Assembly (NCBI GenBank): GCA_021787395.1
Contig: JAJYLZ010000005.1
Coordinates: 39,366-103,365 of the forward strand
Direction: 5' to 3'
Length of the DNA stretch: 64,000 bases
Origin: Chloroflexota bacterium
GTDB taxonomy: Bacteria > Chloroflexota > Limnocylindria > Limnocylindrales > CSP1-4
A model generated the notes under the pieces. That model was given only the letters and a program-made list of their open reading frames with translations, was not told where the DNA came from and did not search any database. Of this stretch, positions 1 to 64,000 are shown in pieces; positions within the stretch are counted from its first letter, which is position 1, and the number at the start of each line of letters is the position of its first letter. The position numbers and the translations under genes are program-made.

Positions 1-370
1 GGAGCACGAACGCGATCAAGCCCACGTACCCGGCCCCGAACACCGTGGCGACCCAGACCACCAGCCCGTCGCGCGGGTCCGGGCGCCCGAACGCCCCCAT
101 GCCGGCGAGCACGGTGCCCACCGCCACCAGCAGCAGGCCCTTCTCGCCCCCGGGGGCGAGCGCCGCCTCGAGGACGAACGCGACGGCCAGCGCCGTGCCG
201 AACAGGGACAGCGACGGGTAGCCCGCCTGCCTGAGCAGCCGGAACACCTCGAGCCCGCCCAGCGCCGCCACGAGGATCAGGACGGCCGCCACCGCCGGCA
301 CGCCGATCCAGAGGGCGATGACGAGCGGCGGCACCATGACCAGTGCCGAGATCGCGCGAGTGCGGAGCAC
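1..370 (-). CDS. cdsA: Phosphatidate cytidylyltransferase, N-terminal part (runs off left edge)
   Basis: Reverse translation VLRTRAISALVMVPPLVIALWIGVPAVAAVLILVAALGGLEVFRLL..., hydrophobic, directly downstream of uppS in the canonical order. Confidence 0.75.
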   Translation of the reverse strand, partial: MLRTRAISALVMVPPLVIALWIGVPAVAAVLILVAALGGLEVFRLLRQAGYPSLSLFGTALAVAFVLEAALAPGGEKGLLLVAVGTVLAGMGAFGRPDPRDGLVVWVATVFGAGYVGLIAFVL

Positions 371-373
371 GGC

Positions 374-1180
374 CTAGCGCCCGAAGCGACGCGTGCGCCG
401 GGCGAACTCCAGGAGCGCGGCGTCGAACTCGGCCGGTCCGAAGTCGGGCCACAGGCAGTCCGTGAACACCAGCTCGGCGTAGGCGGACTGCCAGATCAGG
501 AAGTTGCTGACGCGCTGCTCGCCGCCGGTCCGGACCAGGAGGTCGGGGTCCGGCAGGCCGGCGGTGTACAGGGCGTCGCTGACGGTGCGCTCGTCCACCT
601 CGTCGGGCTGGACGCCCGACGCGACGATCCGCCGCACGGCATCCACGAGCTCGGTCCTGCCTGCGTAGTTCCAGGCGATGTTGAGGTGGAGCCGGGTCCC
701 CTCGGCCGTCCGGGAGAGGGCGTTCTCGATCGACGCCCGCGTCTCCTCGGGCAGCTCCTCGACACGTCCCAGCACCTGGACGTGCACGCCCTGGGCCCGC
801 AGCTCCTCGGTCTCGTTGGCGATGGCGCGCCCCAGCAGCTCGAACAGCCCGGTGACCTCGTCGTCGGAGCGGGCCCAGTTCTCGCGGCTGAACCCGTACA
901 GGGTGAGCATCGGGACGCCGCGTCGGACGGCCTGCTGCAGGACGCCCCGGACCGCCTCCATGCCCGCCGCGTGCCCCTCGAAGTCGCTCACGCCACGGGC
1001 CCGCGCCCAGCGGCGGTTGCCGTCCATGATGATCGCGACGTGCCGGGGCATCTCCTCGGGCGGCAGGCCCGCCTCGAGGGCGGGCGCGTCCCGGGTCGGG
1101 GCCGACGGGGCCGGCCCGTGGGCGAGCGGCGGCGCGTCCGTGGGGCGCGTGACGGGGCGATCGAGCGGCGCCTGGGCCAC
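374..1180 (-). CDS. uppS: Isoprenyl transferase (undecaprenyl diphosphate synthase family)
   Basis: HVAIIMDGNRRWARARG...GHAAGMEAVR; DPDLLVRTGGEQRVSNFLIWQSAYAELVFTDCLWPDF. Confidence 0.95.
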   Translation of the reverse strand: MAQAPLDRPVTRPTDAPPLAHGPAPSAPTRDAPALEAGLPPEEMPRHVAIIMDGNRRWARARGVSDFEGHAAGMEAVRGVLQQAVRRGVPMLTLYGFSRENWARSDDEVTGLFELLGRAIANETEELRAQGVHVQVLGRVEELPEETRASIENALSRTAEGTRLHLNIAWNYAGRTELVDAVRRIVASGVQPDEVDERTVSDALYTAGLPDPDLLVRTGGEQRVSNFLIWQSAYAELVFTDCLWPDFGPAEFDAALLEFARRTRRFGR

Positions 1181-1737
1181 TAGACCTCGAGGACCTCCTG
1201 CTCCTTGACGCCACCGAGCCGATCCACGTCGGCGATCACCCGGTCGGTGATCTTCTGGAGCTGGTCCTGCTGCCGGCGCGACTCGTCCGCGCCGAGCGTG
1301 CCGTCACGCTCCTCCCTCTTGATGGCGTCCGCCGCCTCGCGGCGGAGGTTGCGGATCTCGACGCGCGCCTCTTCCATCCGCTTGTGGACGCTCTTGACGA
1401 TGTCCTTGCGACGCTCCTCGGTGAGCGGCGGGATGTTGAGGCGCACGACCGTGCCGTCCACATTGGGCATGAGCCCGATGTCGGACTTCATGATGGCCTT
1501 CTCGATGGCGCCCAGGACGCCCCGGTCCCAGGGCTGGATCACGATCTGGTGCGGCTCGGGCACGCTGATCGAGGCCAGCTGGTTGAGCGGCGTGGGCGTG
1601 CCGTAGTACTCCACGTGGATCCGCTCGACGAGGGCGGTCGAGGCCCGGCCGGTCCGGAGTCCGGCGAAATCGCGCTCCATCGCCTCCACCGCGCGCGACA
1701 TCTTGTGCTCGGCGCTGGCTAGGTCTTCGCTGGTCAT
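1180..1737 (-). CDS. frr: Ribosome recycling factor
   Basis: 185 aa; [52 protein letters not shown]. Confidence 0.96.
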
Positions 1738-2528
1738 GCGGTGGCTCCTCCGGTCTCGCCGGCGATGAGGGTTCCCACTGGCTCGCCGCGAGCCACCCTC
1801 GTGATGTTCTCCGGTCGGTTGAGGTCGAACACGACGATCGGCAGGTCGTTCTCCTGGCAGAGGGAGACCGCCGCCGCGTCGAGCACCTTGAGCTGGTCGC
1901 GCAGGACGTCGAGGTAGCCCAGGCGCTCGTAGCGCGTCGCCGTGGGGACCTTCATCGGGTCCGCGTCGTAGACGCCGTCCACCTTGGTGGCCTTGAGCAG
2001 GACCTCGGCGTCGATCTCCACGGCGCGCAGCGCGGCCGCGGTGTCCGTGGTGAAGTACGGGTTGCCGGTGCCGGCCACGAACACCACGACCCGGCCCTTC
2101 TCGAGGTGGCGGACGGCGCGGCGGCGGATGTACGGCTCCGCGACCTCGTTCATCGCGATCGCCGACATGACCCGGACGGGGACGCCCGCGCGCTCGATCG
2201 CGTCCTGCAGGGCGAGTCCGTTCATGACCGTGGCCAGCATGCCGATGTAGTCGCCCGTCGCGCGGTCCATGCCGCGGGCGGCCGCGGCCATGCCGCGGAA
2301 GATGTTGCCGCCGCCGACGACGATCCCGACCTCGACGCCCATGGCGACGACGTCGGCGACCTGCCGGGCGATGAACGCGCAGAACGCCGGGTCGACGCCG
2401 TACTGGCGCTCCCCGAGCAGGGCCTCGCCCGAGAGCTTGAGCAGGATCCGGCGGTAGCGGAGCGGGCCGGGGCTGGGGGCCGTGTCCGGCCCCGCACTCC
2501 CGCCTGCCGCCCGACCGGGCTCGGTCAC
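1734..2528 (-). CDS. pyrH: UMP kinase
   Basis: [23 protein letters not shown]...[15 protein letters not shown] start overlaps tsf stop; the longer ORF in the track is over-extended. Confidence 0.93.
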
Positions 2529-3121
2529 ATCTCCTCCCCGAGGGCGAAGCGGACGAAGCGCCGGACGCGGATGTTCTCGCCGATCGTCGAGATCTTCTCG
2601 GTCACCAGGTCGCGCACGGACCGGTCCTCGTCGCGGAAGGGCTGCTCGAGCAGGCAGACCTCCTTGTACCACTTCGCGAGCTGCCCCTCCACGATCTTCC
2701 CGCGAATCGCCTCGGGCTTGCTCTGGGTGGACTCGTCGGCGAGCAGCGCCGCCTTCTTGGCCTCGAGCTCGGCGGGCGGGATGCGGTCGGTGTCCACGTA
2801 CAGCGGCGCGAGGCCGGCGACCTGCATCGCGAGGTCGCGCACGAGCTTCTGGAACTCCTCCGTCCGGGCGACGAAGTCCGTCTCGCAGTTGACCTCGATC
2901 AGCACGCCGACGCGGCCCCCGGTGTGGATGTAGCTGGCCACGAGGCCCTCGCGGGCGTCGCGGCCGGCCTTCTTCGCCGCCGCCGCGAGACCGCGCTCGC
3001 GCAGCAGCGCGACGGCCTTCTCCATGTCGCCGCCGACCTCCTCGAGCGCGCGCTTGCAGTCCATCATGCCCGCGCCGGTGCGCTCTCGAAGCTCCTTGAC
3101 GGCCTCGGCCGTGATCGCCAT
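2525..3121 (-). CDS. tsf: Translation elongation factor Ts
   Basis: [44 protein letters not shown]. Confidence 0.97.
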
Positions 3122-3241
3122 GTGGGTGATGCTCCTGTCGTGGTGTTCGGCGGGTCGCGCCCGCCAAGGTTCGTTGCACGCAGACGACGGCCAGCGGCCG
3201 GCGTCAGCCGGGCTGGCCGAGCGGGCCCGCCCGGAGCGGCG

Positions 3242-4102
3242 TCACTCGGCGGACGCGGCCGGGGCGCCGGGCAGCAGGTCGTCGTCCTCGGGCTCGAAGG
3301 TCAGCGTGCCGCCGGCCGCGAGCTGGGCCACCAGGTCGGCCGCGGCCCTCTCGTCGAACTCCGGCTCCTCGGCCGCCGGCGCCTCGGCCGGCTCCGGCTC
3401 CGCGGCCGCGTGGGCAGCGCGCAGGCGCGCGCCCTCGATGGCCGCGTCGGCCACCAGCTGGCACAGCAGCCGGATCGCGCGGATCGCGTCGTCGTTGGCC
3501 GGGATGATGTAGTCGAGCTCGTCGGGGTCCACGTTCGTGTCGCCGGTGCCGACGACCGGGATCTCGAGCTTGTTGGCCTCGGTCACCGCGATGCGCTCGC
3601 GGTGGGGGTCGACGATGAAGATCGCTCCCGGGAGCCGCTTCATCTTGCGGATGCCGCCCAGCGTCGCCTGGAGCTTGGTCAGCTCCTCGAGGTGCTTGGC
3701 GGCCTCCTTCTTCGTCATCCGGTCGAAGTCCCCCGCCATCTGGCGGGCCTCGAGCTGGTCGAGCAGCCCGATGCGCTTCTTGATGGTCACGAAGTTGGTC
3801 AGCATGCCGCCGAGCCAGCGCTTGGTGACGTACGGCTGGCCGGCCCGGATGGCCTCCTGCATCACCGGCTCCTGCGCCTGCTTCTTGGTGCCCACGAAGA
3901 GCACGCTCTCGCCGCGGGCGACCGTGTCGGTGACGTACGCGAGCGCGACGTCGAGGCGCTTGACCGTCTGCGCCAGGTCGATGATGTGGATGCCGTTGCG
4001 CTCGGCGAAGATGTAGGGCTTCATCTTCGGGTTCCAGCGCCGGGTCTGGTGTCCGAAGTGGACGCCGGCCTCGAGGAGCTGGCGCATCGAGACGGTGGGC
4101 AC
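3242..4102 (-). CDS. rpsB: 30S ribosomal protein S2
   Basis: [38 protein letters not shown]; acidic C-terminal extension. Confidence 0.97.
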
Positions 4103-4346
4103 GCGTGACCTCCTGCGGTTCGTGTCCTCCGCGGACCGCCTGCGGGGACCGCGCTCGGGGCCTGGCCCGGCAACGGCACCGTCCCGTCAGGGAGCTGTCC
4201 GCGTGTGAGCTCCGTCCAGCGTCCGCCGGGCGGGCATGACCAATCGCCGTGGGGTCCACGGCGGGCGGGAGTGTAGCACACGCCCGTCCCCGGACCGGCC
4301 GGCTCGGCCGCCGTGGCGGACGGGTGCAGCTCCCGCGGCCGCGACC

Positions 4347-4748
4347 CTACACCGCGATGCCCCGGTGGTGGCGGAGCGAGAGCCGGCCGTCGGGACCCCG
4401 GTCGATCGCGATCAGGTCCACCCGCACCGGAAGCGGCGGCAGCCGCCGGCCGTCCGGGAGCGATCCTCGCCAGGCCAGCTCGCCCGCCGCCCGGCGCAGG
4501 ACCGCGCGCTTGCGGCGGTCGACGGTCTCCTCGGCCAGCCCGAAGTCGCGTCGAGCCCGGCGGCGGACCTCGACCACGACCAGCGACGGCGGGTCGGCCG
4601 GGTCGATGGCGAGCAGGTCCAGCTCGGCGCGGCCGACGCGCACGTTTCGGGCGATGACCTGCCAGCCCATCGCCTCGAGGCGCTCGGCCGCCACGCGCTC
4701 GCCCTCGTCGCCGATGCGCTGGGCTGGGGTCGAGCGTGCACGTTCCAT
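4347..4748 (-). CDS. YraN/UPF0102 family endonuclease-like protein
   Basis: GDEGERVAAERLEAMGWQVIARNVRVGRAELDLLAIDP..VVVEVRRR motif. Confidence 0.85.
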   Translation of the reverse strand: MERARSTPAQRIGDEGERVAAERLEAMGWQVIARNVRVGRAELDLLAIDPADPPSLVVVEVRRRARRDFGLAEETVDRRKRAVLRRAAGELAWRGSLPDGRRLPPLPVRVDLIAIDRGPDGRLSLRHHRGIAV

Positions 4749-4855
4749 GCCGCCAGCCTGTCCCGGGCCGATCAACCGCGCCTTATCCCGGCATTGCGCG
4801 GCGGGTTCCCCTGGCCGACCGCCGCTGCACCCGGGCACCGGACGGCGCCCGCCGC

Positions 4856-5623
4856 TCAGCTGCCGGCGCCCCACTCCGCCAGGTCCCGGTCGAGCTCCAG
4901 GGCGGCCTCGACCAGATCGGCATCGGCGCTGTGGACGTTCTCGGCCCCGCCGTCGCCCGGGTCCCCCGGCACCTCGTCGAACAGCGCCAGCTGGTCGCCG
5001 GCCAAGAGGACCCGGAGCGCCTGCCAACTCCGCCGGTGGTGCGGCGTCAGGCCGTAGGCCCGGATCGCCTCCCGGTGCTCGAGCGTGGCGTACCCGGCGT
5101 TCCGATCCCAGCCGTACTGCGGGTAGCGCAGCGCGAGGTTGTGCATCATCCGGTCGCGGACGATCTTGGCGACGACCGAGGCGCACGCGATCGAGTAGAC
5201 CTTCGCGTCGCCGTCGACGACGGCCGTGTACGGGCCCACCTGCTCCTCGAAGCCCGCGATCCGGAGGCCGTCCACCAGCACGTGGTCGTGGCCGCCGAGG
5301 CGGGCGATCGCGCGGCGCATCGCGAGGTGGGTGGCGTGGTAGATGTTGAGGCGGTCGATGTCGGCCACCGACGCGGCCCCGACGCCGACCGCCACGGCCC
5401 GTCGCCGGATGATCGGGGCGAGCCGCTCACGCTGGGCAGCGGAGAGCGTCTTGGAGTCCCGCACGCCCGGGATGCGCTTGCAGTTGGGCGGCATGACCAC
5501 GGCCGCCGCCACGACCGCGCCGCAGGTCGGGGCCACGCCCACCTCGTCGACGCCGGCGACCCGCAGCAGGCCGGCATTCCACAGCGGGCGCTCGTAGTGG
5601 AGGGTGGGCACGATCGCGGCCAT
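4856..5623 (-). CDS. rnhB: Ribonuclease HII with divergent GRG signature
   Basis: VAGVDEVGVAPTCGAVVAAAVVMPPNCKRIPGVRDSKTLS...VLVDG...GDAKVYSIACASVVAKIVRDRMM...HHRRSWQ. Confidence 0.85.
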   Translation of the reverse strand: MAAIVPTLHYERPLWNAGLLRVAGVDEVGVAPTCGAVVAAAVVMPPNCKRIPGVRDSKTLSAAQRERLAPIIRRRAVAVGVGAASVADIDRLNIYHATHLAMRRAIARLGGHDHVLVDGLRIAGFEEQVGPYTAVVDGDAKVYSIACASVVAKIVRDRMMHNLALRYPQYGWDRNAGYATLEHREAIRAYGLTPHHRRSWQALRVLLAGDQLALFDEVPGDPGDGGAENVHSADADLVEAALELDRDLAEWGAGS

Positions 5624-5671
5624 CTCGTCCACAGCGTAGCGCCGCACGGCGATCGGCGGCACACTCGGGGC

Positions 5672-6505
5672 ATGCAGCGGCCCTTCGCGCAGGTTGACGT
5701 GTTCACGACGGGGCCCGGGCTCGGCAACCCCCTCGCCGTGGTGCTGGACGCGTCCGGCCTCAGCGCCCGGGAGATGCAGCGGTTCGCCCGCTGGACCAAC
5801 CTGTCCGAGACCACCTTCGTCCTGCCGCCCGACGACCCTGCCGCGGACTACGCCGTGCGCATCTTCACGCCCCAGGGCGAGGTCCCCTTCGCCGGCCACC
5901 CCACCCTGGGCACGTGCCACGCCTGGCTCGAGGCGGGCGGGCGGCCGAGGGACGAGACGACCGTCGTGCAGTCGTGCGCGTCCGGGCTGATCCCGGTACG
6001 ACGGGCGGGTGACGGCACGCTCGCGTTCGCGGAGCCTCCCCTGCTCCGGTCGGGGCCGGTGGAGGAGGCGCTGATCGAGCGGATCGCGGCCTCGATCGGC
6101 CTCGAGCGCCACGACATCGCCGACGCCCAGTGGGCCGACAACGGCCCGGGCTGGGTGGCCGTCCTGCTCCAGAGCGCGGAGGCCGTGCTGTCCGTTCGCC
6201 CCGGCGCGGTGTTCTGCGACCTCGGGCTGCTCGGGCTCTACCCGGCGGGATCCCCCGCCGCGCTCGAGGTGCGCGCCATGTGGCCCCAGGACGGCTCCGT
6301 CGTCGAGGACCCGGTGACCGGCAGCCTCAACGCGTCGGCCGCCGGCTGGCTCGTCCGCAGTGGCCGGCTGACACCGCCCTACGTGGCGACGCAGGGCGCG
6401 GCGATCGGCCGGGCCGGCCGCGTGGAGGTCACCCAAGACGCCGACGGGACGATCTGGACCGGGGGCCGGTCGATCACCGTGGTGACCGGCACGGTGGACC
6501 TGTGA
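5672..6505 (+). CDS. PhzF family isomerase/epimerase
   Basis: QVDVFTTGPGLGNPLAVVLDASGLS..MQRFARWTNLSETTFV...VRIFTPQGEVPFAGHPTLGTCHAWLEAG. Confidence 0.9.
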   Translation: MQRPFAQVDVFTTGPGLGNPLAVVLDASGLSAREMQRFARWTNLSETTFVLPPDDPAADYAVRIFTPQGEVPFAGHPTLGTCHAWLEAGGRPRDETTVVQSCASGLIPVRRAGDGTLAFAEPPLLRSGPVEEALIERIAASIGLERHDIADAQWADNGPGWVAVLLQSAEAVLSVRPGAVFCDLGLLGLYPAGSPAALEVRAMWPQDGSVVEDPVTGSLNASAAGWLVRSGRLTPPYVATQGAAIGRAGRVEVTQDADGTIWTGGRSITVVTGTVDL

Positions 6506-6595
6506 GCCTCCGGGAATCGATCGACCCCCGGCGCTGACCGGGGGTCGGGAGCGGAACGTGCGCCGGCCGACGGCTCCGGCCGCCGGCCCGGCGGG

Positions 6596-6940
6596 CTAGC
6601 GGCGCTCGCGGAGCGTGGTCGCGGCCTTGCCCACGCGGTCGCGCAGGAAGTACAGCTTGGCGCGGCGCACCTCGCCGTGGCGCACGACCTCGATCTTCTC
6701 GATGCGCGGGCTGTGCAGCTTGAACGTCCGCTCCACGCCGACGCCCGAGGCGATGCGCCGCACGGTGATCGTGGTGGCGATCCCCGAGTTGCGCACCCGC
6801 ATCACGAGGCCCTCGAAGACCTGAATGCGCTCGCGGTTGCCCTCGACCACCTTCGCCGACACCTTGACGGTGTCGCCGGGCACGATGGCGGGAAGGTCGG
6901 TCCGAAGCTGGTCGGCCACGATCTCGTTGAGCACGTTCAC
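6596..6940 (-). CDS. rplS: 50S ribosomal protein L19
   Basis: 114 aa; [38 protein letters not shown]...[28 protein letters not shown]. Confidence 0.97.
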
Positions 6941-7074
6941 GGTAGAGCAGTCCTTGTTCGGTCGTCGGCAGCGGCGGCTGCGGGTCTCGGAGGCATGGGG
7001 CGGCGCGCCTCAGAGGGCTAGGCCGACGGCGGAGGATAGCACGCCCGCGCCCCGGTGTCAGCCCGGCTGTCCCT

Positions 7075-8448
7075 GCTCAGTGAAACTGTCAGGGCCAACT
7101 GCTCAGTGATTTTGTCAGTCTCGCCCCATGAGGGAGACACTGACGTTGAACGCCAAGGAGCAGCAGCGCAGCGAGGTCGTGAGCCGCTGGCTGGCCGGGA
7201 TCGTCACGACAGGGGAGGCCGTGCTGCTGCTCGGCTGCAGCGAGCGGACGGCCTGGCGCCTGCGGGCGGCCATGGTGCGCGAGGGCGCCGCGGGTCTCGC
7301 CCATGGCAACCGGGGCCGGAGCTCGCCGCGCCGGCTGCCCGGGGAGGCCGCCGACCGGATCGTCGCCCTGGCGACGATCGAGTACCGTGGGTTCAACGAC
7401 ACGCACCTCGCCGAGGCGCTTGCCGAGGAGGGGGTCGTGATCAGCCGGTCCGCGCTGCGCCGCCTGCTGCGCTCGCGCGGGATCGCCTCGCCGAGGCGGC
7501 GGCGGGCGCCCCGGTACCGGAGCCGCCGGGAGCGGATGGCCCAGGCGGGGCTCATGGTCCAGGTCGACGGCAGCCGGCACGACTGGCTCGAGGGCCGGGG
7601 GCCGTGGCTCACCCTGGTGGGCGGCATCGACGATGCGACCGGGGTGATCACGGGCGCCGTGTTCCGCGAGGCCGAGGACGGGGTCGGGTACCTCCTGGTG
7701 CTGCGCCAGACGGCCCGCCGGTACGGGCTGCCGGCCTCGATCTACCGCGACGGCTCGTCCGTGTTCGCCCCCTCCCGTCCCGCCGCCGGGCAGCGCGACG
7801 AGGCGACCCAGGTCGGCCGGGCCCTCGCCGAGCTCGGGATCACGAGCATCCCGGCAGGCTCGGCCCAGGCCAAGGGCCGGATCGAGCGCGCCTGGGGCAC
7901 GTTCCAGGACCGCCTGGTGTCCGAGCTGCGGCAGCGGGGGGTCACCGACCTCGCCGGCGCCAACGCGGTGCTCGACGCCTTCGTCCCGCGCTTCAACCGC
8001 CGCTTCGCGGTGCCCGCGGCCAACCCGGCGCCGGCCTGGCGCCCGGTGCCGGCCGGCCTCGACCTCGCCCACGTGCTCGCCTTCCGCTGGCGCCGCGCGG
8101 TCGGGTCCGACAGCTGCGTCCGGCTCGACGGGATGGTGCTCCAGCTGCCGCCGGGACCGGGCGGCCGGTCCCTCGCCGGGAGCCGGGTGGAGGTCGAGCT
8201 GCGGCTCGACGGCCGCCTGCTCGTGCTCGCGCAGGGCCGCCTGCTCGCCGCCGTCGCGGCGCCCCCGGAGCCCCAGCGGCTGCGCGAGGTCCAGGCCCTC
8301 CAGCCCGGCGGACCGGTGCCCGAGCCGACCAGCCGGAACGTGGGCTATCGTCCCGCAGCAGACCATCCATGGCGGCGCCCCGCCCTCGCTCCGCGCGAAC
8401 GGCGACTGACAGATTCACTGAGCAGGTGAACTGACAGAATCGCTGAGC
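7075..8448 (+). mobile_element. ISNCY/IS1202-like insertion sequence with bipartite terminal inverted repeats
   Basis: Integrase-type transposase bounded by inverted ends, each with two copies of GCTCAGYGAWWYTGTCAG (7075-7092, 7101-7118; reverse orientation 8406-8423, 8431-8448). Confidence 0.85.
7128..8429 (+). CDS. ISNCY family transposase (HTH + rve-like integrase core)
   Basis: MRETLTLNAKEQQRSEVVSRWLAG...LAHGNRGRSSPRRLP...MVQVDGSRHDWLEGRGPWLTLVGGIDDATG...SAQAKGRIERAWGTFQDRLVSELR. Confidence 0.88.
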   Translation: MRETLTLNAKEQQRSEVVSRWLAGIVTTGEAVLLLGCSERTAWRLRAAMVREGAAGLAHGNRGRSSPRRLPGEAADRIVALATIEYRGFNDTHLAEALAEEGVVISRSALRRLLRSRGIASPRRRRAPRYRSRRERMAQAGLMVQVDGSRHDWLEGRGPWLTLVGGIDDATGVITGAVFREAEDGVGYLLVLRQTARRYGLPASIYRDGSSVFAPSRPAAGQRDEATQVGRALAELGITSIPAGSAQAKGRIERAWGTFQDRLVSELRQRGVTDLAGANAVLDAFVPRFNRRFAVPAANPAPAWRPVPAGLDLAHVLAFRWRRAVGSDSCVRLDGMVLQLPPGPGGRSLAGSRVEVELRLDGRLLVLAQGRLLAAVAAPPEPQRLREVQALQPGGPVPEPTSRNVGYRPAADHPWRRPALAPRERRLTDSLSR

Positions 8449-8473
8449 GTCAACACGCGGCCGACGGCGCCGG

Positions 8474-8887
8474 CTAGGCCAGGTCCTCGATCGGGCGACG
8501 CCCGGCGAAGCCGTCCTCCTGCGCGTGCCACGCCGTCACCGACGGCTCGCCCAGCCGCCAGCACAGCCAGATCGGCCTGCCGTCCGCCTCGGCCGGGAAG
8601 TCCAGCAGCCCGGTCGAGATGTCCCGCAGGACGATGTCGCGCTCGTCGAGCCAGGCGGCGTCCGCCTGCATCTGGTCGACGAGGCCGCGGGTCCGGAGGC
8701 GCAGGCGCCGCAGTTCCGGGTCGTCCTCGGGCGCAGCGCCCGTCCCGACGGCACGCGCCTGCTCCCGCATCAGGTAGGCGTCCCGGAGGGCCGCCACCTC
8801 GTCGCGGAGGTCCCGAAGTCGCTGGACTACCGTGGTGATCTCGGGCACCATGGCGTCGGCGTCTTGGGGCGAGTAGATGCGGGACAC
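8474..8887 (-). CDS. DUF2203 family protein
   Basis: IYSPQDADAMVPEITTVVQRLRDLRDEV...DEDGF-type C-term ICWRLGEPSVTAWHAQEDGFAGRRPI. Confidence 0.8.
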   Translation of the reverse strand: MSRIYSPQDADAMVPEITTVVQRLRDLRDEVAALRDAYLMREQARAVGTGAAPEDDPELRRLRLRTRGLVDQMQADAAWLDERDIVLRDISTGLLDFPAEADGRPIWLCWRLGEPSVTAWHAQEDGFAGRRPIEDLA

Positions 8888-8973
8888 CGGCCGATTGTAG
8901 CCGCGTCGCCCGTCGTTCCTCCTCGGCGGCCTTCGCGCATCGTCTCGATCGATGGTCCGAGTTGACCAGACGC

Positions 8974-9020
8974 GAGTGCAACAAAGGGGCCATGGACGCA
9001 GACCGCGTCCGGGGCCACTC
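8974..9020 (+). promoter_or_regulatory. Candidate structured leader hairpin upstream of GH25 gene
   Basis: Nested pairing GAGTG/CACTC, GGC/GCC and GGACGC-agacc-GCGTCC, followed by AAGGAGG SD. Confidence 0.35.
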
Positions 9021-9048
9021 TTGCGGCAGCAAGGAGGAACCCCAGTTC

Positions 9049-10704
9049 GTGCCGGTCTCTCGAGCAGCCCACGCCGCCAGCGTCGTTCCGTCCCCCCGCC
9101 GCCCGACGCGTCGCCTGTCCGTGGCAGTCGGCCTGCTGTCGCTGCTGCTGGTGCTGTTCTCGCTGGTCCCGCCCGCCGTCGCCGAGGTTGACGCGGTCTC
9201 GACCTACTCGCTGTCCGCGCGGTGCGCCGCGTCGATGCGCACCGGCGCCACGACCGCGGCGGCGCTCAAGCGGACCGTGGCGTCGGGCACGCGCGTCGTC
9301 GCCAGTGGGGCAGTGATTGGTGCCGCGTGGCACACCAAGTGCGGCGGGACCACCACCTCGGGCCGTGCCTGGTACCGGATCACCTCGATCGGCGGGAAGA
9401 GCGTGAAGTCGCTCTACGGCGTCTCGTACCTGTATGCGGCGAGTGGACTGTTCAAGGTGGTCACCGTCTCCACTCCGTCCTACTCGGTCTGCTCCGGGAC
9501 GGCGCTTCGGACCAGCCCATCGCTCAGCGGCACCGTCAAGGCCAGGCTGGCGGCTGGGACCAGGGTGGTCTCGAACGGCACCCGGTCGGGCGGTGCGTGG
9601 TCCATCAGCTGCCCGTCAACCGCCACCGGCACGGCGTGGTACCGGATCATCTCGGTCAACGGCAAGAGCGTGCAGTCGCTCTACGGGGTGTCCTACCTCT
9701 GGGCGTCCAAGGGGCTGTTCGCGGCGACGATGCCCGCGCCGGACCCGACGCCCAGCGACCCGCCCTCCGCACCGACCGCGTCGCCCAGCTCGACATCCGC
9801 GCCCACCGCGCCGCCCACGGCCTCGCCCTCGGCGCCGCCGACCCTGCCGCCCTCGCCGACCCCGTCGCCCACGCCGGCCATGACGCCGCTCCCGATGTTC
9901 GTGCCGTACCCGCAGCAGCCCGTCGCATGCCTGCCGCCGCCTTCGCCCACGCCCACGCCGGTCCCGCTGCCCACGCCCGTCCCGCCCCCCACGCCCACGC
10001 TCAACCCCAGTGCGTCGCCCACGCCCACACCCGTCCCGACGCCGACGCCGGCGCCCACCCCAACCCCGTCCTGGAGCTGCGTGACGGGCGTTGACGTGAG
10101 CAACTGGCAGGGCACGGTGGACTGGTCGCAGGTTGCCGCGGCCGGCTACAAGTTCGCGTTCCTCAAGGCGACCGAGGGCGGCTGGTACATCGACCCCACC
10201 TACGCCGCCAACCGCGCCGGCGCCAACGCCTACGGGATCGTCATCGGGGCCTACGACTTCGCCCAGCCCACGACGATGCCCGGCCAGGCCCAGGCGGAGG
10301 CCGACTTCTTCGTCGGCATCGCGATGCCCCAGCTGGGCGACCTGATGCCGGTGCTCGACCTGGAGACCACCAACGGGCTGTCGCCCGCGAACCTCCAGAG
10401 CTGGGTGACGCAGTGGCTGTACGAGGTCTATGCGCGCACCGGGCGGCGGGCGGCGATCTACACCTCGCCGTCGTTCTGGGCGAACGCGATGGGCGGCTCG
10501 ACGTGGTTCGCCCAGAACGGCTTCCCGCTGTGGCTGGCGCACTGGACCGCAGCCACCAGCCCGACCGTGCCCGCCCTGAACTGGTCGGGCTACAGCTGGT
10601 CCTTCTGGCAGTGGACAAGCTCGGGCACCGTGCCGGGCATCAGCGGGCGTGTGGACCTGGACCGGTTCCAGTACGCGGACCTGACGCCCTACCGCGTCCC
10701 GTAG
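9049..10704 (+). CDS. Secreted GH25 (lysozyme-like) muramidase with SH3-like repeats and Pro/Thr-rich linker
   Basis: C-terminal GVDVSNWQGTVDWSQVAAAGYKFAFLKATEG...VLDLETTNG...YTSPSFWANAMGG...DLDRFQY; GTG start after AAGGAGG; signal-like N-term; PTPTP linker. Confidence 0.85.
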   Translation: MPVSRAAHAASVVPSPRRPTRRLSVAVGLLSLLLVLFSLVPPAVAEVDAVSTYSLSARCAASMRTGATTAAALKRTVASGTRVVASGAVIGAAWHTKCGGTTTSGRAWYRITSIGGKSVKSLYGVSYLYAASGLFKVVTVSTPSYSVCSGTALRTSPSLSGTVKARLAAGTRVVSNGTRSGGAWSISCPSTATGTAWYRIISVNGKSVQSLYGVSYLWASKGLFAATMPAPDPTPSDPPSAPTASPSSTSAPTAPPTASPSAPPTLPPSPTPSPTPAMTPLPMFVPYPQQPVACLPPPSPTPTPVPLPTPVPPPTPTLNPSASPTPTPVPTPTPAPTPTPSWSCVTGVDVSNWQGTVDWSQVAAAGYKFAFLKATEGGWYIDPTYAANRAGANAYGIVIGAYDFAQPTTMPGQAQAEADFFVGIAMPQLGDLMPVLDLETTNGLSPANLQSWVTQWLYEVYARTGRRAAIYTSPSFWANAMGGSTWFAQNGFPLWLAHWTAATSPTVPALNWSGYSWSFWQWTSSGTVPGISGRVDLDRFQYADLTPYRVP

Positions 10705-10759
10705 CGGGAGTCGTTGCCTCGGCTTCCGGGCGCCGCCGCCGATCGCCTAGACTCCGGCC

Positions 10760-12514
10760 ATGGAGTCCATCGACGCCACCACGCCCGCCCATCAGCACGC
10801 ACGCCGCCCGCCCGCCCCGAACCCGCTGATCGGCCTGGTCCGCGCGTCCGTGGTGGGTGACGACGAGGCCGTCGCCGGTCCGTTCGGGATCCGCCGGGTG
10901 ACCTATGCCGACTACACGGCGTCCGGCCGCAGCCTCTCGTTCATCGAGGACTACATCCGCGACGCCGTTCTGCCGCTGTACGCGAACACGCACACCGAGT
11001 CGTCGGGGACCGGCCTCCAGACCACCCGCTTCCGCGAGGAGGCCCGCCGCCTCGTGCTCGAGGGCGTGGGCGGCGACCACGATCGGCATGCGGTGGTGTT
11101 CTGCGGGTCGGGGTCCACGGCGGCCATCAACCGCCTCGTGGACGTGCTCGGGCTGCGGATCCCGGCCGAGCTGGACGACCGGTACGGCTTCCGGGCTCGG
11201 ATCCCCGCCGATCAGCGCCCCGTCGTGTTCATCGGACCGTACGAGCACCACAGCAACGAGCTGCCCTGGCGGGAGTCCATCGCCGACGTGGTGATGATCC
11301 ACGAGGATGCGGACGGCGAGATCGACCTCCTCCAGCTGGAGGAGGAGCTCCGCCGGCACGAGGCGCGGCCGCTCAAGATCGGCTCCTTCTCGGCGGCCTC
11401 GAACGTGACCGGGATCGTGTCCGACACGGCGGCCATCTCGCGGCTCCTGCACGCCCATGGCGCGCTCGCGTGCTTCGACTTCGCGGCGGCGGCCCCGTAC
11501 GTGGCGATCGAGATGGACCCCGGCGGCGACGCGGCGGCCGGCAAGGACGCGGTGTTCATCTCGCCCCACAAGTTCATCGGCGGGCCGGGGACGCCGGGCG
11601 TGCTCGTGGCCCGCCGCGACCTGTTCCGCAACCGGGTGCCCACGATGCCCGGCGGCGGGACTGTGCTGTACGTCAATCCGCTCGAGCACGTCTACCTCGA
11701 CGACGTCGAGCACCGGGAGGAGGGCGGCACGCCGGCCATCGTGGAGTCGATCCGGGCCGGCCTCGTGTTCGGCCTCAAGGCGGCCGTGGGCGTCGACGCC
11801 ATCCGCGAGCGCGAGGCCGACTTCATCCACCGGGCCCTCCACCGGTGGGAGTCCAACCCCTCGATCGAGATCCTCGGCAGCCACACCGCCGAGCGGCTCT
11901 CGATCGTGTCCTTCGTGGTCCGCCACGGCGGGCGGTATCTGCACCACAACTTCGTGGTCGCCCTGCTCAACGACCTGTTCGGCATCCAGTCGCGGGGCGG
12001 CTGCTCCTGCGCCGGCCCGTACGGGCACCGGCTGCTGGGGATCGACTTGGAGCGCTCGCATGCGTTCGAGCGCGAGATCTCCCGCGGCTGCGAGGGGATC
12101 AAGCCCGGCTGGGTGCGGGTGAACTTCAACTACTTCCTGTCGGAGCGCGTGTTCGAGTTCATCCTCGACGCGGTGGACCTGGTGGCGAGCGAGGGGTGGC
12201 GGCTGTTGCCGCAGTACGCCTTCGACCCGGCGTCGGGCCTGTGGCGCCATCGGGCCGGCCTGCCGGAGCCGCCAGCCTCGCTGCGCGACATCGCCTACGA
12301 CAGCCTGGGCATGCACTACCCGAGCCATCGCCACCACGAGCCCGAGTCGCGGCTGGCCGACTACCTGGCCGAGGCGCGGGAGATCTTGGCCCGCCCGCCG
12401 GCGGCCGTCGCGGGGACCGCCCCGGGTGCCGTCCCGCCCGCCGCCTCGGTCGGCCCGGACTTCGAGTCGCTGCGCTGGTTCCTGCTCCCCGAGGAGGTCG
12501 CCGCAGGTGGCTGA
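10760..12514 (+). CDS. Class V aminotransferase / cysteine desulfurase-like PLP enzyme
   Basis: TYADYTASGRSLSFIEDYIR...YANTHTESSGTG...FDFAAAAPYVAIEMDP...VFISPHKFIGGPGTPGVLV. Confidence 0.88.
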   Translation: MESIDATTPAHQHARRPPAPNPLIGLVRASVVGDDEAVAGPFGIRRVTYADYTASGRSLSFIEDYIRDAVLPLYANTHTESSGTGLQTTRFREEARRLVLEGVGGDHDRHAVVFCGSGSTAAINRLVDVLGLRIPAELDDRYGFRARIPADQRPVVFIGPYEHHSNELPWRESIADVVMIHEDADGEIDLLQLEEELRRHEARPLKIGSFSAASNVTGIVSDTAAISRLLHAHGALACFDFAAAAPYVAIEMDPGGDAAAGKDAVFISPHKFIGGPGTPGVLVARRDLFRNRVPTMPGGGTVLYVNPLEHVYLDDVEHREEGGTPAIVESIRAGLVFGLKAAVGVDAIREREADFIHRALHRWESNPSIEILGSHTAERLSIVSFVVRHGGRYLHHNFVVALLNDLFGIQSRGGCSCAGPYGHRLLGIDLERSHAFEREISRGCEGIKPGWVRVNFNYFLSERVFEFILDAVDLVASEGWRLLPQYAFDPASGLWRHRAGLPEPPASLRDIAYDSLGMHYPSHRHHEPESRLADYLAEAREILARPPAAVAGTAPGAVPPAASVGPDFESLRWFLLPEEVAAGG

Positions 12515-12516
12515 CC

Positions 12517-13905
12517 GTGGCTGACCCCGTCCGTGCAGTGCTCGGCCTCGACGTCGGCACGACGGAGGCGAAGGCGATCTGCCTGGGCCTCGACGGCCGA
12601 CTGATCGGCCTCGGGCGGTCGGGCTACCGAACCGACACGGGGCCTGACGGGCGGGCGGAGCAGGACCCGGCGGACTGGTGGTCCGCGCTGGCGGCGGCCG
12701 TCCAGAGCCTGGACCTGGCCGGCGTGGACGTGCTTGCGGTCTGCGCCGTCACCCAGGGGCCCACGCTGGTGGCGGCCGACGACGAGGGGATGCCGGTGCG
12801 GCCGGCGGTCACGTGGCAGGACCGTCGCCCCGGCGACACCGGCTTCGGCCTGCTGCCGCGGATGGCCTGGCTGTCGCACCGCGATCCCGTCGCCGCGATG
12901 CGCGCGGTGTGGCTGATGCCGGCCTGGGACGCGGTCGGACTGTGGCTGAGCGGAGTGGCGGCCACGTCCCTGCAGGCGCACGAGACGGCACCGGAGCCCT
13001 CCGCGCTCGAGGATGCGGGCGTGCTGCCGTCGAAGGTGGCCGAGGGGCGGCCGGTGGGGTCGAGGCTGGGGCAGCTCCGGCCCATCGTGGCCGCCGCACT
13101 CGGGCTTCGGGCGGGGACGCCGGTCATCTGCGGCGTGAACGACGGGGCGGCATCGATGCTCGGTGCCGGGCTGCTCGCGCCGGGGGACGCGGTGGACACG
13201 GGCGGGGCGTCCGGCGGGATCGCGATCTACGCGGACCGCGAGGTGCGCGTGCCCGGCCTGTACGCGGCGCCCGCGCCGCTGCCGGGGCGGTGGGCGGTGG
13301 GCGGCGCGATGGCCGCGCTCGGCGCGTCGGTGGACTGGTTGCGGTCCGCCATCCTGGGCGATCGGTGGTCGATCGAGGAGCTGTTCGCCGAGGCGGCCGC
13401 CGTCCCCGCGGGGGCCGACGGGCTGGTGTTCCTGCCGTACCTCGCCGGCGAGCGGGCGCCCGTCTTCGACGAGGGGGCGCGCGGCGCGTTCGCGGGGCTG
13501 ACGCTGGCCCATCATCGAGGGCACCTGGTGCGCGCCGTGCTCGAGGGCGCGGCCTACGCGATTCGCCACGTGGCCGAGCCCCTCGCCGCCGCCGGCGCGC
13601 CGGTCACCTCCCTGCGGCTTGCGGGCCGGCCGACGCCCGGCGACCTCTGGGGCAGCATCAAGGCCGACGTCCTGGGCGTGCCGACGCTCGTGCCCGCGGT
13701 GGGGGAGACCGCGGTGGTGGGTGCCGCGATCCTGGCCGCGGCGGGGGCCGGAGCGGTGCCCGACCTGGCGGCCGGCGTGGCCGCGATGACCGGGATCGCC
13801 CGGCGGATCGAGCCGGACCCGCGGGCGCGCACCGTCTACGACTCGGCGTTCGCGACGTACCTCGCCCTCCACCCGGCGCTGCGCGAGGCGGGGATCGGCC
13901 GCTAG
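12517..13905 (+). CDS. FGGY family carbohydrate kinase (xylulokinase-like)
   Basis: AVLGLDVGTTEAKAICLGLDGRLIG...EQDPADWW...PVICGVNDGAASMLGAG...FLPYLAGERAPVFDEGARGAFAGLTLAH. Confidence 0.9.
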   Translation: MADPVRAVLGLDVGTTEAKAICLGLDGRLIGLGRSGYRTDTGPDGRAEQDPADWWSALAAAVQSLDLAGVDVLAVCAVTQGPTLVAADDEGMPVRPAVTWQDRRPGDTGFGLLPRMAWLSHRDPVAAMRAVWLMPAWDAVGLWLSGVAATSLQAHETAPEPSALEDAGVLPSKVAEGRPVGSRLGQLRPIVAAALGLRAGTPVICGVNDGAASMLGAGLLAPGDAVDTGGASGGIAIYADREVRVPGLYAAPAPLPGRWAVGGAMAALGASVDWLRSAILGDRWSIEELFAEAAAVPAGADGLVFLPYLAGERAPVFDEGARGAFAGLTLAHHRGHLVRAVLEGAAYAIRHVAEPLAAAGAPVTSLRLAGRPTPGDLWGSIKADVLGVPTLVPAVGETAVVGAAILAAAGAGAVPDLAAGVAAMTGIARRIEPDPRARTVYDSAFATYLALHPALREAGIGR

Positions 13906-13925
13906 GGTTGCCCGTCGCCCGGCGG

Positions 13926-14210
13926 CCGCATGGGCCGGCAGGGTGGGGGTGCGCGGTCGTTCGCGAATCGCGGAACGAGGTGGGCCGGGTGGTCTCGCGC
14001 GCCCTTGGGTCCGCTGCGCTGGGGGTCCGTGAGCCCGGGGCCGCATGGGCCGTCAGGGTGGAGGTGCGCGATCGTTCGCAGATCGCGGAACGAACGGGGG
14101 CCAGCGGGCGGGGCCAGCGGGCTGGGGGTAGGCGGGCTGGGGCCAGCGGGCTGGGGTCGGCGGGCTGCGGCAAGTGGGTCCGCCCGGTAGTTCCGCGATT
14201 CGCGAACGAC
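13926..14210. repeat. 53-bp direct repeat pair plus inverted 21-bp copy with GTTCGCGA-n-TCGCGGAAC dyad
   Basis: 13926-13978 and 14041-14093 near-identical; 14190-14210 is the exact reverse complement of the GTCGTTCGCGAATCGCGGAAC core. Confidence 0.7.
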
Positions 14211-14354
14211 CCGACTGCGCCGTGGGCGGGGGAAGGTGCCGCGCCCAGGTGCGACCCGGCGGGCGCGGCGCCCTCACGCGGCGTCCGTGCACGGGAGACG
14301 GGCAGAAGGTCGTTCTGCAACCCCTCGTGCCATGGGTGGTAGCATCCCGTCCAG

Positions 14355-14518
14355 AGCCTTCGGGGCAGGGTGCAACCCCCGACCGGTGGTAGGGCCCGGC
14401 GCAGTCCGGGCGAGCCCACGAGCCAAGCCGCGGCGCAGTGCCAGCGGGGCGGCAGATCCGAGGCGAGGCGCGTCCTCGTCGACCGGAGCCGACGGTACAG
14501 TCCGGATGAGAGAAGGCT
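14355..14518 (+). ncRNA. FMN riboswitch (RFN element)
   Basis: AGCCTTCGGGGCAGGGTGCAACCCCCGACCGGTGGTAGGGCCC...GCGAGCC...GGCAGATCCG...CCGGAGCCGACGGTACAGTCCGGATGAGAGAAGGCT matches the conserved RFN core. Confidence 0.95.
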
Positions 14519-14589
14519 GTGGTCGGCCGCGTCCGCGCGGGCCGATCGCCCTGCCCCGTCGTGCCCGAGCAGCGACGGAGGCACAGCGC

Positions 14590-15540
14590 ATGGAACCGGC
14601 CCGGGACCCCGCGACGGCAACGCCGTTTGCGCACGTCCCCGGCGCTGGCGCCGGCGTCCGCCTCGCCGGCATCACGCTGGCGTTCCGCGGCGCACGCACG
14701 ACGCGCGTCCTCGACGGCATCGACCTCGAGGTCCGCCCCCGCGAGGTCATCGCGCTGATCGGCCCCAACGGCTGCGGCAAGTCCACGCTGCTGCGGGTCC
14801 TCGCCGGCCTGATCCCGTCGGACGCCGGCACCGTGACCATCGACGGCAACCCGGTCAGCGGCCCCGACCCGAGGGTCGGGCTCGTGTTCCAGGAGCCCCG
14901 CCTGCTCGCCTGGCGGTCGGCCGAGGACAACGTCCGGTTCCCGATGGAGCTGGCCGGCTGGCCCAAGGGGCGCCAGGCGGCGCGCGCCGACGACCTGCTG
15001 GGGCTCGTCGGGCTGCGGGAGTACGCGCGCAGCCGGCCCGGGACGCTCTCCGGCGGGACGCGGCAGCGCGTGTCGATCGCTCGCGCGCTCGCCCTCGAGC
15101 CCAGCCTGCTGCTCCTCGACGAGCCGTTCAGCGCGCTCGACGCCCTGACCCGCGAGCGGTTCAACCTCGAGCTGCTGCGCCTTTGGGAGCGGACCGGCAC
15201 CACGATCGTGCTGGTCACCCACAGCATCCCGGAGGCGGTGTTCCTCGCCGACCGGGTCGTCGTGCTGTCGCCCCGGCCGGCCCGCGTGCTCGCGGACATC
15301 CGGGTCCCCCTGGCGCGCCCGCGGCGGTTGTCGGACCTCGACTCGGCGTCCGTCTCGTCGCTGGCCGCCGACGTCCGCGCGCACCTCGTGGACACCACCG
15401 ATGACGCCATCGCGATGGAGGAGGCCCGCACCGCGATCCCCGCCGGCCTGGCGCCGCGGGACCGCCCGAGGCGCTTCGCGGCGACGGATCCCGGCACGCC
15501 CGCCTGGTTCGACCCGTTCGCGCCGGAGGACCCAGAATGA
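14590..15540 (+). CDS. ABC transporter ATP-binding protein (SsuB/ThiZ-like), FMN-riboswitch controlled
   Basis: LIGPNGCGKSTLLRVLAGLIPSD...LSGGTRQRVSIARALALEPSLLLLDEPFSALDALTRE. Confidence 0.92.
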   Translation: MEPARDPATATPFAHVPGAGAGVRLAGITLAFRGARTTRVLDGIDLEVRPREVIALIGPNGCGKSTLLRVLAGLIPSDAGTVTIDGNPVSGPDPRVGLVFQEPRLLAWRSAEDNVRFPMELAGWPKGRQAARADDLLGLVGLREYARSRPGTLSGGTRQRVSIARALALEPSLLLLDEPFSALDALTRERFNLELLRLWERTGTTIVLVTHSIPEAVFLADRVVVLSPRPARVLADIRVPLARPRRLSDLDSASVSSLAADVRAHLVDTTDDAIAMEEARTAIPAGLAPRDRPRRFAATDPGTPAWFDPFAPEDPE

Positions 15541-16373
15541 CCGCCGCGTCCCAGGACGGCACGCCGGTGCGCACCCGCGCGGATGCGCCGGTCACCGCCC
15601 AGCCCCGGCCGCGCCGATCGCGGCGCTTCGCCGGGAGCCTGTGGCCCGCCGCCGCCAGCCTCGTCGTGTTCGTCCTGGCCTGGCAGCTCATCGTGTTCGT
15701 GAGCGGGTTCCCGCCCTACATCCTGCCCGGGCCCCTGGCCGTTGCCGAGGCGTTCGTCCGCGCCTGGACGGACGGCACCATGTGGCCGCACGTCGCCGCC
15801 ACGCTGCTGGAGGTGCTGCTCGGCTTCGCGCTCGGCGCCTCGATCGCTCTCGGGGTGGGCATCGCGCTCGCCCGCTCGCCGCTCGCCGAGCGGCTGCTCA
15901 GCCCCTACCTCGTCGCCGCCCAGGCCACGCCGGTGCTCGCGCTGGCCCCGCTGATCGCCCTGTGGTTTGGGACCGGGCTGCTGTCCAAGCTCGTGATCAC
16001 CACCCTGATCGTGTTCTTCCCGGTCGCGGTGGCCACGATGGTGGGCATCCGCTCGGTGGACCCGCGCCTGCTCGAGATGGCGCGCTCGTTCCGGGCCGGC
16101 AACTGGCAGATCGTCAGCCGCGTTGAGGTGCCCGCCGCCGCTCCGGCGATCCTGGGCGGCATGCGGGTCGGCGTGACCCTCGCGGTGATCGGCGCGATCG
16201 TCGGCGAGTGGGCGGGCGCTGATCGCGGCCTCGGCGTGCTGATCAACATCGCCCGCGGCTCCCTGTTCGACATCCCGCTGATGTTCGCGGCGCTGCTCCA
16301 GCTCGCGATCATCGGCGTGACCCTGTACCTCGTGATGCTGTTCATCGAGCGCCGGATCGTCGGCGAGCGATGA
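15537..16373 (+). CDS. ABC transporter permease (SsuC/ThiX-like)
   Basis: LPGPLAVAEAFVRAW...RSVDPRLLEMARSFRAGNWQIVSRVEVPAAAPAILGGMRVGVTLAVIGAIVGEW. Confidence 0.92.
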   Translation: MTAASQDGTPVRTRADAPVTAQPRPRRSRRFAGSLWPAAASLVVFVLAWQLIVFVSGFPPYILPGPLAVAEAFVRAWTDGTMWPHVAATLLEVLLGFALGASIALGVGIALARSPLAERLLSPYLVAAQATPVLALAPLIALWFGTGLLSKLVITTLIVFFPVAVATMVGIRSVDPRLLEMARSFRAGNWQIVSRVEVPAAAPAILGGMRVGVTLAVIGAIVGEWAGADRGLGVLINIARGSLFDIPLMFAALLQLAIIGVTLYLVMLFIERRIVGER

Positions 16374-17467
16374 GGATCCTGCCCAATACCTCGGAGGTCC
16401 CGATCCCCGTGCTCCACCGCCCCCGCCGACTCGCCGCCGCCGTAGGCGCCCTGGCGATCACCGTCGCCGCATGCGGCTCCGCGTCGCCCTCAGCCGCCCC
16501 CACCGCCTCGGCGGCTCCATCCGCGGCCCAGTCCGCCGCCTCATCCGGTGCCTCCGGCGGCGCCGCGACCGCCCTGACCGTCGGCCTCGGCTACATCCCG
16601 AGCGTCCAGTTCGCGCAGTTCTACCTCGCCCAGCAGGCGGGCTACTACGCGGCGGCCGGCCTGAAGGTGACACTGCAGAACGAGACGGACCCCGACTTGA
16701 TCACCAAGGTGGGCCAGGGTGCCGTGGACATCGGGATCGGTGACGGCACGTCCGTCATCCCGGCCGTCAGCCAGGGGATCCCCGTGGTCTACACGGCCAC
16801 GATCTACGGCACCTTCCCGTCGATCGTGATCGCCAAGGCCGGCTCGGGCATCACCGCGCCAGCCGACCTCAAGGGCAAGAAGATCGGCATCCCCGGCAAG
16901 TACGGCAGCTCGTGGATCATGCTCCAGGCGCTGCTCAAGTCCGCCGGGCTGACCACCAACGACGTGACCATCGTCGAGTTCCCCGACTACGGGCAGGCGG
17001 CCGCGCTGCAGCAGGGCGCGGTGGACGCGGCGACCGGCTTCACCAACAACGAGCCGATCCAGCTCAAGAACGCTGGCGTCGACACGGTGACCCTGTCGGT
17101 GGACTCGATCGTGCCGCTGCCCGGGCCGGGCCTGGTGACCGGGACGGCCACGCTGGCCGCGAAGCGCGACGCGCTGGCGGCGTTCGTCAAGGCGACCCTC
17201 AAGGCCATGAACGACATCGCCGCCGACCCGCAGAAGGGCCTCGACGCCACGTTCGCCCTGGTGCCGGACCTGGCCAAGGACAAGGCGCTCCAGGCGCAGA
17301 TCCTGGCCGCGACGATTGTCACCTGGAAGAACGCCCGGACCAACGCGCCCTTCGGCGCCATCGACACGGCAGGCTGGCAGCAATCGCTGGAGTTCATGAC
17401 CGGGCTCGGCCTGGTGCCCAACCCGGTCCAGGCGTCGCAGCTCACCAACTCGTCCCTGCTGCCGTAG
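16370..17467 (+). CDS. NMT1/THI5-like substrate-binding lipoprotein (candidate riboflavin/flavin precursor binder)
   Basis: Lipobox ITVAACGS; LTVGLGYIPSVQFAQFYLAQQAGYYAAAGLKVTLQNETDPDLITKVGQGAVDIGIGDGTSVIPA. Confidence 0.9.
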   Translation: MRILPNTSEVPIPVLHRPRRLAAAVGALAITVAACGSASPSAAPTASAAPSAAQSAASSGASGGAATALTVGLGYIPSVQFAQFYLAQQAGYYAAAGLKVTLQNETDPDLITKVGQGAVDIGIGDGTSVIPAVSQGIPVVYTATIYGTFPSIVIAKAGSGITAPADLKGKKIGIPGKYGSSWIMLQALLKSAGLTTNDVTIVEFPDYGQAAALQQGAVDAATGFTNNEPIQLKNAGVDTVTLSVDSIVPLPGPGLVTGTATLAAKRDALAAFVKATLKAMNDIAADPQKGLDATFALVPDLAKDKALQAQILAATIVTWKNARTNAPFGAIDTAGWQQSLEFMTGLGLVPNPVQASQLTNSSLLP

Positions 17468-17919
17468 GCCGCCGCCCGGGCGGGACCAGATTCCCACCCG
17501 GCAGGACCTCAGCGCCGCACCTCCTGCTTGCGGGCACGCCTGACCGGCGCCCCGGTCCGCTCCGGCGCGGTGGCGCCCCGGCGCGCCTGCCCGGCGCCTG
17601 CACGAGACCGGTCAAGCACCGGCACGAGTATCGCCTCCCGGCCCTCGTGGCCGAGGGCGGGGCTCTGGCGGGGCGGCCAGCGAAGCACCGCTTGCCGCAC
17701 TCGCCGTCCGCCGCCTGCCGGCCGCTGCCCCGGTGGTGGACCGTCCCGTACTTCCGGCGCCGCGCGGTAGCCCAACTGGGGCATTCGGGCCATGCACGGG
17801 AGTTGCTTTCATGAGGTCGCTTTCATGAGGCAGCGCGTCCCGCGGAACTCGGGCTGCTGCCGAGGCGCCGGCGATCGTCAACCACCGCCGCGCACGCATC
17901 GAGACCGAGGAGTCTGGAT

Positions 17920-18549
17920 ATGAACTCAGGGCACACGACACAGCGGGCCGAGCGCGGGCGACGTCGCCGTCTGGCCGGCCTGGTGGTGATCGGGCTTGCC
18001 GCGATGACCATCGGTGCGGCGTCGCTCAGCCTGGCGCTGTTCACCAGCGCCGCGACCGTCAACGGCAACTCCTTCACGACCGGCACCGTCGTGATCGGCA
18101 CCAACCCGGCCACCGCCCTGCTGTCGGCCACGGCGCTGATGCCCGGCGACTCCGTGCCCTCCGGCACGCCCGGCGCGCCCATCACGGTGAGCAACACCGG
18201 GACCGCCCAGCTGCGCTACGCCATCAGCGGCACGTCGACCGACGCCGACAACCTGCACCTCAACACCCAGCTCGTGCTCACGGTGCGGCAGCCCGACGGC
18301 AACACCGGGTCCAGTTGTACGGCCATGACCGGGAACGTGCTGTTCAACGGCGTCGTCCCGACGGCGGGGGTGAACATGGTGGGCGACCCGACACAGGGGT
18401 TCCAGACGGGCGATCGCACCCTCGGCGGCGGCACCAGCGAGACGCTCTGCTTCAAGGCCTCGCTGCCGATCGGCACGGGCAACGCCTTCCAGGGCGCCAC
18501 GTCCGACTACACCTTCACCTTCAGCGCCGAGCAGACGGCGAACAACTAG
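17920..18549 (+). CDS. TasA/camelysin-like secreted protein
   Basis: GAASLSLALFTSAATVNGNSFTTGTVVIGTNPATALLS...ITVSNTGTAQLRYAIS; next to SipW-type peptidase. Confidence 0.7.
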   Translation: MNSGHTTQRAERGRRRRLAGLVVIGLAAMTIGAASLSLALFTSAATVNGNSFTTGTVVIGTNPATALLSATALMPGDSVPSGTPGAPITVSNTGTAQLRYAISGTSTDADNLHLNTQLVLTVRQPDGNTGSSCTAMTGNVLFNGVVPTAGVNMVGDPTQGFQTGDRTLGGGTSETLCFKASLPIGTGNAFQGATSDYTFTFSAEQTANN

Positions 18550-18664
18550 AAGCTCGCACCCAGCGGGCGCGGCACGCCGCGGCCGACGGTCCAGCTCGGG
18601 CTCCCCGGGGGGCCCGGCTCCGATCGGCCGCTCCGCCGCACCCGCTGGCAGTCCGGGAGACGTC

Positions 18665-19387
18665 ATGCACTGGGCACGCCGCGCGGTCCGCTGGGCCCTT
18701 GAGGGGCTCCTGCTCGCCCTGATGCTCGGCATCCTCTCGCTGGCCGCGCTGGCCCACCTGCTACCGGCCACCGGTCATCCGGTGTTCGCCATCGGCAGCG
18801 GCTCGATGACGCCGACGATCCCGGTCGGATCGGTGGTGGTCCTCACTCCCGGGTCGAACGGGGTCCGGGTCGGTGACGTGGTCACGATGCGCCTGGATGA
18901 CGGGGCGGTCTTCAGCCACCGCGTGGTGCGGCTGGCCGCCCTCAACGGCGCCCCGTACATCGGGACCAAGGGCGACGCGAACCGGACGGCCGACCCCGCT
19001 CTGACCCCCCTGAGCCACGTGCTCGGGCGGGTGGTGCTCGTGATCCCCGCGGCCGGGTACCTGATGGCCGGGCTGGGCAGCCCCCTCGGGGCCGCCACCG
19101 TGCTGCTGGCCGCGCTCACGCTGTTCGCGGCGCTGTGGTTCCTCGACGACGAGGCGGACGAGCGTGCGCCGCAGCGTGCGTCAGGGCCCGGGGAGCCGAG
19201 CGGGGCGAGCGCCGCAAGACCTTCCACCCAGCCGACGGACCCGCGGCTGTTCGCGAACTGCGCGCCTCCCGCGATGCCGTCGCCTCCGGCGATGTCGTCA
19301 ACGACGCTGCCCGATCGGTCGGCCCAGCCCGCCCCGGCGATCGCAATCCGCGCCCGGACGGGTCTCGGCAGTGCGCTCGCCCGGTAG
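18665..19387 (+). CDS. SipW-type signal peptidase I
   Basis: GHPVFAIGSGSMTPTIPVGSVVVLTPG...GDVVTMRLDDGAVFSHRVVRL...YIGTKGDANRTADP. Confidence 0.85.
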   Translation: MHWARRAVRWALEGLLLALMLGILSLAALAHLLPATGHPVFAIGSGSMTPTIPVGSVVVLTPGSNGVRVGDVVTMRLDDGAVFSHRVVRLAALNGAPYIGTKGDANRTADPALTPLSHVLGRVVLVIPAAGYLMAGLGSPLGAATVLLAALTLFAALWFLDDEADERAPQRASGPGEPSGASAARPSTQPTDPRLFANCAPPAMPSPPAMSSTTLPDRSAQPAPAIAIRARTGLGSALAR

Positions 19388-20459
19388 CCGCGCCGCCCTC
19401 GTCCTGGCGCTGGCCCTCGGCGCGGGCGTTCTGGCCGGGACGGGGGTGCCCGCCAGCCTCGCCGTCCTGGCCGCGACCACGACGGCGGGTGGCAACACGA
19501 TCGGGAGCGGGCGGCTGCTGCCCGCGACGAACTTCACGGCGAGCGCGGTGACATCCATCGGCGCCACCCTCCGCTGGACCCTGCCGACTGAGCCGCCCGG
19601 CACCACGATCACCAACTGGACGATCACGCAGTCGCCCGCCGCCGGCTCCGGGTGCGGAGGGAGCCAGCCGGCGAACCCGTGCTCGGTGACGGGACTCGCG
19701 CCCTCGACCAGCTACGGGTGGACCCTCACCTACCTCTCCGGAGCCTGGCTCGCGCAGGCCACGGTGTCGGCCACGACGAAGGCGGTCGCCGCCGCCGGCT
19801 CCTTCGCCGGGATCTCCGCGCCGACGATCGTCGCGAGCTCCCAGAACAACGTCGTGGTCAACTACCCCGCCGGCACCGCTCCGGGCGATCTGCTGCTGCT
19901 GGTGGTCGCGAACAACGCCCAGCAGCACGCGGACTTCGGCGCCTCGGGCAACTCGACCGGCTGGAGCGCCGTCGCCAGCAATTCGGGCTACCCGCCGAAC
20001 CAGAACGGCAGCGTGGGGCAGCAGGAGCTGCTGGTGTTCTGGCACGTGGCGGGGTCCGAGACCTCGGCCAGCCTGCGGATCCACACGAGCTCAGGCGGCG
20101 CGGCTGCCTGGGTGCTCGACTACAAGAACGTCCCCAGCCCGGCGATCAACGGCACGACCGCGTTCGGGACGGTGGCGAGCGCGACGACGCTCACCCCGGG
20201 GACCTTCTCGACGACGTCGCCCAACGCGCTGGTGGTCTCCTTCGCGGCGATCACCACGAGCGGGTCGCCCCTGGCGCCCTCGCTGTCCAGCGCGAACGGG
20301 TTCACCACGAGGGTCGCGACGACTGCCTCGCCGGGCAGCCGGCAGATCGGGCTGAGCGTGGCCGACGAGGCGGTCGCGGCTGCGGGGGCGGTGGCGTCGC
20401 CGGTCTGGTCCGAGGCGGGCGCCAGTCAGTGGATCTGGATCACCGTCGCGTTCACCTGA
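19371..20459 (+). CDS. Exported fibronectin-III-like surface protein
   Basis: GTG start overlapping sipW end; signal-like ALVLALALGAGVLAGTGVPASLA; FN3-like ATNFTASAVTSIGATLRWTLPTEPPGTTITNWTI. Confidence 0.65.
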   Translation: MRSPGSRAALVLALALGAGVLAGTGVPASLAVLAATTTAGGNTIGSGRLLPATNFTASAVTSIGATLRWTLPTEPPGTTITNWTITQSPAAGSGCGGSQPANPCSVTGLAPSTSYGWTLTYLSGAWLAQATVSATTKAVAAAGSFAGISAPTIVASSQNNVVVNYPAGTAPGDLLLLVVANNAQQHADFGASGNSTGWSAVASNSGYPPNQNGSVGQQELLVFWHVAGSETSASLRIHTSSGGAAAWVLDYKNVPSPAINGTTAFGTVASATTLTPGTFSTTSPNALVVSFAAITTSGSPLAPSLSSANGFTTRVATTASPGSRQIGLSVADEAVAAAGAVASPVWSEAGASQWIWITVAFT

Positions 20460-20499
20460 CCACGGCCATGGGGCGGGTCGAACGTGCTACGGTCCCCCG

Positions 20500-20574
20500 G
20501 GGCCCGTAGCTCAGCGGTAGAGCAGGGGACTTTTAATCCCTTGGTCCTGGGTTCGAATCCCAGCGGGCTCACCA
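20500..20574 (+). tRNA. tRNA-Lys (anticodon TTT)
   Basis: GGGCCCGTAGCTCAGCGGTAGAGCAGGGGACTTTTAATCCCTTGGTCCTGGGTTCGAATCCCAGCGGGCTCACCA; cloverleaf by eye. Confidence 0.96.
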
Positions 20575-20846
20575 GCCGGGGCGGTCGTGCGCCTCTTGCC
20601 GCCGACGACTGAACGATGCGGTCGCCGCACGGTCCATGCGGGCGGAGAGTCGTCTGGGCGGTGTCGACGCCGGAAGCGGCGTGTGGGCGCACCATCGATG
20701 CTGCGGACGGCTCGACAGTGCGGTGAGCGCATCGTGGATCCGCTCGCTGCATAGGGGCGCCGCCGAGGGAACGCTGCCGCCGGGGTGCTCCGACGCGCCG
20801 CGACGCTGCCGCCTCAAGGCCGCGGCGGGCCAGCGATGACCGTCGC

Positions 20847-21668
20847 TCAGCGCGCCTCCACCGAGCGCTTCGAGAGGCCGAGGAAGAAGCCCTCGATCGC
20901 GGTCCGCGGGGCGTCGTCCGGCTTGGCGGCGGCGCCGAGGGTGACGAACAGCGGCGCGAAGTGCTCCACGGTCGGGTGGGCGAAGGGCATGCCCGGCGCC
21001 TTCTCGCGGAAGGCGAACAGGGTGTCCAGGTCGCCGCGCGCGAGCGCCTCGGCCGCCCACGCGTCGAAGTCGCGCGACCACTGCGGCGCGCCCGGGCGCC
21101 CGTCCCAGTACTCCGCGATGAACGGCAGGCCGTGGGTCATGAACCCGGAGCCGATGACGAGCACGCCCTCGTCGCGCAGCGGCGCGAGCCGCCGGCCCAC
21201 GTCGAACAGGTGCTCTGGGTCCAGGTCCGGCATCGACATCTGGAGCACCGGGATGTCGGCGTCGGGGTACATCGCCATGAGCGGCACCCAGGCGCCGTGG
21301 TCCAGGCCCCGGTTCTCGCGGTCCAGGATGGGCTCGCTCGCGGGCATCAGCGCCCTGACCGAGGCAGCCAGCTCGGGTGCGCCCGGCGCCGGGTACTGCA
21401 GGTCGTAGTAGCGCTGCGGGAAGCCGTAGAAGTCGTAGACGAGCGGGACGGTCCGCGTGGCGCCCAGCGCCGTCGGCGCGGTCTGCCAGTGGGCGCTCAC
21501 GATCAGAACGGCCTTGGGCCGGGGCAGCTCGGCGGCCCAGGCGGCGAGTTCGCGCATCCAGAGCCGGTCGTCGAGGAGCGGCGGCGCGCCGTGGCCCAGG
21601 TACAGGGCGGGGAGCGGTCCCGACGCCTGGATAGCGGCGGGGCTGGGGGCGGGGCGCGGGTCGGTCAT
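20847..21668 (-). CDS. Class III extradiol dioxygenase (DODA/YgiD-like)
   Basis: PALYLGHGAPPLLDD...LIVSAHWQTAPTALG...YDFYGFPQRYYDLQYPAPG...ENRGLDHGAWVPLMAMYPDADIPVLQMS. Confidence 0.92.
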   Translation of the reverse strand: MTDPRPAPSPAAIQASGPLPALYLGHGAPPLLDDRLWMRELAAWAAELPRPKAVLIVSAHWQTAPTALGATRTVPLVYDFYGFPQRYYDLQYPAPGAPELAASVRALMPASEPILDRENRGLDHGAWVPLMAMYPDADIPVLQMSMPDLDPEHLFDVGRRLAPLRDEGVLVIGSGFMTHGLPFIAEYWDGRPGAPQWSRDFDAWAAEALARGDLDTLFAFREKAPGMPFAHPTVEHFAPLFVTLGAAAKPDDAPRTAIEGFFLGLSKRSVEAR

Positions 21669-21916
21669 CGGGTCTCGGCTCGTGGGGCGTGGGACGTCAC
21701 CGCGAACGGTAGGCGCAATTAGTGGACTGCGCAACTACCTGCTCCTGAGCGAGGGACGCCGAGGACAGCTCGGCCGCTCCGGGCGGCTCAGCGGCAGCGC
21801 GGCCCAGCAGCGAGGGGGATCTGGGCCGGCGCCGAGATCCCCGATGTGGGGCGCAGCGCCGACTCGCGGCCCCGTCGTCGAGAGTCCATCCCGGCACCGA
21901 CACCGCCGCCTTGTCG

Positions 21917-22091
21917 CGCCGCGTCCCGACGCCCATTCCTGCGGGGCATCACTCTCGGGCCGAGACCGTCAGCGACCGCCTCTCGGGCGCACGTCGATGC
22001 CTCTGGAGAATGGCACCGGCTCGTAAGGGCCCCGCTTCGGGGCCCGGGGGCGGAAGTGATGCCCAACGGGAATGGGCATCGGGACGCGGCG
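21917..22091. repeat. Imperfect ~45-bp inverted repeat flanking ~80 bp, followed by tandem GCGGGCGAATGGGCGYGGCG units
   Basis: CGCCGCGTCCCGACGCCCATTCCTGCGGGGCATCACT (21917-) versus reverse complement of 22041-22091. Confidence 0.65.
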
Positions 22092-22189
22092 GGCGAATGG
22101 GCGTGGCGTCAGCGCGTCGCCGCCGCGGGCGAATGGGCGCGGCGCCGCCGCGGGCGAATGGGCGCGGCGCCGCCACGGTTCCCCGGCGG

Positions 22190-23437
22190 TCAGCGGCGGA
22201 GGCGGCCCAGCAGCGATCGCGGCTTCGCAGGCCCAAGCAGCCGCGCGGCCAGCGCCGACGCCAGCGCCGCGTACTCGCCCGGCTCGTTGTAGCGCTGCGC
22301 CGAGATCCGCACCAGCACGGCCGACGGCCCGGCCCCCGGCGCGAGCGCGGCCGGCACCGGGAACAGCACGATCGGCACCTCGATCCCCTCCTCGTCGAAC
22401 AGTTGGTCGTGGAGCCGCCGGGCGGCCTCCGGCGTCGGCGCGAGACCGGGGAGCGCGACCGCGGCCATCGCCCCGAGCATCGAGTCCGGGGCGGGCGGCT
22501 CCACCCCCAGCGCGGCGCAGATGCGGTCTCGGCCGGCGCGGGCCATCGCCGCGTTGTCCGCCATGAGGCCCGTCCAGCCGTCGGGGTGCAGCGCGCCGAC
22601 GAACCGGATCGCCGCCGACAGCGACAGGTAGGGCGAGTAGTCCACGGTCCCGGTCCAGTCGAACAGCCGGCGGTAGCGCGGCCGGTCGGCCCGCTGGTCG
22701 TTGAACCCGTGCGACACCACCAGCGGGACGAGGCGATCGCGCTTGTCCGCCCGGGCGTGGAGGACGGCCGCGCCCTTCGGCGCGCACAGCCACTTGTGGC
22801 CGTTGCCGGTCCACCATGCCGCGCCGATCGCGGCGAGGTCCACGGGCACCATCCCGGGCGCGTGGGCCCCGTCGACCAGCGTGTCCACGCCGCGCCGGTC
22901 GAGCTCGCGGACCAGGGCGGCGACCGGGAGCACCAGGGCCGTGGGCGAGGTCACCTGGCTGACCAGCGCCAGCCGGGTCCGCGGCGTCACGGCCTCGAGG
23001 TACGCCTCCACGGCCTGGGCGGGGTCGTGGATCGGGAACGGGATGCGGCACAGCACGACGCGCGCGCCGTCGCGCTCGGCCGCCGCGCGCAGTGCGTTGA
23101 GCGTGGCGTTGTACTCGTGGTCGCCGGCCAGGAGCTCGTCGCCGGGCGCGAACCGCAGGGACGCCAGGACGGTCGACACGCCGGTGGTGGCGTTGGGGAC
23201 GAACGCGATGCCGTCGGGGTCGCCGTTGAGGAACTCGGCCACCTCGGCGCGGACGGCGTCGAGCAGCGGCTCCAGCTCGCGGTCCAGGAAGCGGACGGGC
23301 TCCGCCTCCATGCGGTCCCGCCAGGCCCGCTGCGCCTCCAGCACCGGCACGGGGCAGGCGCCGAAGGACCCGTGGTTCAGGAACGAGACCTTGGGGTCCA
23401 GGTTCCACGGCGAGCGGTCGAACGTGCGGCGGGCCAC
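22190..23437 (-). CDS. Class V aminotransferase (isopenicillin-N epimerase-like)
   Basis: FLNHGSFGACPVPVLEAQRAWRDRMEAEPVRFL...LVDGAHAPGMVPVDLAAIGAAWWTGNGHKWLCAPKGAAVLH. Confidence 0.9.
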   Translation of the reverse strand: MARRTFDRSPWNLDPKVSFLNHGSFGACPVPVLEAQRAWRDRMEAEPVRFLDRELEPLLDAVRAEVAEFLNGDPDGIAFVPNATTGVSTVLASLRFAPGDELLAGDHEYNATLNALRAAAERDGARVVLCRIPFPIHDPAQAVEAYLEAVTPRTRLALVSQVTSPTALVLPVAALVRELDRRGVDTLVDGAHAPGMVPVDLAAIGAAWWTGNGHKWLCAPKGAAVLHARADKRDRLVPLVVSHGFNDQRADRPRYRRLFDWTGTVDYSPYLSLSAAIRFVGALHPDGWTGLMADNAAMARAGRDRICAALGVEPPAPDSMLGAMAAVALPGLAPTPEAARRLHDQLFDEEGIEVPIVLFPVPAALAPGAGPSAVLVRISAQRYNEPGEYAALASALAARLLGPAKPRSLLGRLRR

Positions 23438-23710
23438 GCCCCGACGATAGACCAAGCGTCGCGGCGAAACCCGGCGGCGACGCATCGGGCGGAGTCGCCC
23501 GTCAGGGGATGCTTCCGCGCCCAACCCGGCCGTTCGTCGCGTCCTGGGGGAGGTTCCGACCGGTCGCACCGCCGTCTGGCCGCCGATCCCGTCGAGTCTT
23601 CCCCCGCCCGGGGACGAAGTGACGCCGCGGCACCGATCGCGTCCCCCAGGAGGGGACGTCGGGCGGCGTCGTCGCCATCTGGCCCCGGGACCCGGTCCGA
23701 GGTTGCGGAC

Positions 23711-24091
23711 TCAGCGGTACTCGACCGGCGGCTTGCGCCCGTGGCGCTTGGGGGCCGGCTCAGCCGGGGGCTCCCCCGCGCCCGGCCCGCTCGACGGCGT
23801 GACGTTGATCACCGGCCGCGCGGGTGCTGGCCGTCGCGCCCCGAGCAGTCGCCCCGCGCGCTCGAGCCGCGCCTGCCCGGCCGCGTACGGCAGGGCGTAC
23901 AGCACCACCAGGACCGGCAGCAGGTACCTCGACCCTGCCCCGACGTCCACCCCCATCACGATCAGCGCGACGTACACCGCCCATGCGGTGAACAGCGCGC
24001 CCGAGGTCCAGCCCGCCTGGTGCAGCCGCCGCACCGGCAGCGTCGCCAGGAGCGAGGACAGGAGAAGGGTCAGGAGCAGGGCGGGGCTCAT
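23711..24091 (-). CDS. Small predicted membrane protein, unknown function
   Basis: ATG start 9 nt after TATGAT; several hydrophobic segments. Confidence 0.55.
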   Translation of the reverse strand: MSPALLLTLLLSSLLATLPVRRLHQAGWTSGALFTAWAVYVALIVMGVDVGAGSRYLLPVLVVLYALPYAAGQARLERAGRLLGARRPAPARPVINVTPSSGPGAGEPPAEPAPKRHGRKPPVEYR

Positions 24092-24196
24092 GTCCGGGGC
24101 ATCATAGGGCGCCCGGCCGGTCGCGAGCCGCGGACCGGCACTCGGCACGGCGCGCTGGCTCGGCTAGGATGGCTGCCCGCCCAAGAGGTCGCTCCG

Positions 24197-25510
24197 GTGT
24201 CATCCCGTCTCGCCGCATGGCTCGCGCGCTGGAGCCTCGTGCTCCCGCTGCTGGCGGCGGAGGGGGTCATCGCGCTCGGGTTCGGCGCGATCCTGCCGAT
24301 CCTCACGATCTTCTACACGCAGCACGGCGTCGACCTGCCCGAGCTGGGCATCGTGGTGGCGGCCTGGCCGGCAGCCCGGCTGTTCAGCGAGCCGCTGTTC
24401 GGGCGCCTGGCGGACCGCGTGTCGCGCAAGTGGATGATGGTCGTGGCGCTGGGCGTCTCGGCGGTCGCGGTGACGCTGCCCGTGGCGGTCAGCGGGCCGG
24501 TGGCGTTCATCGTCCTGCGCGCCCTCGCCGGCCTCGCCGCCGCGGCCTACGACCCCGCCGCGCGCGGCTACCTGATGGACGTCAACCCGCCCGAGCGCCA
24601 CGGCGAGACGTTCGGCCTGTACGGCTCCGCCCAGATGGGCGGCTTCATGGTCGGCCCCGCGGTGGGCGGCGTCGCGGCCGCGATCACCGGCGAGCCGACG
24701 GTCGTGTTCTGGGTGTTCGGCCTCGCCTACGCCGTCTCGGCCGTCGTGGTCCTGGTGCGCGTCGCCGACCTGGGCCACACGGAGGCCCGCGCGCGGCTCC
24801 TCGCCCCCGTGGAGATCGCGCCGACCGCGGGTGCTGACGCGGGCGGTGCGGCGAGCCCGCCCGCCGAGTCCGCGATCGACGCGCCGCAGCCGGGCCGGCT
24901 GCTCAACCGGCTGCTCGTCGTCGCGCTGATCGTCAACATCGGCGCCTACCTCGCCAGCGGCACGTACGAGGTCATCTGGAGCGTGTACATGACGAGCCTC
25001 GGCGCGAGCTTCGCGCTGATCGGCGTGTCCTTCTTCACGTTCTCGCTGCCGGTGCTGGTCCTGTCGCCCTTCACCGGCCGGTTCGTGGACCGCGAGGGCG
25101 GCTTCCTCGCGCTGGTGCTCGGGGGCCTCGGGGTCGCCGTGTGCGGGCTCGCCTACCCCACGATCCCGAGCGTATGGTGGATGATCGGCCTGGGGCTGGT
25201 GGAGGGGACGGCCGCGGCGTTCTCGTCGCCCGCCCTGTACACGCTCGTGGCGCGGGCTGCGCCGGCCGGCCGGAGCTCCACCGCGCAGGGGCTGTTCGGG
25301 GCCGCCGGGACCAGCGGGACCATCGTCGCGTCGATCGCCGCCGGGGTCCTCGCGTCCGTCGACCTCCGGCTGCCGTTCGTGGCCATGGGACTCGCGATGC
25401 TGGTCATGCTGGCCGTCGGCGTCGGGATCGGCGGGCGCGTGCTGTGGGACGTCCTCCAGCCGAGCCACGTGCAGCGCGCGGCCGGGGCGCGCCGGGAGCC
25501 GGCTGCGTGA
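24197..25510 (+). CDS. MFS transporter
   Basis: GFGAILPILTIFYTQHGVDLPELGIVVAAWPAARLFSEPLFGRLADRVSRKWMM. Confidence 0.88.
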   Translation: MSSRLAAWLARWSLVLPLLAAEGVIALGFGAILPILTIFYTQHGVDLPELGIVVAAWPAARLFSEPLFGRLADRVSRKWMMVVALGVSAVAVTLPVAVSGPVAFIVLRALAGLAAAAYDPAARGYLMDVNPPERHGETFGLYGSAQMGGFMVGPAVGGVAAAITGEPTVVFWVFGLAYAVSAVVVLVRVADLGHTEARARLLAPVEIAPTAGADAGGAASPPAESAIDAPQPGRLLNRLLVVALIVNIGAYLASGTYEVIWSVYMTSLGASFALIGVSFFTFSLPVLVLSPFTGRFVDREGGFLALVLGGLGVAVCGLAYPTIPSVWWMIGLGLVEGTAAAFSSPALYTLVARAAPAGRSSTAQGLFGAAGTSGTIVASIAAGVLASVDLRLPFVAMGLAMLVMLAVGVGIGGRVLWDVLQPSHVQRAAGARREPAA

Positions 25511-26364
25511 CCACCCGGCGGTGGCGCGAGGCGGTGGCCGGGGGCGTGATGCCCGCGCCGGTGGTGCTGGTGCTCGGCGGCTTCCTCACCTCGCCGCCGC
25601 TGTACAGGCCCCTCGCGCTCGACCTGCTCGACCGCGGCGCTGCCGACGTGGTGGTGGCCCGCGTGTGGACGATGGACTGGCTGCTGGCGGCCTGGCGCGG
25701 GCTGGGGCCCGTCCTGACGCGATCCGGCCGGGCGCTCCTCCGCGCCTCGGAGAGGTCCGAGACGGTCGCGCTGGGCGCGCCCGTCCTGGTGGTCGGCCAC
25801 TCCGCGGGCGGCGTCTCCGCCCGGCTGCTGACGTCGCCGGTCCCGTTCGCGGGCCGGACGCTGAACGCGTCGGGGCGGATCGGGGCGATTGTCACGCTCG
25901 GCACGCCGCACCTGGTCGCCGAGCCCTCGACAGGCCGGCTCTCGAGGGTTGACGAGAACGCGCGGTTCGCCAACGAGCACGTACCGGGGCCGTTCTTCGC
26001 GCCCACGACGGGCTACCTGTCCGTTGGCTCGAGGCGTCGAGCGGGGCGGCGCCACGGCACGCTCGGCGAGCGCCGTGCGTGGCGCGGGTACCACCTCATC
26101 ACCGGCTCAGAGGATCCCGTCATCGAGGGCGACGGGCTGATCCCGCTGGCCTCGGCCCTGCTGCCCGGCGCCACGTCCCTGGTGTTCGACGACGCCGCCC
26201 ACGGGCAGGGCGTCGGCCGCGACTGGTACGGCTCGCCGCAGTACGTCGACCGCTGGTGGCCACTCGCGCTCGCTGCCTGGCAGGGGGCGCTGGCGGCTCG
26301 AGTCGAACGCGGCGAGGGCGCCGCCCGCGGTGGTCCGGGCAGTCCCGCTGCTCCTGCCGGCTGA
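25507..26364 (+). CDS. Alpha/beta hydrolase (lipase-like)
   Basis: VVLVLGGFLTSPPLYRPLA...PVLVVGHSAGGVSARLL...VTLGTPH. Confidence 0.8.
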   Translation: MTTRRWREAVAGGVMPAPVVLVLGGFLTSPPLYRPLALDLLDRGAADVVVARVWTMDWLLAAWRGLGPVLTRSGRALLRASERSETVALGAPVLVVGHSAGGVSARLLTSPVPFAGRTLNASGRIGAIVTLGTPHLVAEPSTGRLSRVDENARFANEHVPGPFFAPTTGYLSVGSRRRAGRRHGTLGERRAWRGYHLITGSEDPVIEGDGLIPLASALLPGATSLVFDDAAHGQGVGRDWYGSPQYVDRWWPLALAAWQGALAARVERGEGAARGGPGSPAAPAG

Positions 26365-26562
26365 GGAGGGCGCCGGCGATCAGGCCCGCGCCTGCCGGGA
26401 CGCCTCACCGGACCGCGCGGCATGGCGTCTGGCAGTGCACCTCGCCGCCGGTGCCGTGCACCGCGGCGCCGGAGGTGGGAGCATCGGTCGGGCTGTGGGA
26501 GCATCTGCCTGGCGGTGGACGTGCCGGCCGCCGTCGGCCGGACGAGGGAGGCTGAGCGCGAG

Positions 26563-27330
26563 ATGTCGTACGCGGACGGGCTGCTCGTATCGGGCGAGAC
26601 CGTGCTCCGACGGGAGGAGCAGCACTGGATCCTGCCCTTCTACATCGCGGGCAGGTGGGTGGGGATCGCCTTCGCGGTGTTCGTCGTCAGCCTCCTCGTG
26701 AACTGGCTGCTGGTCCCGGCGGGCGGCGGCGGGTTCCTCGGCACGCTCGCCGGCCTCATCGGCGTCGTCCTCGCCCTGGTCACCGTCGTGACGCTGGTCA
26801 TCGCGCTCGTCGGCATCGGCTGGGCCGTGGCGAGGTGGAAGTCGCAGGAGTACGTGCTGACCAACCAGCGCGTCATCCACGTCCGCGGCGTGGTCAACAA
26901 GGAGTCGTCGGACAGCGTGCTCGAGACGCTCTCCGACGCCCAGATCGACGTTCCGCTGCTGGGCCGCTTGATGGGGTGGGGGAACCTGGTCCTGATGACC
27001 GCCAACGAGGCCGGCAACGCCCGGATGCTGGCGCTCCGCGACCCGGTGGCGTTCAAGAAGGCGGTGCTCGAGGCGAAGACCGCCCGCATGATCCAGCTGG
27101 GCGGCGCGGCAGCTGCGCCGAGCGCCCTGCCCGGGGCGGCGATCGCCCCCGCGCCGTCGGCCGCGCTGTCGGCGCCGAGGGCGGCGACCGGTGCGCCGAC
27201 CGCCCGCGTGGCGGCCTCGACGGAGGAGGTGGCGCGCGCGCTGACGGCGCTCGCGCGAATGCGAGACAGCGGCGCGATCACGGCTGACGAGTACGACGCC
27301 AAGAAGCGCGAGCTGCTGGAGCGGATCTGA
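26563..27330 (+). CDS. PH-domain (bPH2-like) membrane protein with C-terminal SHOCT motif
   Basis: SQEYVLTNQRVIHVRGVVNKESSDSVLETLSDAQIDVPLLGRLMGWGNLVL; C-term ALARMRDSGAITADEYDAKKRELLERI. Confidence 0.8.
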   Translation: MSYADGLLVSGETVLRREEQHWILPFYIAGRWVGIAFAVFVVSLLVNWLLVPAGGGGFLGTLAGLIGVVLALVTVVTLVIALVGIGWAVARWKSQEYVLTNQRVIHVRGVVNKESSDSVLETLSDAQIDVPLLGRLMGWGNLVLMTANEAGNARMLALRDPVAFKKAVLEAKTARMIQLGGAAAAPSALPGAAIAPAPSAALSAPRAATGAPTARVAASTEEVARALTALARMRDSGAITADEYDAKKRELLERI

Positions 27331-27570
27331 CCGCGCGGTGGCCCTGCGGTTCCGCGCCGGGATGAGCCGGCCGCGCCGTCGCCCGAAACGCCGCGCTCGG
27401 GCCCTCGGCCTGGATGCCCGGGCCCCGCGATGGCCCGTCCGTGCCGCGACGGAACCACCGGTCCTCCGGGCGGCCCGGATCGCGGGCGGCGCGGGCGGAT
27501 CGCGGGCGACTCGGGCGGCGCGGGCGGATCGCGGGCGGCGCGCGCGGCGCGCCAAGGCGCTCGGGCCGGC

Positions 27571-28855
27571 GATGACGTCAAGACTCTTGTGTGAATGCGG
27601 CGAGCGGGCGTGCCGCCAGGAGCCCGTTGAGGCGGAGCACCTGGCCGTACAGGATCCGGTCCGCTGACCGGCGGTCGCTGAGGGCGCCGATCGGGCGGAG
27701 CCGGCGCCGGAGCTCGCGGAACGCGCGCTCGATCAGGTTCGTGGTGCGCAGGCTGGCGCGGAGCCGCTCGGGCAGGGCGAAGACCGCGAGCAGGTCGTCG
27801 AGGTCGGCCTCGAGGCGCCGGACGAGCACGGGGTGCCGGCCGCGCCACGCCCGCGCCCAGCGCCAGTACGCGGCCACGGCGGCGCGCCGGCTCCGGGCCC
27901 GGTACACCGCGCGGAGGCCGCGGGCGCACTCGCGCCGCTCGGCGAGGGGGATGGCCTCGAGCAGGTTCCGCACGCGGTGCGTCCAGCACCGCTGGAGGCG
28001 GGCCCCGGGGAGGGCCTCGGCGACCGCGGCCGCGATCCCGCCCGCCCCGTCGGCGGCGACGAGCTCCACCGCGTCCGGGTCCAGGCCGCGGGCGACCGGG
28101 GACGAGAAGAGGCGCGACCACTCGGCCGCCGACTCCGACGCCGCCTGGCGGTAGTCGAGGAGCTCGCGCCGGCCGTCGGCCGCGACGCCGTACGCGGCGA
28201 GCACCGCCCGCCGGGCCGCGCGCCCGTGGCCGCCCCGGACCGAGACCCACAGCCCGTCGACGAGCAGGTATCGGGCGGGGAGCTCGACCGGCCGGCGGTG
28301 GAAGGCCGCGACCTGGGCGTCGAGCTGCGCCGCGAGCCGGCTGACGCTGGCGGCCGAGAGCGGCACGCCCGTGAGCTGCTCGGCGAGGGCGGCGGTCTCG
28401 CGCGTGGACATGCCGCGCATGAAGGCGCGCCGGAGGGCCGCGTCCACGGAGCCCGTCCGCCGTGCCGCCCGCCGCAGGAGGCTGGGCCGGTACGGCTCGA
28501 GCCGCCGGCGCGGGACGGCGAGGTCGGTGATCGCGCCCAGCTCGGTCACCAGGCGCCGGCGGTACACGCCGTTGCGGACGTCGAGCCGCAGGTGCGTGCG
28601 CTCGTAGGGCGCCGCCCGGAGCAGCGCGCCGAGCTCGTCCTCCATCGTCGCCTCCAGGACCGCCTTGACGGCCTCGAGGAGCTCGGGGCGGAGGTCGCCC
28701 CAGAGCGCGTCCTCGTCGCGGGCGTCGCGCCAGCGGTCGGCGTCCGTGCGGTCGGTCAGGCGGGCGGGTACCGTTGCCATCGGGCGTACTCCTCGGTGCT
28801 GGAATCACCTGGGTTGTACGCCCGCTCGATTCGAAAGCCCACAAGAGACGTTACG
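27571..28855 (-). mobile_element. IS256/Mutator-like insertion sequence
   Basis: IS256-type transposase; imperfect ends ACGTCAAGACTCTTGTG / CACAAGAGACGT; flanked by identical 16-bp GGCGCTCGGGCCGGCG. Confidence 0.8.
27578..28780 (-). CDS. IS256 family (Mutator) transposase
   Basis: LVTELGAITDLAVPRRR...MRGMSTRETAALAEQLTGVPLSAASVSRL...YLLVDGLWVSVR...QRCWTHRVRNLLEAIP...TTNLIERAFRELRRRLRPIG. Confidence 0.93.
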   Translation of the reverse strand: MATVPARLTDRTDADRWRDARDEDALWGDLRPELLEAVKAVLEATMEDELGALLRAAPYERTHLRLDVRNGVYRRRLVTELGAITDLAVPRRRLEPYRPSLLRRAARRTGSVDAALRRAFMRGMSTRETAALAEQLTGVPLSAASVSRLAAQLDAQVAAFHRRPVELPARYLLVDGLWVSVRGGHGRAARRAVLAAYGVAADGRRELLDYRQAASESAAEWSRLFSSPVARGLDPDAVELVAADGAGGIAAAVAEALPGARLQRCWTHRVRNLLEAIPLAERRECARGLRAVYRARSRRAAVAAYWRWARAWRGRHPVLVRRLEADLDDLLAVFALPERLRASLRTTNLIERAFRELRRRLRPIGALSDRRSADRILYGQVLRLNGLLAARPLAAFTQES

Positions 28856-28916
28856 GCGCTCGGGCCGGCGTCCTCTTTGACGGCTCCGGCGGGCGCCGGT
28901 AGAATGCATGTCCCAC

Positions 28917-28991
28917 CGCGGGGTGGAGCAGCGGCAGCTCGTCGGGCTCATAACCCGAAGGTCAGGGGTTCGAATCCCCTCCCCGCAACCA
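28917..28991 (+). tRNA. Initiator tRNA-Met (CAT)
   Basis: CGCGGGGTGGAGCAGCGGCAGCTCGTCGGGCTCATAACCCGAAGGTCAGGGGTTCGAATCCCCTCCCCGCAACCA; C1:A72 mismatch and GGG/CCC anticodon stem typical of fMet. Confidence 0.95.
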
Positions 28992-29249
28992 ATTCGCCTC
29001 CCCCTGAAACCCCCGGACCCGACCACCCGGGGGTTTCGTCTTGTCGGGCGCCGGGATGGGCGGCCGCGACGGCGGGGGCGGCATTGGCGGCCGGGGGCGC
29101 AGGGCGCCGGCGCCAGGAGGCCCTGCCATGAGCCACGGGACCCGTGTCGGCTCGGCCAGCTCGGCGGGCGCGCGGTCAGCCCGGAACCCCGATCCTCCTC
29201 GCGAGGCGGCCGCTGCTGTCCCGCGAGCCGCTGGCATCGACGAGCGGGC

Positions 29250-29422
29250 GGATGCTCGCGATCCTGCACCTCGAGCGCGCGGCCGGCCCGCTGGCCTCGG
29301 GTGCGCCGCTGGTCGAGCCGCTGAGCGAGCGCGAGGTCGAGGTCATGCGCCTCGTAGCCCTGGGCCTGCTGGACCGCCATCCGGCCCCAGAGCACGACCG
29401 CCACGCTGCTCAGGGCCGCTGA
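29250..29422 (+). pseudogene. Remnant of a LuxR/MalT-type regulator (HTH start only)
   Basis: ...GAPLVEPLSEREVEVMRLVALGL then loss of similarity. Confidence 0.45.
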
Positions 29423-29490
29423 GCCGGCTGCGGCAGGCGTCGGGACGCGCTCGCGGGTGCCCTCTGCGGGCCCGTCCGGGCTTGGCCGGC

Positions 29491-30135
29491 CTAGCCGCTG
29501 ACCTGCTTGAGGATGGTCGCGATGAGGGGGCTGCCGGCGCCGGCGAAGATGTGGTTGCGCAGCATCCCCGAGGCGTCCACCAGGAACACGTCGCTGGTGT
29601 GGGTCACCTCGTAGTTGCCGTTGGAGTCGGCGGGACCGGACGAGTACTGGACGCCCCAGGCGGCGGCGGCGGCGGCGATCTGGGCGGCGGTCCCGGTGAG
29701 CCCGATGAACCCCGCCTGGTACAGGTCCAGGTAGGACTTCATCACGGCGGCGGTGTCGCGGGCCGGGTCCACCGTGACGAAGACCACCTTCGCCGGCAGC
29801 CCGGACTGGGCGATCGCGGTGCGCAGGTCGGCAAGCGTGGTCGGGCACACGTCGGTGCAGTGCGTGTAGCCGAAGAAGACGAACACCGGCGTGCCCCGGA
29901 GCGACGTGATGTCGAAGGCCTGGCCGTTCTGGTCGGTGAGCTGGAGCGGGGGCTCGGGCTTGGCCGGGCTGTACTCGGTCTCGCTCATGCCCATCGCCAG
30001 GTTGCTGGCGGAGGCGCCGGGGTCGAGCATGATCACCGACGGGGACGGGGCGGCGCTCGTGCAGGCGGAGAGCGCCAGCAGCAGGACCGCGGCGAGCGCG
30101 GCGGGACCGACGGGGCGGCGGGTTCTCGGGGTCAC
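29491..30135 (-). CDS. SCO1/SenC family copper chaperone lipoprotein
   Basis: LTDQNGQAFDITSLRGTPVFVFFGYTHCTDVCPTTLADLRTAI...VVFVTVDPARDTAAVMKSYL; lipobox ALSAC. Confidence 0.92.
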   Translation of the reverse strand: MTPRTRRPVGPAALAAVLLLALSACTSAAPSPSVIMLDPGASASNLAMGMSETEYSPAKPEPPLQLTDQNGQAFDITSLRGTPVFVFFGYTHCTDVCPTTLADLRTAIAQSGLPAKVVFVTVDPARDTAAVMKSYLDLYQAGFIGLTGTAAQIAAAAAAWGVQYSSGPADSNGNYEVTHTSDVFLVDASGMLRNHIFAGAGSPLIATILKQVSG

Positions 30136-30386
30136 GGTCCTCAGGGTAGCCCCGTCCACCCGATGACGCCGTCGGGCGCCGGTCAGGGCAGGGCCGGGCC
30201 AGGGTCGGTCCAGCCGAGGCCCAGGGGTCGGCGGCCGCCCCGCCGTCAGGAAGCCGCCGCCGGCCGGTTCTTCGCGGCTCGCGCCTGCGCGGATCGTCCA
30301 TTGGCGGCCAGTCCCGGTGCCGGGGCGCCCGGCGGACGGCCACACAGCCCGCGGCGGATCCGCCCCGACCCGCGCGCCAGGATGCG

Positions 30387-31181
30387 TCAGTCCCAGCGGA
30401 ACTTGCGCGCCGCGAGGCCGGCGAGGAGCACCGCCCACACGCCCAGGACCACCACGGCCTCGGTCGCGTCGCCCGCGGCCCCGCCGAGCCCGATCGTGAG
30501 CGCCCTGGTCAGGGCCGCCGGGGGCAGCAGCAGCGACGCCGAGGCGAGCGTTGCCGGCAGCTTGTCGAGCGGCATGATCACGCCGCCGATCACGAGTGAC
30601 ACCAGGAACAGCAGGTTGGCCAGGGCCAGCGTCGCCTCGGCGCGCAGCGTGCCCGCCATCAGGAGGCCGAACCCCGCGAACGCCACGGTGCCCAGCACCA
30701 GCCCGGCCAGGACCAGCGGCGCCGAGACGGCCGGCCCCGCGGACCAGCCGAGCGCGAGCGCGATCGCGACCAGCAGCACCACCTGCACGGCCTCCACGAC
30801 GATGACCCCGGCCGTCTTGGACGCGACCAGGGCCGACGTCCCTGCCGGCGACCCGCCGAGCCGCTTGATGACGCCGTACGAGCGCTCGAAGCCGGTGGCG
30901 ATCGCGAGCGACACCATCGAGGCGGCGAGGATCGCCAGCGACATCGACCCCGGCAGCATCCGGTCAACCGGCCTGCCGGTCGAGGAGCCGCCCGACAGGT
31001 CGAAGGACGAGAACACGAGCAGCACGCCGGCCGGGATCACGAACGTGATCAGCAGGCTCTCGCCGCGGCGCATGGCCAGGCGAAGCTCGTTGGCCGTCAG
31101 CGCGAGCGTCTTGGACGTCCACGAGGCGGGCCGCGCGGGAGCGCCCGTCCCGAGCAGCCGGGTGCCGTCAGGCCCGCTCAC
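30387..31181 (-). CDS. ABC-2 type transporter permease
   Basis: FVIPAGVLLVFSSFD...FERSYGVIKRLGGSPAGTSALVASKTAGV; adjacent ATPase. Confidence 0.82.
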   Translation of the reverse strand: MSGPDGTRLLGTGAPARPASWTSKTLALTANELRLAMRRGESLLITFVIPAGVLLVFSSFDLSGGSSTGRPVDRMLPGSMSLAILAASMVSLAIATGFERSYGVIKRLGGSPAGTSALVASKTAGVIVVEAVQVVLLVAIALALGWSAGPAVSAPLVLAGLVLGTVAFAGFGLLMAGTLRAEATLALANLLFLVSLVIGGVIMPLDKLPATLASASLLLPPAALTRALTIGLGGAAGDATEAVVVLGVWAVLLAGLAARKFRWD

Positions 31182-32209
31182 GCCTCTCCTCCCGCCTCGG
31201 CCGCGGCATCCGCGCCGACCAGCTCCAGATACCGCTCCTCGAGACTCGCGGCGCCGAGGCGCAGCTCGGTGATCAGCAGCCCGCGGTCGGCGCACCACGC
31301 CGCGAGCCGGGCGACCATCCCGGGGTCCGGCGCGTCGGCCAGGCCCTCGAGCTCGTAGTGGTGGCCCGCGCCAGCATCGACCACCCGCGCGGCCGGGGCG
31401 GACTGGCCGGCGACGGCCGCGACCAGCGCCGCGCGCTCACCCTCGGCCAGCGGTGCCGACAGCCGGAAGCGGACTCGTGGAGCGCCCGCGCCCGTCAGCT
31501 CAGCCGGCGTCCCGTAGGCCACGATCCGCCCGCGGTCCAGCACCGCGACATGGTCGGCCAGGCGCTCGACGTCGCCCAGCTCGTGCGTGGTCAGCAGGAT
31601 GGTCGTGCCGGCCGCCCGCAGCCCGGCGATCCGCTCCCGCGTGGCCTGCTTGGCCGCCGGGTCCATGCCCGCCGTGGGCTCGTCGAGGACCAGCAGCTCG
31701 GGGCGCCCGAGCAGGGCGATGGCGAGGCTCAGGCGCTGCCGCTCGCCGCCGGACAGGCGCCGGTAGCGGGTCGCGGCGGCTCGCCCGAGGTCCACCGCCT
31801 CGAGCAGGTCGTCGGGGTCCTCCGCGTCCCGGTAGAAGCGGGCGTACAGGCGCAGGACCTCGCGCGGGGTGGACCGGTTGTCGATCCCGCCCTCCTGGAG
31901 CATCAGCCCGATCCGGGGGCGAAGCGCGCTGCCGTCCCGCGCGGGGTCCAGCCCGAGCACGCTGACCGTGCCGGCATCGGCCCTGCGGTAGCCCTCGATG
32001 ATCTCGACCGTGGTGGTCTTGCCGGCGCCGTTGGGTCCGAGCAGGCTGAGCAGCTCGCCGCGGCGCACCTCGAACGACACGCCGGCCAGGATCCGGCGAG
32101 CGCCGTACGACTTGCGGACGTCGTGGACGCGGACGGCGCCGTCGCCGGCCGCGGGCGGTGCGGGGGCGGCGGGCGATGCGGGAGCGGCGGGCGATGCGGG
32201 AGCGGTCAT
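31178..32209 (-). CDS. ABC transporter ATP-binding protein
   Basis: LLSLLGPNGAGKTTTVEIIEGYRRADAG...LSGGERQRLSLAIALLGRPELLVLDEPTAGMDP. Confidence 0.92.
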   Translation of the reverse strand: MTAPASPAAPASPAAPAPPAAGDGAVRVHDVRKSYGARRILAGVSFEVRRGELLSLLGPNGAGKTTTVEIIEGYRRADAGTVSVLGLDPARDGSALRPRIGLMLQEGGIDNRSTPREVLRLYARFYRDAEDPDDLLEAVDLGRAAATRYRRLSGGERQRLSLAIALLGRPELLVLDEPTAGMDPAAKQATRERIAGLRAAGTTILLTTHELGDVERLADHVAVLDRGRIVAYGTPAELTGAGAPRVRFRLSAPLAEGERAALVAAVAGQSAPAARVVDAGAGHHYELEGLADAPDPGMVARLAAWCADRGLLITELRLGAASLEERYLELVGADAAAEAGGEA

Positions 32210-32841
32210 GGCTTGATCTTCGCGTACTGCGTGGCGAACTGCTGTGCCGTCAATTCGCCGACCTGGATCGCCCGGATGACGCCCGTCCTGTCGATGAAGA
32301 ACGTCTGGGGCGGCGCCGTGATCCGGTAGTCCGCAGCGATCGTCCCGTCAGGGTCGGTCACGGTCGGCCAGGTGGCGCCGAAATCGGTCGCGAAGGCCCT
32401 CGCGAGGTCGGTCTCATCCTTGTACAGGACCCCCACCACGGCAAGGCCGTCGGTTGGCCCGAGGGCGGCGAGCTCCTCGCGGAAGATCGGGAACTCGTCC
32501 CGGCAGGGGACGCACCACGAGGCCCAGAAGTTGACCACCACGGGGTGGCCCGCGAGGCCGGCCAGGCTGACGGCGGAGCCGTCGAGCGCAGTGCCCGAGA
32601 TGGACGGGGCCCGGTTGCCGACCTCCGGGAGCGGGCCGGCGGTGGTGCCGCACGCGGCGGCGAGCAGCGCGGCCCCGAGGATCGCGGCGGGGAGGAGGGG
32701 CGGTCGGCGAATGGCGTGGTACCTGCTTGACGGCCAGCGTTGCCGTCCTCGCAGGGCCGGTCGTTCCGTGGATCTAGAGATTGTGGGGAACGTCGGCGCG
32801 GTTGTCGAACGGCCGGCGATGGGCCGCGCGGCGCACCGCAC
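32206..32841 (-). CDS. TlpA-like thioredoxin-fold lipoprotein (start uncertain)
   Basis: PVVVNFWASWCVPCRDEFPIFREELAAL...YRITAPPQTFFIDRTGVI; lipobox LAAAC; no other usual in-frame start seen. Confidence 0.85.
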   Translation of the reverse strand: MRCAARPIAGRSTTAPTFPTISRSTERPALRGRQRWPSSRYHAIRRPPLLPAAILGAALLAAACGTTAGPLPEVGNRAPSISGTALDGSAVSLAGLAGHPVVVNFWASWCVPCRDEFPIFREELAALGPTDGLAVVGVLYKDETDLARAFATDFGATWPTVTDPDGTIAADYRITAPPQTFFIDRTGVIRAIQVGELTAQQFATQYAKIKP

Positions 32842-32850
32842 CGCGGCGCG

Positions 32851-33528
32851 CTACACCAGGTACAGCACCGAGAACAGGACGATCCAGACCACGTCCACGA
32901 AGTGCCAGTACAGCGACACCGCCTCGACCATGTCGTGGCGGCGGGCGTTGAACTGGCCCGCCCGGCCCCGGTAGGCCACCGCGGCCAGCATCAGGGTCCC
33001 GCCCAGGACGTGGAGACCGTGGAAGCCCGTGAGGGTGAAGTACGTCGAGCCGAACAGCCCCGTGCTCAGGGTCACGCCCTCGTGCATGAGCACTGTGTAG
33101 TCGTAGGCCTGGAGCAGCAAGAACGCGACGCCCATCACGAAGGTCAGGCTGATCGCCCGGACGAACGTGCGCTGGTCGCCGCGCCGGATCGCCAGCACGC
33201 CCCACTGGCACACGAACGAGGACAGGATCAGGATCACCGTGGCCGGGACGATGAGGTTCAGCGCCCCGGACTCCGTCGTCAGGCGCCACGGGTTGAGGAT
33301 GCCGACGTCCTGGGTGGGCGGCCAGACGTGGGTGGCCACGCCGTTGATGACCTCGGTGTGGCCCGCCCGGATCGAGAAGTAGGCGGCGAACAGGCCGGCG
33401 AAGAACATCACCTCGGAGGTGATGAACAGGAGCATGCCCAGGACCGGGTTGCCCAGCCCTCGCGCAGGGTGGCTTGCCGTCTTCACGCGGCCCGCCGCAG
33501 CGGGCAAGACGGTGGCGTCGGCGCTCAT
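32851..33528 (-). CDS. Cytochrome c oxidase subunit III
   Basis: MLLFITSEVMFFAGLFAAYFSIRAG...FTLTGFHGLHVLGGTLML...SLYWHFVDVVWIVLFSVLYLV. Confidence 0.93.
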   Translation of the reverse strand: MSADATVLPAAAGRVKTASHPARGLGNPVLGMLLFITSEVMFFAGLFAAYFSIRAGHTEVINGVATHVWPPTQDVGILNPWRLTTESGALNLIVPATVILILSSFVCQWGVLAIRRGDQRTFVRAISLTFVMGVAFLLLQAYDYTVLMHEGVTLSTGLFGSTYFTLTGFHGLHVLGGTLMLAAVAYRGRAGQFNARRHDMVEAVSLYWHFVDVVWIVLFSVLYLV

Positions 33529-33697
33529 CCTCACCTCTCGTCCGGCCGCGGCCCCGTCCGACCACCGGTCCTCAGGCCGCAATGCGCGGCCCATGATAGA
33601 CGGCAATCGCGTTCTGGGGGTCCAATGGCCGGTAGCCGGGTGACCAACGGCCCGTGGAATGGGCGACGCAAGGCCCGGTTCGGCGAATCAGGGAACA

Positions 33698-34738
33698 ATG
33701 TCCGGCGTGAACCGCCGGATCGCTGCTGTCGCGGGCGCCCTGCTGGCGCTGGGCCTCGTCCTCGTCGCAACCCCCGTGGCGCTCGCGCACGAGGGCGACA
33801 GCCTCCCCGCGCCCACCGTCTTGACGTTCCTGTTCGACTGGGGCTTCGACCCGACGCTGTGGGTCCCCGCCATCGCGACCCTCGCCCTCTGGCTGTGGGG
33901 CGTCCGACGCGCCAACCGGGCGCACCCCGACCGACCGGTGGCGATGTCGCGGACGCTGTTCTTCGTGGCCGGTGTGGCCGTCCTGCTGGTGGCGCTCGAC
34001 TCCGCGGTCGGCCTCTACGACGACACGCTGCTGTCCGACCACATGGTCCAGCACCTGCTGCTGACCCTGATCGCGCCGCCGCTGCTCCTGCTCGGCGGGC
34101 CGGTGACCCTGGCGCTCCAGGCCGCGTCACCCGGCTTCCGCCGCCGGTGGATCCTGCCGGTGCTCCACTCGCGGGTGCTGCGCCAGCTCGGACGCCCGGT
34201 GGTGGCGTGGCTGCTGTTCGCGGGGATCCTGTGGGGCACGCACTTCTCGCCGATCTACGAGCTGTCGCTGGAGAACAACTGGATCCACGACGGCGAGCAC
34301 CTCCTGTACGTCGGGTCGGCGCTGCTGTTCTGGCTGCCGGTCATCCGCCGCAACCCGGCGCCGTGGCGGCTCAGCCCGGCGGCCAGCGTGCTGTACGTGG
34401 GCCTGCAGGCGCCGCAGATGACGTTCCTGGCCCTCGCCATCTTCATGGCGCCGGAGCCGCTCTACGCGCACTACGCGAACGCCGTCCGGACGTGGGGGCC
34501 GACGGCCTTGGCGGACCAGCAGCTGGCGGGCGGGATCATGTGGGTCGGCGGCGACCTGGTGTTCTTCGTGGTCGGGCTGCTGCTCGTGATCGCCTGGATG
34601 CAGGATGAGGAGCGAGGTGCGGCGCGGGTGGACCGGCAGCTCGACGCGGCGCGCGCCCGGGCACTCGAGGCGGCCGGCTCGGCGCTGTCGGCCGGTCAGC
34701 CCTCGGGGGGCACGGAGGCGCCCAGGTACTCGAGGTAG
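33698..34738 (+). CDS. CtaG-like cytochrome c oxidase assembly membrane protein
   Basis: LLSDHMVQHLLLTLIAPPLLLLGGPVTLALQ...WGTHFSPIYELSLENNWIHDGEHLLYVGSALLFWLPV. Confidence 0.88.
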   Translation: MSGVNRRIAAVAGALLALGLVLVATPVALAHEGDSLPAPTVLTFLFDWGFDPTLWVPAIATLALWLWGVRRANRAHPDRPVAMSRTLFFVAGVAVLLVALDSAVGLYDDTLLSDHMVQHLLLTLIAPPLLLLGGPVTLALQAASPGFRRRWILPVLHSRVLRQLGRPVVAWLLFAGILWGTHFSPIYELSLENNWIHDGEHLLYVGSALLFWLPVIRRNPAPWRLSPAASVLYVGLQAPQMTFLALAIFMAPEPLYAHYANAVRTWGPTALADQQLAGGIMWVGGDLVFFVVGLLLVIAWMQDEERGAARVDRQLDAARARALEAAGSALSAGQPSGGTEAPRYSR

Positions 34739-35709
34739 CGGTCCTGGTCCACGTTGCCGCCCGACACGACGCCGACGATCGGGCCGTCCGCGGGGTTCAG
34801 GCCCAGCTCCCGCGCGTGGAAGCGCATCGCCGCCACGGGCAGCGCTCCCGAGGGCTCCACCACCAGGCGCGCCTCCTCGGCGGCAAGCCGGACGGCCGCG
34901 GCGATCTCCGCCTCGGACACCGTCACGATGCGCGCCATCTGCGCCGACAGGTGGGCGAAGTTGAGGCGTCCGATCGACTGGGTGCGCGTGCCGTCGGCGA
35001 TGGTGCGGCTCACCCGCTCGGCCTCCCAGCGGACGATCCGGCCGGTCTCGAGCGACTCGCGCGCGTCGGCGGCGAGCTCGGGCTCCACGCCGATCACCCG
35101 CGCCCGGGGCGCCAGCGCCCGGACCGCCGCGGCCACGCCGCTCGCCAGCCCGCCGCCGCCCACCGGCACCAGCACGGCCGCGACGTCGGGCATGTCCTCC
35201 GCGATCTCGAGGCCGCAGGTGCCCTGGCCCGCCACGATGCGCCGGTCGTCGTAGGGCGGGATGATCGCGAGCCCGCGCTCCGCCGCGATCTGCTCGGCGA
35301 CTCGCCGGCGCTCGTCCGATGCGGTGCCGACGACCACCACCTCGGCACCGTCCGCCTCGACGCGGGCCTTCTTGAGCGGCGGGGCGTCCGACGGCATGAC
35401 GATGACGGCCGGCACGCCGAACAGCCGCGCCGCACGGGCCACGCCCTGCGCGTGGTTGCCCGAGGAGTAGGTGATCAGCCCTCGCGCCCGCTCGTCCGGC
35501 GGCAGCGAGGCGGCGGCGTGGTACGCCCCGCGCAGCTTGAACGCGCCGATCGGCTGGAGCGACTCCGCCTTGAGCCACTGCCGGCGCTCCGGCGCGCCGA
35601 ACGGGACGAGCGGCGTGCGGAGGGCGACGCCGGCGAGCACGCCTGCCGCGGCGCGGATGTCGTCGATCGTGACCAGGCGCGGCGCTTCCTCGGCGGCGCC
35701 CCCGCTCAT
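34696..35709 (-). CDS. Threonine dehydratase-like PLP enzyme
   Basis: LKAESLQPIGAFKLRGAYHA...ITYSSGNHAQGVARAARLFG...LVPVGGGGLASG. Confidence 0.9.
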   Translation of the reverse strand: MSGGAAEEAPRLVTIDDIRAAAGVLAGVALRTPLVPFGAPERRQWLKAESLQPIGAFKLRGAYHAAASLPPDERARGLITYSSGNHAQGVARAARLFGVPAVIVMPSDAPPLKKARVEADGAEVVVVGTASDERRRVAEQIAAERGLAIIPPYDDRRIVAGQGTCGLEIAEDMPDVAAVLVPVGGGGLASGVAAAVRALAPRARVIGVEPELAADARESLETGRIVRWEAERVSRTIADGTRTQSIGRLNFAHLSAQMARIVTVSEAEIAAAVRLAAEEARLVVEPSGALPVAAMRFHARELGLNPADGPIVGVVSGGNVDQDRYLEYLGASVPPEG

Positions 35710-36056
35710 CGATGCCGCCCGGCGGCCGCCTTCTTCTGGCACTCGATGCAGTGAGCGGCGGCCGGCAGGGCCTCCAGGCGCGCGGCGGCGATCGGCTGGC
35801 CGCAGGTGATGCAGATGCCGTAGGTGCCCGCGTCGATGCGCCCCAGCGCCGCGTCCACAGCCTCGATCAGAAGCTGGTTGTGCTCGCGGAGGGCGAGGTC
35901 GCGCTGCTGCGCGAAGACCTGGCTCGCGGCCGCCGCCTGCGACCCGTAGGTCATCGGGTCGGGGGCCTGGATCGTCATCTCCTCCTGCTCCGCCATGAGG
36001 CGGGCGCGCTCTTCCAGCAGGGCGGTCCGGGCGAGCTCAAGGGGCGTGGGCTTCAT
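35706..36056 (-). CDS. TraR/DksA family zinc-finger protein
   Basis: ALGRIDAGTYGICITCGQPIAAARLEALPAAAHCIECQKK. Confidence 0.9.
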   Translation of the reverse strand: MKPTPLELARTALLEERARLMAEQEEMTIQAPDPMTYGSQAAAASQVFAQQRDLALREHNQLLIEAVDAALGRIDAGTYGICITCGQPIAAARLEALPAAAHCIECQKKAAAGRHR

Positions 36057-36144
36057 GGCCGCATGCTACTCCGGGCTGGGGTAGCCTCGGACCGTCAGTG
36101 CGCCGGGCGTGCGTGTCCCGGCGGCAACCGAGGAGCACGCGCCG

Positions 36145-36318
36145 ATGGCCATCGCGAAGGACCCCGTCTGCGGCATGGACGTGGACACCGAGAAGTCCCA
36201 GCTCTCGCTCGAGCACGACGGGCAGACCTACTGGTTCTGCGGCAAGGGCTGCCTGCTCGAGTTCAAGGACGACCCCGACAAGTACCTCGACCCGAACTAC
36301 GTCCCGCAGGGGATGTGA
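36145..36318 (+). CDS. YHS domain protein
   Basis: AKDPVCGMDVDTEKSQLSLEHDGQTYWFCGKGCLLEFKDDPDKYL. Confidence 0.92.
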   Translation: MAIAKDPVCGMDVDTEKSQLSLEHDGQTYWFCGKGCLLEFKDDPDKYLDPNYVPQGM

Positions 36319-36402
36319 GGCGCGCCCGCCCGACCCGTCCGCGCGGGCGCTGACCCGGGCCGCGCCGCCCGCGCGTCCCCCGAACTGGGCGATGATGCGC
36401 GC

Positions 36403-37080
36403 ATGCCCGTCCTCGACCGCCTGACGCCCCCGCCGCTGGTCGCCGTCTTCGACGCGTACGGCACGCTGTTCGACGTCCACTCCGCCGTCGCCCGGCACGC
36501 CGCTGCGCTCGGCGGAGCCGCCGGGCCGTTCTCGGAGGCGTGGCGCGCCAAGCAGCTCGAGTACACGTGGGTGCGCTCGCTGGCCGGCCGCTACCGGGAC
36601 TTCGAGGCAGTGACGGAGGACGCCCTCGACGCCGCCTTCGCGCTGCACCCGGCCGTCGACCCGGGGCTCCGCGGCCGGCTGCTCGAGGCCTACCGAGTCC
36701 TCGACCCGTACCCGGAGGTGCCCGAGGTGCTCGGACGGATCCGCGGCCGGGGGATCCGGACGGCGATCCTCTCGAACGGGACCGCCGCGATGCTGTCGGA
36801 CGCCGTGGCGGCAGCCGGGCTCGCTGCGCAGTTCGACGGCGTCCTCTCGGTGGACGGCCTGGGCGTCTACAAGCCGGACCCGCGCGTGTACGCGACGGTC
36901 CTCGAGGCGTTCGGGACGGCCCGCCGCGAGACGCTGTTCGTGTCCTCGAACCGCTGGGACGTCGCCGGAGCGGCCGCGTTCGGGCTGGCGTGCGTGTGGG
37001 TCAACCGCTCGGGCAGGCCGGACGAGTACGGCGACTTGCCGCCGCTCGCGACCGTCGCCACGCTGGACGACCTCGCGTAG
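36403..37080 (+). CDS. HAD-superfamily haloacid dehalogenase type II
   Basis: VAVFDAYGTLFDVHSAVARH...TAILSNGTAAML...LFVSSNRWDVAGAAAFGLACVWVNRSG. Confidence 0.9.
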   Translation: MPVLDRLTPPPLVAVFDAYGTLFDVHSAVARHAAALGGAAGPFSEAWRAKQLEYTWVRSLAGRYRDFEAVTEDALDAAFALHPAVDPGLRGRLLEAYRVLDPYPEVPEVLGRIRGRGIRTAILSNGTAAMLSDAVAAAGLAAQFDGVLSVDGLGVYKPDPRVYATVLEAFGTARRETLFVSSNRWDVAGAAAFGLACVWVNRSGRPDEYGDLPPLATVATLDDLA

Positions 37081-37223
37081 GGCCGGCGGACGGCCGCGGC
37101 AGCGCATAAGTCTGCGCTAAGCGGGCCTGCCTAGGCTCCGGGGTCCGCAGGCCAGGTCGAGGGCACCCGAGGAGCGACCGCCCGCGGAAGCTCGGCCCGG
37201 GCGCCCCGGGCGAGGAGGTTGCG

Positions 37224-37319
37224 ATGCGGGTTCTCGTGCGGGTCGCGGTGGCGGCACTCGGACCCTGGACGGCGCTGGCGGTGCTGCTGGCGGCGGAGAC
37301 GGCGAAGCGGTGGCCCTGA
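37224..37319 (+). CDS. Candidate membrane microprotein (31 aa) MRVLVRVAVAALGPWTALAVLLAAETAKRWP
   Basis: GAGGAGG SD 5 nt before ATG; hydrophobic core; C-terminal ETAKRWP shared with micro-ORF at 42634-42732. Confidence 0.5.
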   Translation: MRVLVRVAVAALGPWTALAVLLAAETAKRWP

Positions 37320-37567
37320 TGCGCGAGCGGAGTCGCCTCGCGGGCATCGGCTCGGAGGCGTCGAGCCGGCGCTGGTAGGACCGGGCGCGCCGCCGACGTT
37401 CCGGGGCGCGCCTGCCGGGCGGCTTAGTCCGCCGATCCGGCGGCGCCGTCTCGGGATCGCCGACGGCCTCAAACGGCACCCCGCGCGTCTGACGCGGTGA
37501 TACGCTTCCGGGCAGACTCGGCTCGTCCGATGTGTCAGCCGCGACTTCGATCAGGAGACAACCCCAG

Positions 37568-37858
37568 ATGACGTATGTGATCGCCGAGCCCTGCGTCGAC
37601 GTGATGGACACCGCTTGCGTGTCGGTCTGCCCGGTGGACTGCATCCACCTCGACGAGGGCACGGACCGCATGCTCTACATCGACCCGAACGAGTGCATCG
37701 ACTGCGGTGCCTGCGAGCCCGAGTGCCCCGTGAACGCGATCTTCCCGGAGGAGAGCGTCCCGGCCGAGTGGACCGCCTACACGCCGATCAACGCGCAGTG
37801 GTACCAGGACAAGGCGGCAGCCCGCGCCGCCCTGGAGGCGGTCAAGCCGCGCGCCTGA
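37568..37858 (+). CDS. Ferredoxin (7Fe/8Fe FdxA-like)
   Basis: CVDVMDTACVSVCPVDCIHL...IDPNECIDCGACEPECPVNAIF. Confidence 0.94.
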   Translation: MTYVIAEPCVDVMDTACVSVCPVDCIHLDEGTDRMLYIDPNECIDCGACEPECPVNAIFPEESVPAEWTAYTPINAQWYQDKAAARAALEAVKPRA

Positions 37859-37971
37859 CGCGAGGCCGGTGCGCCGGCCTGCCACCCACACGGCCCCGCG
37901 GCTGCCGCGGGGCCGTTCTGATTCCCGGGGCCGGCACGAGCCCGGCGCGGAGGCGCCCGTAGACTGGGGCC

Positions 37972-38865
37972 ATGCGCATCGTGTCCCTCCATCCCGCCGC
38001 CACCGAGATCGTGTTCGCGATCGGCCTCGGCGAGGAACTCGTGGGGGTCACGGCCTACTGCGACGCGCCGCCCGAGGCGCGGACGCTGCCCGTGGTCGCC
38101 CGGCTACCGGCAGGTCGTCCCGCGGCCGCGGGCGGGGCGGGCCCGGCGCTGCTCGAGCTGGACCGCGACGCCCTCGCCGAGGCGGACCCGGACCTCGTGA
38201 TCCACTCGGTGCTCAACCGGGTGTGCGCCGTGGGGCCCCGGGAGCTGCGCGCGATCGCGGACGAGATCGACGAGGAGGTCTCGATCCTGAGCCTCGACCC
38301 GCTGTCGGTCGAGGGCGCGCTCAACGCGATCCAGACCGTCGGGGCGATGACCGAGGCCGAGGACGAGGCGATGGACGTCGTGGTCGGGCTGCGCGAGCGG
38401 CTGCAGGCCATCGAGGGGATCGTGGTGGCGCGGCGGGACCGCGGCTTCGTCGCCCCGCGGGTCGCCGCCCTCGAGTGGCTCGACCCGCCGATCGCCGTCG
38501 GCCGCTGGATCCCCGAGCAGGTACGACTCGCGGGCGGCTGGGAGCTGCTCGGCCGAGAGCACGAGGAACCGTCGCCCACGTCGTGGAGCGCCCTGCGCGA
38601 GGTCGACCCCGAGATCATCGTGCTGATGCCCGCCGGGATGGACCTGCCGCAGGCGGTGGCCGCCTGGGAGGCGCTGCCCAGGCCGGACGGCTGGTCGGAG
38701 CTGCAGGCGGTGCGCACGGGCCGGGTGTTCGCCGTCGACGGCTCGGCGTACTTCTGGCGGCCGGGCCCGAGGATCGTCGACGGGATCGAGGTGCTGGCCG
38801 AGATCGTGGACCCCAAGGCGTTCGACGGGCTGGCGCCCAACGACAGCTTCGTGCGGCTCGGCTGA
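37972..38865 (+). CDS. BtuF-like cobalamin-binding family protein without signal peptide
   Basis: MRIVSLHPAATEIVFAIGLGEELVGVTAYCDAPPEAR...SWSALREVDPEIIVLMPAGMD. Confidence 0.82.
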   Translation: MRIVSLHPAATEIVFAIGLGEELVGVTAYCDAPPEARTLPVVARLPAGRPAAAGGAGPALLELDRDALAEADPDLVIHSVLNRVCAVGPRELRAIADEIDEEVSILSLDPLSVEGALNAIQTVGAMTEAEDEAMDVVVGLRERLQAIEGIVVARRDRGFVAPRVAALEWLDPPIAVGRWIPEQVRLAGGWELLGREHEEPSPTSWSALREVDPEIIVLMPAGMDLPQAVAAWEALPRPDGWSELQAVRTGRVFAVDGSAYFWRPGPRIVDGIEVLAEIVDPKAFDGLAPNDSFVRLG

Positions 38866-38897
38866 GCGCCGGATTCGCGGTGGTATCCTCCGCCGCG

Positions 38898-39761
38898 ATG
38901 TCCCCCCTCGCGAACAGGACCATCGCGACCGTCGGCTCCGGCGTCATGGCCGAGGCGATGGTCTTCGGGCTGCTCGAGGGCAGGCTAGTCGAGCCGGGCC
39001 AGATCGTCGCCAGCCACCCGCGGGCAGAGCGCCGCGCGGCGCTGGCCGGGACCCACGGGATCCGCACCGTGGCGTCCAACGTCGAGGCCGTCACGGGTGC
39101 GGACGTGATCATCCTGGCGGTCAAGCCGCAGATGCTGGCCAAAGTCGGCCGGGAGATCGGGCCGCACCTCCGCCAGGGTCAGCTCGTCCTGTCGGTCCTC
39201 GCCGGCCCCACGTCGGCGGCGCTGGTGTCTGCGCTCGGCCACGACCAGGTGGTCCGGGCGATGCCAAACACGCCGGCTCGGATCGGCGCCGGGATGACCG
39301 TCTGGTACGCCACCCCCGCCACCACCGAGGAGCAGCGGGCGCAGGCGAAGGCGCTCCTGTCGGCCCTGGGCGCCGAGCTCCAGGTCGAGGACGAGAAGTG
39401 GGTGGCGATGGCCACCGCCGTGTCCGGCACCGGGCCCGCGTACGTGTTCCTCGTGATGGAGGCGCTCATCGACGCGGCCGTCCACCTCGGCTTCCCTCGC
39501 CACATCGCCCACGACCTCGTGATCGAGACCCTGGAGGGGTCGACGCGCTTCGCCAAGCAGTCAGGCGACCACCCCGCCGTCCTGCGCAACATGGTCACCT
39601 CGCCCGGCGGCACCTCGGCCGCCGCGCTCCACGAACTCGAGTCCGGCCGCCTGCGCACCGTCCTCTCGGAGGCCGTGTGGGCGGCCTTCCGGCGGACCGT
39701 GGAGCTGGGCGACGAGCTCGAGGCGCAACTGGGGGCGAACGGGGGCAAGAAGGGGCGCTGA
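38898..39761 (+). CDS. proC: Pyrroline-5-carboxylate reductase
   Basis: TIATVGSGVMAEAMVFGLL...VIILAVKPQMLAKV...RAMPNTPARIGAGMTVWY...GTGPAYVFLVMEALIDAAV. Confidence 0.93.
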   Translation: MSPLANRTIATVGSGVMAEAMVFGLLEGRLVEPGQIVASHPRAERRAALAGTHGIRTVASNVEAVTGADVIILAVKPQMLAKVGREIGPHLRQGQLVLSVLAGPTSAALVSALGHDQVVRAMPNTPARIGAGMTVWYATPATTEEQRAQAKALLSALGAELQVEDEKWVAMATAVSGTGPAYVFLVMEALIDAAVHLGFPRHIAHDLVIETLEGSTRFAKQSGDHPAVLRNMVTSPGGTSAAALHELESGRLRTVLSEAVWAAFRRTVELGDELEAQLGANGGKKGR

Positions 39762-39864
39762 GCGAGCCGGCGCCATCGGCCCCTCGACCCCGTCGTCTCT
39801 CGGCCCCGCGGCCCGGCCCATCGGCCCCGTCGTCTCTCGGCCCCTCGGCCCCGCGGCCCACCGA

Positions 39865-40067
39865 ATACCGCCGCCGGCGGTGCAAACTTCGGCCCCCGGC
39901 CCGGCCCCTCGGCCCCGTCGTCTCTTCGGCCCGCGGCCCACCGAATACCGCCGCCGGCGGTGCAAACCGCGGAATCGGCCCGGGCTACCGCCCACGGCGG
40001 TATGCGAGACGGGCCCCACGATCAGCCCGGGCGACCGACGCCGCCGAACACCGACACCGGCGGTATT
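39865..40067. repeat. Four copies of an ATACCGCC-N-GGCGGTAT-type palindrome
   Basis: 39865-39881, 39945-39961, 39986-40002, ~40047-40067. Confidence 0.7.
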
Positions 40068-40243
40068 CAGGGACGATCCGTCCGCGGCGCGGTCCGCGGC
40101 GCGGTCCGCGGCGCGGTCCGAGGCGTGTGTCCGTGGCGATCCGTCCGCGGTTGCGGTCCGAGTTGTGTCCGCCTGCGGTCCCGCCGCCCCGTCGCGGCTC
40201 CGCGGAGCCCGCGGCCCCGCCTGAGCGCCGGTGCCGGCCGCCG

Positions 40244-40708
40244 CTACCCCCTGGCCGCCAGCGCAGCCTCGAGCGAGGCCTCCAGCGCCGCCACCTTGTT
40301 CAGCAGCGAGTCGAGCGCGGCGTCCTGGGCCTTGAGGTGCTCCTGGATCTGCTCCGACTCGTGGAACGTGGCGTCGGCGTCCTTGTAGGTCATCTCGGCG
40401 CGCTCGTCGGACGCCTTGGACATGATCGCCTGGCCCACCATGATCACCGAGAGCATCACCAGCTGGATGAACGTCTGGCTGAGCCAGGTGATCAGCGGGA
40501 GGGTCCCGCCCTCCTTGATCGCCGATGGCAGGGCCACCAGGGCCAGCACGGCGAACGCGTAGGCGCACCACATCGTGCCCACGACGCTGGTCAGGATCAC
40601 TGCCAGCCGGCCGTTGAACCCGGTGGCGCCCCCGCCGGTCTTGGGCGGCCCGCTCTTCCTGCGCAGGGCGACGTGCGGGTGGGGGATGTGCTGGTAGTCG
40701 ACGGCCAT
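40244..40708 (-). CDS. DUF1003-like membrane protein
   Basis: FNGRLAVILTSVVGTMWCAYAFAVLALVALP...QTFIQLVMLSVIMVGQAIMSKASDERAEMTYKDADATFHESEQIQEHLKAQD. Confidence 0.65.
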   Translation of the reverse strand: MAVDYQHIPHPHVALRRKSGPPKTGGGATGFNGRLAVILTSVVGTMWCAYAFAVLALVALPSAIKEGGTLPLITWLSQTFIQLVMLSVIMVGQAIMSKASDERAEMTYKDADATFHESEQIQEHLKAQDAALDSLLNKVAALEASLEAALAARG

Positions 40709-40839
40709 CGTGTCCTCCCCGGCGCGGCTGCGGCCGGCCGGCGCTGCGGCGTCGCGGTCTGGAGGGACCGCATGGCCCGGAATCTAGCCGTCCAAGCGAC
40801 CGCCCGCCCGCGGCAGCCCGCGCACTATGCTTCGCCGCG

Positions 40840-41487
40840 ATGGACACGTCCCCGGCCGGCGCCCGCCCGGCCCCCGATCCCGACGAGCTGCGGATCCTCG
40901 AGGACCAGCTGGCGCGGATGCGGGGGATGCTGTTCGGCTACTCCGAGCGCTTCTTCGAGCGGATCCGGACGTACCTGGTGCTGACGCTGGCGCTGCTCGT
41001 CGTGTCGGGCATGGGCGTGTTCCCGGGCGCCGTGATCGCGGTCCCGTTCCTGGTGCCGTTCGCGTTCCTCGAGACGGGCTACCTGTTCTACTACACGGTC
41101 TTCGCGCGCCGCCACGCCGAGTACTTGGAGCGGGAGATCAACGCCCGCCTCGGCCGCGAGGTCCTGGTCGCGCACCGCCTCGAGGCCGCCTACTTCTACC
41201 CGCCCGACGGGCCCAAGATCGCTGCCATCTCGTTGGCGCGACCGCTGGGGATGATGAGCGCGATGACGCTCGGGTACACCGCCGGCGCGGCCGCCCTGTG
41301 GCTGGCCGGCATGCGCGGCCTGCTGGACCTGGCCCATCGCGAGCTGCTCGTCGCGGCGGCGCTCGTGTGGACCATCGCGATCGCCGCGTACCTGGTCTGG
41401 ACCTTCCTTGCGCGCCACGACGAGCGGCGGCTCATCGCCGAGCTTGACGCTGCCTACCGAGCCGGGGACGCGACGTCCCCCCGTTGA
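40840..41487 (+). CDS. Predicted membrane protein, unknown function
   Basis: TATGCT box 8 nt before ATG; multiple hydrophobic helices. Confidence 0.6.
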   Translation: MDTSPAGARPAPDPDELRILEDQLARMRGMLFGYSERFFERIRTYLVLTLALLVVSGMGVFPGAVIAVPFLVPFAFLETGYLFYYTVFARRHAEYLEREINARLGREVLVAHRLEAAYFYPPDGPKIAAISLARPLGMMSAMTLGYTAGAAALWLAGMRGLLDLAHRELLVAAALVWTIAIAAYLVWTFLARHDERRLIAELDAAYRAGDATSPR

Positions 41488-41501
41488 CCCTGAGGTCTTG
41501 C

Positions 41502-42488
41502 ATGCCGAGTCAATCCGCCGCCAATGACCTTGCCGAGCGCGCGATGCGGTCGACGCTCCTCTCGCTCTCGCACCGGAGGTCGCTCGGGCGGCTGGCCACC
41601 CGGGTCCCGGTCACCCGGCCGATGGTGCGGCGGTTCATCTCGGGCGAGACCCTCGACGAGGCCCTGCCGGCGATCCGCCGCCTGCACGATGCGGGCATGG
41701 GCACCACGGTGGACGTGCTCGGCGAGTCGGTGACCCACGCGGCCGACGCGCGGGCGGCCGCCGACCGCTACGTGGCCCTGCTCGACGCGCTCGCCGGGAC
41801 GGACCTCGACCGCAACGTCTCGCTCAAGCCCAGCCAGATGGGCCTGGCGATCGACCCCGGTCTCGCCCGCGAGAACGTCGGCCGCATCGTGGCCAAGGCG
41901 ATCGAGACCGGCGCCTTCGTGCGGATCGACATGGAGGACCACACGACCACCGACGACACGCTCGACCTGTGGCGGGCGGTGCGCCCGGCCGGCGCCGGCG
42001 AGGGCGGGGAGGGCGGCGCGGACGTGGGCGTGGTGATCCAGGCGGCGCTCCGGCGCAGCGACCGCGACGTGGACGCCCTGATCGAGGCGGGCGGTCGGGT
42101 CCGCCTGTGCAAGGGCGCCTACAAGGAGCCGCACTCGGTGGCCTACGCCGAGAAGCGCGAGGTGGACGAGGCGTACGAGCGGCTGATGCTGCGCCTCCTG
42201 CGAGCGGGCCGCTACCCGGCCCTCGCGACCCACGACGTGCGGCTGATCCAGCGGGCGGTCGAAGTCGCCAAGGCCGAGGGCATCGCCCGCGACGCGTTCG
42301 AGTTCCAGATGCTCTACGGCATCCGGCGCGACCTCCAGGAGCAGCTGGCCGGCGCCGGCTGGCGCGTCCGGGTCTACGTCCCGTTCGGGGGCGAGTGGTA
42401 CCCGTACTTCATGCGCCGGCTGGCAGAGCGCCCGGCGAACGTCTCGTTCCTGCTCCGCAACATGTGGCGGGACCGCGGGCGCGCATAG
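41502..42488 (+). CDS. Proline dehydrogenase
   Basis: NVSLKPSQMGLAIDPGLARENV...FVRIDMEDHTTTDDTL...VRLCKGAYKEP...FQMLYGIRRDLQEQLAGAGWRVRVYVPFGGEWYPYFMRRLAERPANV. Confidence 0.94.
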   Translation: MPSQSAANDLAERAMRSTLLSLSHRRSLGRLATRVPVTRPMVRRFISGETLDEALPAIRRLHDAGMGTTVDVLGESVTHAADARAAADRYVALLDALAGTDLDRNVSLKPSQMGLAIDPGLARENVGRIVAKAIETGAFVRIDMEDHTTTDDTLDLWRAVRPAGAGEGGEGGADVGVVIQAALRRSDRDVDALIEAGGRVRLCKGAYKEPHSVAYAEKREVDEAYERLMLRLLRAGRYPALATHDVRLIQRAVEVAKAEGIARDAFEFQMLYGIRRDLQEQLAGAGWRVRVYVPFGGEWYPYFMRRLAERPANVSFLLRNMWRDRGRA

Positions 42489-42532
42489 TCCGGGGGGCCG
42501 GGGGCGGGCGCCGGGCAGCCGGGGAATCAGAA

Positions 42533-42559
42533 GGCCGCCGGGAGGAGGTTCTCCGGCGG
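42533..42559 (+). terminator. GC-rich hairpin downstream of proline dehydrogenase
   Basis: GCCGCCGG-gaggaggttct-CCGGCGGC; no strong U-tract. Confidence 0.45.
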
Positions 42560-42633
42560 CCCTCGCGCTGCGGTGGGCAATCACCGCGTCAAGTCAGCGA
42601 CCGAGTGCGGTGGCGCTGATCACCAGCGGCGGC

Positions 42634-42732
42634 TCACCAGCGCTTCGCCGTGTCGGGGAAGAGCGCGACGGCGGCGGCGATGGTCCCGAGGAACATCGTC
42701 GCTCGGTAGGCGTACCACTTGATGGTCTTCAT
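42634..42732 (-). CDS. Candidate membrane microprotein (32 aa) MKTIKWYAYRATMFLGTIAAAVALFPDTAKRW
   Basis: AAGGGA SD-like motif upstream of ATG; hydrophobic core; C-terminal DTAKRW shared with micro-ORF at 37224-37319. Confidence 0.5.
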   Translation of the reverse strand: MKTIKWYAYRATMFLGTIAAAVALFPDTAKRW

Positions 42733-42946
42733 CACCACGTCCCTTGCTGGTCAACCTGCGCTGCGGAGCGGGCTTCCGTCGGCCTCCCGCAGCCCTGGAC
42801 CGAGACCGTATCCCGAGACCTCCTCCCCGAGGAATGACCCGTAGGTACTGGTACCCCCCGGCCCGATCGGCACAGGTGCCAGCGCGCAACGCCCGCCGCC
42901 CCCGGGTTGCGCTCCCTGATCGGATCGGCTGGGGCATGATCCGCGC

Positions 42947-43756
42947 ATGACCGACACGACCGTGCCCGCGCTCCCGTCCCTCCCCCCGCACGGCGGCCTG
43001 CGCCGCCGCATCCTCGCCGGCGAGCCCACCGTCGGCGCCTGGATCAACCTGGGCTCGCTGGCCGCGACCGAGATCGTCGCCCGCTCCGGCTACGACTGGG
43101 TGGTGCTCGACCTCGAGCACGGCATGGGCAGCGAGGCGGACATCCACGCCCAGCTGCTCGCGGTGCAGGGCACCCCCACCGCAGCGCTGGTGCGCGTGCC
43201 GTCGATCGAGCGGCTCCGGATCGGCCGCGCGCTCGACCTCGGCGCCGACGGGCTGGTCCTGCCGCGCTGCGACGCGCCCGCCGACGCAGCCGACGCGCTG
43301 CGCTGGATGCGGTTCCCGCCGGCCGGGATCCGCGGCGTGGCGCTGCTCACCCGCGGCAGCGGCTACGCCGAGCGCACCCACGGCAGCCTGGCGTCCACGG
43401 TGAACGGCCAGGTCCTGGGGGTGTTCCAGGTCGAGTCCCCGGAGGCCGTGGCGGCCGCGGGCGAGCTCGCCGCCATCGAGGGGGTGGACGTCCTGTTCGT
43501 GGGCCCGGCCGACCTGTCCCACAGCATGGGCCTGCCCGGGCGCTTCGACGAGCCGGCGTTCACCGAGGCGCTGGACGCCGTGGTGGCCGCGTGCCGAGCC
43601 AACGGCAAGGCGGCGGGGATCCTGCTCTCGGACGCCTCGCTCGTCCCCGCCTACCTCGGGCGCGGGTTCTCGTTCCTCGGGGTCGGCTCCGACGCCGGCT
43701 GGGTCTCGTCCGGGGCGAGGGCCCAGGCGGCTGCGGCGCGAGCGGCGCTCGGCTGA
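42947..43756 (+). CDS. HpcH/HpaI aldolase family protein
   Basis: GAWINLGSLAATEIVARSGYDWVVLDLEHGMGSEADIHAQLLAVQGTPTAALVRVP. Confidence 0.92.
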   Translation: MTDTTVPALPSLPPHGGLRRRILAGEPTVGAWINLGSLAATEIVARSGYDWVVLDLEHGMGSEADIHAQLLAVQGTPTAALVRVPSIERLRIGRALDLGADGLVLPRCDAPADAADALRWMRFPPAGIRGVALLTRGSGYAERTHGSLASTVNGQVLGVFQVESPEAVAAAGELAAIEGVDVLFVGPADLSHSMGLPGRFDEPAFTEALDAVVAACRANGKAAGILLSDASLVPAYLGRGFSFLGVGSDAGWVSSGARAQAAAARAALG

Positions 43757-43794
43757 GCGGCGGCCGGCCCGTCCGCCGGCCCGGCCGCCGGCGC

Positions 43795-44769
43795 CTACTC
43801 CTCGCTCAGGCGCAGGGCGGGCTGCGGCAGCTCGGCGGGCTCGCCGCGCGGGCCCGTCTGGGACAGGACCACGCCCGCGAGGATGAACGCGCCGCCCAGC
43901 AGCTGGACCGGCGTCAGGCGCTCGCCCAGCAGCACCCCGGCGGCCGCGATCGTCCACAGCGGCTCCACGGTCGAGAGCAGCGACGCCTGGGCGGCGCCGA
44001 CCCGCTGCGCCCCCGCGTAGAAGAACTGCACCGCGACGAACCCGGACACCACGCCCACGCCCACGATCCCGGGCCACGCGGCCGGGGGGATGCTCCCGGG
44101 CAGGACCGGATGCCGGAGGACGGCGCAGATCAGCCAGTACGCCACGCCGGTCGAGCTGAGCATCACGGCGCCAACGACCGTGGCATTGGCGGCGCCGTCC
44201 GTCGCGCTGCCCACCGCCTCGCTGGTCTCCCCGGCGTGCCGGGCGGCCATGATGATCCAGACCGAGTACAGCAGCGGGGCTGCGACCACGAGCAGCAGGC
44301 CGCCGAGCGGCGGCATCTGGGAGGCGTTGATGCCGCCCACCGCGAGCACCACGCCGAGCACCGCGATGCCGAGCGCGGTCCACGCCCGGCGCCCCTCGAG
44401 CGGCCGCCCGAAGCGCAGCGCCAGCACGGCCACGATCGGCGGGTAGACGTACACGATCAGCGCGGACAGCGAGAGCGGGGTGGTGGCGATGCCCGCGAAG
44501 TAGGTGGCCGTGTTGGAGATGTAGTAGACGCCGAGCCCCACGGCCGCCAGCATCGAGCGGCGGGGCATCGTGCGCAGCGCGCGCCGCGCGGAGGGGCTCG
44601 CCAGCAGCACCGCCCAGGCCAGGCCGCCGGCGAGCAGGAACCGCCAGGCCATCAGCGTCAGCCAGTCGATGCCGGCGGCGTACGCCGGCCGCGCGAACAG
44701 GCCGCCGGAGCCGAACGAGATCGCGCTGATGACCACCAGTGCGACGCCCACCATCCGCGATCGGTTCAC
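43795..44769 (-). CDS. EamA/DMT family transporter
   Basis: Ten-TM pattern; SFGSGGLFARPAYAAGIDWLTLMAWRFLLAGGLAW; STVEPLWTIAAAGVLLGERLTPVQLLGGAFILAGVVL. Confidence 0.9.
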   Translation of the reverse strand: MNRSRMVGVALVVISAISFGSGGLFARPAYAAGIDWLTLMAWRFLLAGGLAWAVLLASPSARRALRTMPRRSMLAAVGLGVYYISNTATYFAGIATTPLSLSALIVYVYPPIVAVLALRFGRPLEGRRAWTALGIAVLGVVLAVGGINASQMPPLGGLLLVVAAPLLYSVWIIMAARHAGETSEAVGSATDGAANATVVGAVMLSSTGVAYWLICAVLRHPVLPGSIPPAAWPGIVGVGVVSGFVAVQFFYAGAQRVGAAQASLLSTVEPLWTIAAAGVLLGERLTPVQLLGGAFILAGVVLSQTGPRGEPAELPQPALRLSEE

Positions 44770-44895
44770 CCGGCGGAGGGTACCGGCTGGACGGCCGGCC
44801 GTGCGGCTCGAGCCCCGCGACGGGCCGGGCGGCCCCTCGTTAGCGTGCCACGTCGCCCCGCCCGCCCGCGGCGGCCGCAGCGGTACACTGCCCCC

Positions 44896-45408
44896 GTGGC
44901 AAGTCTCAACGAGCGCGCCGTACTGGCGCGCGTTCCATCCCTCGCGTCAGAACCCCTGATGGTGGTCGGGCGTCGGCAGCCGGTGGCGATGTCGCCGGGC
45001 TCCACGCTCGGCGATTGCCTGCGTGCCATCCAGAGCACCGGCACCGGCGACTCCGTGTTCATCACGGACGCCGATGGGCTGCTGCTGGGCGTGCTCACGG
45101 AGCGCGACGTGTTCGGCCGCCTGGTCGGCCCCGACGTCGCCTCCGGCGTGGACCTCGACGCCCCCGTCGAGGCGTACATGACCACCGACCCGCACACGCT
45201 GCGGCTGTCGCAGACGGTGCGGGACGCGCTCGAGCTCATGCAGTCGGGCCGCTACCGCAACATCCCGGTCGTGGATGACGAGCGGCGGCTGGTGGGCGTC
45301 GTGCGCCAGGTGGACATCCTCAAGTTCCTCGCCGAGTCGTTCCCCGAGGAGCTGCTCAACCTTCCCCCCCGACCGCATCAGCGCATGGAGCAAGCCGAAG
45401 GCGGATGA
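44896..45408 (+). CDS. CBS-domain pair protein
   Basis: GDSVFITDADGLLLGVLTERDVFGRLVG...YRNIPVVDDERRLVGVVRQVDILKF; GTG start 6 nt after TACACT. Confidence 0.88.
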   Translation: MASLNERAVLARVPSLASEPLMVVGRRQPVAMSPGSTLGDCLRAIQSTGTGDSVFITDADGLLLGVLTERDVFGRLVGPDVASGVDLDAPVEAYMTTDPHTLRLSQTVRDALELMQSGRYRNIPVVDDERRLVGVVRQVDILKFLAESFPEELLNLPPRPHQRMEQAEGG

Positions 45409-47267
45409 CAACCACAGCGCAGGGTCCCGAGCGCGAGGTCCGCGAGCTCGACCGGGTCACCATCCGATTCGCCGGAGACAGCGGCGACGGCATGCAGCTG
45501 ACCGGCACCCAGTTCACCCGGACCGCGGCCGTCTTCGGCAACGACATCTCCACCTTCCCCGACTACCCGGCCGAGATCCGCGCCCCCGCGGGCTCGCTGC
45601 CCGGCGTGTCGGGCTTCCAGATCAGCTTCTCGGCGCTCGACATCCACACCCCGGGTGACGCGCCGGACGTGCTGGTCGCCATGAACCCGGCGGCGCTCAA
45701 GGCCAACCTGGTCGACCTGCCCGCCGGCGGCGCGATCATCGTCAACAGCGACGCCTTCACCAAGGCCAACCTGTCCAAGGCCGCCTACGCGGCCAACCCG
45801 CTCGAGGACGACTCGCTCAAGGCGTACAAGCTCTTCCGGGTCCCGATCAGCACCCTCAACGCCGCCGCGCTCGAGGGGCTGGAGATGACCGGCAAGCAGA
45901 TCGACCTCACCAAGAACTTCTTCGCGCTGGGCCTGATGTTCTGGCTCTACGAGCGGTCCATGGAGCCGACGCTCCGCTGGATCGACGAGAAGTTCGGCAG
46001 CCGCCCGGTCATCGCCGAGGCCAACCGCCGCGCCCTGCGCGCCGGCTACGCCTTCGGCGACACGACCGAGATGTTCCACGAGACCTACCGGGTGCCGAAG
46101 GCGAAGCTGCCGCCGGGCACCTACCGGAACATCACCGGCAACGAGGCGACCGCGCTCGGCTTCCTGGCCGCCGCGCACGCCGCCAAGCGGCCGCTGTTCT
46201 ACGGGTCCTACCCGATCACGCCGGCCTCGGACATCCTGCACCAGCTGTCGGCCTACAAGAGCTTCGGCGTCAAGAGCTTCCAGGCCGAGGACGAGATCGC
46301 CGCCATGGGCGCGACGATCGGGGCGGCCTACGGCGGGGCGCTGGCGCTGACCGGCACGTCCGGCCCGGGCGTCGCGCTCAAGACCGAGGCGATCGGCCTC
46401 GCCGTGATGACCGAGCTGCCGGTCGTGATCGTCAACGTCCAGCGCGCCGGCCCCTCCACCGGGCTCCCCACCAAGGTGGAGCAGGCGGACCTGTTCCAGG
46501 CGATCTTCGGGCGCAACGGCGAGGCGCCGCTGCCCGTGGTGGCTCCCGCCACGCCCGGCGAGTGCTTCTCGATGGCGATCGAGGCGTCGCGCCTCGCGCT
46601 CAAGTACATGACGCCGGTCATGTACCTGTCCGACGCGTTCGTCGGCAACGGCGCCGAGCCGTGGCGCGTCCCGTCGCCCGACGAGCTGCCCGACATCTCC
46701 GTCCCCAACTCGGTCAAGGAGGACGGCCCGTACCTGCCCTACGCCCGCGACCCGGAGACGCTCTCGCGCCCCTGGGCCGTCCCCGGCACGCCCGGCCTGG
46801 AGCACCGCATCGGCGGCCTCGAGAAGCTCAACGGCCTGGGCACGGTCAGCTACGACGCGGACAACCACCACCTCATGACCAAGCTCCGCCACGACAAGGT
46901 GGCGGGGATCGCGAACGACATCCCCGACCTCGAGGTCTTCGGCCCCGAGCGCGGCGACCTGCTGATCCTCGGCTGGGGCTCCACGTACGGCGCCCTGCGC
47001 AGCGCCACCGAGCGCCTGCAGGCCGAGGGCAAGTCCGTCGCCCACGCCCACCTGCGCCACCTGTTCCCGTTCCCCAAGAACACGGGTGACGTGGTCCGCA
47101 GCTACAAGACCGTGCTGATCCCCGAGCTCAACCTCGGCCAGCTGTGGTTCGTGATCCGCGGCACCTACCTCGTGGACGCGCTCGCCTACGGGCGCGTGCG
47201 CGGCAAGCCGTTCCGGATCTCGGAGATCGTCGACGAGGCCAACCGCCTCCTCGCCGAGCGGAGCTGA
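45405..47267 (+). CDS. 2-oxoacid:ferredoxin oxidoreductase, alpha/gamma subunit
   Basis: IRFAGDSGDGMQLTGTQFTRTAAVFGNDISTFPDYPAEIRAPAGSLPGVSGFQI...GSYPITPASDILH. Confidence 0.95.
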   Translation: MTTTAQGPEREVRELDRVTIRFAGDSGDGMQLTGTQFTRTAAVFGNDISTFPDYPAEIRAPAGSLPGVSGFQISFSALDIHTPGDAPDVLVAMNPAALKANLVDLPAGGAIIVNSDAFTKANLSKAAYAANPLEDDSLKAYKLFRVPISTLNAAALEGLEMTGKQIDLTKNFFALGLMFWLYERSMEPTLRWIDEKFGSRPVIAEANRRALRAGYAFGDTTEMFHETYRVPKAKLPPGTYRNITGNEATALGFLAAAHAAKRPLFYGSYPITPASDILHQLSAYKSFGVKSFQAEDEIAAMGATIGAAYGGALALTGTSGPGVALKTEAIGLAVMTELPVVIVNVQRAGPSTGLPTKVEQADLFQAIFGRNGEAPLPVVAPATPGECFSMAIEASRLALKYMTPVMYLSDAFVGNGAEPWRVPSPDELPDISVPNSVKEDGPYLPYARDPETLSRPWAVPGTPGLEHRIGGLEKLNGLGTVSYDADNHHLMTKLRHDKVAGIANDIPDLEVFGPERGDLLILGWGSTYGALRSATERLQAEGKSVAHAHLRHLFPFPKNTGDVVRSYKTVLIPELNLGQLWFVIRGTYLVDALAYGRVRGKPFRISEIVDEANRLLAERS

Positions 47268-47271
47268 AGCG

Positions 47272-48306
47272 ATGACCGACATGCTCACCCCCGCCGAGCC
47301 GACCAAGCTCACGCGCAAGGACTTCGTCGCGGAGCAGGAGGTCCGGTGGTGCCCCGGCTGCGGGGACTACTCCATCCTGGCCCAGACGCAGAAGGTGATG
47401 CCCGACTTCGGCGTGCCGAAGGAGAACATCGTCTTCATCAGCGGCATCGGCTGCTCCGGCCGCCTGCCGTACTACATGAACACCTACGGCTTCCACTCGA
47501 TCCACGGCCGCGCGCCCACGCTGGCGACCGGCCTCAAGATCGCCCGGCCGGAGCTGATGATCTGGGTCGCCACCGGCGACGGCGACGCGCTGTCCATCGG
47601 CGGCAACCACTTCCTGCACTCGATGCGCCGGAACGTGGACTTCACGATGGTCATGCACAACAACCGGATCTACGGGCTGACCAAGGGCCAGACCTCGCCA
47701 ACCTCCGAGTTCGGCAAGCGGACCAAGTCCACGCCGATGGGCTCGGTGGACCGACCGGTCATGCCCCTGACGCTTGCGCTGGCCGCCGAGGCCACGTTCG
47801 TCGCCCGGACCGTGGACACCCACACCGAGCACATGCAGCAGACCCTGGAGGCGGCCGGCCGCCACCGCGGCGCGTCCTACGTCGAGGTGCTCCAGAACTG
47901 CAACATCTTCAACGACGGGGCCTGGCGCGAGTTCACCGAGCGCGACGTCCGCGACGACCGGATGCTCGTCCTCGAGCACGGCAAGCCGCTCATCTTCGGC
48001 AAGGACCGCAACAAGGGCATCCGCCTGCGCGGCCTCCACCCCGAGGTGGTGACCATCGGCGAGGACGGCGTCACCGAGGCGGACCTCGCGGTCCACGACC
48101 AGTACGCCGAGGACCCCTACCTGGCGCTGATCCTGTCCCGGATGTTCTGGCCGGAGTTCCCCGTGCCGGTGGGCATCCTGCGCGAGGTGGACCGGCCGAC
48201 CTACTCCGACCTGGTCGATGCCCAGATCGAGCAGGCGATCGCCAAGTCCGGCCCGGGGGACCTCGCCAAGGCCCTGCTGGCCGGCGAGACCTGGACGGTG
48301 GAGTGA
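47272..48306 (+). CDS. 2-oxoacid:ferredoxin oxidoreductase, beta subunit
   Basis: VRWCPGCGDYSILAQTQKVMPDFGVPKENIVFISGIGCSGRLPYYMNTYGFHSIHGRAPTLATG. Confidence 0.95.
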   Translation: MTDMLTPAEPTKLTRKDFVAEQEVRWCPGCGDYSILAQTQKVMPDFGVPKENIVFISGIGCSGRLPYYMNTYGFHSIHGRAPTLATGLKIARPELMIWVATGDGDALSIGGNHFLHSMRRNVDFTMVMHNNRIYGLTKGQTSPTSEFGKRTKSTPMGSVDRPVMPLTLALAAEATFVARTVDTHTEHMQQTLEAAGRHRGASYVEVLQNCNIFNDGAWREFTERDVRDDRMLVLEHGKPLIFGKDRNKGIRLRGLHPEVVTIGEDGVTEADLAVHDQYAEDPYLALILSRMFWPEFPVPVGILREVDRPTYSDLVDAQIEQAIAKSGPGDLAKALLAGETWTVE

Positions 48307-48310
48307 CCCG

Positions 48311-48811
48311 ATGCTGTGCCCGGTCTGCCACTACGACAACTTCGAGGGCGAGGACACCTGCGCCAACTGCGGCGCCGACCTGGCCAACGCGGACACGCCC
48401 CAGCCCGCGCTCGACTACCACGACACCGTGCTGGGCGAGCACCTCGACAGCCTCGGCATCGGATCGCCGGCAACCGTGGATCCGGCGACGGCCGTCGCTG
48501 ACGCCATCCGGCAGATGCACGCCGCCGGCGTGGACTGCCTGCTCGTCGTCGAGGGCGGTCAGCTGGTGGGCATCTTCACGGACCGCGACGCGGTGGTGAA
48601 GGCGACCGACAAGCGGCTCGGCATGTACAAGGTCCGGGACTTCATGACGCCCGACCCGGTGGTCCTGCGCCATGACGACACGCTCGCCGTGGCGATCCAC
48701 AAGATGGCGGTCGGCGAGTTCCGGCACATCCCGATCGTGGAGGACGGGCGGCCGATCGGCGTGGTCGCCGCGGCCGACGTCTTCCGGCACCTCGTCCACT
48801 CGCTGGGGTGA
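48311..48811 (+). CDS. Zinc-ribbon + CBS-domain pair protein
   Basis: CPVCHYDNFEGEDTCANCGADL followed by two CBS-like repeats. Confidence 0.88.
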   Translation: MLCPVCHYDNFEGEDTCANCGADLANADTPQPALDYHDTVLGEHLDSLGIGSPATVDPATAVADAIRQMHAAGVDCLLVVEGGQLVGIFTDRDAVVKATDKRLGMYKVRDFMTPDPVVLRHDDTLAVAIHKMAVGEFRHIPIVEDGRPIGVVAAADVFRHLVHSLG

Positions 48812-49203
48812 CCCTGCGCCTGGTCCCGGCCGGGCCCAGGGTCGCCGTCCTCGCCGAGGACCTGATCTGGGCGACCCGCCTGTCCGAGATCGTGCGGCGG
48901 GCGGGCGGCGAGCCCGTCCGGCTCGCATCCGCGGCGCTGCTGCGCGCCGCGCTGCCGACGCTCGACGGCTGCGTGGTCGACCTGACGGCCCGCTCGTACG
49001 ACGGGATCGCGGCGGTGACGATCGCGGCCACCGCCCGCGTGCCCACCGTGGCCGTGGGCCAGCACGACGATGTCGGCGAGCGGCGCGCAGCGCGCGAGGC
49101 GGGGGCCGCCCGGGTCTACGCCTACCGGGCGCTGTTCGAGCACGGCGACCGGGAGCTCGGCGGCTGGGTTGCCCGGCTGCGCCGGGAGGAGGAGAGCCAG
49201 TGA
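48808..49203 (+). CDS. Degenerate receiver-like protein
   Basis: GTG overlaps previous TGA; VAVLAEDLIWATRLSEIVRRAGGE..DGCVVDLTARSYDGIAAVTIAATARVPTVAVGQHDDVGERRAAREAGAARVYAYRALFE. Confidence 0.6.
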   Translation: MTLRLVPAGPRVAVLAEDLIWATRLSEIVRRAGGEPVRLASAALLRAALPTLDGCVVDLTARSYDGIAAVTIAATARVPTVAVGQHDDVGERRAAREAGAARVYAYRALFEHGDRELGGWVARLRREEESQ

Positions 49204-50372
49204 CGAGGGCGTCGATCCCGGCCGAGCGCTTCGCCGAGCGGCTGGAGCGGGCGAGGTCGGTGGCCGCGCGCGCAGGGCTGGACGCCCTGCTGGTGGGGGT
49301 CGGGGCGGACCTGCGGTATCTCGCCGGGTACGCCGCGCTGCCGCTCGAGCGGCTCACGCTCCTGGTGGTCCCCACCGCGCCCGGCTCGCCGGTGACGCTG
49401 GTCGCGCCGCGGCTGGAGGCGGCGCCTGCGCGAGCGTGCCCGGCGGCGGCCACCGGCGCCGTCGGACTGGCAACCTGGGAGGAGACCGAGGACCCGATGC
49501 TCCTGGTCGCGTCGGTCCTGGGCGCGGCCGCGGGGCGCCCCGCCTCGGCCCTCGGCGCGGTGGCCGTCTCGGACAGCCTGCGGGCGGCCTTCGTGCTGGG
49601 CCTCCAGCGCGTGCTCCCGGGCGCCCGCTTCAGCCTGGCGTCCGCCGTGCTGCGCGAACTGCGGATGCGCAAGGACGAGGACGAGATCGCGCTGCTGCGC
49701 GAGGCCGCCCACGCGGCCGACCGGGTCGTCGCGCAGATCGCCGCGGGTCGGCTGGTCGGCCGCACGGAGGCGGACGTGGCGCACGAGGTCCGCGACCGGC
49801 TGGTGGCCGAGGGGCACGACCAGAGCGAGTTCTGGATCGTGGCCTCGGGCCCCAACTCCGCCTCGCCGCACCACGAGCCCGGCGAGCGGGTCATCCGCGC
49901 CGGGGAGCCGGTGGTCATCGACATCGGCGGCACGCTCGGCGGCTACGGGTCGGACATCACCCGCACGATCTGGATCGACGGCGGCGACCCGGCGCTCCGC
50001 CCGCACCCCGACTTCGCCCGCCTGTACGGCGTCCTGCGCGACGCCCAGGCCGCGGCGACGGCAGCGGTCCGGCCGGGCATCCCGGCCGAGGCCGTGGACG
50101 CCGTCGCCCGCGACGCCATCACGGCGGCCGGGTTCGGGCCCAACTTCATCCACCGCACCGGGCACGGGATCGGCCTCGAGGGGCACGAGGACCCGTACCT
50201 CGTGGCCGGCAACGCCGAGCCGCTCGCCGTGGCGAACGCGTTCAGCATCGAGCCGGGCATCTACCTCGAGGGCCGGTTCGGCGCCCGGATCGAGGACATC
50301 GTGGTGTGCGGCGAGTCCGGCCCCGTCATCCTCAACGAGATGACCCGCGAGCTGCAGGTCGTCCCGGGCTGA
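49200..50372 (+). CDS. Xaa-Pro peptidase family M24
   Basis: HHEPGERVIRAGEPVVIDIGGTLGGYGSDITRTIWIDG...HRTGHGIGLEGHEDPYLV...FSIEPGIYLEGRFGARIEDIVV. Confidence 0.94.
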   Translation: MTRASIPAERFAERLERARSVAARAGLDALLVGVGADLRYLAGYAALPLERLTLLVVPTAPGSPVTLVAPRLEAAPARACPAAATGAVGLATWEETEDPMLLVASVLGAAAGRPASALGAVAVSDSLRAAFVLGLQRVLPGARFSLASAVLRELRMRKDEDEIALLREAAHAADRVVAQIAAGRLVGRTEADVAHEVRDRLVAEGHDQSEFWIVASGPNSASPHHEPGERVIRAGEPVVIDIGGTLGGYGSDITRTIWIDGGDPALRPHPDFARLYGVLRDAQAAATAAVRPGIPAEAVDAVARDAITAAGFGPNFIHRTGHGIGLEGHEDPYLVAGNAEPLAVANAFSIEPGIYLEGRFGARIEDIVVCGESGPVILNEMTRELQVVPG

Positions 50373-50432
50373 CGCGTCGCGGTGCTCCCGCCCGGGGAAC
50401 AGGCTTCGGGAGCGCCTCGCAGGGTATGATCC

Positions 50433-51071
50433 GTGCAGCGGCCGCAGTCCACCGACCGCCCGACACGAGCCCACGATGACCGCCTCCTCCACGCGGGCGT
50501 CCAGCCCGCGGTTCCCGCACCGGTGAGCCGGCGAAGTCGGCACAGCCGCCACCCGCAGTCGAGCACGGGCGGCGAGCCCATGCACGTCCGCCCCGACGCC
50601 GAGCCCGTCGCCGCAACGGCCGTCACGGCAGCCGTCACGGCCCGCGACACCCGCGAGCCGCTGGGCCGCGTCCACGACGCGGCCGAGAGCCCCGCCGAAC
50701 GGGGCGAGGCCACGGCTGCGGGCCCTGCCACCGGCCCTGCCGGCGCGCCGCCCGAGCCGGGCCCCGCCGACGTCCAGGAGGATGGGCCGCGGCCCACGTG
50801 CACCCAGGCCCAGCTCCGCCGGTTCATCAAGAGCCGGCCGTGGATCCCCATGCACGAGCTCCGCCGGCGCTTCGGCATCTCGGGCGGGGACGACGACGTG
50901 ACTCCGGTGCGCACGCCCGGCGGGCCGATCTTCGTGGGCCTGCCGGCGCCGGAGGCCCGCATGCTGGGCGAGCTCCTCAACAGCGGCGACGTGGGCTACG
51001 AGTTGAGCCTGGACCCGGGCGCCCCCATCGTGGTCGGCGTGTACCCGATGCGCCCGGTGCCGCGCGGCTGA
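50433..51071 (+). CDS. Hypothetical protein with low-complexity N-terminus
   Basis: Ordered-looking C-term TCTQAQLRRFIKSRPWIPMHELRRRFGISGGDDDVTPVRTPGGPIFVGLP; start uncertain. Confidence 0.5.
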   Translation: MQRPQSTDRPTRAHDDRLLHAGVQPAVPAPVSRRSRHSRHPQSSTGGEPMHVRPDAEPVAATAVTAAVTARDTREPLGRVHDAAESPAERGEATAAGPATGPAGAPPEPGPADVQEDGPRPTCTQAQLRRFIKSRPWIPMHELRRRFGISGGDDDVTPVRTPGGPIFVGLPAPEARMLGELLNSGDVGYELSLDPGAPIVVGVYPMRPVPRG

Positions 51072-51117
51072 CGCCCGCCCGCCGCGGCCGGGACGCGGCC
51101 GGTGCCGCGAGCCCGCG

Positions 51118-52935
51118 CTAGGCGAGTTCGGCCGCCCGCGGCGGCGCCGTCCGCAGCTCGCGCAGGGACGCCTGGTCGAGGGTCGCGATCCGCGGCAGGT
51201 CCGTCTGGTCGGTCCGGAGCAGGCGCTCGCGCAGGGTCGCCAGCAGGACCCGGCTGACCTCGGGCACGGCCATGACGTCGCGGAGCGCCGCTCCGGGCAC
51301 CTCCAGCAGGGTGGTGGGCTCCACGGCCACCACGTCGGCGGTGCGGAGGCTGCCGGTCAGCGCGGCGATCTCGCCGAACACGTCGCCCGGGCCCATCACC
51401 GAGAGCACCCGATAGCCGCCCGCCTCCGAGATGCCGGCCGCCGTCTCGCCGGCCAGGATGAACGCGGCCGAGCTGGCCGTCTCGCCGCGGGACACCAGCC
51501 GCGTGTCGGCGACCACGTCGCGAACCGTGGCGGCCGCGGTGAACGCCGCCCGCTGCGCGGCCGAGAGCCGCGCGAAGCTGGGCATCCCGGCCGCCAGGCG
51601 ATCGAAGTCGGCGGGCGTGGCGGGGCGGACCAGCGCCCGACCCGGCGCGCCCTCGCCCACCTCGGCGCCCGCCCGGAGCGCGGCGAGGCCGCGCCGCCAC
51701 TCCGCCGCCGGCCGGCCGATGCCCGGCGCGACCAGCGCGGCGAGCCCGACCCCGAGCGTGAGCAGGGACGAGAACGCCAGCAGCACCCGCACGTTGAACA
51801 GGTCCGCAAGCCCGGCGCACGCCATGCCGACCAGGAACACGACGTCGCGGGCCGCGAACATGGCGGAGAACACCCGGCCGCGCAGCTCGCGTGGCGTGTG
51901 GCGCTGGAGCAGCGTCTGGCGGGCGACGGACATCGGCGAGTTGAACGCGCCGGACAGCACCGCGAAGCCGATGGCCACGCTCATCACCGGCGAGCCCGCG
52001 TACCCGAGGCCAGCGACGCCCATGCCAGCGGCGCCGATGGACACCCACAGGCCCGTCGGCAGGCGCTCGCTCCAGCGCGCCATCAGCAGGCTGCCGATCA
52101 CGAACCCGATGGAGGTGAGCCCCTCCTGCACACCGTACTGGAACTCCGTCGCGCCCAGCTCCCGGATCGACATCGGCAGCAGCAGCACGTTCCACAGGCC
52201 GATGGCGAAGAAGGCGGGGGCGATCACCACGAACAGCGAGCGCAGCGCGGGCGTCGTCCAGATGGTGCTCAACCCGGTCCGCAGGTTCGCCGCCACCACC
52301 CGGACCGAGGCGGAGCCCTCGGCCGACGCGACGGGGACGCGCACCCGGAGCAGCACGACGCAGGCGGCCGCGAACACGAACGTCCCGGCGTCGATCCAGA
52401 ACGCCCAGTCCACCGACAGGGCGGACGCGAGCAGGCCGGCCCCGGCGAAGCCGATGGCCGTCGAGCCGAACGACGCGATCGAGAGGTAGGCGTTGGCGGC
52501 GGCGAGCTCCTCGTCGGTGGCGATCTCCGGGATGATGCTCTCGTAGGCGGGGTCGAAGAACTGGCGCAGCGACGCGTTCACCAGCAGCGCGGCGAACAGG
52601 AGCCCGATGTGCACGCCGACCAGCAGGGGGATGAGCGCGACGGTGCCCGCCTGGAGCACGCTGGCGACCGCCATCGCGCGGCGCTTGTCCCAGCGGTCCA
52701 CGAACACCCCCGCGACCATCCCCACCAGGACCGTGGGGACCGCGGCGGCCATGAGGGTGGCCCCGACCAGGAGCGCCGATCCGGTGCGCTCGAAGACCAG
52801 GATGCCGGCGGCCAGGTCGGTGAGCGAGGAGCCGGCCGTCGAGACCAGCTGGGCCACCCACAGCAGGGCGAAGTCGGGCCTGCGGAAGACCGCGGTCGAC
52901 GAGGTCGCAGGGCGGACGGGCGCGGCGTCGGTCAC
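51118..52935 (-). CDS. MFS transporter fused to C-terminal cyclic-nucleotide-binding-like domain
   Basis: MFS core (LWVAQLVSTAGSSLTDLAAGILVFERTGSALLVG) then RLVSRGETASSAAFILAGETAAGIS...GDVFGEIAALTGSLRTADVVAVEPTTLLEVP. Confidence 0.88.
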   Translation of the reverse strand: MTDAAPVRPATSSTAVFRRPDFALLWVAQLVSTAGSSLTDLAAGILVFERTGSALLVGATLMAAAVPTVLVGMVAGVFVDRWDKRRAMAVASVLQAGTVALIPLLVGVHIGLLFAALLVNASLRQFFDPAYESIIPEIATDEELAAANAYLSIASFGSTAIGFAGAGLLASALSVDWAFWIDAGTFVFAAACVVLLRVRVPVASAEGSASVRVVAANLRTGLSTIWTTPALRSLFVVIAPAFFAIGLWNVLLLPMSIRELGATEFQYGVQEGLTSIGFVIGSLLMARWSERLPTGLWVSIGAAGMGVAGLGYAGSPVMSVAIGFAVLSGAFNSPMSVARQTLLQRHTPRELRGRVFSAMFAARDVVFLVGMACAGLADLFNVRVLLAFSSLLTLGVGLAALVAPGIGRPAAEWRRGLAALRAGAEVGEGAPGRALVRPATPADFDRLAAGMPSFARLSAAQRAAFTAAATVRDVVADTRLVSRGETASSAAFILAGETAAGISEAGGYRVLSVMGPGDVFGEIAALTGSLRTADVVAVEPTTLLEVPGAALRDVMAVPEVSRVLLATLRERLLRTDQTDLPRIATLDQASLRELRTAPPRAAELA

Positions 52936-53011
52936 GAGCGCGATTGTCGCAGGCGGACCGGGCCCGCGGACGCGGGAGCCGCACTGGCCGGTCCCGCGGG
53001 GCAGCGCCTCG

Positions 53012-53569
53012 CTACCGCCGCACGTGCACGCCCTCGAGCGCGAGCAGGGCCGCCTTGAGGTCCAGCGCCGCCTCGACCCCGCCCCAGGCCGCCGCCCCGT
53101 ACCCGCCGAGCGACCCGTCGGCGGCGATCACCCGGTGGCAGGGGACGAGCAGGCCGACGGGGTTCCGCCCGACCGCGCCGCCGGCGGCCCGCGCCGCGCC
53201 CGCCCGGCCGGACCGCCGGGCCACCTCGCCGTAGCTCAGCGTGGCGCCGCGGGGGATGGTGCGCACGACGCCCAGGATCAGGCGGTCCCAGGCCGGCCGG
53301 TCGCCGAGGTCCACGGGGATGGCCCCGAGGTCCACCGCCTCGCCCTCCAGCATCGCCGCGGCGGCGTCGGCGGCGGCCCGCAGGTGGACGAGCGCCTCGC
53401 CGCGCGCATCGGGCGGGGCGACGACCAGGCCCCGTCGCGCGAGCCCGGCCGCGAACCCGTCAGCCGTTGACAGGAGCTCCAGCGCAGCCACCCCGGCCCG
53501 TGTCGCGGCGATCCGAACCGTCCCGAACGGCGACGGCACCTCGACGGTCACGCATGGTGCATAGAACAT
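53012..53569 (-). CDS. Methylated-DNA--protein-cysteine methyltransferase
   Basis: VRTIPRGATLSYGEVARRSGRAGAARAAGGAVGRNPVGLLVPCHRVIAADGSLGGYGA. Confidence 0.92.
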   Translation of the reverse strand: MFYAPCVTVEVPSPFGTVRIAATRAGVAALELLSTADGFAAGLARRGLVVAPPDARGEALVHLRAAADAAAAMLEGEAVDLGAIPVDLGDRPAWDRLILGVVRTIPRGATLSYGEVARRSGRAGAARAAGGAVGRNPVGLLVPCHRVIAADGSLGGYGAAAWGGVEAALDLKAALLALEGVHVRR

Positions 53570-53624
53570 ATTCACGGCTGGAAGTGTTGCATCCAAGGCT
53601 GAGTGCTGGCATGATGCGCCAGTC

Positions 53625-53705
53625 ATGTCGCACCTCATCTTCGCCTTCGACGCCAAGAAGAAGCCTTGGCGGCCCGGTCGGGAGACTCGGGCCCTGGGGC
53701 TCTGA
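53625..53705 (+). CDS. Candidate Lys-codon leader peptide MSHLIFAFDAKKKPWRPGRETRALGL
   Basis: AAG AAG AAG at 53655-53663 in a 26-aa ORF upstream of dapB; TTGCAT-N17-CATGAT promoter-like motif ends 9 nt before ATG. Confidence 0.5.
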   Translation: MSHLIFAFDAKKKPWRPGRETRALGL

Positions 53706-53729
53706 AGGCGCGCAAGCGACGAACCTCGA

Positions 53730-53800
53730 GCCTCCGGGACCGGAGGCGATGAAGGGGCCGCGAACACCGAGGCGGTGGACGCGGCCTTTGTGATTCTTCG
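53730..53800 (+). promoter_or_regulatory. Attenuator-like tandem hairpins upstream of dapB
   Basis: GCCTCCG-ggac-CGGAGGC (53730-53747); GGCCGCG-aa-CACCG-agg-CGGTG-ga-CGCGGCC then TTTGTGATTCTT (53756-53798). Confidence 0.5.
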
Positions 53801-53847
53801 GACCTCCGGAACCGCGGGCGGACAGCGCGGAAAGGACAGTCCGGATC

Positions 53848-54615
53848 ATGCACCTCCTCCTCTACGGACCGGGACGACTCGGCAGCGCGATCGCTGACGC
53901 CGCCACCGCGCAGGGCTGGACCGTGACCGCCATCGGGCGGCCGCCGCTCCACGGGCCCCGCGTCGAGGCGCCCGCCGCCGACGTGGTCGTGGACGCCTCG
54001 ATCGGCGCGGCCGTGCCGGCGAACCTGGCCCACGCCATCGCCGCCGGCAACCGTGCGTTCATCCTGGCCGCCACCGGCTGGGACGTGGACCAGCCCCGCG
54101 TCCGGGCGATGCTCGCGGAGCACGACGCCTCCGCGGTGGTCGCCACCAACCTCTCGCTCGGCGCCGCGCTGTTCATCCGCCTCGTCGAGCGGGCCGCCGC
54201 CTGGTACGCCTGCGCCGGGGCCTTCGAGCCGTCGATCGTCGAGTGGCACCGCCGCGGCAAGGCGGACCGGCCGTCGGGCACCGCCCGCGCCATCGCCCGC
54301 CGGATCGCGGCGGTCGACCCGCGCTGGGCCGGGCCGGACGATCCGCGCGAGGCGGGCGACGCCGGATCGGCCCGGCCGGCGCTGGAGATCGCCGGCATCC
54401 GCGCCGGCGCCGCGCCCGGCTCGCACCTGGTCACGTTCGACGGCCCGGGCGAGTCGGTGGAGCTGCGGCTCACCGCCCGCGACCGCACGGCCTACGCCGA
54501 CGGCGCCCTGGCAGCCGCCCGCTGGCTGACCGCGAGCCCCCGGACCCCCGGCCTGCACCCCTTCGACGCCGTCGTGGACGACCTCCTCGATGCCGGCGTC
54601 GCCGTCCCCGCCTGA
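53848..54615 (+). CDS. dapB: 4-hydroxy-tetrahydrodipicolinate reductase (divergent)
   Basis: LLYGPGRLGSAIADAA...VVDASIGAAVPANLAHAIAAGNRAFILAATGW...IVEWHRRGKADRPSGTARAIA. Confidence 0.82.
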   Translation: MHLLLYGPGRLGSAIADAATAQGWTVTAIGRPPLHGPRVEAPAADVVVDASIGAAVPANLAHAIAAGNRAFILAATGWDVDQPRVRAMLAEHDASAVVATNLSLGAALFIRLVERAAAWYACAGAFEPSIVEWHRRGKADRPSGTARAIARRIAAVDPRWAGPDDPREAGDAGSARPALEIAGIRAGAAPGSHLVTFDGPGESVELRLTARDRTAYADGALAAARWLTASPRTPGLHPFDAVVDDLLDAGVAVPA

Positions 54616-54663
54616 CCCTCGCCGACCCGCCGACACCCCCGCTGACACCTCAAGGAGCCTGGA

Positions 54664-55641
54664 ATGCCTCGCGTCAACCCCGCCGCCCCCCGCCTCCGCG
54701 GCGCCTTCACCGCCCTCGTGACCCCGTTCACCACCGATGGCGCGCTGGACGAGACCGCCTACCGCCGCCTGGTCGCCTGGCAGGTGACGGCTGGCATCGA
54801 CGGGCTGGTCCCGGTCGGCACCACCGGCGAGTCGCCCACGCTGTCCGCAGCCGAGCGCGACCGGTGCATCGCGATCGCGGTGGAGACCGTCCGCGAGCGC
54901 CGCGCGACCACGCGCGTGCCCGTGATCGCGGGCACCGGCTCCAACGACACGCGGAGCTCCATCGAGGCCACCCGCCGGGCCGCTGCCCTGGGCGCCGATG
55001 CCGCGCTCGTCGTCACGCCCTACTACAACAAGCCCGACCAGCGGATGCTCGAGGCGCACTTCCGCGCCGTCGCCGACGAGGGCGGCCTGCCGATCGTCGT
55101 CTACAACGTGCCCGGCCGGACCGGCGCCAACGTCGAGGCGGACACGTTCCTGCGGCTCGCCGAGCATCCGAACGTGGTGGCGGTGAAGGAGGCCAGCGGC
55201 AACATCGAGCAGCTGGCGGTCATCTGCCGCGACCGGCCGCGCGACGTGGCGGTGCTGTCCGGCGACGACGCCGCGACGCTCGCGATCCTCGCGATGGGCG
55301 GCGACGGCGTGATCTCGGTGGCGTCCAACCAGATCCCGGGCGAGATGAGCGCGCTGGTCGGCGCGTGGCACGCGGGCGACTGGGCCGCCGCGCGCCGCAT
55401 CCACGACCGCTGGCTGCCGCTGATGCGCGCGAACTTCCAGGGCGCCCCCAACCCGGTGCCGGCCAAGGCCGCGATGCTGGCGATGGGCCTGCTCGACGAC
55501 GACACCACGCGCCAGCCGCTGCTGCCGCTGGCCGACGCGCCGCGCGAGCGCCTGACCGCGCTGCTGCGCTCGCTGGGCCTGCTCGACGGCGGGGGCCGGA
55601 TGGCCGGGGCCGCGGCGACGGCCCGCGGCGTGGCCGCATGA
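54664..55641 (+). CDS. dapA: 4-hydroxy-tetrahydrodipicolinate synthase
   Basis: GAFTALVTPFTTDGALDETAYRRLVAWQVTAGIDGLVPVGTTGESPTLS...VTPYYNKPDQRMLEAHFRAVA. Confidence 0.96.
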   Translation: MPRVNPAAPRLRGAFTALVTPFTTDGALDETAYRRLVAWQVTAGIDGLVPVGTTGESPTLSAAERDRCIAIAVETVRERRATTRVPVIAGTGSNDTRSSIEATRRAAALGADAALVVTPYYNKPDQRMLEAHFRAVADEGGLPIVVYNVPGRTGANVEADTFLRLAEHPNVVAVKEASGNIEQLAVICRDRPRDVAVLSGDDAATLAILAMGGDGVISVASNQIPGEMSALVGAWHAGDWAAARRIHDRWLPLMRANFQGAPNPVPAKAAMLAMGLLDDDTTRQPLLPLADAPRERLTALLRSLGLLDGGGRMAGAAATARGVAA

Positions 55642-56462
55642 CGGCCGATGTCGCGCCCGGCTTCGACCCCGACGCCGTCCTGGCCGAGCTCGACGCCGGC
55701 CGCCGGCGCGCCGCGGTGCCGGACGGCGCCGCTCCGGGCGGCTGGCGCACGGACCCCGACGTCAAGTCGGCGATCCTCGCCCGCTTCCGGGACCGCGCGC
55801 TCGCGACCTGGGACCTGGGCGGCGCCCTGCGCTTCGCGGACCGCGTCGGCCTACCCGTCAAGGAGCTGCTCGACGGGCCCGAGGCCGACGCCGCTGCCCG
55901 GGCGGGCCGGCCGTGGCGGATCGTGCCGGGGGGAACCTCCGTGCGCGCGGGCGTCTACCTCGGGCCGGGCGTCGTGGTCATGCCGCCGTCGTTCATCAAC
56001 GTCGGCGCGTGGGTCGGCGAGGAGACGATGGTCGACTCGCACGTGCTGGTGGGCTCGTGCGCGCAGATCGGCGCCCGGGTGCACCTCTCGGCGGGCGTGA
56101 CGATCGGCGGCGTGCTCGAGCCCGCCGGCGCCCGCCCGGTCATCGTGGAGGACGGCGTGTTCGTCGGGGCCGGCTGCTCGCTCCTCGAGGGCGTGCTGGT
56201 CGGCGCGGGCGCCGTCATCGGGGCGGGGACGGTCCTCACGGGGACGTCGCGGGTCTACGATCTGGTCCGCGGCCGGGTGCTGGCCGGCACGCGCGATGCG
56301 CCGCTGGCCGTGCCGCCCGGGTCCGTGGTGGTGCCGGGTACGCGGGCGGTGGCGGGCGGCTTCGCAGCCGAGCACGGGCTCGCGATGTCCGTCGCGCTGC
56401 TGGTCAAGGACCGCGACGCCGGGACCGACGCCCGGGTCGCCCTGGAGGATGCGCTGCGATGA
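55638..56462 (+). CDS. dapD: 2,3,4,5-tetrahydropyridine-2,6-dicarboxylate N-succinyltransferase
   Basis: WRIVPGGTSVRAGVYLGPGVVVMPPSFINVGAWVGEETMVDSHVLVGSCAQIGARVHLSAGVTIGGVLEP. Confidence 0.92.
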   Translation: MTADVAPGFDPDAVLAELDAGRRRAAVPDGAAPGGWRTDPDVKSAILARFRDRALATWDLGGALRFADRVGLPVKELLDGPEADAAARAGRPWRIVPGGTSVRAGVYLGPGVVVMPPSFINVGAWVGEETMVDSHVLVGSCAQIGARVHLSAGVTIGGVLEPAGARPVIVEDGVFVGAGCSLLEGVLVGAGAVIGAGTVLTGTSRVYDLVRGRVLAGTRDAPLAVPPGSVVVPGTRAVAGGFAAEHGLAMSVALLVKDRDAGTDARVALEDALR

Positions 56463-57838
56463 GCCCGGTCCGAGAGCCCGCGCCGAGCGCCGGCGACCCT
56501 GCGGCGGCCCGCGCCCGGGGCGACCGGCCGGCGGTCCGCAACGAGGTGCTGCGCGACGGCCGGCTGGCCGGCATCGAGCCGGCGCTCCTCGCCGACCGCT
56601 TCGGGACGCCGGCCTACGTGTACGACCTCGACGTCGTCACCGGGCAGGCGGAGGCGCTCCTGGCCGCGCTGCCGGCACGCTTCGACCTCGCCTACGCCGT
56701 CAAGGCGAACCCGAACCTCGCGGTGCTGCGCCACCTCGCGGCGATGGGCCTGGGCGCGGACGTGGCGTCGGGCGGGGAGCTGCGCCACGTCCTGCGGGCC
56801 GGCCTCGACCCCGCGCACGTGGTCATGACCGGGCCCGGCAAGCGCGACGAGGAGCTGGCCGCCGCGATCGAGGCGGGCCTGCGGGCCGTGACGGTGGAGT
56901 CGGTCGGCGAGCTCCGGCGCCTCGCGCACCTGGCCGAGGGGCTCGGGCGCCCCCAGCGGGTCCTGCTCCGCGCGGCCGTGGCCGACGCCGCGCGGCTCGA
57001 GCGGGTGCGCCTCGTCGGGGACGACGGCGCCGGCAAGTTCGGCATGGACCTGCGCGACCTGCGCGTCGCCGCGGGCGAGGCCGTGGCGTCGCCCTGGCTC
57101 GAGCCCATCGGACTGCACGCGTTCGGTGCGTCCAACGTGACCGACCCGGAGGCGCTGGCGGCCCACGTCGAGGCGACCGTGCGCACCGCGCGGACCCTGG
57201 CGACCGAGGTGGGCTTCGAGCTCCGGCTGGTGGACGCGGGCGGGGGCCTCGGGATCCCGTACGAGGAGCACGAGGCCGAGCTCGACCTGGCGGCGCTGGG
57301 CGCCCGCCTGGCTGCGCTCTCCGCGCGGATGGAGGCGGACCCGGCCACGCGCGGCGCGAGGCTGCTGCTCGAGCCCGGCCGATTCCTGGTCGGGCCCGCC
57401 GGCGCCTACCTCGCCCGCGTCCTGGAGCGCAAGGAGGTGGGCGGCCGCCAGGTTGCGATCCTGGACGGCGGCATCCACCACGCGCTGCGCCCCGCGCTGG
57501 TCGGCCAGCAGCACCGGGTTCGCGTGCTGACCGGCTCCGGGGCGGGTGCAGGCGCCGTCCCCGGCCGCCTCCCGGTGACGGTCGCCGGACCGCTCTGCAC
57601 CGGGCTCGACGTGTTCGTCCGCGCGGCCGTGATGGCCCCGCCGGACCCCGGCGACCTCGTGGCCGTGCTCGACGTCGGCGCCTACGGGGCCACCGAGTCC
57701 ATGCCGCTGTTCCTCTCGCACGCGATGCCGCCCGAGGTCGCGGTTCGCGGCGGCGAGGCGTGGGCGGCGCGGCCGCGGATCGACCCGGACACCTGGCTCG
57801 GCTGGCAGGTTGGGGAGCCGGGCGGTTCGCAGGGCTGA
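56459..57838 (+). CDS. lysA: Diaminopimelate decarboxylase
   Basis: FGTPAYVYDLDVV...FDLAYAVKANPNLAVLRHLAAMGLGADVASGGEL...LLEPGRFLVGPAGAYLARV. Confidence 0.95.
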   Translation: MSPVREPAPSAGDPAAARARGDRPAVRNEVLRDGRLAGIEPALLADRFGTPAYVYDLDVVTGQAEALLAALPARFDLAYAVKANPNLAVLRHLAAMGLGADVASGGELRHVLRAGLDPAHVVMTGPGKRDEELAAAIEAGLRAVTVESVGELRRLAHLAEGLGRPQRVLLRAAVADAARLERVRLVGDDGAGKFGMDLRDLRVAAGEAVASPWLEPIGLHAFGASNVTDPEALAAHVEATVRTARTLATEVGFELRLVDAGGGLGIPYEEHEAELDLAALGARLAALSARMEADPATRGARLLLEPGRFLVGPAGAYLARVLERKEVGGRQVAILDGGIHHALRPALVGQQHRVRVLTGSGAGAGAVPGRLPVTVAGPLCTGLDVFVRAAVMAPPDPGDLVAVLDVGAYGATESMPLFLSHAMPPEVAVRGGEAWAARPRIDPDTWLGWQVGEPGGSQG

Positions 57839-58185
57839 CGGCGCCGCTTGACCGGCCCTCGGCCGCCTCGCCGCCCCGTTTCCGCTCCTTCCGAACGCGG
57901 GGGCTCCCGCGGCCGCGAGCCGCGCTCTCCCAGGGGGCCCTGTGCGCAGCGGCGACGGCCTGTTGCCCCTGATCCAGCCCGCGCCGGGCGAGCCTTGGTG
58001 CCACGGCGCCGCTGCCGTCGCGCCGAGGGGCCGCGGCTGTTCGTTCCATCCGGGATCGGGGCAACCCGACAGTGGGCGCCAAGGCCTGCCGAAGGGTTGG
58101 GGTTCCCGCGCGCGTCGGCTCTGGACCGAGTCGCGCGCGCGACGCAGACTCAGAGGGGGTCCAGCCTCGGGATCGGAGCGTCGGG

Positions 58186-58416
58186 ATGGCGAAGCGGACG
58201 AGGGACCAGCTGAAGGAGCCGCGGTTCGACGGCACGCTCGCCGGCTCCCGCCTCTACGGGCTGCCGCTCGTCCGGACCCTGTCCGACGAGTACCGCGACG
58301 TGGCGGAGCCCGAGGACTCGGAGCGCATGCCGCCGCCCGGGCCGCCGGGCATCGCCCGCCGGGCAGCCGAGCGCCTCCGCGACCTGCTCCGGCCGCGACG
58401 TCGCGCCGCGCCGTAG
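58186..58416 (+). CDS. Small hypothetical protein
   Basis: 76 aa MAKRTRDQLKEPRFDGTLAGSRLYGLPLVRTLSDEYRD; plausible start. Confidence 0.4.
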   Translation: MAKRTRDQLKEPRFDGTLAGSRLYGLPLVRTLSDEYRDVAEPEDSERMPPPGPPGIARRAAERLRDLLRPRRRAAP

Positions 58417-58530
58417 GCCGAGGGCCGCGCCGCGGCCGATGCACCCCAGCTCGGGCCGCGCCCGGGCGTTTCGTGACCTTCGGCCGGCATTCTTGAGGAC
58501 CTCTTGAGGATCGGTCTGGATGCCGCGCGT

Positions 58531-58549
58531 TATACTCCCCTACAGTATG
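58531..58549 (+). promoter_or_regulatory. TATACT -10 box and ATACT-N7-AGTAT dyad overlapping copA start (possible copper-regulator operator)
   Basis: TATACTCCCCTACAGTATG; dyad resembles CsoR-like operators; start codon overlaps. Confidence 0.4.
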
Positions 58550-61219
58550 ACGACGTCCCCGCCCACCCCCAACGTCCAGCCCATTGAGATCATCCTGCCC
58601 ATCGAGGGCATGACCTGCGCGTCGTGCGTGAACCGCATCGAGCGGTTCCTCAACAAGACGCCCGGCGTGGCCAACGCGGCCGTCAACCTGGCGACCGAGA
58701 AGGCGACGATCCTGGTGGACCCGTCCCTCGCCGGCCGCGACGAGCTGGTGAAGGCGGTGGAGGCGGCCGGCTACGACGTCAAGCCCGAGGCGCCGGCGGC
58801 GGTGGAGGCGGGCGCCGCCTCGCTCGACGCCGAGATCACCGCCGAGGACGCGGACCGCGACCGCGCGCTGCGCGAGACCCTCCGCATGTCGGTCACGGCC
58901 ATCGCGGCCTCGGTCGTGTTCATGGTCCTGATGTTCTGGCCGCAGACAGCCGTGTCGATGGCCGACATCAACAAGGCGATCCTGCTGCCGGCCACGTTCA
59001 TCGTGGCCTGGGCGGGCAGCCGCTTCTACCGCGCGGCCTGGAAGGCCGGCCGCCACGGCGGCGCCACCATGGACACGCTGGTCGCCGTGGGCACGGCCGT
59101 CGCCTGGGCGTACTCGGCCTTCGTCGCCCTGTGGCCGGACGCGGTCCGCAACGCCGGGATCATGCCGGAGACCTACTTCGACTCGGCCACGATCATCATC
59201 GGGCTGATCCTGCTCGGGAAGTACCTCGAGGGTCGCGCCAAGGGCCGCACCACGGGCGCCATCCGCCGGCTCGTCGGCCTCCAGGCGACGACCGCCCGGC
59301 GGCTCCGCAACGGCGTCGAGGAGGACGTGGACCTCGCGGTCGTCGTGCCGGGCGACCTGCTCCGGGTGCGCCCGGGCGACAAGGTGCCGGTGGACGGCGT
59401 GGTCACCGAGGGCGCGTCTGCGGTGGACGAGTCGATGCTCACCGGCGAGCCGATCCCGGTCACCAAGAACCCCGGCGACGAGGTCATCGGCGCCACGCTC
59501 AACACCACGGGCTCGTTCGTCATGCGCGCCACGCGCGTCGGCCGCGACACCGCGCTCGCCCGCATCGTGGACCTGGTCCAGCGCGCGCAGGGCTCCAAGG
59601 CCCCGATCCAGCGCCTGGCGGACCAGATCAGCGCGGTCTTCGTGCCTGCGGTGCTGGCGATCGCCGCGGCGACCTTCGTCGTCTGGTTCGTGTTCGGCCC
59701 CGAGCCGCGGTTCACGCTCGCGCTGACCGCGTTCATCGGCGTCGTGATCATCGCCTGCCCGTGCGCGATGGGGCTGGCCACGCCGACCGCGATCATGGTC
59801 GGCACCGGCAAGGGCGCCGAGGCGGGCATCCTCGTCCGGGGCGGCGAGGCGCTCGAGACGGCCGGCCGCATCGACACGGTGGTGATGGACAAGACCGGCA
59901 CCCTGACGCTGGGCAAGCCCGCGGTCACCGCCGTCGTGACGGCGGCGGGCTTCGACGAGGCGCGCGTGCTCGACCTCGCGGCGTCGCTCGAGCAGGGCTC
60001 GGAGCACCCGCTGGGCGAGGCGATCGTGCGCAAGGCGCGCGAGGGCGAGCTCGGCTTCGGCAAGGCGTCGGGCTTCGAGGCCATCGTCGGGCGGGGCGTG
60101 GCGGGCGAGCTGGACGGCGTGCAGGTGCTCGTGGGCAGCCGGCGGCTGCTCGCCGAGCGCGGCCTGGACGTGGCGGGACTGGACGAAGCCGCAGCCGGCC
60201 AGCAGGCGAACGGCGCGACCGTCGTGTTCGTCGCCGCGGACGGCGCGGCGGCCGGCGTCATCGCCATCTCCGACCCGGTCAAGGCCGAGTCGGCCGAGGC
60301 GGTCCGCGGGCTGCGCGACGCCGGGCTGGACGTGTGGCTGCTCACGGGGGACGCGCGGGTGACCGCCGAGGCTGTGGCGCGCCAGGTGGGCATCCCCGCC
60401 GACCGGGTGGTCGCCGAGGTGCTGCCCGGCGACAAGGACGCGGTGGTTGAGCGGCTGCAGGGCGAGGGCCACAGGGTCGCGATGGTCGGCGACGGCATCA
60501 ACGACGCGCCGGCGCTCGCCCGGGCCGACCTCGGCGTCGCCATCGGCACCGGCGCCGACGTGGCGATCGAGGCGTCCGACGTGACGCTGGTCGGGGGCGA
60601 CCCGCGCCTGGTGGCCTCGGCGATCGCGCTGTCCCGCTGGACGCTGCGGATCATCCGCCAGAACCTGTTCTGGGCCTTCGCGTACAACGTCCTGCTGATC
60701 CCGATCGCGATGGGGGCGCTGTACCCGGCGCTCGGCGTGACGATCAACCCGGCGCTGGCCGCGGGCGCCATGGCGCTCTCGTCGGTGAGCGTCGTGACGA
60801 ACTCGCTGCGCCTGCGGCGCGTGGACGTGCGGCCCGGCCGGATGACGCCGATGCGCCGCGGCGCGCTCGGGCTCGTGCGCGACGGCGCCTACCTGCTGGC
60901 CATCGGCCTGGTCGGGCTCGCGGTCGCGGGCGGCGTCCTGGCCGCGGACCGGGCCGTTGACGCGGCGCTGCCGACCGTGGACGTCTCGAGCGCGATGACG
61001 GTCAAGGCTGGCCAGCTCACCGTGCTCCAGCTGTCGAACACGAGCGGCTCGGTCGAGGCGTGGATGGCGCAGGGCCTGGCCAACGTGGAGCTGCTGGCGC
61101 GTCCTGGCCAGACGACGAGGATCCGGGTGTCGATCCCGCGGCCGGGGACCTACACGACGATGTTCGGGGCGCCGGACGGCCGCGACGCGACGACGGGGAC
61201 GCTGACCGTCACGCCCTAG
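58547..61219 (+). CDS. copA: Cu(I)-translocating P-type ATPase with C-terminal cupredoxin-like extension
   Basis: [94 protein letters not shown]; extra ~90 aa C-term. Confidence 0.94.
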
Positions 61220-61426
61220 GGGCCCTCGGCTGCGAGGCTCCAGCGTCGACCGCCGGCCAGCACGACGCTCGACCCCCCGGCCTGTAGCTGGGATGGCTTC
61301 GGCGTTCGTCGGCGGGCTCGCCGCGGCGGGCGGCGTTCGGCCTCGCCGTGCCGCGTCTGGGTCACGCGTTCGTTGCCGGCGCCGTTGCTGCGGCCGGCGG
61401 CCGGCGGGCGTCGCCGTGGCCGTGGC

Positions 61427-61642
61427 GCCCGGCGTCTGGGTCGCGCGTCCGTCGCCGGCGGCCGGCGGGTCCTTCGGCGTCTGGGTCGCGCGTTCGCTGC
61501 CGTTGATGCGGCCAGCGGGTCTACGGCGCGCCCGGCGCCTGGGTCGCGCGTCCGTCGCCGGCGGCCGGCGGGTCCTTCGGCGTCTGGGTCGCGCGTTCGC
61601 TGCCGTTGATGCGGCCAGCGGGTCTACGGCGCGCCCGGCGCC
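61427..61642. repeat. 103-bp direct repeat (~2.1 copies) with sub-repeat TCTGGGTCGCGCGT
   Basis: CTGGGTCGCGCGTCCGTCGCC at 61436 and 61539 with the same downstream sequence; a diverged TCTGGGTCACGCGTTCG near 61348. Confidence 0.75.
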
Positions 61643-61961
61643 TCGATCATGCGTGCCGCGGGTGCCCCGTGCGCTGCCACGACGGACTTGCCGCCTCTCG
61701 CGCGACGGCCGGCCCGCTGCCTGCATGAAGCGTGCCAGCACCGCGCCATGGACCCGCTGGATGCATGGACCGGCGGCGCCGTCGTGGAAGTCGGCGGCCC
61801 CGAGCGGCACGCGCGCCATGTCGCACGCGTCTCGTGGCGTGGCGGATTGGGAACCGGCGGGCCTCCCGTCGCGTCTCACCGACGCCCGGAGGCGGGACAG
61901 CCGGGCGAGGAGGAGGCGTGCAGGCCGGGTCCGACGCAGGTCGGGTCCGGCCTCGCGCATC

Positions 61962-62618
61962 TCAGATGGGAGCGGCCAGCTCGAACACCCTGGCGGTCTT
62001 CTGGGCGCGGTCCTCGAGCTCGGTCGTCGTCCAGACCTCGTACGTCGCGAGCTCGACCAGTCCCTCTGACGGCAGGTAGGCCCGGCCGGGATCTCCCACC
62101 AGCACCGTGATCCCCGCCTCCCGGCAGCGGCGGAGCCACAGGAGCATGCGCGACGCGAGGCCAGTCTCGTACCAGGTGTCGCCGGCGAGGACCACGTCGG
62201 CGTCTGGCGGCGCGTCATCGAGCACGTCCCGCCGGACGAGGGCGATCCGGCGCCCGGCGGCCTTCGCGTTCAGCGCGATCGCGGCCCAGCTGAACGGGTC
62301 GACGTCGGCCGCCACCGCCGACGCGGCCCCGGCGTCGAGCGCCGCGAGCGCGCACAGCCCGGACCCGCTCGCCACGTCGAACACCCGGCGGCCCGCGACC
62401 CGCCCGGGATGCTCGTGCAGGTAGCGGGCCAGCGCGAGGCCGCCCGCCCAGGCGAACGCCCAGTAGGGGAGCGGCGCGTCGTCGTCGTGCGTCTCGACCT
62501 GCGTCGCCCGCCACAGCGGCAGCACCTCGTCGGCGAGGTGCAGCCGGAGGTGCTCCGCGCCCGGCACGGGGCGGAGGCGCGTCTGGCGGAGGACGAAGGC
62601 GCGGGGGTCGGCGGCCAC
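61962..62618 (-). CDS. ETFB/PrmA-like protein methyltransferase
   Basis: PYWAFAWAGGLALARYLHEHPGRVAGRRVFDVASGSGLCALAALDAGA...VVLAGDTWYE; GTG start 6 nt after TAGCAT. Confidence 0.85.
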   Translation of the reverse strand: MAADPRAFVLRQTRLRPVPGAEHLRLHLADEVLPLWRATQVETHDDDAPLPYWAFAWAGGLALARYLHEHPGRVAGRRVFDVASGSGLCALAALDAGAASAVAADVDPFSWAAIALNAKAAGRRIALVRRDVLDDAPPDADVVLAGDTWYETGLASRMLLWLRRCREAGITVLVGDPGRAYLPSEGLVELATYEVWTTTELEDRAQKTARVFELAAPI

Positions 62619-62657
62619 CGCCCGATGCTACGGCAGGGGCGCGTACACTCGGCGGCG

Positions 62658-63185
62658 ATGGACCCCGAGCCCGCTGCCGCCGCACCCACCGAGCACCACG
62701 CGCGGATCGACGTGCCGCACGACCCGCGCGACCTGCCGGGAACGTTCGCCCACCGCTTCGTCGTGTACGTCCGGTTCGGCGACACCGACGCGATGGGCCA
62801 CGCCAACAACTCGCGGTTCCTCACCTACGTGGAGTCGGCGCGCATCGCCTACTGGGAGGCGGCCACGGGTGAGCCGTTCGGGCTCGCGACCCACGGGGCG
62901 GAGGAGTCGCTGATCCTCGCCGAGGCGCGGTTGTCGTTCCGGTCGCCCGCCGTGTTCGGCGAGGTGCTCACGGTCGAGACGCGCGCCGGCCGCGTCGGCC
63001 GCACGTCGTTCTCGCTGCAGCACCGGATCACCGCGTCGGCCTCCAACCGAGCCCCAGCGCGCCTGGTCGCGACTGCGGACGACGTCCTGGTGCGGTACGA
63101 CTACGTGAACGGACGACCCCAGGCCATCCCCGACGATGTCGTCGCGCGCCTCGAGGCGTACGAGGGGCGACGCCTTCGGTCCTGA
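62658..63185 (+). CDS. Acyl-CoA thioesterase (4HBT hot-dog fold)
   Basis: VYVRFGDTDAMGHANNSRFLTYVESARIAYWEAATGE. Confidence 0.92.
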   Translation: MDPEPAAAAPTEHHARIDVPHDPRDLPGTFAHRFVVYVRFGDTDAMGHANNSRFLTYVESARIAYWEAATGEPFGLATHGAEESLILAEARLSFRSPAVFGEVLTVETRAGRVGRTSFSLQHRITASASNRAPARLVATADDVLVRYDYVNGRPQAIPDDVVARLEAYEGRRLRS

Positions 63186-63287
63186 GGCGTTCTGGCCCGC
63201 CGGAGCTCCGACGTGTCTCGGGCAGCCCGCCATGCGTGCGCGTCCAGATGACCGTGCCCGCCTGGGGGACACCACCCCACGTGGTGC

Positions 63288-63613
63288 ACAACTGCGGGTT
63301 GTACCCGCGCGCTCGGGTTGGGCTCGTTCCCCGCGCACAACCAGGGTTGTGGCGATTGGGCTCGGGCGGGCGCACGCGCGGAGGCGTGTTCGCCCGGCTG
63401 GCTGCGCCTGCCTCAGGGGGGCCGACCCCTCTGCACAACTGCCGGTTGTAGCGGGCAGCGGCGCGCGGCGGTCCACGAGGTCAAGCCGGCTTCGTACAAC
63501 CAGTGGTTGTGGCGGATACCTCGCGCATGCCCCTTGAGCCGTCGAGCACAACTGCTGGTTGTGCCTTGTGGCGCAAGGCTCCGCGACCGCCGTCAGCTAC
63601 AACTGCGGGTTGT
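63288..63613. repeat. Six ACAAC-N4/5-GTTGT palindromes
   Basis: 63288-63302, 63337-63350, 63435-63449, 63496-63510, 63548-63562, 63599-63613. Confidence 0.8.
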
Positions 63614-63635
63614 GCGGCCGGTGTGGGCGAGGGAT

Positions 63636-63832
63636 CCGGCGCCCGCGCGAGAGGACCCGCGCGAGCGCGCCCGCGAGAGGACGCCGCGCCGGCGCCCGCG
63701 AGAGGACGCGAGAGGACGCCCCGGCGAGGCGCGAGAGCACCCGCGCGAGAGGACCCGCGCGAGGACCCGCGCGAGAGCGCCCGCGAGAGGACCCGCGCGA
63801 GAACGCCCGCGAGAGGACGCCCTCCGGCGAGA
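63636..63832. repeat. Irregular tandem GCGAGAGGACSCCGCG-type repeats
   Basis: Repeated CGCGAGAGGAC in about ten imperfect units. Confidence 0.7.
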
Positions 63833-63873
63833 CTGAACAGTCCCCGAGTTCTCCCGACACCTGGTGCCCGCCT

Positions 63874-64000
63874 GTGTCAATGGCCATCTGAAAGTCCCCG
63901 CCCGTGGCCATGAGAAGTCCCCGCCCTGACGTGGATTCTCAGGCTCGCTGGACCGGCATCCCTCCTCTCGTCCTCGCCTCCTTCATCCGGTACGAGTCGC
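63874..64000. mobile_element. Possible end of an IS element (right edge, incomplete)
   Basis: TGTGTCAA then tandem TGGCCATCTGAAAGTCCCCGCCC (63881-63903) / TGGCCATGAGAAGTCCCCGCCC (63905-63926), as seen at multi-repeat IS ends. Confidence 0.3.

Follow-up and report, generated by a model that had tools for sequence, protein, structure and literature searches.

Bacteria are known to encode single-pass microproteins, among them CydX, KdpF, MgrB, AcrZ and MgtS, and the pairing of a short propeptide gene with a TPR regulator is known from the RRNPPA systems of Bacillota. The MalT/LAL group of LuxR regulators is, to our knowledge, not known to include one paired with a conserved microprotein, and the literature searched contained no such case either. 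That literature also held nothing on point about LuxR-TPR peptide systems in Chloroflexota or about c-di-GMP-I-GGC contexts, and no report of a leader serving ~30-aa peptides behind a c-di-GMP-I switch; a search of it for the RW microprotein family described here likewise returned nothing on point. The main text of a 2026 comparative study of Limnocylindria makes no mention of LuxR, quorum, c-di-GMP, riboswitch or small protein (PMC13212565).

The stretch of DNA analyzed here (the window, 64,000 nucleotides) belongs to a 3.45-Mb draft genome of a Chloroflexota bacterium. Its family, which we take to be CSP1-4 of the class Limnocylindria, is represented by 107 genomes in the comparison set, and the genomes of a sister family from the same order are about 1.1 Mb; this assignment is an inference, and the size and relations of the two families match those of CSP1-4 and Limnocylindraceae (PMC13212565, PMC6169038). 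All genomes compared are drafts. The 487-bp gap between the end of a HAD hydrolase gene (36403-37080, plus strand) and the start of a 4Fe-4S ferredoxin gene (37568-37858, plus), the latter found in all congeners, houses micro-ORF A (37224-37319, plus), which translates from the window into 31 aa, MRVLVRVAVAALGPWTALAVLLAAETAKRWP, followed by a stop. Its Shine-Dalgarno sequence GAGGAGG (37212-37218, plus) is kept in congeners G002, G003, G004, G009, and G010. The start codon of a further micro-ORF, A2 (37319-37378, plus; 19 aa, MRERSRLAGIGSEASSRRW, then stop), lies inside the stop codon of A (TGATG overlap); A2 has no membrane segment and its C-terminus is SRRW. Micro-ORF B (42634-42732, minus; 32 aa, MKTIKWYAYRATMFLGTIAAAVALFPDTAKRW, then stop) follows a Shine-Dalgarno-like AAGGGA (42740-42745, minus) and is flanked by the convergent proline dehydrogenase gene ProDH (41484-42488, plus) and the divergent HpcH/HpaI aldolase gene (42947-43756, plus); the plus strand at 42634-42732 does not encode the B peptide. 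The start codons of the micro-ORFs were picked by position and Shine-Dalgarno sequence.

Both A and B carry TAKRW near the C-terminus, and a plausible Shine-Dalgarno sequence precedes each. ORFs of 25-40 aa with a Shine-Dalgarno sequence and a [KR]RW(P) end at the stop occur twice in the window, versus a mean of 0.02 and a maximum of one in 60 dinucleotide shuffles, an expectation that rules out chance as the source of the A/B similarity. An earlier note on the window, made without database searches, had reported the coordinates, translation and Shine-Dalgarno sequence of A, a gap of about 490 bp around it, a second micro-ORF at 42634-42732 with its strand left unsaid, and the TAKRW terminus common to the two; all of these claims held, and the second ORF proved to be on the minus strand. 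The same note missed A2, which also ends in RRW. Between the convergent ProDH and B, we read directly a GC-rich inverted repeat, GGCCGCCGG-N11-CCGGCGGCC (42533-42561, unstranded), which is likely a bidirectional terminator as inferred from sequence alone; a T-run consensus scan for terminators did not call it. A GTG that overlaps the B stop codon opens the frame MSRRW-stop (42620-42637, minus), also present in three congeners (L005, L006, L010); it may be a peptide or a 14-nt duplication, and the choice is undecided. Elsewhere in the window there is an ordinary FMN riboswitch (14352-14521, plus), whose score of 67.5 bits for Rfam RF00050 barely clears the gathering threshold.

Comparative analysis demonstrates that A and B are real, conserved ORFs under purifying selection across the genus. 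Nine of the 11 congeners gave a good match in the single-sequence search with B, and the copy of G005, the tenth, surfaced later via its promoter element; all congener copies stop at or a few residues past RW, which the search did not require. A-type ORFs were found in G001-G006 and G008-G011, several of them at the syntenic position. A and B co-occur on one contig, 5-11 kb apart, in G000, G003, G004, G009, G010, and G011, as well as in G014 from another genus. Ten of the 11 A-type loci of the window's genus have A followed by a second ORF ending in RW, and four of the second ORFs of this genus contain C-x-H-[SG]-RRW. RSRRW is repeated in the second ORFs of G006 and G008. The SRRW units constitute a variable-copy repeat within a tiny ORF, with three tandem units in A2 of G006 (L076, 6224-6320, minus) and two in A2 of G008 (L075). 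Over 31 independent pairs of RW microproteins pN/pS is 0.33, and the 11 closest pairs show ~63 synonymous versus 17 replacement changes, where the unconstrained expectation is roughly 1:2.7. The pairs were chosen by peptide similarity and pN/pS therefore leans low; the synonymous excess in the closest pairs is still large. A DNA-level origin of the shared terminus, as a repeat or a terminator, is ruled out, since the arginine codons vary and synonymous changes dominate. The earlier note would have been refuted by a lack of conservation of the ORF, the Shine-Dalgarno sequence or the terminus in close relatives; since B is present in 10 of the 11 congeners and the A-type in 10 as well, it was not refuted.

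A and B belong to a large family, the RW microproteins, marked by a basic start, one hydrophobic segment and the terminus [AG]x[KR]RW, which lies directly before the stop or close to it; 90 distinct peptides of about 30 residues were collected from 80 loci in 64 genomes. The B-type and mixed profiles match ORFs in most genera of CSP1-4, a family of uncultured soil and freshwater Chloroflexota, and, within the class, in one further family, where few genomes are involved; the profile search gave no convincing RW matches in the streamlined sister family, and in a phylum-wide sample stray matches alone were seen outside the class Limnocylindria. RW is followed by no residue in 33 of the 90 peptides, by one in 42, by two or three in 12 and by seven in two, and is missing in one. 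The best 15-residue Kyte-Doolittle mean is at least 1.8 in 93 of 93 entries (median 2.35), a measure of hydropathy and not of topology; on this ground only, the RW microproteins are likely single-pass membrane peptides, having one segment long enough to span the membrane. Searches of Pfam, NCBIfam and PHROGs profiles produced only chance-level matches, none above the cut-off. Two subtypes, MKANLARFT..ALTLGAGMRW and ..FRILLALSALASSALVLEAGRRW, are often found in tandem. A profile made from B-type members alone matches the A-type only weakly (E about 0.02-0.34), and homology between the A-type and B-type rests on architecture and terminus. A second ORF ending in RW is present in 19 of 93 loci versus 2.3% of random windows; this tiny ORF often has no membrane segment and keeps the RW terminus, which argues against a role of the terminus as a mere membrane anchor. 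Profiles built on RW members favor RW matches, so that the frequency of RW among profile matches is partly circular; less circular evidence comes from the first single-sequence search and from the finding of members flanking a LuxR regulator, the latter still using the RW pattern.

Thus, the earlier claim of an undescribed family with membrane character held, given 90 distinct peptides, a hydrophobic 15-mer in all and no match in Pfam, NCBIfam or PHROGs. TAKRW, proposed there as the motif, is not the family signature, which is an invariant RW preceded by a small residue and, in most cases, by K or R; as for the suggestion of signaling or toxin peptides, the evidence leaves open whether the function is signal, poison or structural. 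Another short hydrophobic ORF, without RW, is MRSRVIRILTALGSVAALALAGGASIRGF in G001 (L133, 677-766, minus), with similar profile matches in G035:C68, G122:C48, G015:C3, G128:C119, and G062:C62 and frames of 35-45 codons in several genomes; these ORFs may form a separate microprotein family.

About a third of the members (30/91 by string) are directly preceded by a c-di-GMP-I riboswitch. Fifteen of the 20 scanned loci contain 17 aptamers at or above the Rfam gathering score (RF01051, RF03167), and in one locus (L127) three aptamers precede five RW ORFs. The riboswitch loci sit after DUF5317 and GAF-GGDEF-EAL genes, which belong to the c-di-GMP machinery. The Rfam scan of the window detected no c-di-GMP-I aptamer at A or B, and the two c-di-GMP-I switches of this genome (L199 and L200, G000 contig C81) precede other, unrelated proteins, which rules out c-di-GMP control of A and B in the window. 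The proteins behind these two switches start with MFWDGYRWIDELAPG and MRKDFWDGAQWVTAPG, share an N-terminal WDGxxW and look secreted.

The aptamer-free members have in common a 24-bp promoter element, present in most of the family, with the consensus cnaCCaGTACcaAnGggCcATggC, mostly located 70-130 bp before the start codon; its log-likelihood in 41 non-riboswitch members is 357, versus 79 after shuffling. The element of B, GTACCAGTACCTACGGGTCATTCC (42831-42854, minus), lies 98 bp upstream of the B start, includes the imperfect dyad ACCAGTA..TACGGGT and is the sole match in the genome at one mismatch or fewer to CCRGTACNWAYGGGNYAT. The element is also found upstream of the riboswitch aptamers, mostly at 65-70 bp; with a matrix built from non-riboswitch members only, 24 of the 29 riboswitch-linked entries reach or exceed the 99th percentile of shuffles. 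In addition, it stands before Flp-type pilin genes (GQGLAEYALILALIAIVAII) and before a conserved gene for an XRE-family regulator, an arrangement that, for the XRE gene, is also seen in the window's genome and most of its genus. The dyad may be of a type that dimeric GerE-domain proteins recognize, an inference made without binding data. A-type loci carry, instead of the 24-bp element, a conserved TAAG-N7-TAAG direct repeat with an 11-bp period, which in the window lies upstream of A (37107-37121, plus) and is followed by TAGGCT, a possible -10 box (37132-37137, plus); the inferred regulatory function of this repeat is tentative. A sigma-70-type promoter was considered and rejected, as the consensus scan gave no match.

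Several further genes were observed behind the 24-bp element. Flp/Tad pilin genes (GQGLAEYALILALIAIVAIIALIFLG) follow it in L350 and L358, with two tandem copies in L358. In many CSP1-4 genomes, the XRE gene (KMSQRQLAQQSGVDHSTISRLIRGDR) has GTACsAACGGGKGAT upstream at a spacing that hardly varies, and the loci combining the two (L345-L349, L351, L354, L356, L357, L365-L369, and L371-L375) make this gene a candidate regulon member. In L352 and L353 (genus g15), the element precedes an open frame of >450 codons with the helix-turn-helix LITIAEAARLAGVHRNTVRSWCSSGRL.

In 23 loci, the RW ORF is convergent with a gene for a regulator of ~1100 aa composed of the Pfam domains AAA_16, TPR (TPR_12, TPR_2) and GerE. 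An RW member adjoins this STAND-TPR-LuxR regulator in nine genera from two families. The non-HTH part of the regulator was detected in 103 of the 107 genomes of the family, usually as a single copy, and in two genomes of another family, and none was found in the streamlined sister family. Six RW loci were found solely by looking beside the regulator, where divergent members missed by the profiles lie 65-147 bp away (G012, G074, G075, G084, and G089) or, in G013, at 302 bp. The LuxR gene is not adjacent to the RW ORF in 12 genomes checked, including seven of the window's genus; here, as in several further genera, the regulator has no RW neighbor, but B keeps the element.

The explanation that we favor, with a probability of about 0.42 and hence short of an even chance, casts the RW microproteins as effectors within an attachment or social regulon under LuxR and c-di-GMP control, the function being inferred. 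In this reading, A and B are members of one class of RW microproteins, their translation also being inferred. The LuxR-type regulator would bind the shared dyad element and turn on the genes for RW microproteins, Flp pilin and the XRE/BldC-like regulator, and in many species c-di-GMP would then gate RW expression through the riboswitch. The RW product would use its hydrophobic segment to insert in or cross the cytoplasmic membrane and would offer its terminus to one conserved partner, acting as a small effector or adaptor rather than as a metabolic subunit of the neighboring ferredoxin or proline dehydrogenase. This explanation is supported by conservation, selection, riboswitch arrays, the common element, c-di-GMP gene neighbors and LuxR linkage. 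Binding of LuxR to the element is only a possibility, inferred from co-distribution, adjacency and dyad form without binding data. The explanation as a whole has no binding, expression or phenotype data behind it. Also against it, LuxR is not located beside the RW genes in the window's genus, the repeat upstream of A is different, the two c-di-GMP-I switches of the window genome precede other proteins, and the limits on A/B homology and on RW frequency given above apply here too.

The main and serious rival, ranked above all the other alternatives, is a propeptide signal: the RW peptide may be exported and cut, after which its C-terminal part (e.g., EAGRRW) would be taken up and recognized by the TPR region of the STAND-LuxR protein, and the regulator would then activate the RW genes, by analogy with SHP/Rgg and other RRNPPA systems. 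It is supported by the short basic-hydrophobic ORF with its conserved part at the C-terminus, by the adjacency to a DNA-binding regulator with a TPR region, carried by nearly every genome of the family, by the dyad-like promoter element before the peptide genes and the presence of several such genes per locus, and by second ORFs in which the C-terminal part alone is retained or occurs repeatedly (e.g., SRRWRSRRWRSRRW), a trait also seen in some RRNPPA propeptides (PMC9765709). However, pheromones tend to diverge for the sake of specificity, whereas the RW terminus hardly varies from genus to genus; an export signal is missing from several second ORFs, no dedicated protease or transporter was recognized beside the RW genes, and the non-adjacency of LuxR noted above also counts against it. 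A bolder form of this rival, rather unlikely but still possible, is a new class of peptide communication outside Bacillota with the STAND-TPR-LuxR protein as receptor, autoinduction through CCAGTAC..GGGYCAT and gating by c-di-GMP; if true, cell density and sessile-state signals would be combined on the peptide gene itself.

The remaining rivals are weaker. Membrane-active peptides of the type I toxin, lysis or antimicrobial kind are unlikely. Size, one hydrophobic segment and basic ends are reminiscent of Fst/Ldr-type toxins, and tandem copies are in favor; however, no Rfam antitoxin RNA reached the gathering threshold in the window (unknown antisense RNAs are not excluded), the chromosomal position is fixed across species and not mobile, control is by riboswitch and shared promoter rather than antisense RNA, and there are second ORFs without a membrane segment. 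A CydX/KdpF-like role, as small subunit or regulator of a membrane complex for respiration or redox reactions and tied to the nearby ferredoxin, cupredoxin-like and cytochrome oxidase genes, is also unlikely: A precedes cupredoxin-like and ferredoxin genes in two genera and cupredoxin genes adjoin other members too, but riboswitch-linked and many LuxR-linked members have other neighbors, and several differently controlled members coexist in one genome. Least probable is a leader-peptide role, in which translating the RW ORF would control a gene downstream of it through Trp/Arg codons or nascent-chain arrest, a reading suggested by the very short length, the Trp codon just before the stop and tandem RW codons in some A2 ORFs, and opposed by a downstream gene that varies between lineages or is convergent (ProDH, LuxR), by amino-acid-level selection on the hydrophobic core and by the hairpin after B; for B, whose downstream gene is convergent or lineage-specific, it is ruled out, a conserved co-directional downstream gene being absent from both B-type and LuxR-type loci, whereas A precedes cupredoxin/ferredoxin genes and the leader peptide is therefore not excluded for A alone.

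With the RW microproteins, an uncultured, globally widespread class of Chloroflexota gains a conserved gene set that annotation pipelines miss, together with a candidate regulon defined by RW peptides, Flp pilin, the XRE regulator, LuxR and c-di-GMP riboswitches. Riboswitches that serve ~30-aa peptides would surprise researchers of both riboswitches and small proteins, and the peptide-LuxR pairing makes peptide signaling outside Bacillota directly testable.

Among known systems, RRNPPA pairs (SHP/Rgg, ComS/ComR, Phr/Rap) resemble the RW loci in having a short basic-hydrophobic ORF by a TPR regulator, a conserved C-terminus and multiple or repeated copies, and the RW genes meet the RRNPPA gene-pair criterion, a TPR regulator with HTH, in 23 loci plus the six found beside LuxR. 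They differ in that RRNPPA systems belong to Bacillota and have no c-di-GMP riboswitch, uptake and processing of RW peptides are not shown, and the RW regulator, a STAND ATPase of AAA_16-TPR-GerE architecture, is not from the Rap/Rgg/NprR/PlcR/PrgX/AimR families. MalT/LAL regulators have the same AAA_16, TPR and GerE domains, whereas the RW-linked regulator pairs with a conserved microprotein. As in c-di-GMP-I riboswitch regulons (RF01051, RF03167), aptamers above gathering lie directly upstream of ORFs, but the RW leaders serve ~30-aa peptides, singly or in pairs. Type I toxins of the Fst/Ldr class are likewise short hydrophobic peptides with a basic C-terminus and tandem copies; they have an antisense partner, none of which turned up for RW in the Rfam scan of the window, and the regulation and conserved position of the RW genes point elsewhere. 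Finally, CydX, KdpF, MgrB, AcrZ, and MgtS share with the RW microproteins a length of about 30-50 aa, one hydrophobic segment and standalone genes; no sequence relation to them is seen in Pfam or NCBIfam, and the terminal RW, the control by a shared promoter and c-di-GMP, and the second ORF without a membrane segment set the RW microproteins apart from them.
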